Below are positions 1 through 64,000 of a stretch of 64,000 nucleotides of DNA, piece after piece. Location: NCBI RefSeq assembly GCF_002224225.1, contig NZ_NJGG01000001.1, forward strand, positions 186,001 to 250,000, given 5' to 3'. The stretch is from Polynucleobacter cosmopolitanus (GTDB taxonomy: Bacteria; Pseudomonadota; Gammaproteobacteria; Burkholderiales; Burkholderiaceae). Numbering within the stretch: the stretch's first letter is position 1; each line of letters opens with the position of its first letter. The notes beneath the pieces were generated by a model. The model was not told the DNA's origin. It saw nothing but the letters and a program-made list of their open reading frames with translations, and made no database searches. The translations under genes and the position numbers were made by a program.

Positions 1-949
1 GCGCAATGATGCTAGTTAACTCAGCCGATGTTTTTGGACCCACGTCCAAAATCATGTCATCTGGTCGAACATCGGTGGATGCGACTCTGTTGGCACGCGC
101 CAATGGTGATAACTCATTCGCCACCACCACATCAACAGGAATAGGCACACTCGCACCACGCTTGGCCATCAAATCGATGATGGCTTTTGCTTCGTTGATC
201 AAATCTGGTTCAGCCAAAGATCTGCCAATTGGCAAGCCCGCTGCCAACATGAAGGTGTTGGCAATGCCGCCACCCACGATCAGTTGATCCACTTTTTCTG
301 CCAATGATTTAAGAATCGTTAATTTTGTTGAAACTTTTGATCCTGCAACAATCGCCACCAATGGACGCTTTGGATCTGTCAATGCTTTACCCAAGGCATC
401 TAGTTCAGCGGCCATCAAAGGGCCCGCACACGCAACAGGTGCAAATTTAGCCATGCCATGAGTGGTCGCTTCGGCACGATGAGCTGTACCGAATGCATCA
501 TTCACATAAACATCGCACAAGCTGGCCATTTTTTTAGCCAACTCGTCATTGTTTTTCTTTTCGCCTTTGTTCAGACGGCAATTCTCCAAAAGGACCAAAT
601 CACCTGGCTGTATTTCAAAACCACCCTCTACCCAGTGACTGATCAATGGAACTTTGCGCTCCATCAATTCTGCAATTCTGTCTGCAACTGGTGCCAAAGT
701 ATCTTCAGGCCTGAATTCACCTTCAGTAGGACGACCTAAATGAGATGTCACCATCACAGCTGCACCTGAATCCAAAGCCAATTTAATGGCAGGAATAGAT
801 GCTCTGATACGAGTGTCTTCAGTGATATTGCCTGCCTCATCCTGGGGAACGTTCAAATCAGCCCTGATGAACACCCGTTTACCTTTTAGCTGGCCATTAG
901 CGGCCAAGGTGGAAAGGCGATTGAATTGAAGTTTTGATGTGCCTGGCAT
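1..949 (-). CDS. pgk: Phosphoglycerate kinase, 3' end cut by window edge
   Basis: Phosphoglycerate kinase transfers phosphate from 1,3-bisphosphoglycerate to ADP in cytosolic glycolysis and runs backwards in gluconeogenesis. From the ATG at 949 the minus strand reads MPGTSKLQF, then the substrate-binding motif RADLNVP (about residue 29), [17 protein letters not shown] and GGGIANTF. The frame is still open when it meets the left edge after about 316 codons. The family has about 390-400 residues, so the end of the C-terminal nucleotide-binding domain is missing. It lies 66 nt downstream of azlD on the same strand, but no functional link is evident. Confidence 0.97.
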
Positions 950-1015
950 AGCGAATTTTCGACAAAAGACAAGAAAGTAAGATTTTACCTTTTTACGGTC
1001 AATCCTGAGTCTTTT

Positions 1016-1342
1016 TTAAGCCAAAACAAGCCGAATGGCCGTGAAGGCCAACATCCCCAAGATAATCGTCAAAAGCATGCTTTTTGTGAGCCAAAATGCA
1101 ATGATTGAGCATATTCCGCCCCAAAAGTAAGCTGAATTGATCTCCAACTCATTAGGGCCTTCGGTAAAAAACATCTCAGGAGCAATGATTGCTACCAAAG
1201 CAGCTGCAGGTGCATACCTGAGGGCATTTTGAAGTGTTTCAGACAACTCTATGCGCTCACCCATCAAAAGAAAAAAGCCCCTGGTGATGAATGTGATCAC
1301 GGTCAAACCCAATATCACCGCCCAAATTTCAAACGAGCTCAA
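1016..1342 (-). CDS. azlD: AzlD-family branched-chain amino acid exporter subunit
   Basis: A 108-residue, very hydrophobic protein with about four predicted membrane segments and the AzlD-like core TRGFFLLMGERIELS followed by LRYAPAAALVAIIAPE. AzlD is the small subunit that works with AzlC in export of branched-chain amino acids or their analogues across the inner membrane (known for the family). Its ATG overlaps the azlC stop by four bases, so the two are translationally coupled. The pair lies divergent to ilvE, a branched-chain aminotransferase, which supports the substrate class. The actual substrate is inferred. Confidence 0.88.
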   Translation of the reverse strand: MSSFEIWAVILGLTVITFITRGFFLLMGERIELSETLQNALRYAPAAALVAIIAPEMFFTEGPNELEINSAYFWGGICSIIAFWLTKSMLLTIILGMLAFTAIRLVLA

Positions 1343-2052
1343 GTGGCACCCCCTTCTCTTTTGATGAAGCGGTCACACATGATTCCAACAAAAATAGCCA
1401 CAACAACTGCCAAAACAATGCTGAGCTTGTAGGGTAAATCATTGGCCAATAGAGCCACCAATAAAGCAGATAAAGCTGCCAAACGCGCAGATAGTTGATC
1501 GAGCATTGGCAACAAAATAGCTATCAGGGCCAAGGTTCCGGCAAAGCCCAAACCCCAAGAGTCTGGGACTGCTCCAGCAACAAAAATACCCGTCAAAGAT
1601 CCGATTTGCCAGATCGACCAATTGGTCAAAGACATGCCCAAGAAAAACGGCAAGTGAGATGGGTCTTTTTGGTATTTTGGGAATCTAGACATGAACAACG
1701 CAAAATTCAAATCGCCGTTCAAGTAGCCCAACACCGATCTTTTCCAAAAACTTCTATTTTTGAAATAGGGCTGAATGCCAGCACTGAAAACGACGAATCT
1801 CAAGTTCACAATGATGGCAGTGACAAAAATAGTCCAAAGAGGAAAATCGCCCGCAATCAGGGGTAAAGCTGCTAATTGGGCAGAGGCGGCGTAAACCAAG
1901 AAAGACATACCAATGGCTTGGGCGGTGCTCAAGCTTGATTCAGCCATGGCCATGCCGGTCACGAGTGCCCAAGTGAAGATCGCAAAACCAGCTTTTGACA
2001 TGGTTTTACTGCCTTCAAGTAGGTGTTTTTTATTGTTTGAGAACCAGATCAC
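1339..2052 (-). CDS. azlC: AzlC-family branched-chain amino acid exporter, large subunit
   Basis: The large subunit of the AzlCD exporter: a membrane protein of about 237 residues with several hydrophobic segments and the family signature SFLVYAASAQLAALPLIAG. It is coupled to azlD by a four-base overlap. The start is uncertain. A GTG at 2052 includes an N-terminal segment (HLLEGSKTMSKAGF) that resembles the family's usual start but has no clear ribosome binding site. An ATG at 2001 gives a shorter 220-residue form with a GAAGG about 10 bases upstream. A sigma70-like promoter sits just upstream, in the region shared with ilvE. Confidence 0.87.
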   Translation of the reverse strand: MIWFSNNKKHLLEGSKTMSKAGFAIFTWALVTGMAMAESSLSTAQAIGMSFLVYAASAQLAALPLIAGDFPLWTIFVTAIIVNLRFVVFSAGIQPYFKNRSFWKRSVLGYLNGDLNFALFMSRFPKYQKDPSHLPFFLGMSLTNWSIWQIGSLTGIFVAGAVPDSWGLGFAGTLALIAILLPMLDQLSARLAALSALLVALLANDLPYKLSIVLAVVVAIFVGIMCDRFIKREGGAT

Positions 2053-2082
2053 TATGAATTGAGTCGTCTAAGAGGATCTTTG

Positions 2083-2111
2083 ATTATAGGGAGCACAGAT
2101 GTCTTCGTCAT
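2083..2111 (-). promoter_or_regulatory. Predicted sigma70 promoter of azlCD
   Basis: On the minus strand a perfect TATAAT (plus positions 2083-2088) is preceded after 17 bases by ATGACG (2106-2111), four of six matches to the -35 consensus. Transcription would begin near 2076, a short distance before azlC. Prediction from sequence only. Confidence 0.5.
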
Positions 2112-2129
2112 AGCCATCTCCCGATGGCT
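2112..2129. repeat. Inverted repeat between divergent azlC and ilvE
   Basis: A perfect 7-bp inverted repeat, AGCCATC-TCCC-GATGGCT, abuts the predicted azlC -35 element. On the plus strand it is followed by GTTTT, so it can also be read as a weak terminator- or attenuator-like hairpin 50 bases upstream of ilvE. No gene upstream on the plus strand needs a terminator here. An operator role is a guess. Confidence 0.4.
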
Positions 2130-2180
2130 GTTTTACAATGGCGCCTCAACCCATTTTTCTCAGAATTTAGGAAACAAACC

Positions 2181-3101
2181 ATGTCAATGGCAAATCGTGA
2201 TGGCTTTATTTGGATGGACGGCAAGATGGTCCCTTGGAGAGACGCAAACATCCACGTGTTAACTCACACCCTTCACTATGGCATGGGCGTCTTTGAAGGC
2301 ATCAGAGCCTACAAAACTGAAGCTGGTCCAGCGATCTTCCGTTTGAAAGAGCACACACGTCGCTTATTCAATTCAGCAAAAATCTTCCAGATGAAGATGA
2401 ACTACACCGAAGAGCAAATGGCCCAAGCAATTATTGAAGTTGTTAAAGAAAATAAATTGGCTTCTTGCTACATTCGTCCAATTGTTTGGATTGGCTCTGA
2501 AAAACTAGGTATTTCTGCAAGAAGTAATTCAATTCACGCCGCAGTTGCTGCTTGGGAATGGGGTGCTTATTTAGGTGAAGATGGTTTGAACAAAGGTATT
2601 CGCGTCAAGGTATCTTCATTCACCAGACATCACGTGAACGTTTCTTTGGTGAGAGCCAAAGCTTCTGGTTATTACATCAACTCAATCCTTGCTAACCAAG
2701 AAGTGACCGCACAAGGTTACGACGAAGCCCTTCTTTTAGACACGGACGGTTATGTTTCTGAAGGCTCAGGCGAGAACGTGTTCATCGTTAGAGATGGCGT
2801 TATCTACACGCCTGATTTGGCTTCATGTTTAGACGGCATTACTCGTGATGCGATTTTTACAATTGCTAAAGATCTTGGTATTGAAATTAAAGAAAAGCGC
2901 ATCACGCGCGATGAAATGTACTGCTGCGATGAAGCCTTCTTCACTGGTACAGCTGCTGAAGTAACGCCGATTCGTGAGCTTGATGACCGCATCATCGGCG
3001 ATGGCAAACGTGGCCCGATCACCACGAAAGTTCAGCAAATATTCTTTGATGCAGTGGCCGGTAAGAGCGACAAATATCGTCACTGGTTAACGGTGGTTTA
3101 A
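2181..3101 (+). CDS. ilvE: Branched-chain-amino-acid aminotransferase
   Basis: A class IV PLP-dependent aminotransferase of 306 residues that makes the last step of isoleucine, leucine and valine synthesis, transferring the amino group of glutamate to the branched 2-oxo acids. Visible features are LHYGMGVFEGIRAY (residues 31-44), the PLP-binding lysine in RAKASGYY (Lys160), the EGSGENVFIV cofactor loop and FFTGTAAEVTPI. The ATG at 2181 was chosen over an in-frame upstream ATG at 2124 because AGGAAA precedes it and family members start with such a MSMADRDG-like sequence. It is followed after 16 bases by a zinc-finger gene and then waaF. Confidence 0.96.
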   Translation: MSMANRDGFIWMDGKMVPWRDANIHVLTHTLHYGMGVFEGIRAYKTEAGPAIFRLKEHTRRLFNSAKIFQMKMNYTEEQMAQAIIEVVKENKLASCYIRPIVWIGSEKLGISARSNSIHAAVAAWEWGAYLGEDGLNKGIRVKVSSFTRHHVNVSLVRAKASGYYINSILANQEVTAQGYDEALLLDTDGYVSEGSGENVFIVRDGVIYTPDLASCLDGITRDAIFTIAKDLGIEIKEKRITRDEMYCCDEAFFTGTAAEVTPIRELDDRIIGDGKRGPITTKVQQIFFDAVAGKSDKYRHWLTVV

Positions 3102-3117
3102 GAAAACCGAGGTCATC

Positions 3118-3309
3118 ATGAGTCAGCAAAGTGTTATCAAAGTCGATGGTAATAAAGATTTACCCCTTCATTGCCCCAACAATAACTCTCCTGCCTGGAG
3201 CTTGCACCCTCGCGTCTTTCTAGATGTACTGACCACTGGCCATGCCAAGTGCCCTTACTGTGGCACTGAGTATGAGCTCCTGCCTGGCACAAAGCCACAC
3301 GGTCACTAA
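3118..3309 (+). CDS. CHCC-type zinc-finger domain protein
   Basis: A 63-residue protein with one Cys, one His and two Cys placed as in the CHCC zinc-finger family: HCPNNNSPAW (Cys19), SLHPRVFLDV (His30) and AKCPYCGTEYEL (Cys45, Cys48). The fold is shared with the NDUFS6/NuoS6-type accessory subunit of mitochondrial complex I, but the role of the stand-alone bacterial protein is not established. It sits between ilvE (16 bases) and waaF (the next ATG begins two bases after its stop), so all three are probably co-transcribed. Confidence 0.85.
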   Translation: MSQQSVIKVDGNKDLPLHCPNNNSPAWSLHPRVFLDVLTTGHAKCPYCGTEYELLPGTKPHGH

Positions 3310-3310
3310 G

Positions 3311-4327
3311 ATGGTAAAGATACTCATCATTGCACCCAATTGGATTGGCGATGCAGTGATGACTGAGCCTCTGATATCTCAACTTAAAAAAAACAACTCT
3401 AACAGTCAGATCGATGTTTTAGCGACCCCATGGGTGGCTAGCATCATGAAAGCAATACCAGCGGTTGATCAAATCATCACCGCTGATTTTCAGCATGGCG
3501 CATTGCAATGGAAAGAGCGCAAAGCTCTGGCCAAACAATTGGCCCAAAGCGCTTATACCCACGCCTATGTTTTACCCAACAGTTTTAAATCAGCGCTGAT
3601 CCCTTGGCTGGCTAAGATTCCTCTGAGAATTGGCTATCAAGGTGAAATGCGTTGGGGCCTCATCAATCAAGCGCATAGAAATCCATCCCGCTCACATCGC
3701 CCACCGATGTCGAGTCATTACTTTGCGCTGTCAGGTCAGACATCATCAGAAGTTCCCCAGCCGCACCTATCATTGCCAGAAGCAATGATTGACCAGAGCC
3801 AGCAAATGCTTCAAAACATTCAGGCGCATCAAGAGCTCTATGTGCTCTGTCCTGGTGCCGAGTATGGTCCTGCCAAGCAATGGCCGATCGAACATTTTGG
3901 CCAATTAGCCAAAAATATCATCGAAACAAAAGAAAACGCATTGGTGGTGATATTGGGCAGCAAGAAAGAGTTTTCTATTGGCAGTGATATTGCCTCAATG
4001 AGCACTCACCCAAACAAAGTGATCAATTGGTGCGGTCAAACCAGCCTTGAAGATGCGATGGCAGCCATCAGTAATGCCACGGCGGTTATCAGCAATGATT
4101 CTGGATTGATGCACATTGCCGCGGCATTTAGGCGCCCTCAAGTGGCTATTTTTGGATCCAGTGACCCAAGGCATACGCCACCACTATCAAAGCTTGCCGC
4201 AATTCATTGGTTGCACCTTGAATGCAGTCCCTGCTTTAAGAGAACTTGCCCTCTAGGTCATTTGAAATGTTTAGTGGACATAGAAGTAAAAGACGTCCTA
4301 AACTCCATCAATCAACTAACTCATTAA
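3311..4327 (+). CDS. waaF: Lipopolysaccharide heptosyltransferase II
   Basis: A glycosyltransferase family 9 enzyme (338 residues) that adds the second L-glycero-D-manno-heptose from ADP-heptose to the inner core of LPS at the cytoplasmic face of the inner membrane. The start MVKILIIAPNWIGDAVMTEP is the typical heptosyltransferase N-terminus. The C-terminal nucleotide-sugar domain shows CPGAEYGPAKQWP, VISNDSGLMHIAAAF and FGSSDPRHTPP. The ATG at 3311, one base after the preceding gene, was chosen over a longer frame starting at 3242 inside that gene. gmhB, an earlier enzyme of the same ADP-heptose pathway, is at 28.0 kb. Confidence 0.95.
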   Translation: MVKILIIAPNWIGDAVMTEPLISQLKKNNSNSQIDVLATPWVASIMKAIPAVDQIITADFQHGALQWKERKALAKQLAQSAYTHAYVLPNSFKSALIPWLAKIPLRIGYQGEMRWGLINQAHRNPSRSHRPPMSSHYFALSGQTSSEVPQPHLSLPEAMIDQSQQMLQNIQAHQELYVLCPGAEYGPAKQWPIEHFGQLAKNIIETKENALVVILGSKKEFSIGSDIASMSTHPNKVINWCGQTSLEDAMAAISNATAVISNDSGLMHIAAAFRRPQVAIFGSSDPRHTPPLSKLAAIHWLHLECSPCFKRTCPLGHLKCLVDIEVKDVLNSINQLTH

Positions 4328-4334
4328 AAATACC

Positions 4335-4769
4335 ATGCCAAGTCAAGCCAGATTATTTCAAATGCCAGAAGAAGTCATCGATGCATGGCGTGAATCATTG
4401 CATCGCAATGATTTGGATGGATCTATTGATCTATGGATGGATGAAGATTCAATCACCTGCATCTTGCCAGGCGGCAAACGCTTGAATGGGCATGCTGAGC
4501 TTCGTGAGGGATTGAAGAAAATACTTGAAGATCATTTCTTGTGGCTTGACCCGATCCAGGTGATTGGGCATACAGGCATTGGCATATCCTTCTTTGACTC
4601 AACCGAAGCCGTTCGTTTAGAAGCTGAGCAAATTGAACCAGAGTTTTTCTTGAACTTCACCTACATTTTGGTTCAAGGTCCTATGGGCTGGAGAATTGCC
4701 CATATTCACACAAGCCCAGCTCAAGAAGAACACATTCAGCTGCCAAGCACCATTCACGGCTTCCACTGA
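4335..4769 (+). CDS. NTF2-like / SnoaL-like domain protein
   Basis: A 144-residue soluble protein with the alpha-plus-beta pattern of the NTF2-like superfamily: an N-terminal helix (EVIDAWRESLHRNDLDGSIDL), then WMDEDSITCILPGGKRLNGH and a final strand GWRIAHIHTSP. These are the recognisable parts of the stand-alone nuclear transport factor 2 fold used by many small isomerase- or ligand-binding proteins. The substrate is unknown. It follows waaF by seven bases and converges on the M48 protease gene, so it is probably the last gene of the ilvE-waaF transcript. Confidence 0.78.
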   Translation: MPSQARLFQMPEEVIDAWRESLHRNDLDGSIDLWMDEDSITCILPGGKRLNGHAELREGLKKILEDHFLWLDPIQVIGHTGIGISFFDSTEAVRLEAEQIEPEFFLNFTYILVQGPMGWRIAHIHTSPAQEEHIQLPSTIHGFH

Positions 4770-4785
4770 TCAAATCATTTAAAAA

Positions 4786-6435
4786 CTATTTTTGTTTTTG
4801 TTGAATAAGTTCTTGACGATATAAATCTTGAATTTGTCTGGCGCGCGCATCAATTTCTGAAGATTGATAAAAATCAGCATCTCCTGCGAGTTTGGCTAAA
4901 CGCATCTGCTCAATTCCACCAATCCATGCACCATCAGCAACATACTTTTCTGCCAGTGCCGCATGCGAAAGAGCTTTTTTGCCAGCCTGAGAATAAGCCC
5001 TTGCTAGCAAGTCCCACCATATTGAATTTTCTGGCTGTGCTCTTGTTTGAGTCTTTAGCCAATTAATGGCTTGCTCATACTGTCGGGTCTTTAGTTGACC
5101 CTCAATCGTCAAGATATTCAAAGATCTTGATTGAGGATACGTTGCTTTGATTTGAGCAATTTGCTTCAACCCTTCGGCATGCTGTCCTTTGGCAAATAAA
5201 ATATCGATTGCTGTTGACTCTAAAGAAAGGCTGGAGCGCTGTACAGGAGATCCTTGTGCGGAAACCGTTTGCATCAATACCTTACTTTTCTGTAAATATG
5301 ATTCTGCTTCAGTTATTTTTTGTTGCTTTAAGCTTAACAATGCCAGGCCATAGTTACCTTCCAACTGTTTGATTGGATCGCCTTTTCTAGCAAGGCTTTC
5401 ATAAAGTTGTTTTAGCTCTGGATAATTACTTGAGCTGATCGTTTGTATTAATCTCGCCCTGGACTTTAGCAAGTAAAACTCTACCGATGAATTGACTTTC
5501 GGTTTACTCAAGCCACGGACTCGGTCTTGCATATCAGCAATACGATCGGTTGTTAGTGGGTGAGATCGCACATAACCAGGCACCCCACTTTCCATGATGC
5601 TGTTGGCTCTTTGCATTCTATGGAAAAAGTCTGGCATGCCTTGAACATCAAAACCACCCGCCTGAAGAATCTGAAAACCTACTCGGTCAGCCTCTCGCTC
5701 AGCATCTCTAGAGTAAGCCAACTGATTTTGTATCGCTAACGCTTGACCGCCCATGGCAAGGCCTTGAGCTGCATTTGGATTACGACTGGCAGCAACCACG
5801 GCCAAAATGATCGACGCTAAGGCAATCATTGAATTGGTGCCCTGCTGACCAAACATGCGCGCAATGTGTTTTTGAGTGACGTGACCGATTTCATGACCCA
5901 GCACTGAAGCCAATTCAGACTCTGTTTCTGCAGAAACAATCAAACCAGTGTGCACACCAATATATCCGCCTGGCAAAGCAAAAGCATTGATACTTTTATC
6001 TCGCACTCCAAAAAGTTCAAAATTAATTAAAAAGCTTCCCTCTCCCTCTAAACCAGCAATCCCTTGTTTTTTAGCAGTAGCAATTAAATGCTGGCCGATT
6101 GTGTTGAGGTAATCATAAAAAACTGGGTCTTTTGAATAATCTGGGTCTCTGCGAATATCGCGCATGATGCGCGCACCCAGCAGTTTTTCATCAGTGGGAG
6201 ATAGGGCTGCACTCGATGAATCTCCTAAATCAGGTAAAACCAATTGAGGTTGTTGAGTTTTCTTGCCAGGAGCAGCAAACTCAGAGCCAGCCCTAGAAGA
6301 CTGCATGGTGCGATCAATATTTTCCTGCGCCACTCGATTGTTATCGACTTGGGCCAATAAGCAGCTTGGATAGAAAATGAAAGCGAGCGAGCCCGCTATT
6401 ATTTTCTGCGCAACTTTATTCTTTTTACGATTCAT
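4786..6435 (-). CDS. bepA: M48-family periplasmic metalloprotease (BepA/YfgC-like) with TPR region
   Basis: A 549-residue exported zinc protease. The ATG at 6435 (MNRKKNKV) is followed by a hydrophobic signal sequence ending near residue 28. The M48 zinc motif HEIGH is at residues 181-185, with a downstream SRDAEREADRVGF supplying the third zinc ligand. The C-terminal 200 residues are helical repeats of TPR type. E. coli BepA of this architecture degrades or assists stalled outer membrane proteins such as LptD at the Bam complex (known for the family), which fits with lptD and surA elsewhere in this window. A longer reading frame to 6546 was rejected because it lacks a signal peptide and overlaps moaC. 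Confidence 0.92.
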   Translation of the reverse strand: MNRKKNKVAQKIIAGSLAFIFYPSCLLAQVDNNRVAQENIDRTMQSSRAGSEFAAPGKKTQQPQLVLPDLGDSSSAALSPTDEKLLGARIMRDIRRDPDYSKDPVFYDYLNTIGQHLIATAKKQGIAGLEGEGSFLINFELFGVRDKSINAFALPGGYIGVHTGLIVSAETESELASVLGHEIGHVTQKHIARMFGQQGTNSMIALASIILAVVAASRNPNAAQGLAMGGQALAIQNQLAYSRDAEREADRVGFQILQAGGFDVQGMPDFFHRMQRANSIMESGVPGYVRSHPLTTDRIADMQDRVRGLSKPKVNSSVEFYLLKSRARLIQTISSSNYPELKQLYESLARKGDPIKQLEGNYGLALLSLKQQKITEAESYLQKSKVLMQTVSAQGSPVQRSSLSLESTAIDILFAKGQHAEGLKQIAQIKATYPQSRSLNILTIEGQLKTRQYEQAINWLKTQTRAQPENSIWWDLLARAYSQAGKKALSHAALAEKYVADGAWIGGIEQMRLAKLAGDADFYQSSEIDARARQIQDLYRQELIQQKQK

Positions 6436-6461
6436 ATCCCTAATTATGGTACAAATACCGC

Positions 6462-6938
6462 ATGAACAAACTGACTCATTTTGATGAAACTGGCCAAGCC
6501 CACATGGTAGATGTGGGCCAAAAGGCGCATACGCACCGAATTGCAACCGCTACTGGCAGTATACAAATGCAAAAAGCCACTTTCGACATGGTGATGTCTG
6601 GAAGTCACAAAAAAGGTGATGTGATTGGTATCGCCAGAATTGCGGCTATTCAAGCCACCAAAAAGAGTCCTGATTTAATTCCTCTGTGCCATCCTATCGC
6701 ATTGACCAGGGTCGCTGTTGAATTCATCCCCGATGAATCGAATTCAACCATTCACTGCACCGTGACCACAGAGAACATTGGCCAGACCGGCGTTGAAATT
6801 GAAGCCTTAACGGGCGTGCAAATTGGCTTGCTCACCATTTACGACATGTGCAAAGCCGTAGACCGTGGCATGGTGATTAAAGAAGTGAAGCTGCTTGAAA
6901 AGAGTGGTGGCAAATCAGGCACTTGGGTCGCGGATTAG
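6462..6938 (+). CDS. moaC: Cyclic pyranopterin monophosphate synthase
   Basis: MoaC acts with MoaA in the first step of molybdenum cofactor synthesis, converting 3',8-cyclo-GTP to cyclic pyranopterin monophosphate. The 158-residue length is normal. Conserved segments are [67 protein letters not shown] and the end [11 protein letters not shown]. It is divergent from the M48 protease with only 26 bases between the start codons. No other moa gene is in the window. Confidence 0.97.
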
Positions 6939-7075
6939 TAGGCGCTAACTAAGCAAGACAAAGAAACAGCCGAAAAATACCTTTGTACCAATTCTGTCCC
7001 AATGAGGATAGAAAATAGCTTCAATCATACACAGAGGTGGTAAGTAATAAGCTTATGCGGAAGGGTTCATTCCTA

Positions 7076-7105
7076 TTAAAAGAAAAAGCCACTCGAAAGT
7101 GGCTT
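7076..7105 (-). terminator. Intrinsic terminator after the outer membrane protein gene
   Basis: Perfect 8-bp stem AAGCCACT-cgaa-AGTGGCTT (7086-7105). On the minus strand it is followed by a T-rich run, 24 bases downstream of the barrel protein stop at 7130. The rest of the 191-base gap from 6939 shows no gene. Confidence 0.8.
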
Positions 7106-7129
7106 CTTACATCCTCAAATTTTAGAATA

Positions 7130-7765
7130 TTAGAACTTATAACCTAAACCAACAGAGTAAATGGTTCCATCATTATCGCTAATACCTGCCACTTTTTTAT
7201 ATTCAGTTACAGATGCACGACCAAACATACTCTTACTAAACTCAAAGTCATAACCTAAACCATACAATGCACCGCTTCCACTCTGTTTTGAGGAAGTTCC
7301 TACTGAAACACTACCGGCAGTAAGTCGAACATCAGTCTCCGCTTCAGAACGATGTCCACCCAATTTGATAAAGAACCCTCTAGCCGCATCATTAAATGAA
7401 AGTGGTCTTAATAAAACGCTGTAATCAAATCCTGAGAAACTAACATCAGCAGATGCTGCATAGGATACTGATCCACCGGAGACACCATTTACTCTGTAAG
7501 CAATGTCATTTGATTGGAAGTAACCTAATTCCAAGTCAACCATCGGATTTACTTTATACCCGGCAAAAATACGAGCAACCCCAACGCTTGTATTTTGAGT
7601 TGCAGTAGCTGAACCACCAACTTGATTTACAAATGAATTTGCCATGTATGCAGTTTCGTTATCAACCTTACTAGATCCTAATTCTCCGCCAACATACCAC
7701 TTTGATTCCTGAGCCATTGCATTTGTTGACATAAGAACCGCTAATCCTAATAATATTTTCTTCAT
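7130..7765 (-). CDS. Small outer membrane beta-barrel protein
   Basis: A 211-residue exported protein with a clean signal peptide (MKKILLGLAVLMSTNAMAQ) and alternating hydrophobic/polar strands: KWYVGGELGSS, ARIFAGYKVNPMVDLELGY, SGFDYSVLLRPLSF and GALYGLGYDFEF. It ends in IYSVGLGYKF, the C-terminal phenylalanine signature recognised by the Bam complex. The size suits an eight-stranded OmpA/OmpX-like barrel. The function is unknown. It lies 50 bases downstream of three lipoprotein genes on the same strand and may belong to their transcript, or have its own promoter in that gap. Confidence 0.85.
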   Translation of the reverse strand: MKKILLGLAVLMSTNAMAQESKWYVGGELGSSKVDNETAYMANSFVNQVGGSATATQNTSVGVARIFAGYKVNPMVDLELGYFQSNDIAYRVNGVSGGSVSYAASADVSFSGFDYSVLLRPLSFNDAARGFFIKLGGHRSEAETDVRLTAGSVSVGTSSKQSGSGALYGLGYDFEFSKSMFGRASVTEYKKVAGISDNDGTIYSVGLGYKF

Positions 7766-7815
7766 AACTTCTCCTTTAATAAATAACTAACAAAAAATTA
7801 AAAATATTTCTTAAT

Positions 7816-8256
7816 TTATTCAACTTGTTGCGCTGTTAAAAACATTGCTTTCTCAAGCGCCACAAAAAAATCTTGATATGGTTTTGGGTCCGTTACTGGA
7901 GTTATATTGAATTGAGCATTTGCTCGAACAATTACTCTCTTATCACTATGCGGTCGAATTGATACGGTCATTCTTAATGCATATCCATCAAGTTTCGTGG
8001 CAGAAATACTACCCAGCTCCGTGTCCGCTTTGTCAACAACAAAACTTAAGTCTTGAAGTGTTGCGATAACTGTTCGCATGGTTTTTTGTCTATCTGTCGT
8101 TTCAAATGCTCTTGATTGCATTGATCGCAATTGCACAGCAGATTTATTAGTTGATGAGTCAAGGACCCGTGCCTGCATAGTTTCGCAACCAGACAGCACA
8201 AAAACAGATGAGACAACTACAAATACTATTGATACTTTTCTGATGATTAATTTCAT
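7816..8256 (-). CDS. Putative lipoprotein, paralogue of its upstream neighbour
   Basis: A 146-residue lipoprotein with a type II signal: charged start, hydrophobic core and lipobox LSGC (Cys about residue 24). The mature part has SRAFETTDRQKTMRTVIATLQDL and SFVVDKADTELGSISATK, and ends DFFVALEKAMFLTAQQVE. These segments align with the adjacent 8253-8789 product (RKFDTKNEK, VLQDLGF, GFFDKLSKSVFLEAQ), so the two arose by duplication. This copy is shorter because it lacks most of the glycine-rich insert. No known function was recognised. Its ATG overlaps the upstream stop by four bases. Confidence 0.8.
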   Translation of the reverse strand: MKLIIRKVSIVFVVVSSVFVLSGCETMQARVLDSSTNKSAVQLRSMQSRAFETTDRQKTMRTVIATLQDLSFVVDKADTELGSISATKLDGYALRMTVSIRPHSDKRVIVRANAQFNITPVTDPKPYQDFFVALEKAMFLTAQQVE

Positions 8257-8789
8257 ATATTTTGCGCCTCTAGGAATACAGACTTACTTAACTTATCAAA
8301 GAAACCTTTGTATGTTTCTATGTCATTAATAGCTTCAATTTTTGATACTTGCTTATTTTGATTCCAAACTACTCTCTGGAAAGTTACTCTCAAAATGTAG
8401 CCATTTCCATTCTCTGCAGGTTTAGTAATTAGCGAAGCTCTTATTAATTGTTCTGAATCAATGGACATTGCACTTGCTCCAAATAGGAGGCCTAACATTA
8501 TTTGACCTGCAATTTGCCCTGAATCTCTTGCATCTCTCTTTTTTGAGCCAACTAAAACACCAATACCAGGAGCAGATTCGTCTAAATTAAATCCTAAGTC
8601 TTGCAATACCGCTGCTGCTGCTGAGAGAAGTTCTTTTTCATTTTTTGTATCAAATTTACGTGCTTGAAGCTGTCTATTTGCCAATGTATCTGGGTTAAAT
8701 TTGAGAGCTTCTGGAGGAATAGTTGTGGCACATCCTGAAATTAAAAGTATTCCCGCTAATGCACCACAAATTAGTTTTTTATTTAGCAT
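8253..8789 (-). CDS. Putative lipoprotein with vLQDLGF / FFxKLxKxVFLxAQ motifs
   Basis: A 178-residue lipoprotein. The ATG at 8789 (MLNKKLICG) was chosen because GAGGT lies just upstream and it gives a proper lipoprotein signal with lipobox ISGC at about Cys20. A longer frame to 8849 would add a charged 20-residue extension. The mature protein has an AAAVLQDLGFNLDES strand-helix block, a small hydrophobic Gly/Ala segment (GQIMLGLLFGASAMS) that could be a membrane or packing helix, and a C-terminal KGFFDKLSKSVFLEAQNI. Family unknown to me. It lies eight bases after the BamE-like lipoprotein gene, in a tight operon. Confidence 0.8.
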   Translation of the reverse strand: MLNKKLICGALAGILLISGCATTIPPEALKFNPDTLANRQLQARKFDTKNEKELLSAAAAVLQDLGFNLDESAPGIGVLVGSKKRDARDSGQIAGQIMLGLLFGASAMSIDSEQLIRASLITKPAENGNGYILRVTFQRVVWNQNKQVSKIEAINDIETYKGFFDKLSKSVFLEAQNI

Positions 8790-8796
8790 GACTACC

Positions 8797-9219
8797 TCAG
8801 AACTTTGATTGGTGATAGGCAAAATCTCTAACTTTTGCTTTTTCATCAAACTTGATAATGATTGTCAAAGTTTTTTGAGTTGTTGATGCGGCAGCTTTAC
8901 CATCAGCAGGTAACCAGAAGAACCGCATCCCGCTTGAAGCAGAAATCATTGCTTCTGTAGAGACTTTGTCATAAACCCAAGTTTCTCTTCTTTTATCGTC
9001 TGTAGTAACCATATTTGGAGATCCAAGGGCAACCACAACATCTGAAGAACTCATTCCAACCTTAATCTCTCTCTGAACTTTACCGACCGAGATGTTGTCA
9101 CCTTGACCCTTTGCCTCTTGCATATCCTTTTGTTGGTCAACCAAAGATGTTGGAAAACACCCCTGGAGTGCCAATAGAAAGGCAACTGCACCAAGATATC
9201 CAATGTATTTAAAGCTCAT
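8797..9219 (-). CDS. BamE/SmpA-like lipoprotein
   Basis: A 140-residue protein with a lipoprotein signal (lipobox LQGC, Cys about residue 21) and a domain resembling the SmpA/OmlA (BamE) fold: IKVGMSSSDVVVALGSPN followed by RRETWVYDK, matching the family pattern of a Gly-Met turn, a helix ending in LG.P and a W.Y strand. True BamE is an essential part of the Bam outer membrane assembly machine. This copy, in an accessory operon with two unfamiliar lipoproteins, is more likely a specialised relative (inference). It is the first gene of the minus-strand set and is divergent from the XRE regulator. Confidence 0.78.
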   Translation of the reverse strand: MSFKYIGYLGAVAFLLALQGCFPTSLVDQQKDMQEAKGQGDNISVGKVQREIKVGMSSSDVVVALGSPNMVTTDDKRRETWVYDKVSTEAMISASSGMRFFWLPADGKAAASTTQKTLTIIIKFDEKAKVRDFAYHQSKF

Positions 9220-9287
9220 AAATTACCTTTCGAAGGTCTAAACAACCCGTGACATTTATCATTTTTATAAATAATAGCATATTTGTA

Positions 9288-9317
9288 GGATATAACCCGT
9301 CGGGATATAGCCTGTCG
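9288..9317. promoter_or_regulatory. Tandem and inverted repeats, probable operator of the XRE regulator
   Basis: Two adjacent 15-base direct repeats, GGATATAACCCGTCG (9288-9302) and GGATATAGCCTGTCG (9303-9317), differ at two positions. Across their junction lies an inverted repeat, TATAACCCG-t-CGGGATATA (9291-9309), matching at eight of nine positions. A further AACCCGT half-site is at 9244-9250, 25 bases from the divergent lipoprotein start. Such spacing is typical of binding sites for small XRE repressors. Binding itself is inferred. Confidence 0.55.
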
Positions 9318-9350
9318 TCTTTCAGCCCTCAAACTGACAAAGTGTTAGTC

Positions 9351-9584
9351 ATGAAAGTCAAACTAGACGACCTTAAAGAAATCCTCAGCTCAAACATCAA
9401 GAAATATAGAAAACTTAAAGGATTAAGTCAGGAAAAGCTTGGACTTATCTCAGGTATTGATAGAAGCTATATGAGCGAAATTGAAAGATGTATTGCTAAC
9501 CCTTCAATTGAAGCAATACTCAGAATTAGTAATGCTCTTGAGGTAACTCCTGAAGATTTACTTAAAGGCATAAAGAAACGTTGA
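9351..9584 (+). CDS. Small XRE-family helix-turn-helix regulator
   Basis: A 77-residue DNA-binding protein consisting almost only of a Cro/C1-type helix-turn-helix: IKKYRKLKGLSQEKLGLISG, then DRSYMSEIERCIANPS and ILRISNALEVTPEDLL. It is most like stand-alone XRE repressors and the controller proteins of restriction-modification systems, but no restriction or methylase gene is present. The ATG at 9351 gives the usual domain length. A longer frame from 9249 would translate through the operator-like repeats and was rejected. Its position opposite the lipoprotein operon suggests that it regulates that operon and itself (inference). Confidence 0.85.
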   Translation: MKVKLDDLKEILSSNIKKYRKLKGLSQEKLGLISGIDRSYMSEIERCIANPSIEAILRISNALEVTPEDLLKGIKKR

Positions 9585-9606
9585 TTCTTCATAGAATCTT
9601 AAAAGT

Positions 9607-9640
9607 AAAAAAGGCGAAGATTCTTCGCCTTTTCTTTTAT
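9607..9640. terminator. Bidirectional intrinsic terminator
   Basis: A 12-base perfect inverted repeat AAAAGGCGAAGA-t-TCTTCGCCTTTT (9609-9633), flanked by A-rich sequence on the left and T-rich sequence on the right. It serves the XRE gene on the plus strand and the pilin gene on the minus strand. Confidence 0.88.
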
Positions 9641-9688
9641 TGTGACACCGTTAGTTTGTCACTTTAAGTTTTTTACAACTTTGATGCC

Positions 9689-10204
9689 TTACTTGCAATC
9701 ACTTGGCTGAAGTTTTGCGGGCAAGGTTGTTGCTGGTGACTTGCATGACCAAATACCTGCCCATGGCTGTTCACCCTTAACACTTAAATCCAAAGCTGTG
9801 ACAGCATCGCTACTGGCATTGTTGACCGGCACAATACTCAAGGTGTTGGTGCCTTCAGGAGCAACACTAGATTGGTATGTGATCAAAATAGCGCCAGATT
9901 TTTCAATCTTGATGTCTTTAATACTGTTCGTTGTTGTGCTCTTGAACGTTGACTCTGTTGCCTCAGCCATGTCTGCAGCACCCTTACTCGAGTAAACCTC
10001 GGTCACGGCCAATTTAGCGCCCGCTGCCAAACTCAAGCCTTCAGTCACACGCGTTTTAGCAATGTAGTCTTGATACTTCGGCACTGCGATGGCGGCCAAA
10101 ATACCAATGATGGCAATCACCACCATCAACTCAATCAAAGTGAAACCATTTTTTTTATTTGTTGAAGCGTCTTGCTTTGATGTCATAAGGTTTTTATTTT
10201 TCAT
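9689..10204 (-). CDS. pilA: Type IV pilin (PilA-like major pilin)
   Basis: A 171-residue type IVa pilin. The prepilin peptidase site is [20 protein letters not shown], with Phe+1 and Glu+5 as required for methylation and assembly; the hydrophobic N-terminal helix continues to [15 protein letters not shown]. The C-terminal WSCKS...SDCK pair would form the D-loop disulfide. The leader is unusually long: 20 residues from the ATG at 10204 (AAGGA upstream), or 14 from the next in-frame ATG. No pilus assembly gene is nearby, so the machinery must be encoded elsewhere. Confidence 0.93.
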
Positions 10205-10224
10205 TCATTCAATCCTTTGTTAAT

Positions 10225-10253
10225 GGGAGACCATCATCTCAGATGATGCCCAT
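10225..10253. repeat. Inverted repeat in the pilin 5' region
   Basis: ATCATCT-c-AGATGAT (10233-10247), flanked by GGG (10225-10227) and CCC (10249-10251), lies 21-49 bases upstream of the pilin start. It could be a leader hairpin or a regulator site. No sigma54-type promoter was evident. Confidence 0.35.
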
Positions 10254-10314
10254 CAACAAGGACTATATCGTTGTCAGAAAGCTCTGATTTTGAGTTGAGT
10301 CAAAGAACAAGCAA

Positions 10315-11022
10315 TTAAGCTTGTTTTGTCTTCTTCTTTTGCCTCTTCATCACTTCGCCATAAAGCATCACGCCGACAGCGGCAGCAATGCCTGCAATCG
10401 TTGCATAGTTCTCAATGCCCGCACCAAAGTGTTTAATGAGTCCAGGATCAGAGAAAATCATTCCGCCTGCAATCCAACCCAATAAGCCGGCACCCAAAGT
10501 CACGATCCATGGGAAACGATCGATGAGATAAAGGACGATTTGACTTCCGCCCACGATCAATGGAATTGAAACCAACAAACCAAACACAATGTATCCAAAT
10601 TGGTGATGAGCTGCATCGACTTGACCAGCAGCACCCGCAATCGCAATCACGTTATCAACGCTCATGGCAATGTCAGCCACGATAATGGTTTTAACAGCAG
10701 CCCATAATTTATCGGATGCTTCAAGCTCATGGCCCTCATCATCTTCTGATTGCACCATTAACTTGTAACCAATCCACAATAACAAAATACCGCCTGTGAA
10801 CTTCAAGAATGGAATTTGTAACAACGTCACTGCAAATGCCACCAAGGCAATACGCAAAATAATCGCCCCCGCAGTGCCCCACATGATGCCTCTGCGTCGC
10901 TGATTAGGATGCAAATTACGACAAGCCAACGCGATCACAACCGCATTATCACCACCCAATAAAATATCGATCATGATGATTTGAGCAATCACTGCCCAAT
11001 CAATCGTCGCTAGAAATTCCAT
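10315..11022 (-). CDS. TerC-family integral membrane protein
   Basis: A 235-residue TerC/YjbE-type membrane protein with about seven hydrophobic segments. Family landmarks are the acidic intramembrane motifs DILLGGDNAVVIALACRNL (residues 19-37) and VADIAMSVDNVIAIAGAAGQ, whose Asp and Asn residues are thought to bind metal ions. Members are linked to tellurite resistance or to manganese/metal efflux (family knowledge); the substrate here is not shown. The C-terminus is Lys-rich and cytoplasmic. It lies downstream of a terminator closing sucD, so it is probably transcribed separately. Confidence 0.9.
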   Translation of the reverse strand: MEFLATIDWAVIAQIIMIDILLGGDNAVVIALACRNLHPNQRRRGIMWGTAGAIILRIALVAFAVTLLQIPFLKFTGGILLLWIGYKLMVQSEDDEGHELEASDKLWAAVKTIIVADIAMSVDNVIAIAGAAGQVDAAHHQFGYIVFGLLVSIPLIVGGSQIVLYLIDRFPWIVTLGAGLLGWIAGGMIFSDPGLIKHFGAGIENYATIAGIAAAVGVMLYGEVMKRQKKKTKQA

Positions 11023-11044
11023 GTCAACCTCATATTTTTATTAT

Positions 11045-11075
11045 TTAAACAAAAAACGGGAGCTAGGCTCCCGTT
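11045..11075 (-). terminator. Intrinsic terminator after sucD
   Basis: Nine-base stem AACGGGAGC-tag-GCTCCCGTT (11055-11075). On the minus strand it runs into TTTTTTG. It lies 24 bases after the sucD stop and before TerC. Confidence 0.88.
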
Positions 11076-11098
11076 AATTTTGACCCATTAAAGGGATA

Positions 11099-11992
11099 TT
11101 ACAACAATGCCTTAAGCAATTTGCCCATTTCTGATGGATTGCGTGTCACTGTGAAGCCACACTCTTCCATGATGGCCAACTTAGCATCAGCTGTGTCGGC
11201 ACCACCAGAAATCAACGCACCAGCATGGCCCATGCGCTTACCTGCAGGAGCAGTAACACCAGCAATGAAACCTACCACTGGTTTTTTCATATTAGCTTTG
11301 CACCAACGAGCTGCTTCAGCTTCATCAGGACCGCCAATTTCACCAATCATGATCACTGCATCAGTGTCTGGATCGTCATTGAACGCTCTCATCACATCAA
11401 TGTGCTTAAGACCGTTGATTGGGTCACCACCGATACCAACTGCTGAAGATTGGCCAAGACCAATTTCTGTTAACTGAGCAACAGCTTCATAAGTCAAAGT
11501 ACCTGAGCGACTCACAACACCAATACGACCTTTGCGGTGAATGTGGCCTGGCATGATGCCAATCTTGATTTCTTCAGGAGTGATCAAGCCTGGGCAGTTT
11601 GGTCCCAACAACAAAGTCTTTTTGCCGCCTTTAGCTTCCTTAGCAGCCATTCTGTTGCGAACTTCTAACATGTCACGAACTGGAATACCTTCTGTGATAC
11701 AGATCGCCAAATCTAGGTCTGCTTCAACAGCTTCCCAGATAGCAGCCGCAGCACCCGCTGGTGGCACATAAATCACTGAAACAGTTGCACCTGTTTCTGC
11801 AGCAGCTTCTTTCACTGATCCATAAATAGGAATGTTGAAAATTTTCTCGCCAGCTTTTTTAGGGTTCACGCCAGCAACAAAACATTCTTTGCCGTTTGCG
11901 TACTCTTGACACTTTTCAGTGTGGAACTGACCTGTTTTACCAGTGATACCTTGAGTAATGACTCGTGTGTTTTTATTAATAAGAATAGACAT
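11099..11992 (-). CDS. sucD: Succinyl-CoA synthetase alpha subunit
   Basis: The alpha subunit of succinate-CoA ligase (297 residues), which carries the CoA site and the phosphorylated histidine in the TCA cycle reaction succinyl-CoA + ADP + Pi to succinate + CoA + ATP. N-terminal CoA-binding Rossmann motif TQGITGKTGQFHTEKC, nucleotide segment LLGPNCPGLI, SRSGTLTYEA, and the active-site histidine in GKRMGHAGALISGG. It is 25 bases downstream of sucC and followed by a terminator. Confidence 0.98.
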   Translation of the reverse strand: MSILINKNTRVITQGITGKTGQFHTEKCQEYANGKECFVAGVNPKKAGEKIFNIPIYGSVKEAAAETGATVSVIYVPPAGAAAAIWEAVEADLDLAICITEGIPVRDMLEVRNRMAAKEAKGGKKTLLLGPNCPGLITPEEIKIGIMPGHIHRKGRIGVVSRSGTLTYEAVAQLTEIGLGQSSAVGIGGDPINGLKHIDVMRAFNDDPDTDAVIMIGEIGGPDEAEAARWCKANMKKPVVGFIAGVTAPAGKRMGHAGALISGGADTADAKLAIMEECGFTVTRNPSEMGKLLKALL

Positions 11993-12017
11993 TTAAATTC
12001 CTTTCGTGGCCGGTGGC

Positions 12018-13178
12018 TTATTTAACCGCTGCAACAGCTTTAGTTGCTGCCTCAGCCATCGTGTCTGCACTGATGATTGGTAGACCTGACTCAGCTAACA
12101 TCTTCTTGCCAAGGTCCTCGTTCGTGCCCTTCATACGAACCACCAAAGGTACGTTCAAGTTCACCGCTTTACAAGCTTTGATGACGCCATCGGCAATCAC
12201 ATCACACTTCATGATGCCGCCGAAAATATTCACCAAAATAGCTTTCACATCTTTGTTCTTCAACATGATCTTGAATGCTTCTGTTACTTTTTCAGCAGTT
12301 GCGCCACCACCAACGTCCAAGAAGTTTGCTGGCTCACCACCAAACAACTTAATTGTGTCCATGGTTGCCATCGCCAAACCTGCACCGTTCACCAAGCAAC
12401 CAATGTTGCCGTCCAATGAAATGTAGGCTAAATCAAATTTAGACGCTTCTACTTCAGCAGGATCTTCTTCATCCAAGTCGCGATAAGCAACGATTTCTGG
12501 ATGACGGTACAAAGCGTTTGAATCAAAGTTGAACTTAGCGTCCAAAGCTTTGATCTTGCCGTTGCCTTCAAGAATCAATGGATTGATTTCAACCAATGAT
12601 GCATCTGTGTCCATATACACTTTGTACAAGTTTTGCAAAGCTTCCTTTGCCATGGCTTGTGATGCCTCAGGCACGCCAATACCTTGCGCCAATTTAGTTG
12701 CATCAGCATCTGTTAAACCAATCAATGGGTTCACAAACGCTTTGATGATTTTCTCTGGAGTTTTTTCTGCCACTTCTTCGATATCCATGCCGCCTTCGCT
12801 AGACGCCATCACCACCACTGATTGTGTGCCACGATCAGTCAAGATACCTACGTAATATTCTTTTTTGATGTCCGCACCGTCTTCAACCAACAAACGGCGA
12901 ACTTTTTGACCTTCTGGGCCTGTTTGATGAGTTTTTAACTGCATACCCAAAATTTGAGTTGCATAAGTCTTCACTTCATCAAGGCTCTTGGCAACCTTAA
13001 CGCCACCACCCTTACCGCGTCCACCTGCGTGAATTTGGGCTTTCACAACCCAAACTGGGCCACCCAGTTTTTTAGCTGCTTCAACTGCCTCATCAACGCT
13101 TAAAGCAGAAATGCCATTTGGCACTGGAACATTGAACTGACGCAAGATTTCCTTGCCTTGGTACTCGTGGATCTTCAT
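12018..13178 (-). CDS. sucC: Succinyl-CoA synthetase beta subunit
   Basis: The ATP-grasp beta subunit (386 residues) that binds the nucleotide and contacts SucD. It begins [20 protein letters not shown], with the ATP-grasp glycine loop [15 protein letters not shown] at about residues 51-65, the metal/nucleotide segment [29 protein letters not shown] and [17 protein letters not shown] good AGGGAGCC binding site precedes the ATG. The 107-base gap upstream presumably holds the sucCD promoter; it contains a TTACTTA/TAAGTAA inverted repeat at 13222-13259. Confidence 0.98.
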
Positions 13179-13285
13179 TAAGGCTCCCTATTGAATAGTC
13201 CGAAATATTAGTATTTTTAGCTTACTTAACTCTGTCGATTTACTACTTTTGCTAAGTAATCTCACTATTATCGCTTTTTCGGGGA

Positions 13286-13864
13286 CTAAGGCTCTTTTTT
13301 TGACATTTCAACAGGTGTTAATGGGGCTCCAAACCATGCCCGGTGATACATTTTGACTGTTTCACCATCGGTTCTTAAGGCATGACATCGGTTGAGCTGA
13401 AATGGCATGCTCCCAGACTCATGGTCTACGATTTTGAAAACTTCTCCACCAAATGCCTGAATAGCCACGGTGGGTAATACAGAACAAAGCTCTGTCAGGT
13501 GAGAGCACCCAGAGATACCACTCAAGCGCTCTTTCACAGCACCACGAAAACCCTTCGCCAAATTGAGTCCAATGAGTTTTTTATAGTCAGGTTCAATGGC
13601 TTTGCAGTGATCATCGTATGGAGCTGCATGCATATTGGCATGAGCATCAACAACATTGAATTTTGTATCAATGGTGACGGTTAAAACCATTTGATGAATG
13701 GCCTCACCCTTGGGTTTAACCCCTGAAGCCAATTGAAAGTCTTTATCTTTGACATCCAACAGGGTGGCTTCAATATCCCATAGACCATCATCTCGACGAA
13801 AGGCTTGGGTCTTGATGTCTCGGGTGTGTATCAGGGTGCGACTGGATGTGGAAGGTGAGCTCAT
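13286..13864 (-). CDS. DUF2889 domain protein
   Basis: A 192-residue protein matching DUF2889 as I know it: an N-terminal beta strand block (TRDIKTQAFRRDDGLWDIEA), a middle HANMHAAPYDDHCKAIEPDY and a GCSHLTELCSVLPTVAIQA segment. Those His, Asp and Cys residues could form a metal or active site, but no activity is known. It sits 24 bases after recX and ahead of sucC on the same strand, a neighbourhood I recall from Burkholderiales. Confidence 0.85.
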   Translation of the reverse strand: MSSPSTSSRTLIHTRDIKTQAFRRDDGLWDIEATLLDVKDKDFQLASGVKPKGEAIHQMVLTVTIDTKFNVVDAHANMHAAPYDDHCKAIEPDYKKLIGLNLAKGFRGAVKERLSGISGCSHLTELCSVLPTVAIQAFGGEVFKIVDHESGSMPFQLNRCHALRTDGETVKMYHRAWFGAPLTPVEMSKKEP

Positions 13865-13888
13865 TCACAAAGTCTACACCAGCTCAAA

Positions 13889-14362
13889 TTATTGAGATTC
13901 TTCCTCAATCGGCGAAAATCGCCCATCAATGATCTTTGTCACCACGCTCAAGGGAAAACCTTTGGAGACCAAGTAACGCATTTGCTTGGATTTTTCTTTA
14001 GGATCTTTGGTGACCATGGAATCAAATTTTCTTTGCCACAGCTCCCAAGCTCTCATCGCATCAGACACTTTTAGTCGCTCTTTGATTTCCATTAAAGAGT
14101 CACCTTCAATGCCTTGTTGCTTTAACTCATCGACGATTTTCAAGCTGCCATATCGCCCAGATTTGCGACGCACCAAGCTCTCTGCAAAACGCTCGTCTGA
14201 TAACCAAGACTGCGCCTCAAGCTTTGTCATGAGCTCATCCAACTCAGTATCAGATTCCGCATAAGGCAAGAGCTTCTTGCGAAGCTCTTGGCGACTATGC
14301 TCTCTTCTTGATAAATACCGAAGAGCTCGCCCCATCAAACTTGGGGCTTGCTGTTTAGGCAT
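13889..14362 (-). CDS. recX: RecA regulatory protein RecX
   Basis: RecX binds RecA filaments and limits their growth. The 157-residue all-helical protein shows the typical pattern [40 protein letters not shown] and LKQQGI. Its ATG lies inside the end of recA (eight-base overlap), so the inhibitor is translated from the recA message, as in many bacteria. Confidence 0.95.
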
Positions 14363-15437
14363 CCGCTTCTTCTTTAGGGCTGATCACACTGCCGGTGTTA
14401 ACGCCTAATTTTTCACGAACCCTTGCTTCAATTTCTTTGGCAATCTCAGGATTCTCTTTCAAGAACTCGCGTGCATTATCTTTACCTTGTCCTACACGCT
14501 CACCGTTATAGCTGTACCAAGCGCCTGACTTTTCAACGATGTCGCACTCAACACCTAGATCAATGATTTCACCGTGTCTAGAAATACCTTCTCCGTACAT
14601 GATGTCAAAAATAGCTTCACGGAATGGCGGAGACACTTTGTTTTTCACAACCTTCACACGTGTTTCATTACCAACAATGTCATCGCCCTTTTTAATGCTA
14701 CCAATACGACGAATATCTAAACGCATAGAGGCATAAAACTTCAACGCATTACCACCTGTGGTGGTTTCAGGTGAACCAAACATCACACCAATCTTCATAC
14801 GAATTTGGTTGATGAAGATCACCATTGAATTTGTGCGCTTGATTGTTCCTGTTAATTTACGCAAAGCTTGGCTCATCAAACGAGCTTGCAAACCAGGCAA
14901 AGAATCACCCATGTCGCCTTCAATTTCTGCGCGCGGCACCAAGGCGGCCACCGAGTCAATCACGATTAAATCAATCGAGCCTGAACGAACCAAGGCATCA
15001 GCGATTTCCAATGCTTGCTCACCAGTATCCGGCTGAGAGATTAATAAGTTATTAACATCCACGCCTAATTTAGCGGCGTACTGCACATCCAAAGCATGCT
15101 CAGCATCAATGAACGCACATGTACCGCCCAACTTTTGCATTTCTGCCACTGCGTGCAAAGTTAAAGTTGTTTTACCTGAAGATTCGGGGCCGTAAATCTC
15201 AATCACACGCCCCCTGGCCAAACCACCCACGCCCAAGGCAATATCTAAGCCTAAAGAGCCTGTTGATACAACTTGGATATCTTGGCCAATATCACTGTCA
15301 CCAAGGCGCATGATGGAGCCCTTACCAAACTGTTTTTCAATCTGAGCAAGTGCTGCATTGAGGGCCTTTTGCTTATCAGAGCTCATTCCCTCAATATCAG
15401 CCGGGCCTGATCCAGATTTCTTTTTTTGGTCTTCCAT
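14355..15437 (-). CDS. recA: Recombinase RecA
   Basis: The strand-exchange recombinase and SOS co-protease (360 residues). Conserved parts are [19 protein letters not shown], Walker [10 protein letters not shown], the MAW-type [12 protein letters not shown] Walker B, the L2 region and [14 protein letters not shown]. The C-terminus is acidic as usual. AAGGACG precedes the ATG. A LexA box lies 59-78 bases upstream, so SOS induction is expected. recX follows by overlap. Confidence 0.99.
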
Positions 15438-15486
15438 GGTCGTCCTTATTTAAAATTAGGTGTATTTTGTCTACAAATGGTCAATT

Positions 15487-15515
15487 TACAGTAATTACTG
15501 TATATAAAAACAGTA
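15487..15515 (-). promoter_or_regulatory. LexA (SOS) box and overlapping palindrome upstream of recA
   Basis: TACTGTATATAAAAACAGTA (15496-15515) fits the gamma/betaproteobacterial SOS box CTG-N10-CAG exactly. Overlapping it is a perfect 16-base palindrome TACAGTAATTACTGTA (15487-15502). The box is 59 bases from the recA ATG and about 115 bases from the divergent response regulator gene. Confidence 0.82.
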
Positions 15516-15629
15516 CTCTATGCAAGGATTTTTTTAATATCTGGCTAGAATATGCACTAGAAACTAGTTTATTGCTGCCTAATGTCAGACAATACCTAAA
15601 AACGAGCAAGATTTTGCTGATTGGGCTGT

Positions 15630-16331
15630 ATGAGAATACTGATTGCAGAAGACGATAGCGTATTAGCCGATGGGTTAACCAGGTCCTTGAGACAGTCGGG
15701 TTATGCCGTAGACCATGTCAAAGATGGCCAATCTGCGGATCTCGCCCTGTCCGCCCAAGCATTTGACTTATTGATCCTAGATTTGGGTCTGCCCAAAATG
15801 ACGGGTCCTGAGGTACTCAAGCGCCTTCGCTCCAGAAACTCCATGCTCCCCGTTCTGATATTGACCGCTGCTGACTCTACCGAAGAACGTGTCAAAGGTT
15901 TGGACGCGGGTGCCGATGATTACATGGCCAAGCCATTCGCTTTGTCGGAACTAGAAGCCCGTGTTCGAGCTTTAACGCGTCGTGGTACCGGTGGCGGACC
16001 AACTGTTGTGAAACACGGCCCACTGCAATTCGATCAAGTTGGTCGTGTGGCTTACATCGATGAAAAAATGCTTGAATTATCTGCACGTGAGCTAGGCCTT
16101 TTAGAAGTTCTATTAAAAAGAGTGGGCCGTCTCGTCTCCAAAGATCAATTGGTGGATCATTTGTGCGAGTGGGGCGAAGAAGTCAGTAATAACGCGATTG
16201 AAGTCTACGTGCACCGCCTTCGGAAAAAAATTGAAGTGGGTGGGATTCGAATTGCAACAATCCGCGGCCTTGGTTATTGCCTAGAAAAATTTCAAGCACC
16301 TCCAGAAGCTCCAAAAGTATCTGAAGCTTAA
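15630..16331 (+). CDS. OmpR-family response regulator (TctD/QseB-like)
   Basis: A 233-residue response regulator. The N-terminal receiver has the acidic pair in AEDDS (Asp8, Asp9), the phospho-acceptor Asp51 in LLILDLGLPK, Thr79 and Lys101 (MAKPF). The C-terminal winged helix ends in SNNAIEVYVHRLRKKIE and IRGLGYCLE. The ATG at 15630 was chosen; a TTG three codons upstream is possible. The sensor kinase starts eight bases downstream. It is most like the TctD regulators that control uptake of organic acids (family inference). It is divergent from recA. Confidence 0.92.
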   Translation: MRILIAEDDSVLADGLTRSLRQSGYAVDHVKDGQSADLALSAQAFDLLILDLGLPKMTGPEVLKRLRSRNSMLPVLILTAADSTEERVKGLDAGADDYMAKPFALSELEARVRALTRRGTGGGPTVVKHGPLQFDQVGRVAYIDEKMLELSARELGLLEVLLKRVGRLVSKDQLVDHLCEWGEEVSNNAIEVYVHRLRKKIEVGGIRIATIRGLGYCLEKFQAPPEAPKVSEA

Positions 16332-16339
16332 TATTTGAA

Positions 16340-17830
16340 ATGGCTGATGTTCGCCCCGCCATTGATGCGGAACTTCAACGACTATTACCTCCCGAGTCAT
16401 ATGGCTTAAAGCATGCCAGCAAAGGTCCAAGATCACTGTTTGGAGAAATCCTAGATTGGATGTTGGCCCCGCTTTTGTTGTTATGGCCCATGAGCATTGC
16501 GGTGACCTATTTGGTTGCGCAATCAATTGCAACAGCTCCATTTGATCGAAGTCTTGAAAACAGTGTTCAAGCCATCTCTCAACAAATCAAAACAGTCGGC
16601 GATCAGATATCGCTGACCTTACCAATGTCAGCCCGACAAATTCTGCGCGCCGATGAAAACGATACGATTTATTTCCAAGTCATTGGCCCACGCGGAGAAT
16701 TAATTGCGGGTGATAAAGATTTATCTTTGCCTGCTGATGGCGATCCATTACAAGTAGGCACCATCACTTACCGTGATAGTCGAATTGCTGGCAATGAAGT
16801 GCGGGTTGCCGCAACCTTGGTCATACTTTCAACATCAACTGGCCCCAGCCCCGTGATGGTTCAAGTTGCTGAGACCTTAGAAAAACGATCACAGCTTGCC
16901 AATGAAATCATCAAAGGCGTGATTTTGCCGCAGTTCATTATTTTGCCGATTGTGGTGGTCTTGGTTTGGTTTGGTTTGAGCAGAGGTCTTGCACCATTGA
17001 ACGCTCTACAAAACAGAATCAGAAATCGCTTGGTTGATGACACAAGTCCGATTGAGGAGCGTGCGGCTCCACAAGAAATCATGCCCTTGATTTCCAGCTT
17101 TAATGACGTCTTGTATCAGCTTGAAGATTCTGTGCAGTCACAGAAGCGATTCATTGCTGATGCCGCCCATCAATTAAAAACCCCTTTGGCAGGTTTGCGC
17201 ATGCAGGCGGAATTAGCTCAAAGAGAAAATAGTCCTGAAGAGTTGCAACGCTCTTTAGAACAAATCGCTGATAGCTCCACGCGAGCTACTCGCCTAGTGC
17301 AGCAATTACTGTCACTGGCCAGAATGGAAAACACCAACAAGCTCAGTGAAAAGATTTTGATTGATTTATCCCAATCAGCTGCTGATGCAACCAAAAATTG
17401 GTTATCCGCTGCCTGGGAAAAAAACATTGATTTGGGTTATCAATCCAACCAACAATCCTACAAAATGTATGGCAATCCAGTGATGCTAAAAGAGCTATTC
17501 AACAATTTGCTCGATAACGCCATCAAATACACACCAAACAATGGCACCGTGACGGTTGATGTGAGACACGCCAACCAAGCAGGATTACTGATCGTTGAAG
17601 TAAAAGACACGGGACCAGGTATTCCTCCAGAGGAACGTCAGCGAGTTTTAGAACGGTTCTACCGAGTTCTTGGCAGCGATATTGAGGGCAGTGGTTTAGG
17701 TTTAGCCATCGTGAAAGAGATCGCCACGCAACATGGCGGCAAACTGGAGATTCTTGAAAATATCTACCAAGAATCGCCGCTGAAGTACGGAACATGCATG
17801 CGTGTTTATCTTCCGGTAGGCACCCCATGA
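16340..17830 (+). CDS. TctE-like sensor histidine kinase
   Basis: A 496-residue membrane sensor kinase. Two transmembrane segments (about residues 40-62 and 193-213) bracket a periplasmic domain of the 2CSK-N type. Then come a HAMP-like linker, the H-box FIADAAHQLKTPL (His277), the N-box LLDNAIKYTP and G-boxes DTGPGIP and GSGLGLAI. It phosphorylates the adjacent regulator. The closest known arrangement is TctDE-type systems for carboxylic acid transport. Its stop overlaps the following DUF4212 gene by four bases, which suggests that the signal is linked to a sodium:solute symporter. Confidence 0.92.
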   Translation: MADVRPAIDAELQRLLPPESYGLKHASKGPRSLFGEILDWMLAPLLLLWPMSIAVTYLVAQSIATAPFDRSLENSVQAISQQIKTVGDQISLTLPMSARQILRADENDTIYFQVIGPRGELIAGDKDLSLPADGDPLQVGTITYRDSRIAGNEVRVAATLVILSTSTGPSPVMVQVAETLEKRSQLANEIIKGVILPQFIILPIVVVLVWFGLSRGLAPLNALQNRIRNRLVDDTSPIEERAAPQEIMPLISSFNDVLYQLEDSVQSQKRFIADAAHQLKTPLAGLRMQAELAQRENSPEELQRSLEQIADSSTRATRLVQQLLSLARMENTNKLSEKILIDLSQSAADATKNWLSAAWEKNIDLGYQSNQQSYKMYGNPVMLKELFNNLLDNAIKYTPNNGTVTVDVRHANQAGLLIVEVKDTGPGIPPEERQRVLERFYRVLGSDIEGSGLGLAIVKEIATQHGGKLEILENIYQESPLKYGTCMRVYLPVGTP

Positions 17831-18063
17831 AAACTTGGTCCAAAAATAAACGCTTGATCACCATCTTATTAAGCATTTGGTTTTTGACAACATTGGTGGT
17901 TGGTCTTGCCCCAGAACCCTTGAGATTTAATTTCTTTGGCTGGAACTTCACTTATTGGTGGGGCGCCCAAGGGGCACTCTTGATTTATTTAGCGATCATC
18001 TGGGTATACGCCCACAAGATGCATCAATATGAAAAGAAAGCCTTAAAAACAAGCCAAAAATAA
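17827..18063 (+). CDS. DUF4212 symporter small subunit, partner missing
   Basis: A 78-residue membrane protein with two hydrophobic helices (LITILLSIWFLTTLVVGLAP and GALLIYLAIIWVYAHKM) and the family feature FFGWNFTYWWGAQGALLIY. DUF4212 proteins normally precede a large SSS-family sodium:solute symporter (ActP-like), of which they are the small subunit. Here no symporter follows; the next gene is 98 bases away and unrelated. The ATG at 17827 overlaps the kinase stop (ATGA), so it is translated with the two-component system. Confidence 0.85.
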   Translation: MKTWSKNKRLITILLSIWFLTTLVVGLAPEPLRFNFFGWNFTYWWGAQGALLIYLAIIWVYAHKMHQYEKKALKTSQK

Positions 18064-18161
18064 TCTGGCATTAACCCTAAAAATGAAGCGGTCTATGAAT
18101 CAATTTCATGGATTTATTTCATTTTCATTGCACAATACTAAAAACATTCTAACGAGACAAC

Positions 18162-19178
18162 ATGCGCAAATTTTGGCCTAACAGCAATTACCAGTTTCTA
18201 TCCATCAATCAAGATCGACAACTCATCATCACTGATGACTTTTTAAGATCTTATTTAAGAAGGCCTGAGCTTGCTCTTATTCCAGAGTCTTGCGCGCAAG
18301 AACAAAAGATCCATCAATTGCTCACAGATAATCCAAGAGCAACGATTGATTCTGCTGAAATTAAAAAAATGCAAGATCCTGATATTCAGGTGAACTATGA
18401 GATCTGGTTGCGCTTCAGAGATAAGTTGGTTCAAGCGCCCACATTAGAGAATTTTTACTTGGGATTATTTCAAGGCGACGGTGTTGATGTTCCACCGCTC
18501 TTTGTTGACCAGTTAACTCAAATCCTTTGTCAGCACCTTTTGGGTGAGAACCCAAGTGCTATTGAAGCAAGAGCTGCAGAGCTTTTATTCAGAATGCAAA
18601 AGATCACCATCCTCGAAGATGGTCACATCATGTCAGCCGATCAAATCACGGTTGAGAAATATGCAGAAACTGGTGGCTTTGGCAGTATTGGTGAATTACT
18701 GAAACAAAATTCGGCGCCCCTAAGAAGTATTGACTTAGATGTTTTGATAAAAGACAACGCCGATGACTACTGGGAACGTGATGAGGCGCATGACTTTGTT
18801 CTGCAACTCAACTACGATCAAGATGGTGCAGCAGCACTCAGCAGACTTCTTGAAAAGTGGATCTTCCACTTCCACGGCACAAAAGTCACGATCACCCCTC
18901 AAGGTCAAATCTCAGACTCCAAGTGGTCTTGGCACATTGGTCTTGATGTGAATGCCACAGAAATTCTGAATGCACTCTATAACGGTGAAACAGTGGACAA
19001 CTCAAAATTGGCACAAGTCTTGTGCTTATTCAAATTAGAGTTTGTTGATAAAGGTCGCATGCTGCCAGAGATTGCAGGCAAGCCTATTTATCTAGCGATG
19101 GCCCATGACATTGATAAGTGCCTGAAGTTCAAGCCACAAAACCTATTGATCAATTTACCCTTAGCTGAAACTTCGTAA
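18162..19178 (+). CDS. DUF6352 family protein
   Basis: A 338-residue soluble protein that I recognise as resembling DUF6352. Visible blocks are SYLRRPELALIPESCAQEQ near the N-terminus, NYEIWLRFRDKLVQAPTLENFYLGLFQG, DVPPLFVDQLTQILCQHLLG, the acidic DADDYWERDEAHDFVLQLNY-type stretch in the middle and a final cytoplasmic-looking LKFEFVDKGRM-like segment. The function is unknown. Family members contain no recognised catalytic motif. It stands alone between the two-component genes and tRNA-Met. Confidence 0.75.
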   Translation: MRKFWPNSNYQFLSINQDRQLIITDDFLRSYLRRPELALIPESCAQEQKIHQLLTDNPRATIDSAEIKKMQDPDIQVNYEIWLRFRDKLVQAPTLENFYLGLFQGDGVDVPPLFVDQLTQILCQHLLGENPSAIEARAAELLFRMQKITILEDGHIMSADQITVEKYAETGGFGSIGELLKQNSAPLRSIDLDVLIKDNADDYWERDEAHDFVLQLNYDQDGAAALSRLLEKWIFHFHGTKVTITPQGQISDSKWSWHIGLDVNATEILNALYNGETVDNSKLAQVLCLFKLEFVDKGRMLPEIAGKPIYLAMAHDIDKCLKFKPQNLLINLPLAETS

Positions 19179-19247
19179 GAGCTAATTTCAGGCCAAGAGC
19201 CCCCTAACTAGGTGAAATTCGCAAAATAAGCTATACTTTCGGTCTTT

Positions 19248-19324
<77 letters not shown>

Positions 19325-19535
19325 ATTTCCCCTCTCGCAGCATCAATCGATGAATGCGGGTTTGATTGAAAAGCCCCAAGGCTTCAATTTAAGTAACAAA
19401 ATCCCAGAATTACCCAGGCATCATCAAAATCTTCAATCGATGCGCACTGGTATTTACTTAGTTCTTATATGGATTTTCAGTGTTTTCAGTGGCTTACAAT
19501 AGAGTCCATAACGATTTGAGTACCCAAGGCTATCA

Positions 19536-20801
19536 ATGAACCCTACAACCTTACAAATTATTGCCACAACACTTTTTGGTATTGCAGTGTTGCACACATT
19601 TTCATCATCATTTTTTGAGCACTTAGCTCATAAGCAACCCAATCACTCTGGCCTATGGCACTTACTTGGTGAAGTTGAGGCTGTTTTTGGTTTTTGGGCG
19701 ATGATCTTGATTGTGTTCATGGCATTTGCTGCTGGAGGCTATCAGCCTTCTGTTGAGTATTTAGAAAGCAGAAACTATACCGAGCCTTTGTTTGTATTTG
19801 CGATCATGGTTGTGGCAGCAAGCCGCCCTGTGTTGCACTTTGCTTCTGAGTTAGTTCGTTTGGTGTCTGGTTTACTTAGCCAGTTATTCCGCATCAACAA
19901 TGTCACCACCAGTTACTTTGTGACACTCGCCATGGTTCCACTGCTTGGTTCATTCATCACTGAACCAGCAGCGATGACTTTGGCGGCACTGCTTTTAAAG
20001 AAGAAAGTATTCAGCCAAACATCCAATGCCAAATTGATGTACTTAACGATTGGCGTGTTGTTCGTTAATATTTCTATTGGTGGTGCGCTAACCAGTTTTG
20101 CCGCACCTCCAATCTTGATGGTTGCAAGCGCTTGGGGTTGGGACACCGCTTACGTTTTCCAAACATTTGGTGTTAAAGCAGCTTTAGCGGTCATTGTGAA
20201 CGCTACATTGGTCACATTGCTGGTAAGAAAAGATTTACCTAAAGCCAATGCAAACCATCAGAACGATGTGATGCCACTCTTTGTTGTGGCAGTTCACTTG
20301 CTATTCTTAGCTGGCATCGTTGTATTTGCTCACCATCCAGTGGTGTTCATGGGCCTTCTACTTTTCTTCATGGGTTACACACACGCTTACGCTAAGTTTC
20401 AAAGTCCTTTGCTACTAAAAGAAGCTTTGATGGTTGCATTCTTCTTGGCAGGTTTGGTAGTGCTTGGCGGTATGCAGCAGTGGTGGTTACAACCGATTTT
20501 AGAAAACATGAGCAGCACCCTTGTTTACTACGGTGCAACAGCCTTGACTGCCATCACTGATAACGCCGCTCTTACTTATCTAGGATCTTTGGTTGAGGGC
20601 ACCAGCGAAGAGTTTAAATATGCATTGGTTGCTGGCGCAATCACTGGCGGTGGCTTGACCGTGATTGCCAATGCACCAAATCCCGCAGGCATGTCCATTC
20701 TTCGTGAACATTTCCCTGATGGCAGCGTTTCAGCACTGTGGTTATTTTTGGCAGCCTTGCCACCAACCATCGTAGCAATCATTGCGTTTCAGTTCATCTA
20801 A
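19536..20801 (+). CDS. Putative Na+/H+ antiporter
   Basis: A 421-residue polytopic membrane protein with about eleven hydrophobic segments. Recognisable parts are VLHTFSSSFFEHLAHKQPNH, HLLGEVEAVFGFWAM, PLLGSFITEPAAMTLAALLL and the repeated C-terminal half TAITDNAALTYLGSL with VIANAPNPAGMSIL. The duplicated E/D-P/N motifs within membrane helices are those of the ion transporter superfamily, to which this putative sodium/proton antiporter family belongs. The actual ion is inferred. It is three bases upstream of miaB, possibly in one transcript. Confidence 0.82.
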   Translation: MNPTTLQIIATTLFGIAVLHTFSSSFFEHLAHKQPNHSGLWHLLGEVEAVFGFWAMILIVFMAFAAGGYQPSVEYLESRNYTEPLFVFAIMVVAASRPVLHFASELVRLVSGLLSQLFRINNVTTSYFVTLAMVPLLGSFITEPAAMTLAALLLKKKVFSQTSNAKLMYLTIGVLFVNISIGGALTSFAAPPILMVASAWGWDTAYVFQTFGVKAALAVIVNATLVTLLVRKDLPKANANHQNDVMPLFVVAVHLLFLAGIVVFAHHPVVFMGLLLFFMGYTHAYAKFQSPLLLKEALMVAFFLAGLVVLGGMQQWWLQPILENMSSTLVYYGATALTAITDNAALTYLGSLVEGTSEEFKYALVAGAITGGGLTVIANAPNPAGMSILREHFPDGSVSALWLFLAALPPTIVAIIAFQFI

Positions 20802-20804
20802 GCA

Positions 20805-22145
20805 ATGAAAAAAGTTTATATCAAAACCTTCGGTTGTCAGATGAATGAATATGATTCTGACAAGATGGTGGACGTGCTTCACCATCATGATGGCATGATA
20901 AAAACGGACACGCCTGAAGATGCTGATTTAATTCTTTTAAATACATGTTCGGTGCGCGAAAAGGCCCAAGAAAAAGTTTTTTCTGATTTAGGTCGACTGC
21001 GTGAATTAAAGTTAAAGCGACCTGAATTAATGATCGGTGTTGGCGGTTGTGTTGCCAGTCAAGAAGGCAAGCACATTGTTAACCGTGCACCTTATGTTGA
21101 CATTGTTTTTGGTCCGCAAACCCTGCATAGACTTCCCGAACTGATTAAAGCGCGTCAATCAAGCGGCCTATCTCAGGTAGATATCAGTTTTCCAGAAATT
21201 GAAAAATTTGATAACTTGCCTCCTGCCAAAGTTGAAGGTGGTGCAGCTTATGTATCGATCATGGAAGGTTGCTCTAAATATTGCAGCTATTGCGTGGTTC
21301 CCTACACCAGAGGTGAAGAAGTTTCTCGCCCCTTTGAAGATGTCTTGACTGAAGTAGCCGGCTTGGCACAACAGGGTGTTCAGGAAATTCAACTGCTGGG
21401 TCAAAACGTGAACGCCTACAGAGGCAGTATTGCAGGCTCTAGCGAGATTGCTGATTTCGCGATGCTTTTGGAATACGTGGCAGAAATCCCTGGTGTAGAA
21501 CGAATTCGTTTCACAACCAGTCACCCTAAAGAATTCACGCAACGCTTGATTGATGCATACACAAAAATCCCTAAGCTTGTGAACCATTTGCACCTACCAG
21601 TTCAGCATGGCTCAGACAGAGTTTTAGCCAACATGAAACGTGGCTACACCATTTTGGAATACAAAAGCATCATCAAAAAGATGAAGGCTGTTCGTCCCAG
21701 CATTTCTATTTCAAGCGACTTCATCGTTGGCTTCCCAGGCGAGACAGAAGAAGATTTTGAGCAACTCATGAAGTTGGTCAAAGAAGTTAAATTTGATAAT
21801 AGCTATTGCTTTACTTATAGCGAGAGACCTGGAACTCCCGCAGCCAATCTCGTGGATGACGTCCCATTGGCCATTAAAAATGATCGTCTCAAAAGATTGG
21901 TGTCTCAAATCGATCAGCATGTATTGGAAATCAACCAAAGCATGGTCGGTAAAACTGAATTGGCCATGGTTGAAAGCATGGCACGCGACGGCATCCATCT
22001 GCAATGCCGCACAGAAAATGGTCGCGTTGCTTTGATCAATGCTGGATCAGATCAAGCCAAACGTTTGATTGGTAAATTAATGCCAGTGACATTCACAGAA
22101 GCCATGCCTCATTCTTTGCGTGGCGAATTGATGATTCAGGAATGA
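20805..22145 (+). CDS. miaB: tRNA-2-methylthio-N6-dimethylallyladenosine synthase MiaB
   Basis: A radical SAM methylthiotransferase (446 residues) that adds the methylthio group to i6A37 of tRNAs reading U-starting codons. The N-terminal UPF0004 domain begins [13 protein letters not shown] with cluster cysteines also in [11 protein letters not shown] and GGCVASQEG. The radical SAM motif is [17 protein letters not shown]. The C-terminal TRAM domain is present up to [10 protein letters not shown]. It is first of the miaB-ybeY-corC-lnt series, a gene order conserved in many Proteobacteria. Confidence 0.98.
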
Positions 22146-22152
22146 ATTAAAA

Positions 22153-22617
22153 ATGGCCCAAGCATTTAAACTAACGCTTGATATTCAGTTTGCCAGTGAC
22201 TCTCTTGAACAAACTTGGTCACCCCTGATCAATAAAAGAAAAATCGGCAACTGGATTAAAAAAGCTTTGCAACAAGACGCCAGCATGACCGTGAGATTTG
22301 TTGGAAATGCAGAGAGTAAAAAACTAAACGGTACTTATCGACACAAAGATTACGCCACCAATATTCTGACATTTCCTTACGACATTGATCCTGTTAGTAA
22401 TGCTCTGAATGCTGATTTGGTGATTTGTTTACCGGTGCTTAAAAAAGAAGCCTTGGCTCAAAAAAAATCCATTGAGCAACACCTGATACATTTGATTATT
22501 CACGGCACTCTTCATGCCCAAGGTTTTGATCACGAAGATGAAATTGAAGCTGAAGCGATGGAAGAGCTCGAAATCAATATTCTAAAAAGCCTAAAACAGG
22601 CAAACCCTTACTGCTGA
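22153..22617 (+). CDS. ybeY: Endoribonuclease YbeY (rRNA maturation factor)
   Basis: A zinc-dependent single-strand endoribonuclease of 154 residues involved in 16S rRNA 3' end maturation and ribosome quality control. The metal motif HGTLHAQGFDH gives the three histidines of the H-x3-H-x5-H signature. Upstream is the family's KLNGTYRHKDYATNILTFPY. It follows miaB by seven bases, as in E. coli, where a phoH-like gene usually sits between; that gene is absent here. Confidence 0.96.
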   Translation: MAQAFKLTLDIQFASDSLEQTWSPLINKRKIGNWIKKALQQDASMTVRFVGNAESKKLNGTYRHKDYATNILTFPYDIDPVSNALNADLVICLPVLKKEALAQKKSIEQHLIHLIIHGTLHAQGFDHEDEIEAEAMEELEINILKSLKQANPYC

Positions 22618-22647
22618 ATTTAAATAAATCAGTTATTCTTACCAATT

Positions 22648-23487
22648 ATGACAACTGAACCAGAGTCGAAAAGCCTCCTAGAACGCATCAGTGCCCTACT
22701 GACGCCAAGCCCTTCCTCGCCAACAGAACAACGCCGCGAGTTACTGGAAACTCTCAAAGAGGCTCAAGCGGAAGGTCTCATTGATGCAGATGCCTTATCA
22801 ATGATTGAGGGCGTTTTCCAGGTCAGCGAGCTTTCAGCCCGAGACATCTTGATCCCCAGAGCTCAAATTGACTGGATCGATATCAATGAATCAGTTGAAG
22901 ACACGATTGCAGAAGTCATCCGAGCTGCACACTCAAGATTCCCCGTGTACGAGAACAATCGCGATAACGTGATTGGCATCTTGCTTGCTAAAGATTTATT
23001 GCGCCATTCACAAGAAGAAGATTTTCAGTTACGCGATTGGTTAAGGCCTGCTGTATTCATCCCTGAATCAAAACGCTTAAGTGTGCTTTTAAAAGACTTC
23101 AGAGAGCACCGCAATCACATTGCCATTGTTGTTGATGAATATGGCGGCGTTGCAGGCTTGGTCACCATTGAAGACGTTCTAGAACAAATTGTGGGCGACA
23201 TTGAAGATGAACATGACACAGATGATATTGAAGACAACATCATCAAGGTCAGTGAAATAAAATTCAGAATCCGCGGCATCACTGAACTAGACCAAGTCAA
23301 TGAAGCGCTAGGAACCACCTTTGTCGATGAAGACAATGACACGCTTGCTGGATTTATCTTGAAAAAATTAGGCAGAGTTCCACACAAAGGTGAATCCATC
23401 ACCATTGGAAATATCCTGTTTGAGGTTCAACGAGCAGATGCTAGACAAGTGCACGTTTTATTAGCCACCAAATTAGAAATTGATTAA
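22648..23487 (+). CDS. corC: CorC/HlyC-family protein with CBS domains
   Basis: A 279-residue cytoplasmic protein with an N-terminal helix, two CBS domains (SARDILIPRAQIDWIDINES... and HRNHIAIVVDEYGGVAGLVT) and the C-terminal transporter-associated domain (FRIRGITELDQVNEALG, DNDTLAGFILKKLGRVP). It lacks the membrane DUF21 part, so it is the short CorC form, linked to magnesium and cobalt efflux in enterics (family knowledge). It overlaps lnt by eight bases, and the pair ybeY-corC-lnt is a classic cluster. Confidence 0.93.
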   Translation: MTTEPESKSLLERISALLTPSPSSPTEQRRELLETLKEAQAEGLIDADALSMIEGVFQVSELSARDILIPRAQIDWIDINESVEDTIAEVIRAAHSRFPVYENNRDNVIGILLAKDLLRHSQEEDFQLRDWLRPAVFIPESKRLSVLLKDFREHRNHIAIVVDEYGGVAGLVTIEDVLEQIVGDIEDEHDTDDIEDNIIKVSEIKFRIRGITELDQVNEALGTTFVDEDNDTLAGFILKKLGRVPHKGESITIGNILFEVQRADARQVHVLLATKLEID

Positions 23488-24934
23488 AGCTTTACTTTTT
23501 TTCCTACTAGGAAGTATCTGCGCTTGGTTGATTGAGTTGCCATTTGGCGGCTGGTTCTTAATTCTGGGCTTAGCCGCATACATTCACTTTATTTTCAAAG
23601 AACAACGGGTCTTCCTTTTTGCCTGGCTATTTGGCTTAGGCTATTTTTGCAATGCACTTTGGTGGCTTTTTATCAGCCTTCATGACATTGGAAAAGTTCC
23701 AGCGGTAATTTCTGTTCTAGCGGTCATTGCCTTATCAGCATATTTGGCATTATTTACAGCCACTGCGATCAAGCTGGTTCACCAATTTCATTCGTCTGCG
23801 GCTAGAGTTCTAGGGCTTGCTAGTTCATGGGCCATCATGGAATGGGCCAGAGGACAATTATTCACGGGCTTCCCTTGGGCGGGACTTGCTGAGTCGCAAG
23901 TAGATGGTCCATTCTTTGCCTGGGCAACACTTTTGGGAGGCCTGGCCTGCACATGGTTTTGCGTTGGTTTAGCAGGCTATCTTAGTCAAGGCAAACACAA
24001 CGTATTCACCAAACTTGTTGCGTCCATCACCATCATTTCAGCCAGTCATGCTTTAGGCTTGATTGCTTTCACCGAACCGATTGGTAGGCCGATTGATGTG
24101 ACTTTGATTCAGGGTAATTTTGAGCAATCAACACAATTCAATCCTGAACATCTTCAACAACAAATTAACTTTTATGCCAACGCCATTAAAAGCAGCGATA
24201 GTCATTTAGTTGTTGCGCCAGAAACTGCCTTTCCTTTGCCGCTCAAGATCATTCCACAAGAAGTCTTTTCAGAGATCAAACCAAACACGGCAAAAAAGAA
24301 TGTGATTCTTGGGGCTGTTAGTACGGGTCCTTCTGGCTTACCAACAAACTCAGCGATTGCTTTGAATCAAGGTAACTTGATTTATCAATACGATAAAAGT
24401 CACTTGGTTCCATTTGGCGAATTCATCCCGTGGGGTTTTCAATGGTTTGTCGATTTATTCAAAGTACCTTTGGGTAACTTTGAGCGTGGTTCGATGACTC
24501 AGGTGCCTTATATTCTTGAGCATGGCTCGGATCAAATTGCGATTGGCCTGATGATTTGCTACGAGGACGTTTTTGGTGATGAGTTAGCCAAAAGACAGAG
24601 AAATTCATCACTAGAACATCATCTGTGGATTAACTTAACAAATCTAGCCTGGTTTGGAGAGAGTCAAGCTCCGGAGCAACAACTCAGATTGGCCCGCCTA
24701 AGATCCATTGAGACTGGCATTCCTACCTTACGAGCAACGAACACTGGCGTCACAGCAGTCATCGATTCTCAAGGTCAGGTTATTTATGAGCTACCCAAAT
24801 TTCAGCAGGCCACCCTCAAAACAAGTGTTCAAGCTTATTCGGGTAAAACACCCTATGTTTGGTTAGGAGATTTACCCATTTTGATCATCAGCGCCCTTTT
24901 CCTAGTATTTGCCTGGTATCAGAACAAAAAATAA
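23480..24934 (+). CDS. lnt: Apolipoprotein N-acyltransferase
   Basis: Inner membrane enzyme (484 residues) that adds the third acyl chain to lipoproteins. Six or so N-terminal membrane segments precede a periplasmic nitrilase-like domain with the catalytic triad Glu248 (VVAPETAFPLP), Lys306 (YDKSHLVPFGEF) and Cys360 (GLMICYEDVFG). A last membrane helix closes the protein (LPILIISALFLVFAW). The only sensible start is a TTG at 23480 inside the end of corC; no ATG is available near the start of the first helix. Its substrates here include the lipoproteins at 7.8-9.2 kb. Confidence 0.95.
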   Translation: MIKALLFFLLGSICAWLIELPFGGWFLILGLAAYIHFIFKEQRVFLFAWLFGLGYFCNALWWLFISLHDIGKVPAVISVLAVIALSAYLALFTATAIKLVHQFHSSAARVLGLASSWAIMEWARGQLFTGFPWAGLAESQVDGPFFAWATLLGGLACTWFCVGLAGYLSQGKHNVFTKLVASITIISASHALGLIAFTEPIGRPIDVTLIQGNFEQSTQFNPEHLQQQINFYANAIKSSDSHLVVAPETAFPLPLKIIPQEVFSEIKPNTAKKNVILGAVSTGPSGLPTNSAIALNQGNLIYQYDKSHLVPFGEFIPWGFQWFVDLFKVPLGNFERGSMTQVPYILEHGSDQIAIGLMICYEDVFGDELAKRQRNSSLEHHLWINLTNLAWFGESQAPEQQLRLARLRSIETGIPTLRATNTGVTAVIDSQGQVIYELPKFQQATLKTSVQAYSGKTPYVWLGDLPILIISALFLVFAWYQNKK

Positions 24935-24986
24935 GGGCAGACAGTCGCAAGAAAGGTAAAATCACTGGGTTCAGGAAACCTAATAT

Positions 24987-25886
24987 ATGCTTACCTTTCA
25001 GCAAGTTATTCTTACTCTTCAAAATTACTGGGACCAACAAGGTTGCGCCCTTCTTCAGCCTGTCGATCTAGAGGTTGGCGCCGGCACATCGCACACAGCG
25101 ACATTTTTGAGAGCCATCGGCCCAGAGCCATGGAAGGCTGCTTATGTGCAACCTTCACGCCGCCCTAAAGATGGCCGCTATGGTGAAAATCCCAATCGCT
25201 TACAACACTACTACCAATATCAAGTGGTTTTGAAGCCGGCCCCTGAAAACATTTTAGATTTGTATCTTGGAAGCTTAGAAGCTTTAGGTTTAGATCTAAA
25301 ACAAAATGACATTCGTTTTGTTGAAGACGACTGGGAAAATCCAACCTTGGGTGCCTGGGGTCTTGGTTGGGAAGTTTGGCTTAACGGCATGGAAGTCACG
25401 CAGTTCACTTACTTTCAACAAGTGGGCGGCATCGACTGCAAACCAATTTTGGGTGAAATCACTTATGGCTTAGAGCGCTTGGCCATGTATTTGCAAAAAG
25501 TTGAAAACGTTTATGACTTGGTATGGACTGAAGGTGTCAGCTACGGCGACGTCTACCACCAGAACGAAGTGGAGCAATCAACATACAACTTTGAATACTC
25601 AAATGCAGATTTGTTATTTCAGCAGTTCACCAACTACGAAAACGAAGCCAAACGTTTGATGGAAATTCCTTTGGCCTTGCCTGCTTATGAAATGGTCTTA
25701 AAAGCTGCTCATACATTCAACTTACTAGATGCTCGCGGCGCCATTTCAGTCACAGAGCGCGCAGCTTATATTGGACGTATTCGTAACTTATCTCGCAGCG
25801 TTGCGCAGGCTTACTTCGAGTCTAGGGAAAAATTGGGATTCCCAATGTGTCAACCACTGAATCAAAAATCAGGGGGTACAAAATGA
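24987..25886 (+). CDS. glyQ: Glycine--tRNA ligase alpha subunit
   Basis: The class II catalytic subunit of the bacterial alpha2beta2 glycyl-tRNA synthetase (299 residues). It begins [20 protein letters not shown] and carries motif 2 ([19 protein letters not shown]) and the motif 3 region [13 protein letters not shown]. Its TGA overlaps the glyS ATG (ATGA), which couples translation of the two subunits. Confidence 0.98.
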
Positions 25887-28018
25887 GCCACGCCCCATTG
25901 ATCATTGAATTATTCACAGAAGAACTTCCACCGAAAGCGTTAAAGAAGTTTGATCAAAGTTTTTCTGAAAACATTCAGCAATCATTGAATACCCAAGGTT
26001 TATTGGATTCATCGAGTGTGACCACCAGCTATGCCACGCCACGCAGGCTGGCCGTTCACTTATCAGACGTCTTAACAAAAGCGCCTAATCGACAAGTCAA
26101 AGAAAAGTTATTGCCAGTTGCCATTGCGCTGGACGCTGATGGAAAAGCAACAGCGCCTTTATTAAAAAAGCTCGCCGCTTTAGGTCACCCTGATATCAGC
26201 TTAGATCAATTAGAAAAACAAGGCAGCGATAAAGCAGAAACTTTTTACTTGAATGTTGAAGTCACAGGTCAAACCTTGGCTGCAGGATTACAAGTAGCTC
26301 TAGAGCAAGCTATTGCCAAGTTACCAATCCCTAAATTGATGCGCTACCAAATCGCACCAGGAACAGCTCAAGTCAAAGATGTTGAATTTGTTCGTCCTGC
26401 TCATGGCTTGGTGGCCATGCATGGCACAGAGATCATCAACATTGAAGCTTTGGGCTTGAAAGCTCACAACACCACCTTGGGTCACCGCTTTTTATCAAAA
26501 GGCACACTGACCATCAAGCATGCTGACGACTACGCTAAAACTCTAGAAACATCTGGCAAGGTGATCGCCAGTTACAACAATCGCCTTGAAAAAATTCGCG
26601 AGTCATTACTCAAAGCTTCGAATGGTCACTCAGTGCTGATGCCTGAGTCTCTTTTAGAAGAGGTTTGTTCATTGGTTGAGTGGCCAGTTATTTACACCTG
26701 CGAGTTTGAAAAAGAATTTTTGGAAGTTCCTCAAGAGTGCTTGATTCTGACCATGCAGACAAATCAAAAATACTTTGCGATGACCGACAAAAACGGTAAG
26801 CTGGTCAATCAATTCTTGATTGTGTCAAACATTGAAACATCGACTCCTGAAGCCATCATCTCTGGAAACGAACGAGTGGTGAGACCTCGCTTAGCGGACG
26901 CAAAATTCTTTTACGAACAAGATCGTAAAAAAACTTTGTTCGAACGCACCGCTCTTCTATCGAAGGTGGTTTATCACAACAAATTGGGTACTCAATTAGA
27001 AAGAACTGAAAGAGTTGCCAAAATTGCTGAAGTGATTGGTAACGAACTCAAAAAGCATCAAAGCTCGATTGACGTAAGTCTAGCAGTGCGCGCAGCGCAA
27101 CTGGCCAAGGCTGACTTATTGACTGATATGGTTGGCGAGTTCCCAGAGCTTCAAGGCATCATGGGTCGCTATTACGCCCTGAACGACAAAGAGCACCCTG
27201 ATGTGGCTGCAGCTTGTATGGAGCACTATGCGCCAAGATTTGCAGGAGATGCCCTACCAGTGACTGATACCGGCACCATCTTGGCTCTTGCTGATAAGTT
27301 AGAAACCCTTGTGGGCATTTGGGGCATTGGTTTAGCCCCAACCGGTGAAAAAGATCCATTTGCCTTGCGTCGCCACGCATTGGGTATCTGCAGGATTCTT
27401 TTAGAGAAGAAACTGCCTTTGAATATTCGTGACGTACTTCAAGCAACCATCAAGCAATTCTCACAAGAAGAAGTTCATCAAAACTCTTCAGTTGATGTGA
27501 TTCATGGCTTCATCCTGGATCGCTTAAGAGCTTATCTAAAAGATCAGCAGTGGGATGGCAAGAATTATTCAACCAATGAGGTTGAATCTGTTGTCAGCCA
27601 ACTGCCTGTTGTTTTTGGTGATGTTCTTGAAAGACTGAAAGCCGTGAGATTATTCAGCGCCTTGGATGAGTCAACTGCCTTAGCTGCTGCAAACAAGCGT
27701 ATCGGCAACATCCTGAAGAAGGTTGATTTTCCAATACCAGCAAGCGTTGACAATAATTTACTCACTTTAGATGCAGAGAAATCTTTGGCAAAAGCTTTAG
27801 ATCAAATTCTGCCGCAGGTGAATCAGTCCTTTAAAAATGGTCAGTTCACCGAGGCACTTCAAGCTTTTGCTACTTTAAGAGTCGAGGTTGATAACTTCTT
27901 CAATGATGTCATGGTGATGGATCCCGACACCAAGCTAAGAGACAACCGCCTTGCCTTACTTGCAAAAATGCATGGCCTCATGAATCAAGTTGCTGATATT
28001 GGTAAATTAGCCAGCTGA
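25883..28018 (+). CDS. glyS: Glycine--tRNA ligase beta subunit
   Basis: The beta subunit (711 residues) that binds tRNA and completes the alpha2beta2 enzyme. It begins [18 protein letters not shown], has [21 protein letters not shown], the HD-related segment [19 protein letters not shown] and a C-terminal DALR-type anticodon domain ([20 protein letters not shown]). The ATG at 25883 was chosen over an in-frame ATG at 25847 within glyQ because of the ATGA coupling and the conserved start. Confidence 0.98.
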
Positions 28019-28019
28019 T

Positions 28020-28580
28020 ATGCTACAAAAGTTAAACCATTCGAAACTGGTCATCTTGGATAGAGATGGCGTCATCAACCATGACAGCGATCACTACATC
28101 AAGTCACCAGATGAATGGCAACCAATACCAGGCAGTCTAGAGGCCATCGCCAAACTGAATCAAGCGGGCTATCACATAGCAGTTGCAACCAACCAATCTG
28201 GTATTGGTCGAGGACTCTATGACATGGATACCTTGAATGCCATTCATATGAAATTTCACCGTCTCTTGGCAAAAGTGGGTGGACATGTTGATGCCATTTT
28301 CTTTTGCCCACACACAGATGCCGATCAGTGTCATTGCAGAAAACCGCTGCCCGGCATGATTGAACAAATTTCACAACGTTATGGTGTGCCAATCAAAGGC
28401 GTGCCCATCGTTGGTGATAGCGTGAGAGATTTGGTTGCAGGAGTGAGTGTTGGGGCTGAGCCGCACCTTGTTTTAACGGGCAAAGGTGAGAAAGCACGTG
28501 CCAGCGGCGAACTCCCGCCCTACACCGCCATCCATCAAGATTTAATGGCTTTTGTAAATCACTTCATCGGACGAACATGA
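28020..28580 (+). CDS. gmhB: D-glycero-beta-D-manno-heptose 1,7-bisphosphate 7-phosphatase
   Basis: A HAD-superfamily phosphatase (186 residues) that removes the 7-phosphate of heptose bisphosphate on the way to ADP-heptose for the LPS inner core. The nucleophile motif is VILDRDGVINHDSD (Asp14, Asp16). The GmhB zinc loop is FFCPHTDADQCHCRKP, with Cys/His ligands, and the final motif is VPIVGDSVRDLVAG. It begins two bases after glyS and overlaps plsC by four (ATGA). The partner step enzyme waaF is at 3.3 kb. Confidence 0.96.
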   Translation: MLQKLNHSKLVILDRDGVINHDSDHYIKSPDEWQPIPGSLEAIAKLNQAGYHIAVATNQSGIGRGLYDMDTLNAIHMKFHRLLAKVGGHVDAIFFCPHTDADQCHCRKPLPGMIEQISQRYGVPIKGVPIVGDSVRDLVAGVSVGAEPHLVLTGKGEKARASGELPPYTAIHQDLMAFVNHFIGRT

Positions 28581-29314
28581 TTTTTATCCGGTCTCTGATT
28601 TTTTTCTTGGCCATGCTGGCCATCACGCCAGTGTATGCAGTGGCATGTTTGATCGTCTTTCCAGTTGTGAACGCCTCAACTCGCTATGAGTTTGTGAAGG
28701 GTTGGAATATCACCATCACTTATTTGGCAAAAGTCATCTGCCACATTGAGTATGAGATCAAAGGCTTAGAAAATATGAAGGCTGTGCTAGACCAGCCGGC
28801 GATCATCCTATCGAAGCATCAATCGGCTTGGGAAACCATCTCATTTATCGCCTTATTCCCAAAACAATTGTGTTTTGTATTCAAGCGTGAACTTCTTTGG
28901 ATACCATTTTTTGGCTGGGCATTGGCCTTGCTGCGCATGATTCATATTAATCGCTCAAAAACATCTGCAGCATCACAATCGATTGCAAGTCAGGGCAAGA
29001 AATATTTAGCGCAAGGTATTTGGATCATCATCTTCCCTGAGGGCACTAGAACAAAACCAGGCGCAAACACGAACTATCGCAAAGGTGGAGCTCGATTGGC
29101 AAGCGCCACCAAGGCATGGGTGATTCCCGTGGCACACAATGCAGGACATGTGTGGCCAAGAAATAGCTTTCTCAAATACCCAGGAAAAATCACTGTCTCA
29201 ATTGGGCCAGCGATTACTTCTGAGAACAAGTCAGCTGAAGAATTGCATCAACAAACTGAACGCTGGATTGAAGCTGAAATGCGCGTGATTGATGCGCCAG
29301 CTTATATAAAATAA
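28577..29314 (+). CDS. plsC: 1-acyl-sn-glycerol-3-phosphate acyltransferase
   Basis: A PlsC-family membrane acyltransferase (245 residues) converting lysophosphatidate to phosphatidate in phospholipid synthesis. An N-terminal membrane helix precedes the catalytic motif I SKHQSAWETI (His-x4-Asp variant with Glu: HQSAWE) and motif III FPEGTRTKPG. The HX4E form of the motif (in place of HX4D) is common in this subgroup and is a visible departure from the textbook motif. It is translationally coupled to gmhB. It converges on rsmA with only two bases between the stop codons. Confidence 0.9.
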   Translation: MIFIRSLIFFLAMLAITPVYAVACLIVFPVVNASTRYEFVKGWNITITYLAKVICHIEYEIKGLENMKAVLDQPAIILSKHQSAWETISFIALFPKQLCFVFKRELLWIPFFGWALALLRMIHINRSKTSAASQSIASQGKKYLAQGIWIIIFPEGTRTKPGANTNYRKGGARLASATKAWVIPVAHNAGHVWPRNSFLKYPGKITVSIGPAITSENKSAEELHQQTERWIEAEMRVIDAPAYIK

Positions 29315-29316
29315 AA

Positions 29317-30114
29317 TTAATGGGCCAGTTGGCGAGCCCAGCTAATATAGTCTTCCACTGATATATCTTGGGCGCGCAGCCCTAAAACATCATCACTCAA
29401 CCTCAAAACATCTTTGACGCTAGAAAGATTATTTCTCAAGACTTTTCTTCTTTGAGCAAAAGCCATAGAAACAATTCGCTCTAATGACTCATACTCTTTG
29501 GGAGTCAAATGAATATCTTTTCTGGGAATCATTTTGACAATCGCAGAATTTACTTTTGGCGGAGGATCAAAGCATTCAGGAGGAACATCTAAAACATTCT
29601 CCATGTGATACTTTGACTGCAACATAACAGAGAGTCGTCCATATTCTGAATCGCCATGCTGTGCAGCCATTCGCTCTACGACTTCAGCTTGCAACATGAA
29701 AACCTGCTCATCAACATCAGCAACTGCAGACATCAAATGAAACAGTAGCGGTGAAGAAATATTGTAGGGAAGATTGCCCACAATTTTGACGCGAGCTTCA
29801 GGAGCATTTTTTTGAAGTAGCGCCTTTTGTTCTTTGGCCCACGCCTGGAAATCAAACTTCAGGGCATCTGATTCATGAACATGTAATTTCTGAATGGCTT
29901 GGTTTTTCCAAAATTTAACCAAATCTCTATCAAGCTCAACCACGGCCATGGCATCCAAGCAATTCAGCAATGGCTTTGTCATGGCACCTAAGCCAGGGCC
30001 AATTTCAATCAGTGCATCTTGTGGTTGTGGGTCGATGGCTTTGATGATGAGATGAATCATCCCACTATCAACCAGAAAATGCTGACCAAAGCGTTTGCGA
30101 GCTTGATGTGCCAC
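29317..30114 (-). CDS. rsmA: 16S rRNA (adenine1518-N6/adenine1519-N6)-dimethyltransferase
   Basis: RsmA/KsgA dimethylates two adjacent adenines in the 3' terminal helix of 16S rRNA (265 residues). It begins ARKFGQHFLVD-like (RKRFGQHFLVDSGMIH), has the SAM site IEIGPGLGAMTKPLL and the catalytic VGNLPYNISSPLLFHL. Its ATG overlaps the pdxA stop by one base. The order lptD-surA-pdxA-rsmA is conserved in Gamma- and Betaproteobacteria. Confidence 0.98.
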   Translation of the reverse strand: MAHQARKRFGQHFLVDSGMIHLIIKAIDPQPQDALIEIGPGLGAMTKPLLNCLDAMAVVELDRDLVKFWKNQAIQKLHVHESDALKFDFQAWAKEQKALLQKNAPEARVKIVGNLPYNISSPLLFHLMSAVADVDEQVFMLQAEVVERMAAQHGDSEYGRLSVMLQSKYHMENVLDVPPECFDPPPKVNSAIVKMIPRKDIHLTPKEYESLERIVSMAFAQRRKVLRNNLSSVKDVLRLSDDVLGLRAQDISVEDYISWARQLAH

Positions 30115-31073
30115 TACGAAGCTTTAGCCTTTACCATTTGATAAGCCACATTCAAGGCAGCCAACATACTGCTAGAGTCAGCCTGACCTTTTCCTGCAAT
30201 GCCTAAAGCAGTGCCGTGATCCACCGATGTGCGAATGATTGGCAGACCCAAAGTGACATTCACACCTTCACCAAATGTGGCAAATTTAAATGGGGCCAAA
30301 CCTTGATCGTGATACATCGCCAAAATCACATCAGCACTTTTTAACTTATCAGGACTAAAAATAGTATCGCCAGAATACGGTCCTGAAACACGGTAATTTT
30401 TCTGTTTCATGCGCTCAATGGCCGGAGCAATCACATCTCTCTCCTCAAGACCCATGTGACCAGACTCACCCGCATGTGGATTTAGCCCTGTGACAAAAAT
30501 TGATGGATCTTTGATGCCAAATTTATTCTTAAGATCTTGCCAAATAATTTCAATTGTTTTTTCAATCAATTCTGTTGTGATTGCAGCAGATACTTTTTGC
30601 AAGGGAATGTGCGTGGTGGTCAAGGCCACCCTTAACTGATCCGGCAAAAGATTGGATTCAAAAATAGGTTTGCCGCAAAGCATCATCACAACCAGGTCTG
30701 TCTTGCATTTTTCTGCCAAGTATTCAGTGTGCCCACTGAACTTCACACCAGAATCAGAAATAACGCTTTTTTGAACTGGTGCGGTGACCATGGCTTGGTA
30801 GCCACCATTCAAACAACCGTCTATAGCAACATCCAAGGTTTGTAATACATAAGGGGCATTCAAAACATTCAACTGACCAGCCGCAACCTTTTGCCCAAGG
30901 GCACAATGTTTGACGATTAATCTGTCATGCGCTTTAAGCTCAATCAAAGATTGATCAGCCAACAGGTGAATGCTCACATCATTGTGTTGCGCCAAAAACT
31001 CCTGAGCAGCCTTCTGACTGATTTCTGGACCAATACCCGCCGGCTCGCCAGTTGTCAGAGCAATATGAATCAT
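30114..31073 (-). CDS. pdxA: 4-hydroxythreonine-4-phosphate dehydrogenase
   Basis: PdxA oxidises 4-phosphohydroxy-L-threonine in the DXP-dependent pathway of pyridoxal phosphate synthesis (319 residues). Conserved segments are TTGEPAGIGPEISQKA, VTAPVQKSVI with SGHTEYLAE, the metal-site GLNPHAGESGHMG (histidine) and YHDQGLAPFKFATF, then TSVDHGTALGIAGKGQAD. It lies two bases after surA and overlaps rsmA by one. Confidence 0.98.
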   Translation of the reverse strand: MIHIALTTGEPAGIGPEISQKAAQEFLAQHNDVSIHLLADQSLIELKAHDRLIVKHCALGQKVAAGQLNVLNAPYVLQTLDVAIDGCLNGGYQAMVTAPVQKSVISDSGVKFSGHTEYLAEKCKTDLVVMMLCGKPIFESNLLPDQLRVALTTTHIPLQKVSAAITTELIEKTIEIIWQDLKNKFGIKDPSIFVTGLNPHAGESGHMGLEERDVIAPAIERMKQKNYRVSGPYSGDTIFSPDKLKSADVILAMYHDQGLAPFKFATFGEGVNVTLGLPIIRTSVDHGTALGIAGKGQADSSSMLAALNVAYQMVKAKAS

Positions 31074-31075
31074 CG

Positions 31076-32398
31076 TTAATTAGATTGGCGAATTTCTACA
31101 GTGGCCGCATCTCTGATTTGACGAAGCCAATCTTGATAAGCCTGGTCCAATTTCTTTTCTCTGATAGCAGCTCTGGCATAGTCACGTTGCTTATCGCCAG
31201 ATAGCTGCGCTTGGCGTCTTTCGACCACTTGAATCAAATGCCAACCAAATTCAGTTCTCACAGGATCGCTGACTTCATTGACCTTTAATTGATTCATGGC
31301 CTGTTCAAATTCTGGCACCAATTCGCCAGGGGACATCCAACCTAAGGTGCCGCCATTAGGTGCTGAGCCATCTTCGGAATGTTTCTTTGCCAACTGTGGA
31401 AAATCAGATGCTTTAACTTTAATCTGCTCTTTAAAGGTATTTAAACGACGTTGAGCATCAAGATCTGTCACACCTGGACGATGCCTCAAAAGAATATGGC
31501 GAGCCAGGGTTTGTGTCACAACAATATTTTGAGCATTGGCTGATGATATGCCTTTTCTATCAATCACTTTGATGACATGGAAACCGGCTCCACTTTGTAA
31601 AATGCGAGGAATCATTTGATTTGTACCAATGCCTTGAGCGCCATCAACAAATAATTGTGGCAAACGATCCAAAGTTCTATAACCCAGATCTTCAACTCGA
31701 ACACCTGAGCCTGGCACAGCAATCTTTTTGCCATACGCCAAAAAGTCTTTTTCAATACTTGCCTGCTTGAGAACATCTTCAGCTTTGGATTTCGCTGCAG
31801 CAACCTCAGACTCACTTGGATTTGCTGGTAAACCAATCACCAACTGGGCAAGATAGATCTCATCATTACCCTCTTGCGATATCTTGCCTCTATTTTTTTC
31901 AGAAATATAGCTATCAATTTCACTTTCAGTGACCTTTACACGAGCATCCACATCACGCTCACGTAATCTAGCGGCTTGAACCTCTTTTCGAATCTCTTCT
32001 TTGTATTTATTAAAGTTGGTGCCCTCTTTTTCAACTTTGGCTTTCAACTCAGAAACTGATAACTTACCCTGCGCCGCGATGTTTTCAAGAATTCTTTCCA
32101 AATCCTTATCGTTCACATTAATTCCAGTTTCTCTGGCTAAATTTTGTTGAATACGCTCAGAAATTAAACGCTCCAAGACTTGTACTCTTAACTCATCTGC
32201 AGGTGGCAATGCTCGATTGGCAGCCTTAAATTGTTTCTCAATGAGAGCAATTCTGTTTTCAAGCTCTAATTTAGTCACCAGGCTTGTATCAACAACCGCA
32301 ACCACTTCATCGATTGGTCTATTTTTATTTTGAGCCAAAGGCATCTCACTGAAGAGTGCCAAAGCAATTGCGCAGAAAAAAATATTAGCTAGCTTCAT
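31076..32398 (-). CDS. surA: Periplasmic chaperone/peptidyl-prolyl isomerase SurA
   Basis: SurA escorts outer membrane proteins, LptD among them, through the periplasm (440 residues). Signal peptide up to SEMPLAQ, an N-terminal chaperone domain (VAVVDTSLVTKLELENRI, RVQVLERLISERIQ) and two parvulin domains; the second shows ARHILLRHRPG, AKKHSEDGSAPNGGTLGWMS and VRTEFGWHLIQV. It overlaps the end of lptD by four bases, which places chaperone and client in one transcript. Confidence 0.96.
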   Translation of the reverse strand: MKLANIFFCAIALALFSEMPLAQNKNRPIDEVVAVVDTSLVTKLELENRIALIEKQFKAANRALPPADELRVQVLERLISERIQQNLARETGINVNDKDLERILENIAAQGKLSVSELKAKVEKEGTNFNKYKEEIRKEVQAARLRERDVDARVKVTESEIDSYISEKNRGKISQEGNDEIYLAQLVIGLPANPSESEVAAAKSKAEDVLKQASIEKDFLAYGKKIAVPGSGVRVEDLGYRTLDRLPQLFVDGAQGIGTNQMIPRILQSGAGFHVIKVIDRKGISSANAQNIVVTQTLARHILLRHRPGVTDLDAQRRLNTFKEQIKVKASDFPQLAKKHSEDGSAPNGGTLGWMSPGELVPEFEQAMNQLKVNEVSDPVRTEFGWHLIQVVERRQAQLSGDKQRDYARAAIREKKLDQAYQDWLRQIRDAATVEIRQSN

Positions 32399-34746
32399 TC
32401 GTAACTTTCAAATGGTGATATTGGTGCTGGATTAGGGCTGATTGGCTCATATCCAGGTATATTAAATCTAATTAAGTTAATGGGGTTGCTACCTAGACCA
32501 GTGAACCCCTTAAAGTCAATCTGCATGTAAATCTCAGAAGTTGATAAGACGGATGTATTTTGATAGTGGCGATGAACGACTCTAACCACCCAACAATCTG
32601 CGTCATACTCAAGGCCGGCAACTCGATTCAATACTTGATTCGAGATTAAGTCAAAGTTATAACGTGCAATACCGTACCACTGACGTGTGATTGGCCATTG
32701 TCCAGAAAGCTCATACTGATCTGAAGTTGCCTTGGTATCAACTGGGTTGATCACTCTCTTATAGCTGGCATTGATTAATTTTCTGAGTTCAGGGCGATAG
32801 CTTGCAGTGACACTTTGCTGTACTAATTTAGATACCTGCTCGTTGTACTGAACCACTCCATCAAGGTTGAAGTTTCCAACCAAACGAGTTGATAACCCTG
32901 CCAATAAATCGGATCTTTTCACAGGAGTTTGCTCAGTGGTTAAACCAACGCGCTGACCATCCATATCAATACGTTGAGCGATGGTGGCGCGCATGCGTTC
33001 AATACCAGTATCCGCATCCAATACTCTTGAAGTAACGCCAAAAGTTACTTTATTGTTATCAGCAATACGGTCATTACCAGCAAATGAATTTTCACTAAAA
33101 ATTTGAGAGATACCAAAACCTGCATCAGCCGTATCAAATAAAGGTAAATCATTTTGATAGCGGTAAGGCGTATAAACATAAAAAGCTCTTGGCTCAAGAG
33201 TCATCAAAATGTTTCTACTGAACAATGTATTTAACTCAAGAGCATCGCGCTCAAAAATCAAACCAGAATCCAAACTAAAGGTTGGTAAAGCAACATTTCT
33301 ATTTAAATCTGTTTGGCCAGGAAAAGGATCCACTGAATATTGTGTTGTTCTTAAAGATACCTTTGGAGTCAGGTAATACCCAGGCGTCATGAATGGTCGT
33401 GCAACCGATGTGGTGGCATAAGCACGATTACCTTCTTTGAAGGTTCTGCTTGATGCCGCTAAACCTTTATACGTAAATCTGGTGGCATCAGTCTCAACAC
33501 TAACATTCAAGCCATTCCAATTATTTCTGAGATATTTGGCATTGACTTGTGGCTCTCGTTCATATGGAAGCAAAACTTGATATGCAGGGTTTGGATCCGG
33601 CTGCAAAGTTTGGAACTTCTGGACCCTGGTCAAAATATTCCAGCCAGCATAACCATACCTTGCACCAACTTCTTGATTGAACTGACGATTGACCACACCA
33701 TTCAAGCTCTTGCCCAGATCATCAACATACATATCATCAGATACTTTGCTGTAGTCGGTATACCCAACCAATCCGTTAGCAATATTTTGAGTGTGCTTTA
33801 AACCAAAGGCCCAACGATTCTTGCCATAAGCAACATCATCTAAAACCTCAGCGGTTACAACACCCGTGTAATTTCTATCAAGGTAACGATATTCAACGCC
33901 CAACTGCTCACCACGACCTTCAAGATAGCGCGGGAACAAAGTCATGTCTCGATTAGGCGCCAAATTGACATAGTAGGGAACCGTGATATCCCAACCCTTG
34001 ACCCCGCCACGACTTGCACGGCCGTATGTTGGAGATAAAAATCCTGAACGACGCCCTGAGCCTGTTGGCAATGAAAACACTGGGGTGTACAAAATAGGCA
34101 CTTCAAAGAAATGAAGAACAGCATTGGTTCCAACTGCTGTTTGAGTATCTTGCTCCACATCCATTCGACTAGCGGTCAAATACCAATCTAAATTTTCCGG
34201 ACGACAAGTACTGTAAGTTAACTTTTCAAATTCAATTTCGTTATCTTCTTTAAACTCAACTCGGCGAGCCTTACCACCACCGCCAATATCTCTGAGCTCA
34301 TAGTCTGGCTCATCCATCCAACCCTCTTGAGCATCAACCTTGATTTTTGCTTTTGGGCCTTTGAAAGAAGTGGAGTCTTTTAATAAGGTTGCGTGGCCAT
34401 CAACATCTGCAATATCCGTATCAGGGTCATAAGTAATAACATCGCCCTTGATCACGGTTCGATTTCTTCTGATGACCGCGTCACCTTCTAAGCGCATCTG
34501 ACGATCCATCACTCCGTCCAATTGCTTAGATGAGGTAAAAGTCGGCGCCACGTCATCAGGAACAACTGGTCTTACCAGCAGCTGGTCTTCCAACTTCAGT
34601 TTCAGGGGATCTTCTTTGGGCAAAACATCTTGGGCCAAAACCATCGAGGCCAGAGAAAAAGAAGCACAAAAACCTCCCACTTGAAGAAGTGATGGGAGTC
34701 GTTTGATATCGAGAATGAAGCTCGGAACGATAAAAGTTTTAGGCAT
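32395..34746 (-). CDS. lptD: LPS-assembly protein LptD
   Basis: The outer membrane barrel that, with LptE, inserts LPS in the outer leaflet (783 residues). A long N-terminal region with a hydrophobic signal (to about residue 38, LAQ) leads to the LptA-like periplasmic domain (LEGDAVIRRNRTVIKGDV, TLLKDSTSFKGPKAKI) and a 26-strand-type barrel. Only two cysteines remain in the mature protein: Cys181 (YSTCRPE) and Cys718 (DADCWVV). They correspond to one of the two long-range disulfides of E. coli LptD. The ATG is 30 bases from the divergent amgK start. Confidence 0.95.
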   Translation of the reverse strand: MPKTFIVPSFILDIKRLPSLLQVGGFCASFSLASMVLAQDVLPKEDPLKLKLEDQLLVRPVVPDDVAPTFTSSKQLDGVMDRQMRLEGDAVIRRNRTVIKGDVITYDPDTDIADVDGHATLLKDSTSFKGPKAKIKVDAQEGWMDEPDYELRDIGGGGKARRVEFKEDNEIEFEKLTYSTCRPENLDWYLTASRMDVEQDTQTAVGTNAVLHFFEVPILYTPVFSLPTGSGRRSGFLSPTYGRASRGGVKGWDITVPYYVNLAPNRDMTLFPRYLEGRGEQLGVEYRYLDRNYTGVVTAEVLDDVAYGKNRWAFGLKHTQNIANGLVGYTDYSKVSDDMYVDDLGKSLNGVVNRQFNQEVGARYGYAGWNILTRVQKFQTLQPDPNPAYQVLLPYEREPQVNAKYLRNNWNGLNVSVETDATRFTYKGLAASSRTFKEGNRAYATTSVARPFMTPGYYLTPKVSLRTTQYSVDPFPGQTDLNRNVALPTFSLDSGLIFERDALELNTLFSRNILMTLEPRAFYVYTPYRYQNDLPLFDTADAGFGISQIFSENSFAGNDRIADNNKVTFGVTSRVLDADTGIERMRATIAQRIDMDGQRVGLTTEQTPVKRSDLLAGLSTRLVGNFNLDGVVQYNEQVSKLVQQSVTASYRPELRKLINASYKRVINPVDTKATSDQYELSGQWPITRQWYGIARYNFDLISNQVLNRVAGLEYDADCWVVRVVHRHYQNTSVLSTSEIYMQIDFKGFTGLGSNPINLIRFNIPGYEPISPNPAPISPFESYE

Positions 34747-34776
34747 ATGACTTAAGTGCTTTTATTATACGAACCC

Positions 34777-35802
34777 ATGAACCCTGATATCCGCTTATCT
34801 CAATTAAATTCTTGGTTGGCCACTTTGGCAAGCAAGTGGTCACTAACTCTCGAAAGCTTGGCACCGGCATCAAGCGATGCCAGTTTTAGGCGCTATTTTA
34901 GGGTTACAGGCACTAAAAACGGGGCTCATCAGAGCTTCATCGTGATGGATGCCCCACCGGCAACCGAGGACACCAAGCCTTTTATCGCTATTTCTGAGCT
35001 TTTTGCCCAAGCGAAACTCAATGTGCCACTGGTTCTGGAACAAGACGTAGAGCAGGGTTTCTTACTTTTAAGTGATTTAGGCAATGAAACCTATCTCTCA
35101 GCACTCAATCCGGGATCCGCACCAAAGCTCTACGGAGATGCGAATGCCGCCTTGATTCAGCTGCAATTAGCCAGTAAACCAGGGATTCTTCCTGAATACG
35201 ACAAAGAATTGCTCAGCCGTGAACTGAACCTGTTTTCTGAGTGGTATGTGAATAAACACCTCAATTTAGAGCTAAATTCAAAACAAAGTGCTGATTTAGC
35301 CCATATTTTTGATCTGATTCTGGAAAACAACCTCTCCCAAGCGCAGGTATACGTTCACCGCGATTTTCACAGTAGAAATCTAATGGTGACACGCGATAAC
35401 AATCCAGGGATCTTAGATTTTCAGGATGCCGTCTACGGACCGATCACGTATGACCTAGCTTCCTTGTATCGAGATGCCTACATTGAGTGGGAAGAACCTG
35501 AGCAAATGGACTGGCTGATCCGCTACTGGGACATCGCACGCAAAGCAGGATTACCGGTACCTTCTGAGTTTGGAGACTTCTATCGCGACTTTGAATGGAT
35601 GGGTTTACAAAGACACCTCAAGGTTTTGGGCATTTTTGCTCGCCTCTATCACCGCGATGGCAAAGATGGTTATTTGAAAGATATTCCCCTGGTTTTCAAA
35701 TACACTCGAAAAGTGGCTGAAAGATACATTGCCCTCAAACCCCTTCTACAGCTTTTAGATACGATCGAAGGCATTGATCGTCCAGATGGATTAACTTTTT
35801 AA
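34777..35802 (+). CDS. amgK: N-acetylmuramate/N-acetylglucosamine kinase (AmgK)
   Basis: A 341-residue aminoglycoside-phosphotransferase-fold kinase. AmgK phosphorylates MurNAc and GlcNAc at C1 in the cell wall recycling route that bypasses de novo UDP-MurNAc synthesis. Motifs are ASFRRYFRVTG, LLSDLGNETYLS, the catalytic YVHRDFHSRNLMV and ILDFQDAVYGPITYDLASLY. The next gene, murU, overlaps by one base, as in Pseudomonas. The ATG at 34777 (MNPDIRLSQ) is preferred over an ATG-like frame at 34756 with no conservation. lptD is divergent 30 bases away, also as in Pseudomonas. Confidence 0.93.
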   Translation: MNPDIRLSQLNSWLATLASKWSLTLESLAPASSDASFRRYFRVTGTKNGAHQSFIVMDAPPATEDTKPFIAISELFAQAKLNVPLVLEQDVEQGFLLLSDLGNETYLSALNPGSAPKLYGDANAALIQLQLASKPGILPEYDKELLSRELNLFSEWYVNKHLNLELNSKQSADLAHIFDLILENNLSQAQVYVHRDFHSRNLMVTRDNNPGILDFQDAVYGPITYDLASLYRDAYIEWEEPEQMDWLIRYWDIARKAGLPVPSEFGDFYRDFEWMGLQRHLKVLGIFARLYHRDGKDGYLKDIPLVFKYTRKVAERYIALKPLLQLLDTIEGIDRPDGLTF

Positions 35803-36506
35803 TGACCAATCTCTCCCCGATTCCTTGCATGGTATTGGCTGCAGGCCGAGGGGAAAGAATGCGTCCATTGACCGATCACACCCCCAAGCCATTGCTTGAG
35901 GTTCAAGGAAAGAAACTGATTGATTGGCACATAGACGGTCTTTTAGAAAATGGCTTTAGCCAAGTGATCGTGAATCACGCTTGGTTGGGTGAACAAGTGG
36001 TCGCACATTTAGCTCAGCCTAAACGCACAAACCTGAATATCCAATTCTCCAAAGAGCTCACAGCCCTAGAAACTGCCGGAGGCTTGCGCCAAGGCATGGG
36101 TTTGATGAAGCTGGATGATTACTTTTTTGCCATCAATGGTGATGTGTTTTGTCCAAATTTTCCCTTTGAAAAAATTCAAGGCATTGTCCAAAAATTGCGT
36201 GATCATCACCCAACAAGCCTGGCTTATCTTTTTTTGGTTAAGAATCCGGATCACAATCCTCAAGGAGATTTTCAATTAAAGGGTTCCTTGGTCAAAGACA
36301 AGGATTCACAAGGCTCAAGCCTCACCTTTTCAGGCGCAGGCATCTACCATCAAGATTTGTTTAAAAGTATTAAGATAGGAGAAGTTGCTAAGCTTGCTCC
36401 AATACTCAGACAAGCCATGAATGAGGATCAAGTTTTAGGCGAGTTATTGAGCGTTCCATGGGTTGATGTTGGAACCCCCGAAAGATTGGCCGAGCTAAAT
36501 AAGTGA
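35802..36506 (+). CDS. murU: N-acetylmuramate alpha-1-phosphate uridylyltransferase (MurU)
   Basis: A 234-residue nucleotidyltransferase that makes UDP-MurNAc from MurNAc-1-phosphate and UTP. The N-terminal signature MVLAAGRGERMRPLTDHTPK and KPLLEVQGKKLIDWHI are typical; INGDVF carries the metal Asp, and LSFSGAGIYHQDLF-like and WVDVGTPERL close the active site. It forms an overlapping pair with amgK. Confidence 0.94.
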   Translation: MTNLSPIPCMVLAAGRGERMRPLTDHTPKPLLEVQGKKLIDWHIDGLLENGFSQVIVNHAWLGEQVVAHLAQPKRTNLNIQFSKELTALETAGGLRQGMGLMKLDDYFFAINGDVFCPNFPFEKIQGIVQKLRDHHPTSLAYLFLVKNPDHNPQGDFQLKGSLVKDKDSQGSSLTFSGAGIYHQDLFKSIKIGEVAKLAPILRQAMNEDQVLGELLSVPWVDVGTPERLAELNK

Positions 36507-36508
36507 TC

Positions 36509-37876
36509 ATGACGACTATGAATAACTTCCCCAAAGATATCTACGCTAATCGAAGAGCGCGGTTGGCAGAAATCATGCTGAGGAAAAGTGATGGCGGTGT
36601 CTTGGTTTTAGAAACAGCCCCAGAGCATTTTAGAAACCGAGACAGTGACTTTCCATATCGACATGATTCTGATTTTTACTACCTGACTGGATTCACGGAA
36701 CCAGGCGCCACACTGGTGATGATGGTTGATAAAAAATCATGCAAAACAATTATTTTTTGTCGTCCCAAAGATTTAGAACGTGAAATTTGGGATGGCTGGC
36801 GCTTAGGCCCTGAAGCGGCCCCAGTACAACTGGGCGTTGATCAAGCATTTGCACAAAGTGAATTAGACAACTTGATGCCTGATTTTTTAGCAGATCAACC
36901 AGCCATTTACTCAAGACTTGGTAGTGAAGGTCCACTACAAAATCAACTCAAAAATTGGTTACATAAAGTTAAGGGTATGTCACGTTCAGGAGCAAGTACT
37001 CCTAACAGAATTGAAGATGTTGAAGCGATGATTCATGAAATGCGTCTTTTTAAAGATTCTCATGAAGTTAACATCATGCGCACAGCTGGCAAGATCGCCG
37101 CAGACGGCCACATCAGCGCTATGAAGGCCTCAAAGCCAGGTCTTCGCGAATACCACTTAGAAGCATCACTTCTATATTCATTCAGAAATGCAGGTGCGCA
37201 AAGTGTTGCTTACAACAGCATTGTTGCAGGCGGCGCTAATGCTTGCGTCCTTCACCATCGCGCTGGAAATGCTGAGCTAAAAGATGGTGATTTGTGTTTG
37301 ATCGATGCTGGTTGCGAATTAGACGGTTATGCCTCAGACATCACGCGCACATTTCCTGTTAATGGCAAATTTTCTGGGCCACAACGGGCCATCTATGACA
37401 TCGTATTAGCAGCTCAAGAAGCAGCGATTGCTGTCACCAAGATGGGCTTTGATTTTCAAGCGCCTCACGACGCAGCATTAAAAGTTCTAACTCAGGGCCT
37501 GCTTGATTTAAATCTACTTGATAAAAAAACCATTGGTGGACTTGATAACGCGCTAGAGACCAAAGCCTATCAACGCTTTTACATGCACAGAACCAGTCAC
37601 TGGTTAGGCATGGATGTTCATGATGTTGGCAATTACAGAGAACCCGGCAGCTCAACAAAACCAAAAGCTTGGCGTTCACTCAAACCTAATATGGTTTTAA
37701 CCATCGAGCCTGGTTTGTATATCCGCAAAGCCGACGATGTGAATCCACAGTATTGGGACATTGGTATTCGCATTGAAGATGATGCCTTGGTGACCAATGG
37801 CGAATGTGAACTGATGAGTCGTGGTGTGCCAGTCAAAGCCGATGAGATTGAGTACCTCATGAAAAAATCATCGTGA
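36509..37876 (+). CDS. pepP: Xaa-Pro aminopeptidase
   Basis: Aminopeptidase P removes N-terminal residues that precede proline; dimanganese pita-bread fold, about 455 residues. The N-terminal domain has RNRDSDFPYRHDSDFYYLTG. The metal ligands are visible in LIDAGCELDGYASDITRTFP (two Asp), HRTSHWLGMDVHDVG (His), TIEPGLYI (Glu) and GIRIEDD (Glu). The start is ambiguous: GTG 36503 overlapping the murU stop, ATG 36509 or ATG 36518. The gene precedes a ubiH-like gene, the same order as pepP-ubiH in E. coli. Confidence 0.95.
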   Translation: MTTMNNFPKDIYANRRARLAEIMLRKSDGGVLVLETAPEHFRNRDSDFPYRHDSDFYYLTGFTEPGATLVMMVDKKSCKTIIFCRPKDLEREIWDGWRLGPEAAPVQLGVDQAFAQSELDNLMPDFLADQPAIYSRLGSEGPLQNQLKNWLHKVKGMSRSGASTPNRIEDVEAMIHEMRLFKDSHEVNIMRTAGKIAADGHISAMKASKPGLREYHLEASLLYSFRNAGAQSVAYNSIVAGGANACVLHHRAGNAELKDGDLCLIDAGCELDGYASDITRTFPVNGKFSGPQRAIYDIVLAAQEAAIAVTKMGFDFQAPHDAALKVLTQGLLDLNLLDKKTIGGLDNALETKAYQRFYMHRTSHWLGMDVHDVGNYREPGSSTKPKAWRSLKPNMVLTIEPGLYIRKADDVNPQYWDIGIRIEDDALVTNGECELMSRGVPVKADEIEYLMKKSS

Positions 37877-37898
37877 AGCAGAGATCTTAAGCAAACTC

Positions 37899-39017
37899 AT
37901 GAAAAAAATTGCCATCATCGGCGCCGGCCCTGTGGGTTTAGCATGTGCCAATTGGGTGTTGAGCAAACAACCTGATGCCCACTTGCATTTATTTGACCGC
38001 CTACCAGAAGCAGATGACTCAATCAAACAAGGTGATAGTCGCGGTATTGCTGTTTCACAAGGCAGTCATTTACTGCTCAAAACAATTGATGCTTGGCCAA
38101 CACCCTCTCCTGCAATTCATACCATTCATATTTCTCACAGAGGTCACTTTGGTAAAGCCATTGTGAGAAGAGAAGAGTTGCAGCAAGACGCCTTGGGTCA
38201 CATTGTTCGTTATGCTGACATTCACTTGGCCCTCAGACAAGCTCTGAAAAAAATTGCGGTGCAATCACCCAACTTTCAATGGCATTTCAACCAAGCCAAT
38301 GATCAACTGAATCTTGATCAACTCGGTGATGTGATTATTCATGCTGAAGGTGGTCTTTTCAAACAACAAGATTGGCAAGAGATTTATCGCGACTACCAAC
38401 AAAGCGCGATTGTTGGCTGGGTCAAAACCAATCAAGTGAATCACAACATGGCTTGGGAAAGATTCACAGATGAAGGGCCACTCGCCCTCCTGCCAAACCA
38501 CCAAGGCCCTGAATACCTTAATTTGGTATGGTGCGGCAGCCCTGCATCAACCGAGCGACGCCTGCAACTCGATAAAGCCACTTTCATCAAAGAACTGCAA
38601 GAAGCCTTCGGATCTCGTGCGGGAACATTCATTGAAGCAGCAGAATTAAGAAGTTATCAATTGGGCTTAAATGCCAGAAAAAAAATCATTGATAAACATG
38701 AAGTGTGGATTGGGAATGCAGCACAAACCATGCACCCAGTGGCTGGCCAAGGTCTTAATTTAGGCTTAAGAGATGCTCACACCCTGGCTGATGTGCTGTG
38801 CGAAGAAAATGATGTTCATTTGGCACTTGAAAGATATCAAGAACTTCGCAAAAAAGATCGAAAAGCCACGATTGGCGCAACAGACTTTTTGGCCAGAGTC
38901 TTCACCTCAAAATTAAAGCCCGTCATTTGGGGAAGAGGCATCGCACTATCCAGCCTTCAATTACTCAGCCCTCTCAAACAAAGCATCACAAGACAAATGA
39001 TGTTTGGTCAGCGGTAA
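37899..39017 (+). CDS. ubiH: UbiH/UbiF-family FAD-dependent monooxygenase
   Basis: A class A flavoprotein hydroxylase (372 residues) of ubiquinone ring synthesis. The FAD-binding Rossmann motif is IAIIGAGPVGLACANWVL (residues 4-21). The DG motif region is weak. The second FAD motif is WIGNAAQTMHPVAGQGLNLGLRD, complete with the PVAGQGLNLG sequence typical of ubiquinone hydroxylases. Which ring carbon it hydroxylates cannot be told from sequence; the position next to pepP suggests UbiH (C4). Other ubi genes are at 59-63 kb. Confidence 0.88.
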   Translation: MKKIAIIGAGPVGLACANWVLSKQPDAHLHLFDRLPEADDSIKQGDSRGIAVSQGSHLLLKTIDAWPTPSPAIHTIHISHRGHFGKAIVRREELQQDALGHIVRYADIHLALRQALKKIAVQSPNFQWHFNQANDQLNLDQLGDVIIHAEGGLFKQQDWQEIYRDYQQSAIVGWVKTNQVNHNMAWERFTDEGPLALLPNHQGPEYLNLVWCGSPASTERRLQLDKATFIKELQEAFGSRAGTFIEAAELRSYQLGLNARKKIIDKHEVWIGNAAQTMHPVAGQGLNLGLRDAHTLADVLCEENDVHLALERYQELRKKDRKATIGATDFLARVFTSKLKPVIWGRGIALSSLQLLSPLKQSITRQMMFGQR

Positions 39018-39077
39018 ACCATCAATCTGCCTAAAATTTAGGCAAGAGTCAGTCTGACATGTTAGAGTGGCGTCCTG

Positions 39078-40094
39078 ATGAAATTAGGCCCCTACACGCT
39101 TCCCAATCATTTATTTGTTGCTCCCATGGCCGGAGTTACAGATCGCCCTTTTAGACAGCTCTGCAAGCGTTTAGGTGCGGGATATGCGGTTTCTGAAATG
39201 ATTGCTTCCAATGCCATGCTCTGGAATAGCCCAAAAACCCTGCGCCGCGCTAATCATGATGGTGAAGTTGAGCCGATTTCAGTCCAAATTGCTGGTGCAG
39301 ACCCTGACATGATGGCAGAAGCCGCTCTTTTGAATGTGGATCGCGGCGCACAAATCATCGATATCAATATGGGTTGCCCTGCGAAAAAAGTATGCAATGT
39401 GGCCTCTGGGTCAGCCCTTTTAAAAGACGAAGTCTTGGTGGGAAGAATCTTAGAAAGGATTGTCTCTTCAATTAAAAAAGATCACCCCTTGGTGCCAGTG
39501 ACTTTGAAAATCAGAACTGGTTGGGACAGAGACAATAAAAATGCCCTCAATATCGCCAGAATTGCCGTCAACAGCGGTATTGAAATGCTCACCATCCATG
39601 GCAGAACGAAAGCTGATTTATATCGCGGTGAAGCTGAATACGACACGATTGCCGCGGTTAAAGCTGCCATCAATATTCCTGTGGTCGCCAATGGCGACAT
39701 CAACTCCCCAGAAAAAGCAGCGTTTGTTCTTCAACAAACCGGGGCGGATGCTTTGATGATTGGTCGAGCTGCGCAAGGACGTCCTTGGATTTTTCGTGAA
39801 ATTTTGTATTTCCTTGAAACAGGTGAGCATTTACCTGCACCGAAAATTTCAGAGATTCAAGACATCATGAATCATCACTTGTTGGACCACTACAGCTTTT
39901 ATGGTGAATATGCGGGTGTTAGAACTGCTCGCAAACACATTGCCTGGTATTGCAAAGGACTCAAAGGATCTCATGTCTTCAAGCAGCACATGAATACAAT
40001 AGACGATTGCCAAGAACAATTAAAAACAGTGAATCATTTTTTTGATTCACTGAAACAAGAATCTGAACACTTAATTTATTTAGAAGCCGCTTGA
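39078..40094 (+). CDS. dusB: tRNA-dihydrouridine synthase B
   Basis: A flavin-dependent enzyme (338 residues) reducing uridine in the tRNA D-loop. Signature parts are YTLPNHLFVAPMAGVTDRPF, IIDINMGCPAKKVC with the catalytic cysteine, TLKIRTGW, LTIHGRTKADLYRG and VVANGDINSPEKA, ending in the helical domain ARKHIAWYCKGL. It precedes fis with one base between, as in E. coli. Confidence 0.97.
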   Translation: MKLGPYTLPNHLFVAPMAGVTDRPFRQLCKRLGAGYAVSEMIASNAMLWNSPKTLRRANHDGEVEPISVQIAGADPDMMAEAALLNVDRGAQIIDINMGCPAKKVCNVASGSALLKDEVLVGRILERIVSSIKKDHPLVPVTLKIRTGWDRDNKNALNIARIAVNSGIEMLTIHGRTKADLYRGEAEYDTIAAVKAAINIPVVANGDINSPEKAAFVLQQTGADALMIGRAAQGRPWIFREILYFLETGEHLPAPKISEIQDIMNHHLLDHYSFYGEYAGVRTARKHIAWYCKGLKGSHVFKQHMNTIDDCQEQLKTVNHFFDSLKQESEHLIYLEAA

Positions 40095-40095
40095 T

Positions 40096-40338
40096 ATGCA
40101 ACCCCCAGTTCAACACCCTGTTAGTCAAACCATCGAAAAACATCTGAAGCGCTATTTAGATGATTTGGGTGACACTGCTCCAAGCAATGTTTATCAAATG
40201 GTTTTGACTGTCATGGAAAAGCCTGTGCTGGAACTGATCATGCAGCACGCCGGACAAAATCAATCCTTGGCTGCCAATTATTTGGGCATTAATAGAAACA
40301 CCCTCAGAAAAAAGTTACAAGAACACGGCCTTTTATAG
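40096..40338 (+). CDS. fis: Fis-family DNA-binding protein
   Basis: An 80-residue nucleoid-associated/regulatory protein with the Fis arrangement: an N-terminal dimer helix (IEKHLKRYLDDLG), VLELIMQHAGQNQS and the helix-turn-helix LAANYLGINRNTLRKKLQEH at the C-terminus. It sits directly after dusB, the conserved neighbour. In enterics Fis abundance follows growth rate; regulation here is unknown. Confidence 0.95.
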   Translation: MQPPVQHPVSQTIEKHLKRYLDDLGDTAPSNVYQMVLTVMEKPVLELIMQHAGQNQSLAANYLGINRNTLRKKLQEHGLL

Positions 40339-40393
40339 GCTTCACTTCACCTAAATCCAATTTCATTTACTCACCTTTACTTTAAAGATAACT

Positions 40394-41977
40394 ATGATTC
40401 GTACAGCCCTTCTTTCTGTCTCCGATAAATCTGGCATTGTTCCATTTGCAAAATCACTTCATGAGTGTGGCGTTAAATTAATCTCTACAGGTGGCACTGC
40501 CAAACTGCTGGCTGAAAATGGCTTGCCTGTGATTGAAGTTTCAGAAATCACTGGCTTTCCAGAAATGCTTGATGGTCGCGTGAAAACATTGCACCCAATG
40601 GTGCATGGTGGTTTATTGGCTCGCCGAGACACCCCAGAGCACATGGCAGCTATTAAAAAGCACGGCATTGAAGCGATTGATATGTTGGTCATCAATCTTT
40701 ACCCATTTCAAAAAACAGTGGCGCAACAAACTTGTTCATTTGAAGATGCGATTGAGAACATTGATATTGGTGGCCCAGCCATGCTTCGTGCAGCAGCAAA
40801 AAACCATCAAGACGTGACTGTGCTGATTTCTCCATCTGACTACGATGCAGTTTTATCTGAAATGCGCGCTAACAAGAATGAAGTTTCATTTAAAACAAAT
40901 TTCGCATTAGCTAAAAAAGTGTATGCCCACACTGCTCAATATGACGGCGCGATTGCAAACTATTTATCAAGCCTTGGAGATGATTTAGATCACGGCAACA
41001 GAAGTGCTTACCCACAAACTTTCCACCTTGCTTTTGATAAGGTTCAAGAAATGCGCTACGGTGAAAACCCACATCAAAGTGCCGCTTTCTATAAAGACAC
41101 TCAAGCTGTTATTGGCGCATTGGCTAACTACCGTCAATTGCAAGGCAAAGAGTTGTCATACAACAACATTGCCGATGCAGATGCGGCATGGGAATGCGTC
41201 AAGAGCTTTGGCTGTACCGTTACTTCCGGACAACCTGCTTGCGTGATCATCAAACATGCCAATCCTTGCGGAGTAGCAGTTGCATCTTCAGCACTCGAGG
41301 CTTATCAAAAAGCATTTAAAACTGATTCAACCTCAGCTTTTGGCGGCATCATTGCATTTAATCGCCCGTGCGATGGCGCAACAGCAGAGGCTGTATCTAA
41401 ACAATTCGTTGAAGTATTAATTGCTCCAGCATTCACAGCAGAAGCATTGGCCATACTCGCAAGCAAACAAAATGTTCGTTTATTAGAAATCGAATTGGCC
41501 GAAACCATCAATCCACAAGACATCAAACGTGTTGGTGGCGGTCTTTTGGTTCAAAGCCCTGATTCGAAGAACGTTCTTCCGTCTGAATTGCGTGTAGTGA
41601 CTAAACGTCAACCGACTGCAAAAGAAATGGAAGACTTGATGTTTGCTTGGCGTGTTGCCAAATACGTTAAATCTAATGCGATTGTTTTCTGCGGTGACGG
41701 CATGACCCTTGGGGTTGGCGCCGGCCAAATGAGCCGCATTGATTCAGCCAGAATTGCCAGCATCAAAGCTCAAAATGCTGGTTTAACTTTGCAGAACTCA
41801 GCAGTGGCCAGCGATGCATTCTTCCCGTTCAGAGACGGTTTAGATGTGGTTGTGGATGCAGGTGCTACCTGCGTGATTCAACCAGGCGGTAGCATGCGTG
41901 ATGATGAAGTGGTTGCAGCTGCAGATGAACGCGGTGTTGCGATGGTTTACACCGGCACACGTCACTTCCGTCATTAA
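40394..41977 (+). CDS. purH: Bifunctional AICAR transformylase/IMP cyclohydrolase
   Basis: The last two steps of IMP synthesis (527 residues). The N-terminal MGS-like cyclohydrolase domain shows [27 protein letters not shown] and [11 protein letters not shown]. The C-terminal transformylase domain has [14 protein letters not shown] and the catalytic [12 protein letters not shown], with [14 protein letters not shown] and [14 protein letters not shown]. It lies between fis and ruvC, with a four-base gap to ruvC. Confidence 0.98.
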
Positions 41978-41980
41978 TCA

Positions 41981-42478
41981 ATGAGAATTTTAGGTATTGA
42001 CCCAGCACTTCGCGTCACAGGCTTTGGCGTGATAGAGGTACAGGGTCAACGCCTTCATTACATTGCATCAGGCACGATTGAAACTGGTGGCACAGAAATA
42101 CCAGTGCCGCAGAGATTGGCAACACTTTATGCAGGTATTCGTGAAGTGGTCGAGCTGTATAAACCAAATGCAGCGTCGATGGAGCAGGTGTTTCTGAACG
42201 TCAATCCAAGATCCACGCTTTTATTGGGTCAAGCCCGTGGAGCTGCGATTGCCTCTTTGGTCTCTGATGGTTTGCCGATGGTTGAATTCAGCGCACTTGA
42301 GGTCAAGAAAGCCATCGTAGGTACTGGTAGAGCCAGTAAAAGCCAAGTTCAAGAAATGGTCAAGCGCTTACTCAAGCTCAACAAGCTTGCTGGCACAGAT
42401 GCCTCAGACGCTCTTGCGGTCGCCATTTGTGCCGCTCATCATCGAGAGCTCAACGAACGTCTTCACCAATTTCGTTAA
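41981..42478 (+). CDS. ruvC: Holliday junction resolvase RuvC
   Basis: The RNase H-fold nuclease that cuts Holliday junctions (165 residues). The catalytic acidic residues are Asp7 in [15 protein letters not shown], a Glu in [15 protein letters not shown], and the C-terminal Asp pair in [17 protein letters not shown]. It is first of ruvC-ruvA-ruvB, which directs branch migration and resolution. No LexA box was seen nearby. Confidence 0.98.
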
Positions 42479-42496
42479 TCAGCTTAAGATGTCGAC

Positions 42497-43075
42497 ATGA
42501 TCGGAAGAATTCAAGGCACCTTGATTGCCAACACCCCACCCAGATTAATCATTGATTGCCATGGCGTTGGCTATGAAGTCGACGTCCCCATGAGCACCCT
42601 TTATCAAATGCCATCAGTGGGACAACAGGTCACCTTGTTGACGCATTTCGTGGTCAGAGAAGATGCTCAACAACTATTTGGCTTTGCGACTGATTCAGAG
42701 AGAGAAGCCTTCAGGGCACTGATCAAGATCAGCGGTGTGGGAGCAAGAACAGCTCTTTCATTGCTCTCGGGCATGAGCGTTGAAGAACTTTCTCAAGCCA
42801 TCACATTACAAGAATCTGGACGCCTCACCAAAGTACCGGGCATTGGTAAAAAAACTGCTGAGCGCTTACTTTTAGAACTTAAAGGTAAATTTGGCGCTGA
42901 TATTGGCTTAACTGGCCAAGCACCGCAAATTGATAGTCAGCTTGAGATTTTGCAAGCTTTGACTTCGCTGGGCTACTCCGATAAAGAAGCTCAACTTGCG
43001 CTTAAACAAGTCAGTCCGGGCAGCTCTGTATCTGATGGCATCAGGTTAGCACTCAAAGCATTATCTAAAGCTTAA
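42497..43075 (+). CDS. ruvA: Holliday junction branch migration protein RuvA
   Basis: RuvA (192 residues) binds the four-way junction as a tetramer and loads RuvB. The N-terminal OB fold begins [10 protein letters not shown] with [13 protein letters not shown]; two helix-hairpin-helix motifs are seen in [18 protein letters not shown] and [19 protein letters not shown]; the C-terminal domain contacts RuvB. It is 18 bases downstream of ruvC. Confidence 0.98.
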
Positions 43076-43105
43076 GCAAAGCAGAAATAGTTATAAACTC
43101 TGTTC

Positions 43106-44164
43106 ATGGCAATTAAAACTGACGACATCACCCCCTCATTTGATCCTCAAGAAGAGCGACTGGTCACGGCCGCTGCTAGCACCGATGACAATGCCCTGGA
43201 GCGTGCCTTACGTCCTAAGCAACTTGAAGAATATGTCGGCCAGAAAAAAGCCAGAGAACAACTAGAAATTTTTATCTCGGCAGCAAAACAACGTCAAGAA
43301 GCCCTTGACCACGTTTTACTATTTGGCCCACCGGGTCTTGGCAAGACAACACTTGCACACATCATTGCTCGCGAGATGGGCGTTAACTTGCGCCAAACCA
43401 GCGGTCCTGTTTTAGACCGCCCAGGTGATCTAGCTGCGCTACTGACCAATTTAGAAACCAATGACGTTTTATTCATTGATGAGATTCATCGACTATCTCC
43501 AGTGGTAGAAGAAATCTTGTACCCAGCTTTGGAAGATTACGCGATTGACATCATGATTGGTGATGGCCCAGCGGCCAGAAGCGTCAAGCTTGATTTAAAA
43601 CCTTTCACTCTCATTGGTGCAACCACACGTGCAGGCATGCTCACAAACCCATTGCGCGATCGCTTTGGAATTGTTGCGCGCTTAGAGTTTTACTCAATTG
43701 AAGAATTGGCGACGATTGTTAAACGCTCAGCCAATCTTTTGAATGCCGGCTTAGATGATGGTGGCGCCCTAGAGATTGCAAAACGCTCAAGGGGCACACC
43801 TAGAATTGCTAATCGCCTGCTGCGCCGCGTGAGAGACTACGCAGAAGTAAAAGCCGATGGGAAAATTTCACAAAGCATTGCTGATGCAGCTTTATCGATG
43901 CTGGATGTTGATGCCGTTGGCTTTGATGTGATGGATAGAAAATTGCTTGAAGCCATCGTGCACAAATTTGATGGCGGACCAGTTGGCGTTGATAACTTGG
44001 CCTCAGCCATCAGTGAAGAACGAGAAACGATTGAAGATGTGATTGAGCCTTACTTGATACAGCAAGGTTTTTTACAAAGAACTCCACGAGGCAGAGTGGC
44101 CACACCGCTGGCCTATGCTCACCTTGGGCTACCGTCGACCTCATCCAAAGATTTGCTCGGCTGA
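43106..44164 (+). CDS. ruvB: Holliday junction branch migration ATPase RuvB
   Basis: The AAA+ motor of branch migration (352 residues). Walker [15 protein letters not shown], Walker [13 protein letters not shown], sensor 1 [11 protein letters not shown], the arginine finger region NPLRDRFGI and the C-terminal winged helix [17 protein letters not shown]. The last 46 bases overlap the convergent phosphatase gene on the other strand. Confidence 0.98.
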
Positions 44165-44778
44165 CCCTGGCTCTCAGTGAGGTGATTCACATCACCCCAA
44201 TGCACCAAAGCAAACTGCTCATCCCGATATGTCAGGGTATTCAAGCTCGCATTCAATATTTCAAAGTCTCTGGCCACATCCAAAGCCACTTTTCTAGCAG
44301 CACGGTTCAAACAATCCAATACCCCACCGTGAGCCACAATTGCAATCTCTTGTCCCGCATATTTTTTAGCCCATGAAGCAATGGCTGTCACCACTCGGTC
44401 ATTAAACTGCGCCAAGCTCTCACCATTCTCTGGTTGAAAATGGATGTCTCTTTTTTTCCAGGCTTGATGATTTTCAGGATGATGATCAGCAATTTCTTGA
44501 TGGCTTAAACCTTGCATCACGCCATAGTGTCTTTCTCTTAGAGCTGGATCTAAATTAAGCTCTAATTGATGATGAAGCGCGATCGGTTTAGCTGTATCAA
44601 TGGCGCGACTCAAATCACTGGAAATGATGGCTGATATTTTTTTATCCACCAGGCTTTTTGCAAGGCGCTCAGCCTGTTGGTGACCAACGTCATTCAAGCC
44701 AATATCTATATGGCCCTGTAAGCGCTTCTCGCGGTTCCACATCGTTTCGCCATGGCGAATTAAATAAATAACAGTCAT
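44119..44778 (-). CDS. gpmB: Histidine phosphatase (GpmB/cobC-like)
   Basis: A 219-residue member of the phosphoglycerate mutase superfamily. The catalytic RHG motif is [19 protein letters not shown] near the N-terminus; [13 protein letters not shown] supplies the catalytic Glu region and [12 protein letters not shown] the second histidine. These cofactor-independent-sized members are usually phosphatases, so true mutase activity is uncertain. The gene converges on ruvB with a 46-base overlap, and tyrS lies three bases upstream on the same strand. Confidence 0.85.
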
Positions 44779-44781
44779 CGA

Positions 44782-46029
44782 TTACGACAAGGTTATCTTG
44801 GCAAATTTACGTTTACCCACTTGCACCACAAATGTTCCAGCTTCTACTTTTAGAGCCTTATCAGAAACAGTGGCGCCATCGATCTTTACCCCGCCTTGCT
44901 CAACGTTGCGCATGGCTTCAGATGTACTAGGCACTAAATTGGCTTGTTTGAGCAACTGACCAATACCGATGGGCGCACCCGTTAAGGTGATTTCAGGAAT
45001 ATCGTCTGGCACCCCGCCTTTGGCACGATGATTAAAATCTTCTAATGCCTTATCAGCAGCACTGGCATCATGAAAACGTGTCAGGATTTCTTGCGCCAAG
45101 GCCACTTTAAAATCGCGTGGGTTTCTGCCAGATAAAACTTCTTCCTTCATTTTGGCAATTTCAGCAAGAGGCTTGAATGAAAGCAGTGTGAAATAACTCC
45201 ACATCAACTCATCAGAAATACTCATCAACTTCCCGAACATCTCACCTGGCGCTTCACTGATGCCAATGTAGTTATTCTTAGACTTGCTCATCTTATCAAC
45301 GCCATCTGTACCAACCAGCAATGGCATTGTCAAAATACATTGAGCTTCTTGACCATATTCTTTTTGTAGCTCACGACCAACCAATAAATTGAACTTCTGA
45401 TCCGTGCCACCCAATTCCAAGTCGCTTTTTAGCGCAACAGAATCGTAACCTTGCATCAAAGGATATAAGAATTCATGGACAGAAATTGGTATGCCACCTT
45501 TGTAACGCTTGGTGAAGTCATCACGCTCTAACATGCGTGCCACGGTGTACTTTGCTGCTAATTGAATCATTCCTCTGGCACCCAATGGGTCGCACCACTC
45601 GCTGTTGTATCTCACTTCAGTTTTGCTTGGATCTAAAACCAAGCTTGCTTGCTGATAATAAGTTTGAGCATTGATGGCAATCTCTTCTTTGGTCAAAGGA
45701 GGACGCGTGGCATTTCTGCCAGAAGGGTCGCCAATCATGCTGGTGAAGTCCCCAATCAAGAAAATGACCGTATGGCCCAAATCTTGTAATTGGCGCATTT
45801 TGTTCAAAACAACGGTATGACCTAAATGAATATCAGGTGCCGTCGGGTCTAAACCTAATTTAATCCTTAAAGGGGTCTTGGTGGCCTCACTGCGGGCCAA
45901 CTTAGTCAACCATTCAGCCTCAACCAATAATTCATCACAGCCCCGTTTTGAGACCTCCATGGCCTCCAAAACACGATCCGTGATTGGATATTTAACTTGT
46001 TCTGTTTTATTCTCGTTAGCTAAAGACAT
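44782..46029 (-). CDS. tyrS: Tyrosine--tRNA ligase
   Basis: A class I aminoacyl-tRNA synthetase (415 residues). The HIGH-like motif is [19 protein letters not shown], the KMSKS motif [12 protein letters not shown], and a C-terminal S4 RNA-binding domain is present ([18 protein letters not shown]). The length and His-Leu-Gly-His form point to the longer TyrRZ type rather than E. coli TyrS. It is divergent from anmK. Confidence 0.97.
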
Positions 46030-46090
46030 AATCTATCGGTTACATTAATTTCCTAGAGCATCATTGTCGCATCACTTAAGAGTCAACCCT

Positions 46091-47221
46091 ATGAAGAATT
46101 ACTATATTGGCATTATGTCCGGAACCAGCATGGATGGCATTGATGCTGTTTTAGCAGAAATTTCCGATGACGGGCAGACCTCTGTTTTATGTCACAAAGA
46201 TGTTCCTTTTGAGGAATCCCTCAAAAATACCTATCTTGATCTTCAAGCTCCCAGCCAGAATGAGCTGCACAAGGAAGCCCTAGCAGCCAACCATTTGGCT
46301 CAACATTATCATTTGGTCTGTGCGGCCATTCTTCAGGAGGCAAAACTTCAGCCATCTGATATCAGTGCCATTGGCGCCCATGGTCAAACTATTCGTCATC
46401 AACCTCAAGCACATGATGGCATTGGTTACACCAAACAATCCCTGAACCCTGCTTTATTGGCAGAACTGACTGGGATTGACGTGATTGCTGATTTTCGCAG
46501 TAGAGATATTGCAGCGGGCGGTCAAGGCGCCCCCTTGGTGCCAGCTTTTCATGCGGCACAGTTTGGGTGCAAAGAAGATTTAGCCATATTGAACATTGGT
46601 GGAATTGCGAACCTAAGCCTGATATCCGCCAATCAACAAGAAAAAATGATCGGCTTCGATTGTGGTCCAGGCAATGTGTTGATGGACCACTGGGTTCAAC
46701 AATCCCTTGGTCAATCTTTTGATGATGATGGTCAATGGGCTGCTAAAGGACAAGTGATTCAAAAGCTTTTGAGCAGTATGCTCGGTGATGATTACTTTAA
46801 AAAAGCTCCGCCGAAAAGCACGGGTAGAGATTTGTTCAATCCTGAATGGCTCAATCATCATTTAACGATCAATGATTGCCTCAATCAAAAACCAGAAGAT
46901 ATTCAGGCAACTTTATTGGCGCTCACAACTCAATCAATCGCTCATGCTTTAAAGCAACATGCTCCTAAAACAATGAGTTTGTTGATTTGCGGTGGTGGCA
47001 TCAAAAATAGTCACCTCATCGCGCAAATAAAAAATGCTTGTACTTGGATACCGCAAGAAAATATTCAGAGCACGGCTGCCAGGGGTGTTGATCCTCAAAC
47101 CGTTGAAGCAGGAGCTTTTGCTTGGCTAGCGTGGGCGCACAAAAGAAAACAGCCAGCAAATTTGCCGGCTGTGACTGGTGCTAAAGGTTTGCGCGTACTA
47201 GGTGCGCACTACCCTGCTTGA
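46091..47221 (+). CDS. anmK: Anhydro-N-acetylmuramic acid kinase
   Basis: AnmK opens and phosphorylates anhydro-MurNAc released from peptidoglycan turnover, giving MurNAc-6-phosphate (376 residues). The hexokinase/actin-fold motifs are IGIMSGTSMDGIDAVL, ADFRSRDIAAGGQGAPLVPA, ILNIGGIANLSL, GFDCGPGNVLMD and ICGGGIKN. The ATG at 46091 is preferred over an in-frame ATG at 46064 because MKNYYIGIMSG is the usual start. AmgK and MurU, which use the dephosphorylated sugar, are encoded 10 kb away. Confidence 0.96.
   Translation: MKNYYIGIMSGTSMDGIDAVLAEISDDGQTSVLCHKDVPFEESLKNTYLDLQAPSQNELHKEALAANHLAQHYHLVCAAILQEAKLQPSDISAIGAHGQTIRHQPQAHDGIGYTKQSLNPALLAELTGIDVIADFRSRDIAAGGQGAPLVPAFHAAQFGCKEDLAILNIGGIANLSLISANQQEKMIGFDCGPGNVLMDHWVQQSLGQSFDDDGQWAAKGQVIQKLLSSMLGDDYFKKAPPKSTGRDLFNPEWLNHHLTINDCLNQKPEDIQATLLALTTQSIAHALKQHAPKTMSLLICGGGIKNSHLIAQIKNACTWIPQENIQSTAARGVDPQTVEAGAFAWLAWAHKRKQPANLPAVTGAKGLRVLGAHYPA
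47141..47171 (-). terminator. Terminator of erpA inside the 3' end of anmK
   Basis: CAGCCAGCAAA-TTTGCCGGCTG (47150-47171) forms an 11-base stem with one mismatch. On the minus strand it is followed by TTTTCTTTTG, 55 bases downstream of the erpA stop. It lies wholly in anmK coding sequence (codons for KQPANLPAV). Confidence 0.7.
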
Positions 47222-47225
47222 TGAA

Positions 47226-47603
47226 TTAAGCTGAGAAAGAAGATCCACAACCACAAGTTGTTGTGGCATTTGGGTTCTTGATCACAAACTGTGAACCATT
47301 GATGTCTTCTTTGTAATCAATCTCTGCGCCTACCAAATATTGGAAGCTCATTGAGTCAATCAACAAAGTTACATTGTCTTTGGTTACCAATGTGTCGTCT
47401 TCGTTCACTGCTTCGTCAAATGTGAAGCCATACTGAAAGCCTGAGCAACCACCACCTTGCACAAATACGCGCAATTTCAAATCTGGGTTACCTTCTTCAG
47501 CGATCAAATCAGCTACTTTTGCTACCGCGCTATCAGTAAAAACCAATGGCATCGGCGGCTCTAAATTTTCGGTACTTTGTGTTGTTTGTGTCGCACTCAT
47601 CAT
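47226..47603 (-). CDS. erpA: Iron-sulfur cluster insertion protein ErpA
   Basis: A-type carrier (125 residues) that delivers [4Fe-4S] or [2Fe-2S] clusters to apoproteins. The three conserved cysteines are in [12 protein letters not shown] and [11 protein letters not shown] at the C-terminus; [20 protein letters not shown] and FVIKNPNAT are typical. ErpA targets include the MiaB- and isoprenoid-pathway clusters (known in E. coli). It is followed by a terminator that lies inside the convergent anmK. Confidence 0.95.
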
Positions 47604-47664
47604 GAACTCCTTTTAATACATAGACTCTATTGTAGGCTTCAATGCCAATAATTGCTGTAGGGGT

Positions 47665-48723
47665 TTATGGTAACAGGGCAATATGACTTAACCCGGTTTT
47701 TTCCGGCAAACCGAACATCAAGTTCAAACACTGAACCCCTTGGCCTGAAGCACCCTTTACCAAGTTATCTTCAACCACCAAAATAACCAGGGTATCGCCG
47801 CCCTGAGGACGATGAACCGCAATTCTCAAGGCATTACTACCTCTCACGGATCTTGTCTCTGGGGTGCTGCCAGCAGGCATCACATCAACAAAGGGCTCGC
47901 CTGCATAAAACTTCTCAAAAAGACTTTGATAATCAACGTCTTTCCCATCAGGCAGGATGCGGGCATACAAAGTTGAATGAATGCCTCTGATCATTGGGGT
48001 TAAATGAGGCACAAACGTGAGCCCCACAGATTGACCACCAGCAATGGCTGATAAACCCTGACAAATCTCAGGGTGGTGTCTGTGACCCTTCACGCCATAA
48101 GCCTTAAAGTTATCACTGGCTTCGGCCATCAAAGTACCAACCTCTGCCTTACGCCCTGCGCCTGAAACGCCCGATTTTGAATCTGAGATCAAGCTATTCA
48201 AATCAATCAGCTTTTTACCACCTGTTGATTTTGGTGAGATCAATGGTGCAAATCCCAACTGAACTGAGGTTGGATAGCAACCTGCCAAACCAATCACCCT
48301 GGCTTTTTTAATTGCTTCACGATTGATTTCTGCCAAACCGTAAACCGCTTCAGCAAGAATCTCAGGGCACGCGTGCGGCATACCGTACCATTTTTCAAAT
48401 TCCGCAGTGTCCTTCAAACGAAAGTCTGCGGCTAAATCCAATATCTTGACCCCAGCAGCCAAAAGCTCTTTGGCTTGCGCCATAGCAACCCCATGGGGTG
48501 TGGCAAAGAAAACTGCGTCACATTCTGTGAGCTTGGCATCTTCTGGCGTAGAAAAGCAAAGATCGACCCTGCCTCTCAAGGAAGGAAACATTTCAGCAAC
48601 AGGCATACCAGCCTCTTTACGGGACGTGATAGCCGTTAATTGAACTTCTGGGTGCTGAGATAACAAGCGCAGCAATTCAACGCCTGTATAGCCTGTTCCA
48701 CCTACTATGCCAACTTTGATCAT
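47665..48723 (-). CDS. argC: N-acetyl-gamma-glutamyl-phosphate reductase
   Basis: NADPH-dependent reduction of N-acetylglutamyl phosphate in arginine synthesis (352 residues, the longer type 1 form). It begins [21 protein letters not shown] (NADP site) and has [10 protein letters not shown], the catalytic cysteine in [13 protein letters not shown] and HRHHPEI with [12 protein letters not shown]. It lies upstream of erpA with a 61-base gap, and downstream of a terminator that closes rpsI. Confidence 0.97.
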
Positions 48724-48750
48724 TTAAATCCTCCAATATCTCTATTGTAG

Positions 48751-48781
48751 AAAAGAAAAAGCCGCGCAGTGCGCGGCTTTT
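48751..48781 (-). terminator. Intrinsic terminator of rplM-rpsI
   Basis: Eleven-base stem AAAAGCCGCGC-agt-GCGCGGCTTTT (48757-48781). On the minus strand it is followed by TCTTTTC, 20 bases after the rpsI stop. Confidence 0.9.
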
Positions 48782-48800
48782 CGTAGAACAGCAAAAAAAA

Positions 48801-49193
48801 TTAACGCTTGCTGAACTGTTTGCGACGACGCGCGCCATGCAAACCAACTTTTTTACGCTCAACTTCACGAGCATCACGAGTAACAAAACCAGCTTTTGAA
48901 AGCGTTGGCTTCAAAGCTGCATCGTAGTCGATCAATGCACGTGTCACACCGTGACGAACTGCACCAGCTTGGCCAGTTTCACCACCACCTGATACGTTGA
49001 CTTTGATGTCAAAAGTTGTACCATGGTTAGTTAGCTCTAGCGGCTGACGAACAATCATACGTGATGTTTCACGAGCAAAGTATTCAGCAATTGGCTTGCC
49101 GTTTACAAGAATTTCACCTTTACCAGCCTTGATGAATACGCGGGCTACTGAGCTCTTACGACGGCCAGTACCATAGTTCCAGTTTCCAATCAT
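48801..49193 (-). CDS. rpsI: 30S ribosomal protein S9
   Basis: Ribosomal protein uS9 (130 residues). It begins [19 protein letters not shown], has [21 protein letters not shown]-type glycine-rich sequence and the C-terminal basic tail [14 protein letters not shown] that reaches the P-site tRNA. It is nine bases downstream of rplM; the pair is a universal operon. Confidence 0.99.
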
Positions 49194-49202
49194 GTCGGCT
49201 CC

Positions 49203-49631
49203 TTAGATCTCAAGAACGCTTGGCTGTTGAGCCGCGTGTGGGTGGTCAGCTTCTGCATAAACTTTCAATTTCTTGATCATTGCATAGCCAAGTGGGCCTT
49301 TAGGCAACATGCCCTTAACAGCCTTCTCGAGAGCACGACCAGGGAAACGAGCTTGCATCTTGTCGAAGTTAGTTTCGTAGATGCCGCCAGGATAGCCACT
49401 GTGCGTGTAGTATTTTTTATTCAAGCCCTTAGTGCCAGTCACGCGCAACTTAGAAGCATTGATGATGACGATAAAGTCGCCTGTATCAACGTGGGGGGTG
49501 AATTCTGGCTTGTGCTTGCCGCGTAGACGGTGTGCCACTTCACTGGCGACACGACCGAGGACTTTGTCCGTAGCGTCAATCACGAACCACTCGCGCTTCA
49601 CCTCATGCGGTTTTGCTGAGAAAGTTTTCAT
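49203..49631 (-). CDS. rplM: 50S ribosomal protein L13
   Basis: Ribosomal protein uL13 (142 residues): [52 protein letters not shown] and [15 protein letters not shown]. It is the first gene of rplM-rpsI. The upstream 373-base gap to the next gene holds a hairpin and T-tract 144 bases before its ATG (see ncRNA entry) and a TACAAT -10-like hexamer at 49767-49772, which may be its promoter. Confidence 0.99.
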
Positions 49632-49774
49632 GATTACCTTAAATTGTTAAGCCCTAAAAACAACCATTTCATCATCCCTTTGGCTCCGCTTATGTTTGCA
49701 GGCTCGCAGTTCAAAATTAACAGCTGGTACAGCATTTCCCTAATGGGCAAACTAGGAAAGCCTTAAATTGTAGC

Positions 49775-49840
49775 AAAAAAAAACCCAGGAAGCTAATTCC
49801 TGGGCTGAAATCCACCTTTCATGAGGGTGGAGGAGACAAG
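49775..49840 (-). ncRNA. Candidate small RNA or rplM leader attenuator
   Basis: In a 373-base gene-free gap (49632-50004), the minus strand has a sigma70-like promoter followed by about 65 bases with two stems: TCCACC/GGTGGA (49811-49831) and CCCAGGAA-ttagc-TTCCTGGG (49784-49804), then nine T residues. The 5' end carries CTCCTCCACC, which resembles an anti-Shine-Dalgarno sequence. It is either an independent small RNA or the prematurely terminated leader of the downstream rplM-rpsI operon. The rest of the gap shows no gene. Confidence 0.5.
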
Positions 49841-49845
49841 TCGTT

Positions 49846-49885
49846 ATTTTATAAAAATCTCGAGAATTTGGCAATAATTTCTCGA
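49846..49885 (-). promoter_or_regulatory. Promoter of the candidate RNA with inverted repeat over the -35
   Basis: On the minus strand TTGCCA (plus 49869-49874) is 17 bases from TAAAAT (49846-49851). The -35 is enclosed by the inverted repeat TCGAGAA/TTCTCGA (49860-49866 and 49879-49885), a possible operator. Predicted only. Confidence 0.5.
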
Positions 49886-50004
49886 AAAAAAAGGGGCTCT
49901 GTAGAAAAACTAAGAATGTTGTTGTTTTTATTAGCTATTTTTCAAAATAAAAATGATCAACTTATGATTTAATAGCTTCAGAAAGTACAAATGAAAGATG
50001 CAAT

Positions 50005-50427
50005 ATGCAAGCAACGATTAAATGGCTGGGTAAAGATGGTATGGCTTTTAGTGCTGAAACTGGCAGTGGCCACCTGGTAAATATGGATGGAGCACCTGAG
50101 GCTGGTGGCAAAAACCTCGCCCCACGCCCAATGGAAATGATGTTGGTTGGAGCCGGAGGATGCACTTGTTTTGATGTGGTGATGATTCTTAAACGAGCCA
50201 GGCAAGATATCCAAGATTGCAAAGTTGAATTGCAAGCCGAGAGGGCAGCAGAAGATCCTAAGATTTTCACTAAAATTCACATGAAATTTACCGTGATTGG
50301 TAAAAATCTAGACAGAAGTCGTGTTGAAAAGGCTGTTGAGCTCTCGCATGACAAGTATTGCTCAGCAACCATCATGCTCGGTAAAACAGCAGAAATCACT
50401 CACAGTATTGAGTTGATCGAATTGTGA
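50005..50427 (+). CDS. OsmC/YhfA-family protein
   Basis: A 140-residue OsmC-like protein; some relatives reduce organic hydroperoxides with a two-cysteine mechanism. Here RPMEMMLVGAGGCTCFDV contains Cys53 and Cys55, and SHDKYCSATIML holds Cys119. This cysteine spacing matches the family pattern of one cysteine before the central helix and one in the YCS segment. Peroxidase activity is not shown and the YhfA subgroup is of unknown function. The gene is plus strand and converges on rnpB. Confidence 0.85.
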   Translation: MQATIKWLGKDGMAFSAETGSGHLVNMDGAPEAGGKNLAPRPMEMMLVGAGGCTCFDVVMILKRARQDIQDCKVELQAERAAEDPKIFTKIHMKFTVIGKNLDRSRVEKAVELSHDKYCSATIMLGKTAEITHSIELIEL

Positions 50428-50439
50428 TCAATTCAATTA

Positions 50440-50758
50440 AAAAGTGCAGAGCCGGCTATTAAGCCGGATTCTGTCGCCCGCATTTTCATGCAGGGGCAAC
50501 CATTCATCTAGTTTCACCGTTACCAGTGAAATCAAGCTCCCTACCCGCAAGCTCAGCGGACCGCCTCAACGCTTGCCTATTTGGGATTGCTCCGAGTGGA
50601 GGTTACCGCGTTTCACCGTAACTAAATACGCTCGTCTCTGTGGCCCTATTCCTCACGTCACCGTGGATGGCTGTTAGCCATCACCCTGTCCTATGGAGTC
50701 CGGACTTTCCTCCCCCTTGTTACCAAGGCAGCGGTTGCCTTACCGACTCTGCCCCGCT
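50440..50758 (-). ncRNA. rnpB: RNase P RNA (class A)
   Basis: The catalytic RNA that removes tRNA 5' leaders. On the minus strand the P1 5' strand GGGGCAGAG is followed by the conserved GAGGAAAGTCCGGAC, then AGGGTGATGGC, the GTGAAACGCGGTAACC segment, AGCAATCCCAAATAGG, AGATGAATGG and the 3' landmark ACAGAATCCGGCTTA, and the P1 3' strand CTCTGC. The 5' end lies within about five bases of the pyrC stop. A CCGGCT-TAAT-AGCCGG hairpin and a short T-run mark the end. Ends are approximate. Confidence 0.95.
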
Positions 50759-50761
50759 AGT

Positions 50762-51814
50762 CTAACCGACTATTGTCCAAGCAAGACTTTCACCAGCTCG
50801 AAGAGGAACAACGGTGCTAGTGCCAATCGGGAACTCATTCGGTATTTGTTGCGCTTGACGTTTCAAAATCAACTTACCTGTGTTTCTAGGCAAGTTATAA
50901 AAGTCTGGACCAAAGTGACTGGCAAATGCTTCTAAGCGATCAAGAGCGTTGGCTTGATCAAAAACTTCTGCATACAAAGGCATGGCATGCCAAGCCGTAT
51001 AACAACCGGCACATCCACAGGCATTTTCTTTTGTACCTTTTACATGGGGCGCACTGTCAGTGCCTAAGAAAAATCTTGGATTACCTGAAGTGGCAACACG
51101 AACCAATTCTTGGCGATGCTCTTCTCTTTTCAAAATTGGTAAGCAGTAGTAATGCGGGCGTATCCCGCCACTAAAAATAGCATTGCGGTTGTAAAGTAAA
51201 TGCTGTGGGGTGATGGTTGCTGCGATTGCACCGAAACGCTGAGCGTCTGCAGATTCAACATATTGCGCTGCTTGCTTCGTAGTGATGTGCTCAAAGATAA
51301 TTTTTAAACCAGGGTGGCGCTGTCTTAAAGGCTCTAGTACTTGGTCGATGAACACTGCTTCACGATCAAACACATCAACATCAGCATGTGTTACTTCTCC
51401 ATGGAGCAATAAAGGCATACCGCAAGCTTCCATCGCTTCCAGAGCCTTGGTGCATTTTTTAATATCAGTCACACCAGCATCACTGTTGGTGGTGGCACCA
51501 GCGGGATAAAGCTTGAAACCAACCACGCCCTCTTGATGAGCCTTTTTTACTTCATCTGCGGAAGTGTTATCGGTCAAATACAAAACCATCAATGGAGTAA
51601 ATGAACTACCAACCGGTAAAGCCGCCAAGATACGTTTTTTATAAGCTGCTGCCATTTCTGCAGTGGTCACAGGCGGCTTTAAATTTGGCATGATGATGGC
51701 GCGCTCAAATTGACTTGCTGTGTGCTTCAGCAAATCAGCCAAGACCTCGCCATCCCTGATATGCAAATGCCAATCATCAGGACGAGTAATTTCAATTGTG
51801 TTGACTGAACTCAT
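50762..51814 (-). CDS. pyrC: Dihydroorotase
   Basis: The zinc enzyme of pyrimidine synthesis that cyclises carbamoyl aspartate (350 residues, type II). Zinc ligands appear in DDWHLHIRDGEVL (HxH), the carboxylated lysine in VGFKLYPAGATTNSDAGV, histidines in LLLHGEVTH and FEHITTKQ, and the catalytic Asp in FLGTDSAPH. It abuts rnpB downstream and follows the glycerate kinase gene by three bases. Confidence 0.97.
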   Translation of the reverse strand: MSSVNTIEITRPDDWHLHIRDGEVLADLLKHTASQFERAIIMPNLKPPVTTAEMAAAYKKRILAALPVGSSFTPLMVLYLTDNTSADEVKKAHQEGVVGFKLYPAGATTNSDAGVTDIKKCTKALEAMEACGMPLLLHGEVTHADVDVFDREAVFIDQVLEPLRQRHPGLKIIFEHITTKQAAQYVESADAQRFGAIAATITPQHLLYNRNAIFSGGIRPHYYCLPILKREEHRQELVRVATSGNPRFFLGTDSAPHVKGTKENACGCAGCYTAWHAMPLYAEVFDQANALDRLEAFASHFGPDFYNLPRNTGKLILKRQAQQIPNEFPIGTSTVVPLRAGESLAWTIVG

Positions 51815-51817
51815 GTA

Positions 51818-53152
51818 TCAAGACTCACTATCTATTAGCAAAATTCTAAAATCATTCACATTGGTCAAAGTAGGACCCGTGTGAACCAAAGTATTTAAAT
51901 CTTTAAAAAAACCATAACTGTCATGTTTAGCCAACCCATCTTTGGCCAACTGATGATCATTATTCATGAGTTTTCTTGACTCTGATGCAAACCAAGCACC
52001 CGCATTATCTTCACTGCCATCAATGCCGTCAGTATCAGCCGCCAATGCCGAAAGCGTAGGAAGATCCTCACAAGCCACATACAGAGATAATAAAAACTCA
52101 CTGCAGCGACCGCCACGACCTTTGACATCACGAGGAATTGTCACAGTGCATTCTCCACCCGAAAGAAGAGCCACTGGTTTTTTAAATGGTTGGTCATGAA
52201 GAAAAATTTCTCGTGCCAGGGCTGCTTGCATCAAAGCAACATCTTTGGCTTCTCCCATCACGGTATCTCCCAAAATCACTGCTTTCACACCCTGGGATTC
52301 ACAATAGCTGGCCGCTGCCTCTAAACAAGAATGAGCGGTGGCCAAGAGATGATTATTGATTTGTTTAAAAATTGAATCGCCTGATTTTGGTGTCTCAGGA
52401 TTTTTACCTGACAGACCATTCTGCAAATAATCAGTCACCACTTTTGGAATCTGCCCTTGCAACAAATCATAATCTTTAAGAATTTGAAGTGCATCTGCAA
52501 ATGTGGATTCATCAGGTGCGCAAGGTCCACTGGCAATACTTGATGGATGATCTCCAGTCACATCAGAAATCAAAAAGGCATCGACTTTGGCACCTCGACT
52601 TGCTGCTTCTCTGGCCATATGACCACCCAAAATAGCAGACAAGTGCTTGCGCACAATGTTCATTTGGCCAATGGGTGCGCCTGACATCAATAGAGCCTGA
52701 GTGGTGATCTGTAAATCCTGGATGCTTAAGTCTGCAGCAGGCAAGGTCAAAAGACTTGATCCGCCACCTGAGATCAGGGCAATCAATTGATCGCCAGGCT
52801 GTAAGGTTCTGATTAAACGCAGAGTTTCTTTGGCGCCATTCAGACCTGCCTCATCAGGCACTGGATGACCAGCTTCAATCACCTGAATGAGCTTGGTTGG
52901 CAAGCCATGTCCGTAACGAGTGATGACCATGCCTTCAAGCTTTGCCTCAGGCCAATGCTCTTGGGCATATTGCTCAAGAGCAACAGCCATAGAAGCGGCT
53001 GCCTTACCGGCCCCCACCACCAAGCAGCGTCCTTTTAAAGGTGCGCTGAAAACCTTGCGTAAACCATCGGGCAGCATCACTTGAGGGTCAGCAGTTTTTA
53101 AAGCCGCATCAAATGCAGCTCGCAAAAATTGGGGCGTATTTTTAATGGCCAT
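51818..53152 (-). CDS. ttuD: Glycerate 2-kinase (TtuD/GckA, MOFRL family)
   Basis: A 444-residue type II glycerate kinase phosphorylating D-glycerate at C2. The N-terminal domain shows VGAGKAAASMAVALE, ISGGGSSLLTLPA and SDVTGDHPSSIASGP; the C-terminal MOFRL domain has GGECTVTIPRD with GRGGRCSEFLLSL and DGIDGSEDNAGA. It lies between the ABC exporter and pyrC with gaps of one and three bases, so all are likely co-transcribed. Confidence 0.9.
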   Translation of the reverse strand: MAIKNTPQFLRAAFDAALKTADPQVMLPDGLRKVFSAPLKGRCLVVGAGKAAASMAVALEQYAQEHWPEAKLEGMVITRYGHGLPTKLIQVIEAGHPVPDEAGLNGAKETLRLIRTLQPGDQLIALISGGGSSLLTLPAADLSIQDLQITTQALLMSGAPIGQMNIVRKHLSAILGGHMAREAASRGAKVDAFLISDVTGDHPSSIASGPCAPDESTFADALQILKDYDLLQGQIPKVVTDYLQNGLSGKNPETPKSGDSIFKQINNHLLATAHSCLEAAASYCESQGVKAVILGDTVMGEAKDVALMQAALAREIFLHDQPFKKPVALLSGGECTVTIPRDVKGRGGRCSEFLLSLYVACEDLPTLSALAADTDGIDGSEDNAGAWFASESRKLMNNDHQLAKDGLAKHDSYGFFKDLNTLVHTGPTLTNVNDFRILLIDSES

Positions 53153-53153
53153 A

Positions 53154-54977
53154 CTAGGATATTAGCTTGGTTTGAGATTGTTGGGCTTGCCACATGTCAC
53201 TATAACGACCTCCCAAAGATAAGAGCTCATCATGAGTCCCTCTTTCAATGATGCAGCCATCATCCATCACTAAAATTTGATCGGCATAAATAATGGTGGA
53301 TAAGCGATGGGCGATGATCAAGGTCGAACGGTTTTGGGCCAAAGCCATCAATTCTTTCTGAATAGCTCTCTCCGTTTCAGAGTCCAAGGCAGAAGTTGCC
53401 TCATCAAAAATCAGGAAGGATGGATTTTTCAAAAGAGTCCTGGCAATCGCTACCCGTTGCTTTTCGCCACCAGATAATTTCAAACCTCGTTCACCCACTG
53501 CTGAGTGATAGCCATCCGGTAGTGATGTGATGAAGTCATGGATTTGCGCTGCCTTGGCAGTCGTTTCTATTTCATCTTGCGAAGCGCCAGGACGACCATA
53601 AGCAATGTTGTAGGCAATCGTGTCATTAAAAAGAACCGTGTCCTGGGGAACAATACCAATACAAGCTCTCACACTTTTTTGAGTCACCGCTTGGATATTT
53701 TGCTGATCAAATTCGATTGAACCCTTGGTCACATCATAAAAACGAAATAACAATCGCGCCAAGGTGCTTTTTCCTGCGCCACTATGACCGACCACAGCAG
53801 TGGTTTTGCCAGGCAAGACCTCAAAATCAATTCCTTTTAAGATCTGACGATTGCGCTCATATGAGAATGACACATCACGAAATTGAATGTGCGGACCCAA
53901 TGCTTGATTTTTTATAACAAGATCAGGAGCACCGTCTTGATCAGCGATTTCTCGATCAGTGCCAAGCAACTTGAACATCCGATCCATGTCAATCAAAGCT
54001 TGCTTGATTTCCCGGTAAATCACACCCAAAAAGTTAAGCGGTATGTACAACTGAATCATCAACACATTCACCAACACCAAATCACCCAAGGTCATTGATC
54101 CATTCGATACACCGATGGTGGCCTGCCACAAAATTAAAATCAGACCTGTGGCAATGATGGTTTGTTGCCCAAGATTCAAAATAGCCAAAGAGCGCTGAGA
54201 CTGAATGGCAGCCTCTCTGAAGCAACGAAGATTTTCATCGTAGCGCTTTGTTTCATACTCTTCGTTACCAAAGTATTTAACTGTTTCAAAATTGATCAGT
54301 GCATCAACCGCTCTTTGATGAGCCTTTGAATCAAGCTCATTCATTTTCTTACGATACTTCGTGCGCCACTCCGTCACAACAATCGTAAAAATCACATACA
54401 AAACCAATGCGATCAAAGTGATCAAAGCAAATAAGTAGTTATAGGCCCAAACAAAATAACCAAGTACCAAACCCAGCTCCACGATGGTTGGGAGAATGCT
54501 GTACAAGGAATATGAGATCAATGACTGAATACCTCTTGTACCTCTTTCAATGTCTCTGGTCATTCCGCCAGTCTGTCTTGATAAATGAAAACGCAAAGAC
54601 AGGGCATGCAAGTGCTCAAATACTTGAAGTGCAACAGTTCGAACTGCACTCTCAGTCACCCTTGAAAAGATGAGCTCTCTTAACTCCGTAAACAATGAGG
54701 CTGATAACCTCAATAAGCCATAGGCAATGATGAGTGCCACGGGAACAACAATCAAAGTTTGCAATCCTGGTGGCACACTCATTAAATCAACCAAGGTCTT
54801 GAGTAAAATTGGCACACCAAGATTCGCAACCTTGGCCGCAATCAAGCAAGATAAAGCCAAAATCACTCGCCCTTTAAATGTCCAGAGATAAGGCAATAAA
54901 TTAGCAATCACCTTCCAATCATTACTTTTTTCATGACTTGGCTTAACTTGAACATCTTGGGACTGCATATGTCTCAT
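53154..54977 (-). CDS. Atm1-type ABC exporter (heavy metal/glutathione family)
   Basis: A 607-residue half-transporter with a six-helix ABC membrane domain (about residues 30-330) and a nucleotide-binding domain containing Walker A GHSGAGKSTLARL, signature LSGGEKQRVAIAR and Walker B FLIFDEATSALD. The membrane part resembles the bacterial Atm1/HMT1-like (ABCB7) exporters that move glutathione- or metal-related compounds. The substrate is inferred from family. The ATG at 54977 is used; an ATG three codons in is possible. Confidence 0.88.
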   Translation of the reverse strand: MRHMQSQDVQVKPSHEKSNDWKVIANLLPYLWTFKGRVILALSCLIAAKVANLGVPILLKTLVDLMSVPPGLQTLIVVPVALIIAYGLLRLSASLFTELRELIFSRVTESAVRTVALQVFEHLHALSLRFHLSRQTGGMTRDIERGTRGIQSLISYSLYSILPTIVELGLVLGYFVWAYNYLFALITLIALVLYVIFTIVVTEWRTKYRKKMNELDSKAHQRAVDALINFETVKYFGNEEYETKRYDENLRCFREAAIQSQRSLAILNLGQQTIIATGLILILWQATIGVSNGSMTLGDLVLVNVLMIQLYIPLNFLGVIYREIKQALIDMDRMFKLLGTDREIADQDGAPDLVIKNQALGPHIQFRDVSFSYERNRQILKGIDFEVLPGKTTAVVGHSGAGKSTLARLLFRFYDVTKGSIEFDQQNIQAVTQKSVRACIGIVPQDTVLFNDTIAYNIAYGRPGASQDEIETTAKAAQIHDFITSLPDGYHSAVGERGLKLSGGEKQRVAIARTLLKNPSFLIFDEATSALDSETERAIQKELMALAQNRSTLIIAHRLSTIIYADQILVMDDGCIIERGTHDELLSLGGRYSDMWQAQQSQTKLIS

Positions 54978-54999
54978 GGCTTACTTTTCATTTTTATCA

Positions 55000-56214
55000 T
55001 TAATCGCCCAAATTAGGCACAGCTTGATCTCGAGTTCCTACAGACAAAAAAATCAATAAAAGTCTTACAAAAACATAAGAAACCCAATTGAACAATTTTG
55101 CCAGCAATGGTCTTTGTGCGTACAAGTCAGAATCAACCTTGACTCCTTGCCCCATAGCCTGATCTTCAATTTTCCATCTGATCTCTTTGATCACCGAATG
55201 ATTTCTCACGATAAGATTGGCTTCATGATTCAAAAAGAATGACAGATGATCACAATTTGATGATCCCAAGGTTGCCCAACGTCGATCAACCACCATGGCT
55301 TTGGCATGCAATAAACCAGAGGGATATTCATAAATAGCAATATTGGCAGCCAACAACTGCCCATAAAGACTTGGCACAGACCAATTCAATACTTTGAATT
55401 CATCACGCCCCAGCAATAAGTTAACCGACACTCCGCGCTGCGCAGCTCTGATCAAAGCTTTTCTGAATCGCCTGCCTGGCATGAAGTAAGGAGTGGCTAA
55501 CCAAATCTCTTCTCTTGACTGCCCGATGGCTTTTAAATAAGCCCTCTCGATATCACGGCGGTGATGGAGGTTATCTCTGGCAATGAAGGCGACACTGGGT
55601 TTATGACCATGCCTGATCCCCAAAAAATGATTTGTGCCCCAAGGCAACTCCTGATCCAAAATTCTTTTTAGGATATTTCGAGGGTGCAGTGCCTTGGGTT
55701 GCATTCTTTGCCATTGACGTAAAAAAGTTGCATGTACTTTTTCAACAATGGCTCCCGTTGCATGCAAAGCCAAATCCCATCTGATGCCCCTTAAGATTTC
55801 TCCATCCGAGGAGAGATTGTCAGCACAAATATTGATACCACCAACAAAGGCTTGAGCTTCATCGATCACAACTAATTTTCTATGCGTTCTAGAGAAACCA
55901 AAACGACCAAACCATGATGGGTTGTAATGAACCAGTTGAACGCCCGACTTTAAAAACTCTTGTTCGAAAGAGAAGTTGTTTGAGCCTAGCCAATCAAGAA
56001 TGACTTTGACATCTAAACCTTTGCTGGCTGCTTGGCACAATAGTTCAGCAATTCTTTTTGCCTGCTCATCACCTGAGAAGATATAAGTCTCAAGATAAAT
56101 TGATTTTTTAGCACCCAAAAGAGTGGCCTCAAGGACCTTGAAATAATCATGACCACCCTCAAGCAAATCAAGGTTTTCAATACTCTGCCAACGATCTTTT
56201 CTTAGAAGCGACAT
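55000..56214 (-). CDS. clsB: Cardiolipin synthase B (phospholipase D superfamily)
   Basis: A 404-residue enzyme with two HKD motifs: HRKLVVIDEAQAFVGG (about residue 135) and HAKAMVVDRRWATLGSSN (about 290). In ClsB these make cardiolipin from two phosphatidylglycerols. There is one C-terminal membrane segment (VSYVFVRLLLIFLS) and no N-terminal one, as expected for ClsB. It is ten bases from the downstream side of nudB. Confidence 0.9.
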   Translation of the reverse strand: MSLLRKDRWQSIENLDLLEGGHDYFKVLEATLLGAKKSIYLETYIFSGDEQAKRIAELLCQAASKGLDVKVILDWLGSNNFSFEQEFLKSGVQLVHYNPSWFGRFGFSRTHRKLVVIDEAQAFVGGINICADNLSSDGEILRGIRWDLALHATGAIVEKVHATFLRQWQRMQPKALHPRNILKRILDQELPWGTNHFLGIRHGHKPSVAFIARDNLHHRRDIERAYLKAIGQSREEIWLATPYFMPGRRFRKALIRAAQRGVSVNLLLGRDEFKVLNWSVPSLYGQLLAANIAIYEYPSGLLHAKAMVVDRRWATLGSSNCDHLSFFLNHEANLIVRNHSVIKEIRWKIEDQAMGQGVKVDSDLYAQRPLLAKLFNWVSYVFVRLLLIFLSVGTRDQAVPNLGD

Positions 56215-56223
56215 GACTTAATT

Positions 56224-56664
56224 CTAATCAGAATTAAGCTTCAGTATTGCTTGTTTGTTGCTTGGAGAAAAACAAAGTGGGCCAGCCAATTCAATTGACT
56301 GCCATTGGTAGGCGGTATGCTCCCTAGGAGCCAAGGTAACCGGCACGCGATTGGGCAAAAGAACCTTGAACCAGTGCTCAGTGTTCACAGTGACACCTTC
56401 GGCATAACGATGTCGCCATTGAGGATAAATTTCATACTGAATCTGCTGATTCATGGATTGCAAAGAGTTGGGGGGTAGAACAGATACATCGATGCCCGTC
56501 TCTTCGAAGAGCTCTCGGGCTGCCGCCTCTATCAAAGGCTCATCAAGATCATCCAGACTTCCTGTCACAGACTGCCAATAGCCGGGATGGTCTTTTCTTT
56601 CTAGCAACAAAACCTCGTTGCTAGCCGTATAAATAACGACTAGTACCGAGATTGGGATTTTCAT
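56224..56664 (-). CDS. nudB: Dihydroneopterin triphosphate diphosphatase (Nudix)
   Basis: A Nudix hydrolase (146 residues) that removes pyrophosphate from dihydroneopterin triphosphate in folate synthesis. The Nudix box is present: [10 protein letters not shown], then [12 protein letters not shown], and the family segment [13 protein letters not shown] precedes it. It overlaps aspS by four bases, the same neighbour as in E. coli, which supports the nudB call. Confidence 0.93.
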
Positions 56665-58460
56665 GCAGGCATTTCTGTGTTGCGCAAACGAATATGAAGT
56701 TCGCGCAATTGCTTCTCATCAACAGGGCTTGGAGCTTGAGTTAACAAACATTGGGCTCTTTGTGTTTTAGGGAAAGCAATCACATCACGAATTGATTCAG
56801 CACCCGTCATCATTGTGACAATTCGATCTAAACCAAAAGCAATACCGCCATGTGGAGGTGCGCCATATTGAAGCGCATCCAACAAGAAGCCAAACTTTGC
56901 TTGAGCTTCTTCAGGACCGATGTTCAATGCACGGAATACTTGGCTTTGCACAGATTCTTTGTGAATACGAACTGAACCACCACCGATTTCCCAACCATTC
57001 AGAACCATATCGTAGGCTTTTGCCAAACACTTACCAGGATCTGTTTGTAGGTAGTTGAGATGTTCGTCTTTAGGACTTGTGAATGGATGGTGACAAGCAA
57101 CCCAGCGTGCAGCATCGTCGTCATAATCAAACATTGGGAAATCAACCACCCACATTGGCTGCCAAGTTTGTTCCATCAAACCGTTTTCTTTGGCCCAAGC
57201 AGAATGACCAATCTTTAAGCGCAATGCGCCGATTGCATCATTGACCACTTTGGCTTTATCAGCACCGAAGAAAATGATGTCGCCATCTTTTGCTTCAGTT
57301 CTCTTAAGGATTTCAGCAATCGCTGCATCATGAAGATTTTTAACGATTGGAGATTGCAAGCCATCGCGGCCCTTAGCGATTTCATTGACCTTGATCCAAG
57401 CCAAGCCTTTAGCGCCATAAATTGATACAAACTGAGTGTAATCATCAATATCACTGCGACTGATCACTGAGCCACCCGGGACTCTCAAACCAACCACGCG
57501 ACCATTTTCTTGATTAGCAGGGCCTGAGAAAACCTTGAAATCAACATCCTTCATCACATCAGTCAACTCGGTGAACTCAAGCTTCACTCGCAAATCAGGT
57601 TTGTCTGATCCGAAACGAGTCATGGTTTCTGAGTAAGGCATGACTGGGAATGGATTAGCCAACTCAACATTCATCACTGTTTTGAAAATATGACGAATCA
57701 TGTTTTCAAATAGATCGCGTATTTCGTATTCATCTAAGAATGCTGTCTCACAGTCGATCTGAGTAAATTCAGGTTGACGATCGGCTCTCAAGTCTTCATC
57801 TCTGAAACACTTGGTGATTTGATAGTAGCGGTCAAAGCCTGCCACCATCAATAACTGCTTAAATAATTGTGGTGACTGCGGCAATGCAAAGAACTGACCA
57901 TCATGAACCCTGGATGGCACCAAGTAATCTCTAGCTCCCTCAGGGGTGCTCTTGGTCAACATCGGAGTTTCAATATCAATGAAGCCCGCTTGGTCTAAAT
58001 ACTTTCTTGTTTCAATCGCAACGTTATAACGAAGGCGCAAATTCTTTTGCATTTGTGGACGACGCAAATCCAAGACACGATGAGTCAAACGAGTTGTCTC
58101 AGATAGATTGTCATCTTCCAACTGGAACGGTGGCGTTACAGATGCATTCAAGATATTCAATTCATGGCAGAGCAATTCAACTTTGCCGCTCACCAAGTCG
58201 TTGTTTTCAGTTCCAGCCGGACGTGCACGCACCAAGCCTTTGATTTGCACACAATATTCATTGCGCACTTGCTCAGCAATCGAGAACATCTCTTGGCGAT
58301 CAGGATCACAAACAACCTGAACGAAGCCATCTCTATCTCTTAAGTCGATAAAAATAACACCGCCATGATCGCGTCGACGATTCACCCAACCCGCTAAGGT
58401 GACTTCTTGTCCGATTAATGATTCTGTGACTTGGCCACATTGATGACTGCGCATTGACAT
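56661..58460 (-). CDS. aspS: Aspartate--tRNA ligase
   Basis: A class IIb synthetase (599 residues). The N-terminal OB anticodon domain begins [20 protein letters not shown] with [11 protein letters not shown]; class II motifs 2 and 3 appear in [18 protein letters not shown] and [13 protein letters not shown]; the bacterial insert domain is present. Whether it also charges tRNA-Asn (non-discriminating) cannot be told from sequence alone. It is followed by nudB and preceded by a DUF502 gene. Confidence 0.98.
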
Positions 58461-58468
58461 AAAACTTC

Positions 58469-59104
58469 CTACTTTACTGATGTGACTGAATGATTGAGAG
58501 GGGCTACTGAGCCCATTGAAACAATGTGCTTCAAGGCTTCTTCAACGCCCATATCCAACTCGATGATGTCCGCACGAGGAACAATCATAAAAAAACCAGA
58601 TGTTGGGTTAGGGGTTGTTGGCAAGAACACGTTAACGTGTTCACCGCTTAATTTGCCCGCGACTTCTTCTGCTGGATTACCTGTGACAAATGCAATCGTC
58701 CAAGATCCATTTCTAGGATAAGGGATTAAAACTGCTTTTCTAAAGGCATTACCTTTGCTTGAAAAAAGTGTGCCAGAAACTTGTTTAACGCTTGAATAGA
58801 TTGATTTAACGATTGGAATGCGGGCAATGATTTGATCCCATAAACGGATCCACCATTGACCAGCGAAATTAGCAGCCACGACACCAGTCAGCAAAATCAC
58901 GGCAATCACAATCAAAATACCTACGCCCGGTAAGTTTCTGAATGATTTCAAAGCTGGCGTTAAGTCGACAGGTAACACGGCCATCAATGCCGAAATCACT
59001 GAACCAAATACGCCATCTAAAACAGACAAGCCCCAAGTCATCACCCAAATGGTGACGGCCAATGGAGTCCAAACTAAGATGCCGGCAATAAAATATTTTT
59101 TCAT
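58469..59104 (-). CDS. DUF502 family membrane protein
   Basis: A 211-residue protein with two N-terminal membrane helices ([18 protein letters not shown] and [19 protein letters not shown]) and a C-terminal soluble part, [22 protein letters not shown]-like ([15 protein letters not shown]), [17 protein letters not shown]-like and [18 protein letters not shown]. The latter segments are the signature of DUF502, whose role is unknown. The gene sits between ubiB and aspS, a common Burkholderiales order. Confidence 0.9.
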
Positions 59105-59124
59105 GGAGCCTTAAATTATAGGGC

Positions 59125-60702
59125 TTAGCTTAGCCAACTGAGCGTAAATAAGGTTCCACCCAAAAGACCGCCCATGAAAAGAATACTTCCCCAAATTAGC
59201 TTTTTTGTCTTTTGCTGTTCCAGAACTAACTTCAACATCAGCTCGTGATCTGAAGTATTTCCTTGCTTTTGATTAGCCTCTAACCATTGAACAAGCAATC
59301 TTGGGATAGTGGGCACTAACTTAGCCCACTGCGGAGCCTCTGATTTCAAGCGCTCAATAAAGCCTCTGATACCGATTTGCTGATCAACCCATCGCTCTAA
59401 AACTGGTTTTGCCGTTTTCCATAAATCCATATCAGGATCCAATTGACGGCCTAAACCTTCCACATTCAGCAGTGTTTTTTGTAACAAGGTCAATTGCGGT
59501 TGAATTTCAACGTTAAAACGTCGAGATGCTTGGAAAAGCCTCATCAGCACAATGCCCAATGAAATTTCTTTTAAAGGACGATCAAAATAAGGCTCGCAAA
59601 CAGCTCGCACTGCGCCTTCCAATTCTTCTACTCGGGTATCGGCCGGAACCCAACCAGACTCGATGTGCAATTCAGCAACACGTCTGTAATTACGATTAAA
59701 GAACGCTAAAAAATTGTGCGCCAAGTAATTTTTATCTGTTTCTGAGAGAGCTCCAACAATGCCAAAATCTAAAGCGATATAACGGCCAAAAGTTTCAGGG
59801 GCAACACTCACAAAAATATTACCTGGGTGCATGTCCGCATGGAAAAATCCATCGTGGAACACTTGGGTAAAAAATATCTCAACGCCATCCGAGGCTAATT
59901 TTTTAAAATCAATCCCGGCTGCACGTAAATCATCTAAGCGTGAAATTGGAATGCCATGCATTCTCTCCATCACCATCACATTGATGCCACATAAATCCCA
60001 GTACATTTCAGGGATGATCAGCTTTTTAGAACCTTCAAAATTTCTGCGCAGCTGACTTGCATTTGATGCTTCGCGGGTTAAATCTAATTCATCGTGCAAA
60101 TAAGTATCAAATTCATCAACGTTCTCTCGTGGCTTTAAACGCTTACCGTCTCGCCACAGCTTCTCAACCAAAGACGCCAACACCCTCAAGAGAGCCAAAT
60201 CACTTTCAATGATCGGCAATATTCCAGGGCGTAAAACTTTGATGGCCACCTCTTTACCCTGCCACTCAGGATACTTTTCCGTTCCCTTCAATACAGCAAA
60301 GTGGACTTGCGCCACTGAAGCACTGGCCACAGGCTTTTCATCAAAGGACAGAAAGACCTCTGATAATTTTTTACCTAAAGATAGTTCAATCAGCTCAATT
60401 GATTTAGCTTGGGAAAATGGTGGCACTTGATCTTGCAACTTGGCCAACTCATCAGCCACATCTAAAGGCAAGAGATCTCTGCGAGTTGATAGGACTTGAC
60501 CAAACTTAACAAATATAGGGCCTAGAGCTTCTAAAGCTAATCGCAGACTTTCTCCACGGGTATAACCTGTTGGGGTTGTCCAAGAAATACCTGTCAAGAT
60601 CACCTTGATCAAACCAGGTCTCAGGCTGTCTCTGACTATTCTTAAAAGACCAAAACGCCAAATCGTGTAAAGGATCTTGAACAATCTAAAAAATTGTTTC
60701 AC
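59125..60702 (-). CDS. ubiB: Ubiquinone biosynthesis kinase-like protein UbiB
   Basis: An atypical ABC1/ADCK-family ATPase (525 residues) needed for ubiquinone synthesis. It carries the family KxGQ motif ([16 protein letters not shown]), the alanine-rich loop in [12 protein letters not shown], the Lys in [10 protein letters not shown], the [11 protein letters not shown] catalytic loop and the DFGIVG metal motif. The C-terminus has one or two membrane segments. It overlaps ubiJ by four bases, and ubiE is two genes upstream. Confidence 0.96.
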
Positions 60703-61268
60703 AAGGTCCTCTCGAGTAATCGCTCAACACGCTTTTCAATGCGTTCAACATCGTCGCGCAAACGTCTTATTTCATCTTTATGGCGCACTAATTCTTCTCT
60801 TTTAACAAGCGTTGGTTTTTCATGAATAAGATATTCTAAAACGCTAGTACCCACATCCTGAAATACATTTTGCCCAAATTGCTTACTTTGCTGGGCTGCT
60901 TGCATGATTCTATGCGCCATAGGATCACCGACCAGCTTGGATAAGTCTTCCTCAGCCTCCCAGCGCAGCTGGCCTGCCAAGGTTGATACAGCCTGCGCCA
61001 GATCAACATCTCCTGAAACTTTCACGTGCTTAACAGCGGCATCTTTACCACCTGCAATATAAGCATTAAAAACATCTGGACCAATGGTTAATGTGACATT
61101 TGGCTCACTTGGCGACTGTTCCGCCAAAGCAAAAAGTCCCTGATCGGTCACGACCAAGGACATTTCAACCACCGGTAAAACTAATTTGATTGTTTTATTT
61201 TTTTGCTTTTGTAAAAGATCACTGGCCCAAGTTTCTTGGGCCAGTAAATAATTTAAAGCATGTACGAT
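60699..61268 (-). CDS. ubiJ: Ubiquinone biosynthesis accessory factor UbiJ, probable non-AUG start
   Basis: An SCP2-fold lipid-binding scaffold of the Ubi complex, with a C-terminal coiled coil ([20 protein letters not shown]). In-frame sequence before the first GTG (61172) encodes [20 protein letters not shown] and TIKLVLP, matching the N-terminal helix of beta- and gammaproteobacterial UbiJ. But no ATG, GTG or TTG precedes it before an upstream stop. The entry is drawn from an ATC at 61268; a CTG three codons upstream (61277) is another candidate. Starting at GTG 61172 would lose the first helix. Confidence 0.8.
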
Positions 61269-61278
61269 CGTTTTCAGA

Positions 61279-62193
61279 TCAGACCAACTGTTGAATACCA
61301 GCTAATACCCAACCACCTTGACCATTAACAGGCTTGGTCAAATTCCAAACCTCAACGAAGGACTCAGCTGGGCCATCCGCTTGCTCACGAATCATTCCTG
61401 AGAAACGAACGCTGGCCAAATAAACATCCTGCAATGACTCAATGCCCAATAAATCAGCTTCAATCGTTAACACTTCGGTGCGATTCTGCTCAGTTGCTCG
61501 AGCTTGAAGATCTTGATTGAGTTCTGCAAACATTTCTGGTGTTGCAAATTCTCTCAATTTCTCTAAGTCGCCACGATCCCAAGCTTCTTGTAAATGCACG
61601 AAATGTTTTTTTGCATTAAGTAAGAAAGATTCTTGATCAAAGTCTTTGATTGCAATCTCTGCAACTTCTTGAACAGGTGCCTCAGCAACCGGTGATGATG
61701 AGCCCATATTGACTGGCTCCTGACGATCAAAGCGCTGTTGGTTGTCCCATGATGCTCCACCAGCAGGACTGGCTTTGTAAGTTGCTTGGCCATTGTTAGC
61801 AAAACGTCTGTACAACCAAAGACCGATCATTGCAACTGCTGCCACCATTAAAAAGCCCATCAAAAATGATGCTGCTGCCTCACCCATACCAAAATGTGAC
61901 AACAACCAACCAAGGCCCAAACCAGCAGCCAAGCCACCTAGAATGCCGCCCATACCAAAACCTTTTTTCGGTTGCGCAGCAACCGGAGCAGCAGCTGGCT
62001 TAGCTGCAGTCGCAGGAGCTGCTGCCGGAGCTTGAGCCGGCTGAGCAGGAGCTGCCTGCTGCTTTTGAGTAACACCTTGAGACTGTTTACCCATGCTTTT
62101 TGAACCGCCCATGCGCTTGGCTTCGGCATCAAATGATGCGCCCATCAACACAAAGGAAGAAAGAACTAAATAAACAAAACTTTTCTTCAACAT
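61279..62193 (-). CDS. Tim44-like domain membrane protein
   Basis: A 304-residue protein with a signal/anchor (KKSFVYLVLSSFVLMGASFD), an Ala/Pro/Gln-rich linker, a Gly-rich hydrophobic region of two segments (GMGGILGGLAAGLGLGWLLS, FLMGFLMVAAVAMIGLWLYR) and a C-terminal Tim44-like domain ending with VEVWNLTKPVNGQGGWVLAGIQQ. Bacterial Tim44-domain proteins are membrane-associated and of unknown role. The ATG at 62193 was chosen for its GAGAGG site and signal. It lies between ubiE and ubiJ, so an envelope or ubiquinone-complex role is possible. Confidence 0.85.
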   Translation of the reverse strand: MLKKSFVYLVLSSFVLMGASFDAEAKRMGGSKSMGKQSQGVTQKQQAAPAQPAQAPAAAPATAAKPAAAPVAAQPKKGFGMGGILGGLAAGLGLGWLLSHFGMGEAAASFLMGFLMVAAVAMIGLWLYRRFANNGQATYKASPAGGASWDNQQRFDRQEPVNMGSSSPVAEAPVQEVAEIAIKDFDQESFLLNAKKHFVHLQEAWDRGDLEKLREFATPEMFAELNQDLQARATEQNRTEVLTIEADLLGIESLQDVYLASVRFSGMIREQADGPAESFVEVWNLTKPVNGQGGWVLAGIQQLV

Positions 62194-62221
62194 CTTTAAC
62201 CTCTCAAAAATTCGATAAGTA

Positions 62222-62965
62222 TCAGTATTTATAACCAATATGCAACGCAACAATACCACCAGTGAGGGAGTGGTATTCAACCTTGTCAAATCCCACACTT
62301 TCCATCATGGTCTTTAAAGTTTCTTGATCTGGGTGCATCCGAATTGATTCTGCAAGATAGCGGTAACTCTCTGAGTCACCAGCAACCTTCTCACCAAGCC
62401 ATGGAAGTATCTTGAATGAATAAGCGTCATAAATTGGCTTAAGGGCATCTACTGGTTTAGAAAACTCCAAAACCATGGCTTTGCCACCTGGCTTGATCAC
62501 TCTTAACATTTCCTTCAGTGCAACTTCTTTGTGAGTCATATTTCGAAGACCAAATGCAACCGTGGTCAAATCAAAATAATTATTTGGAAATGGTATTTGC
62601 TCAGCATCCACCTGAACGCATGGCAAATAGTAGCCTTTATCAATTAAACGATTACGACCAAAACCCAGCATTGAGGCATTGATATCGGTTAACCAAACCT
62701 GACCACCTGTTTCACGCTCAAGACCGACTGATTTGGCAAAACTCAAGGACAGATCACCCGTACCACCAGCAATATCCAAAACTTTTTGACCAGGTCTCAC
62801 CGCTGCTTTACTGATGGTGAAATGCTTCCATAAACGATGCATGCCACCAGACATCAAATCATTCATGATGTCGTACTTATTTGCTACAGAATGAAACACC
62901 TCAGCAACCTTGCTTGCCTTTTCAGTTTCATCCACGGTTTTATAACCAAAGTGTGTTTGTGCCAT
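62222..62965 (-). CDS. ubiE: Ubiquinone/menaquinone methyltransferase UbiE
   Basis: A SAM-dependent C-methyltransferase (247 residues) of the ubiquinone pathway. It begins [20 protein letters not shown] and has [23 protein letters not shown] motif [16 protein letters not shown], the FAFGLRNM-type segment ([16 protein letters not shown]) and VLEFSKP. It is six bases downstream of a DUF971 gene and is followed by the Tim44-like gene, ubiJ and ubiB. Confidence 0.98.
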
Positions 62966-62971
62966 GATTAA

Positions 62972-63376
62972 TTAATGCCCACAAGAGCGTGGCTCATCCT
63001 TCACCATTGCAATATCTCTACTAGCTCCCGCTTGCTCCATTCGGTCTAGATAGTCCTGCCACATTTCTTCTTGATTGGTGCACATCTCATAAAGATAGTC
63101 CCAACTGAAAATACCTGAGTCATGCCCATCAGAAAACACTGGCTTGATCGCGTAATGACCAACTTGCTCAATGTTATTGATCAAAACATCACGCTTACCG
63201 GTTTGCAAAGTTTCTTGGCCAACGCCATGACCTCTGACTTCAGCAGACGGTGACCACACTCTTAAAAATTCAAACGGCAACTGATATGTTTTGTTCTCAT
63301 AAGCTAACTCCAAAACTTTGGACTGCTGATGAACGATGATGTTCTGAGGCAATGGTGCTTTTTCTGTTGAGCTCAT
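62972..63376 (-). CDS. DUF971 domain protein
   Basis: A 134-residue protein of the DUF971 (gamma-butyrobetaine hydroxylase N-terminal-like) family: VLELAYENKTYQLPFEFLRVWSPSAEVRGHG-type strands and KPVFSDGHDSGIFSWDYLYEM. DUF971 proteins carry a possible iron or zinc site and have been linked to iron-sulfur metabolism in Proteobacteria; the function here is not shown. It lies immediately before ubiE. Confidence 0.87.
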   Translation of the reverse strand: MSSTEKAPLPQNIIVHQQSKVLELAYENKTYQLPFEFLRVWSPSAEVRGHGVGQETLQTGKRDVLINNIEQVGHYAIKPVFSDGHDSGIFSWDYLYEMCTNQEEMWQDYLDRMEQAGASRDIAMVKDEPRSCGH

Positions 63377-63378
63377 GA

Positions 63379-64000
63379 TTAAACCAATACTCTTTCAATA
63401 CCGCCTGAATTGGCGCTCTTCACATAATCAGCCATCCAATTAGCCCCTAGCAAATGATTGGCCATCTCAACCACGATGTAATCTGCTTTAGTGCCAGAGT
63501 CTTCATCATAGCGTGACAAGCCTTGCAAACATGAAGGGCAGCTAGTCAATACTTTGACCTGACCATCAAAATCATCTCTCAACTCATCCGCACCTTTTTT
63601 CATTTCGATTTCTTTGCGGAAACGAACCTGTGATGAGATATCAGGACGAGTGACTGCCAATGTGCCAGATTCACCACAGCAACGCTCATTCTTCGCGATG
63701 GCGGTACCGTCTTCAGTGGTCACCAAGCTATTCACTGTCTTTAAGGGATCTTGTAACTTCATTGGGCTGTGGCATGGGTCGTGATACATGTATCTGACTC
63801 CCTTAGCACCCTCAAGCTTAATACCCTTCTCTAACAAGAACTCATGGATATCGATGATTCTGCAGCCAGGGAAAATCTTTTCAAACTCGTAGCCCGCTAA
63901 TTGGTCGTAACAGGTGCCGCAAGAAACCACCACTGTCTTGATGTCCAAGTAATTCAATGTATTGGCCATGCGATGGAAAAGCACGCGATTGTCCGTGATG
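63379..64000 (-). CDS. C-terminal part of a (Fe-S)-binding CCG-domain oxidoreductase, cut by window edge
   Basis: The open frame continues past the right edge, so only the last about 207 codons are seen. The cysteine-rich CCG motifs of heterodisulfide reductase/glycolate oxidase type subunits are clear: VVSCGTCYDQLAG, YHDPCHSPM, NERCCGESGTLAV and TSCPSCLQGLSRY. In Burkholderiales, such a C-terminus directly before DUF971-ubiE belongs to a very large FAD-linked oxidase/Fe-S fusion protein with a DUF3683 region, probably a D-lactate- or glycolate-type dehydrogenase; the N-terminal part lies outside, so this is an inference. Confidence 0.82.
   Translation of the reverse strand, partial: ITDNRVLFHRMANTLNYLDIKTVVVSCGTCYDQLAGYEFEKIFPGCRIIDIHEFLLEKGIKLEGAKGVRYMYHDPCHSPMKLQDPLKTVNSLVTTEDGTAIAKNERCCGESGTLAVTRPDISSQVRFRKEIEMKKGADELRDDFDGQVKVLTSCPSCLQGLSRYDEDSGTKADYIVVEMANHLLGANWMADYVKSANSGGIERVLV

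Follow-up and report, generated by a model that had tools for sequence, protein, structure and literature searches.

A predicted RF02278-family small RNA with an anti-Shine-Dalgarno 5′ end upstream of rplM in Polynucleobacter and other Burkholderiales

The Rfam family RF02278, "Betaproteobacteria toxic small RNA" (other label "double-hairpin RNA"), is the family of the Burkholderia cenocepacia small RNAs ncS03, ncS05, ncS27 and ncS62, and owes its name to the growth inhibition seen upon expression in E. coli (Kimelman 2012, as cited in PMC4603805 and PMC5688073). In B. cenocepacia, the family members are short separate transcripts, as detected by dRNA-Seq and Northern blotting (PMC4603805, PMC5688073), and expression of homologs is also reported in PMC7011215. 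ncS27 becomes more abundant in biofilm, in stationary phase, under starvation and in glucose medium (PMC5688073), its overexpression attenuates growth while an antisense of its CU-rich end acts oppositely (PMC5688073, PMC4603805), and its targets belong to amino-acid and carbohydrate transport and catabolism (PMC10987360). Bordetella S17, a related RNA, acts as a repressor on a reporter target and is co-precipitated with Hfq, and the exponential growth of E. coli is unimpaired by it (PMC11722255).

The DNA analyzed here, referred to as the window, is a stretch of 64,000 nt from Polynucleobacter cosmopolitanus (contig NZ_NJGG01000001.1, positions 186,001 to 250,000). Positions 49838–49775 on the minus strand of the window matched RF02278 over its full length (1–64) at a score of 52.2 bits (threshold 50), and by this match the predicted RNA is a member of an already known small RNA (sRNA) family. 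The features of the locus are as follows.

49869–49874, minus strand: putative −35 box of the sRNA promoter, TTGCCA, by consensus match
49846–49851, minus strand: putative −10 box of the sRNA promoter, TAAAAT, 7 nt ahead of the Rfam start
49775–49838, minus strand: RF02278 sRNA of 64 nt, probable ncS27 ortholog, by Rfam match and conservation
49829–49838, minus strand: 5′ anti-Shine-Dalgarno arm UGUCUCCUCC, nt 1–7 unpaired and nt 8–10 within hairpin P1
49811–49831, minus strand: hairpin P1, UCCACC (49831–49826) pairing with GGUGGA (49816–49811), loop without a second CUCCUC
49775–49806, minus strand: intrinsic terminator, hairpin 49806–49782 and nine-T tract 49783–49775, by pattern, fold and covariation
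49767–49775, minus strand: putative extended −10 of rplM, TGCTACAAT, its first base being the final T of the sRNA terminator
49632–49766, minus strand: rplM 5′ leader, with a possible pseudoknot between loop GCCC (49748–49745) and GGGC (49654–49651)
49203–49631, minus strand: rplM, 50S ribosomal protein L13 (TIGR01066, 199.4 bits)
50005–50427, plus strand: OsmC family protein, divergent, conserved upstream neighbour (NF008009, 151.3 bits)

The first-pass annotation had described a minus-strand promoter driving an RNA of about 65 bases with an anti-Shine-Dalgarno-like 5′ end, a short stem, and a GC-rich stem followed by nine T residues, and all of these were seen again. The putative promoter matches the consensus at 10 of 12 positions with a 17-nt spacer, and the RNA runs for 64 nt from 49838 on the minus strand with UGUCUCCUCCACC as its 5′ end; in the minus-strand reading of region 50300–49300, the 64-nt stretch starts with TGTCTCCTCCACC. 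The terminator stem, given earlier as 8 bp, has 10 bp with an 8-bp core (CCCAGGAA/TTCCTGGG), the second short stem lies 5′ of it with 6 bp, and rplM follows in the same direction as claimed, its ATG at 49631 lying 143 nt past the RNA 3′ end. The fold of the RNA has a predicted energy of −23.4 kcal/mol (z −3.64), which was equaled by none of 200 shuffles. In the 2.5 kb scanned, promoter patterns (6 found, 3.3 expected) and terminator patterns (4 found, 2.5 expected) occurred near chance levels, so the argument must rest on conservation, and the element stands above chance because of the Rfam match (E 1.3e-7 for the whole window) together with that conservation. An RNase P RNA of bacterial class A (239.2 bits) was also identified at 50444–50750 on the minus strand.

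Like RF02278, the window RNA has the CU-rich 5′ anti-Shine-Dalgarno arm and two hairpins, P1 and an intrinsic terminator that ends in a U-tract. A second CU-rich box, typical of the P1 loop in this family, was not found in the window copy; this box belongs to the RF02278 consensus and is not Rfam's criterion of membership. The score of the window copy is low compared with that of the best members (52.2 vs 84.1 bits), and the low scores of the genus copies are plausibly due to the P1 loop without the second CUCCUC. Our own covariance model, R1, gave the window copy 68.9 bits, the window being one of its 44 model-building sequences. The next RF02278 match elsewhere in the same genome was weak (30.1 bits) and fell in the 3′ UTR of a phasin-like gene, and 13 of 14 unrelated control genomes likewise gave weak matches at E ≤ 10, all of them under the cut-off.

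Within the genus, RF02278 was matched at E ≤ 0.01 in 73 of 81 genomes, with 53 above the family cut-off, and rplM adjoined the fetched match in 70 of the 73. The three other cases were a match at a contig edge (L014) and two genomes, G032 and G057, with a phasin 3′-UTR type only; G032 is 99% complete and yielded no rplM-linked copy. No match was found in eight of the 81 genomes, six of which are less than 90% complete, the others being 90% (G055) and 98% (G068) complete. The arm UGUCUCCUCC was invariant in all 69 rplM-linked genus copies fetched and uncut by a contig end, and across these sequences (effective number about 24) the weighted mean column identity was 0.91 for RNA nt 1–31 and 0.79 for the terminator, compared to 0.57–0.58 in the 110 nt upstream. 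One further rplM-linked copy (L078) is cut at a contig end by an adaptor-like stretch, AGATGTGTATAAGAGACAG, presumably a sequencing adaptor and thus an assembly artefact.

Two other types of copy were observed in the genus. In eight genomes, the 3′ UTR of the phasin-like gene, which was named by eye, carries UGUCUCCUCGG and a terminator (L002 1501–1574 on the minus strand, L080, L082–L087), and this sequence could possibly give rise to a 3′-UTR-derived sRNA with the same seed. Two genomes contain a further RF02278-like copy starting with AGTCTCCTCCATAT (L079 873–926, L081 937–992), with no rplM link in the fetched stretch.

The first-pass annotation had proposed covariation analysis across Polynucleobacter and Burkholderiales as a check, and in an alignment of 44 diverse rplM-linked copies the terminator helix covaried strongly, with two-sided changes at 8 of its 10 pairs. 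Hairpin P1, whose sequence is mostly fixed, was paired in 97.3% of cells, and 2 of its 6 pairs showed two-sided changes. Overall, 90.8% of pair cells were standard, and the covariation score was reached by none of 500 shuffles and lay above all slid controls. The motif TCTCCTCC was kept in all 44 copies. A chance match among the 97 "linked" sequences (L142 2469–2545) was left out of this alignment and of the loop-box count. In that count, CUCCUC was absent from nt 11–24 of all 69 genus copies, four of which keep CUCC, and was present in nt 11–26 of 49 of 58 distinct rplM-linked copies from outside the genus, with eight showing CUCC only and one neither; not among the 58 are L233, with AATCTCC as its start, and six Polynucleobacter loci that are named or genus-like. 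Judged from these alignments, Polynucleobacter keeps a one-box form in which the second anti-Shine-Dalgarno box is lost.

The family, and its place next to rplM, extends well beyond the genus. At E ≤ 0.001, RF02278 was matched in 139 of 150 family-level genomes (136 above the cut-off), with 8 of the 11 misses in genomes of at most 1.2 Mb, and in 125 of 200 order-level genomes (74 above the cut-off). Among the matches listed, 50 of 88 order-level genomes, representing 18 of 25 families, have the sRNA ahead of rplM in the same orientation, at distances of 71–1019 nt (median 163.5); the 88 genomes are the overlap between 150 listed RNA matches and 150 listed rplM matches. In named rplM loci, TCTCCTCC was found within 700 nt upstream of the gene in 45 of 80, at least three of the loci having less than 700 nt of sequence, and a relative of the window OsmC gene was present in 70 of 80. 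Of nine loci examined, four with Burkholderia names and one from a Paraburkholderia MAG carry the motif farther out, at 709–992 nt. In Burkholderia aenigmatica (L180), the sRNA lies 724 nt upstream of rplM, or about 650 nt when counted from the RNA end, with OsmC beyond it.

This arrangement can be set beside that of ncS27. The B. cenocepacia gene BCAL3348 we take to be rplM. It appears in a list of ribosomal protein genes whose 5′ UTRs are short (PMC5688073), and ncS27 sits between BCAL3348a and BCAL3349 on the complement strand (PMC4603805, Table 3). The window RNA is a probable ortholog of ncS27, as suggested by the order OsmC, sRNA, rplM, which matches the place of ncS27; family and neighbourhood are the same, with B. 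aenigmatica as the relative through which they were compared. ncS27 itself is 92 nt long and can be processed to a short form (PMC5688073), whereas the −10 box of the window copy puts its start at the 5′ end of that short form. In Bordetella pertussis, the processed 67-nt form of S17 has a closely similar 5′ end, but S17 is encoded between BP3151 and coq7, not by rplM, and its precursor is about 190 nt (PMC11722255). Membership in the family, conservation, structure and synteny of the sRNA are computational observations. No paper joining rplM, a small RNA, Burkholderiales and the upstream position was found in the literature covered here, and the widespread rplM synteny, the one-box genus form and the dyad described below, all predicted computationally, were likewise not found there.

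Two readings of the locus had been offered initially, a stand-alone regulatory RNA and a terminated leader of rplM-rpsI. The first is upheld by the RF02278 match, the conservation in the genus and the expression of homologs in Burkholderia, and we favour, with a probability of roughly 0.82, a stand-alone, trans-acting RF02278 sRNA of about 64 nt that has its own promoter and terminator and would block the ribosome-binding sites of uptake and catabolic genes. A variant adds a cis effect of this sRNA on rplM: in Polynucleobacter, the DNA of its terminator would serve as the −35/spacer region of the rplM promoter, and transcription of the sRNA, or read-through from it, would modulate rplM. This variant draws on the junction between the sRNA and rplM units, which abut, the final T of the sRNA terminator being also the opening T of the putative extended −10 TGCTACAAT, and this tight junction between T-tract and −10 holds across the genus copies. 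We consider this variant improbable, given that in most of the outside relatives fetched the sRNA is farther from rplM, the −10 box lying tens to hundreds of bases off.

The terminated leader, in which transcripts would start at the upstream promoter, usually stop at the hairpin and otherwise run on into rplM under L13 or growth-rate control, appears very unlikely. It would account for the common direction, the 143-nt spacing and, among the matches listed, the rplM-upstream position in 18 of 25 families. An attenuator would be placed within the 5′ UTR of its operon, but judging from the sequence the −10 box of rplM follows the element: each of the 70 genus loci (66 distinct leaders) has TACAAT, TATAAT or TAGAAT a short way past the T-tract, window positions 49774–49760 are conserved at 0.82, and a structured leader lies downstream of the sRNA terminator. 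The leader of named relatives begins in a similar way behind a −10 box (for instance TATAAT), and the sRNA lies tens to hundreds of bases before it. Nor is the association with the gene a fixed one, as 43 of the 59 top family- and order-level RF02278 loci have no rplM within about 1.5 kb; where it is present, its distance spans 71–1019 nt among the matches listed, with the approximately 650 nt of B. aenigmatica as an example. In Duganella (L213) and Janthinobacterium (L254), TCTCCTC was not found on either strand in 2.5 kb upstream, yet the rplM −10 box and leader are retained. The attenuator reading was rejected on this conserved downstream promoter and the synteny evidence; some read-through from the sRNA into rplM is possible. 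A mere intrinsic terminator or conserved DNA site without functional RNA, which the near-chance pattern counts would permit, can be practically dismissed, since the most conserved element is the 5′ arm, outside the terminator, and homologs are expressed (PMC4603805, PMC5688073, PMC7011215).

The actual rplM leader may itself be a regulatory element. Each of the 66 distinct genus leaders has a 5′ hairpin whose loop is complementary to a stretch some 18–30 nt ahead of the start codon, and all 13 loop/tail types, which were picked by our own patterns, keep at least four Watson–Crick pairs (for example AGTCA/TGACT, GGTCA/TGACC, AGCCA/TGGCT, TTGTCA/TGACAA and AGTCC/GGACT, with GCCC/GGGC in the window). 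In an alignment of 65 of these leaders, from which one with an internal duplication (L034) was dropped, the pseudoknot helix was 94.0% paired with 20 two-sided cells, 8 gapped rows not being counted, and the covariation score of the three-helix structure was reached by none of 500 shuffles. The number of pairs with two-sided changes (4) was reached by 164 of 500 shuffles, and slid controls gave 4 in one case and 5 in another. Other matching pairs, among them CGCTCA/TGAGCG, TGCCC/GGGCA and TACCCG/CGGGTA, are seen in many named relatives; of the leaders in that comparison, 88 of 110 were anchored by a crude rule and 22 skipped, and some anchored rows have nothing beyond chance matches or no match at all. 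Related loci with such leaders include L022, L050, L064, L074, L180, L201 and L254. The plain minimum free energy of the window leader was no better than that of shuffles (z 0.22), an alifold consensus fold of mixed-family rplM leaders gave no structure, Rfam 15, searched up to E 10, gave no match overlapping the window leader, and "rplM" was not found in the main text of structured-RNA surveys naming Polynucleobacter. In E. coli, rplM is autoregulated by uL13 via a long structured 5′ UTR (PMC10931766), which makes a uL13 operator the obvious guess. The operon downstream, rplM-rpsI, is the same, and although the sRNA itself is not that leader, the window leader (49766–49632) may be its analogue, with the pseudoknot as a candidate uL13 autoregulatory element in Polynucleobacter and other Burkholderiales.

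Upstream of the sRNA, a single conserved promoter for the genus was not found among the 69 copies. The window type, TTGnnn-N17-TA(A/T)AAT, was present in 3 of 69 and a dyad core, TCTTRTAYAAGA, in 42, with neither in the remaining 24, of which at least three (L033, L043 and L044) show an imperfect dyad. The 16-bp palindrome AGTCTTRTAYAAGACT occurred at 24 places in 21 of 41 genomes, 19 of them at the sRNA, with no match for the reversed control and none in the window's own genome. Of the five places away from the sRNA, three were read: two precede acnB, and the third precedes isocitrate lyase (aceA; L417, above the model cut-off). The first acnB (L399) was identified by model scan, below the cut-off as the gene is cut by the stretch, and the second (L412) was named by its near-identical start. 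Given this shared dyad, the main-clade sRNA may be under a regulator of TCA/glyoxylate genes. A bolder view, which we regard as doubtful, is that the rplM-linked copy is the family ancestor and its linkage functional, an sRNA silencing carbon uptake being retained next to the L13-S9 operon so that nutrient-starvation signals act on transporters and ribosome synthesis alike, with the Polynucleobacter terminator as rplM promoter DNA and an operator shared with acnB/aceA in the main clade.

Returning to the stand-alone, trans-acting sRNA, we infer its transcription, Hfq dependence, targets and physiological role from ncS27 and S17. The RNA would have a promoter and a terminator of its own, its U-tail being a probable Hfq handle; the 5′ end UGUCUCCUCC would pair with ribosome-binding sites of the GGAG(A)CA type and block translation. 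Organic-acid substrate-binding proteins and catabolic enzymes would be likely targets, and uptake would be slowed when carbon or amino acids run short. The sRNA 5′ end is the reverse complement of GGAGGAGACA, and GGAGACA-N2-12-ATG occurs at 30 sites in the window's genome compared to 8 for a reversed control, 16 of the 30 starting an open reading frame of at least 60 aa. By Pfam/NCBIfam, these frames encode the transport proteins DctP, NMT1_3 (TAXI-like) and a TupA-like protein (below the model cut-off), along with methylmalonate-semialdehyde dehydrogenase, 3-hydroxyacyl-CoA dehydrogenase, FAA hydrolase, glutathione peroxidase, a zinc-type dehydrogenase and a 2-hydroxyacid dehydrogenase; two (L283, L300) gave no Pfam family. 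Sites named by eye were at ssb, clpP, a Bug-type binding protein (no NCBIfam match at the limit used), a RodZ-like protein and an internal nuoF position. This set resembles the transport and catabolism profile of the relatives' targets.

At start codons across 41 genomes, GGAGACA was not enriched over one permuted control, GGAGCAA, which was found 1162 times compared to 1001 for GGAGACA, with 509 for GGAGAAC (reversed controls of the three motifs: 224, 232 and 748). The sRNA 5′ arm paired no better than shuffled arms, 49 of 200 being as good, in every third of 377 start regions chosen by a crude rule of our own. The mmsA site was kept in 6 of 6 copies of more than 90% identity, its own included, and in 0 of 24 at 64–66%. 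For dctP, six copies above 92%, its own among them, all have GGAGAC, and three of these have the exact GGAGACA, which was found in none of five copies at about 70%; this count omits 19 more distant dctP-like loci. As a permuted motif is as frequent, the arm behaves like its shuffles and site conservation is confined to close relatives, no strong target claim is made, and the list is one of candidates. That GGAGACA is the usual ribosome-binding site of the genus, as expected from Burkholderia, was rejected separately, with 1 of the 377 start regions carrying it in a 464-kb sample.

With this assignment, a spacer becomes a named sRNA in a freshwater genus, tying Polynucleobacter to the experiments done with ncS27 and S17, and the place upstream of rplM appears as a widely shared home of the RF02278 family. 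The dyad common to the sRNA, acnB and aceA suggests a testable input, and the one-box form of the genus would provide a natural experiment on which anti-Shine-Dalgarno box does the work.
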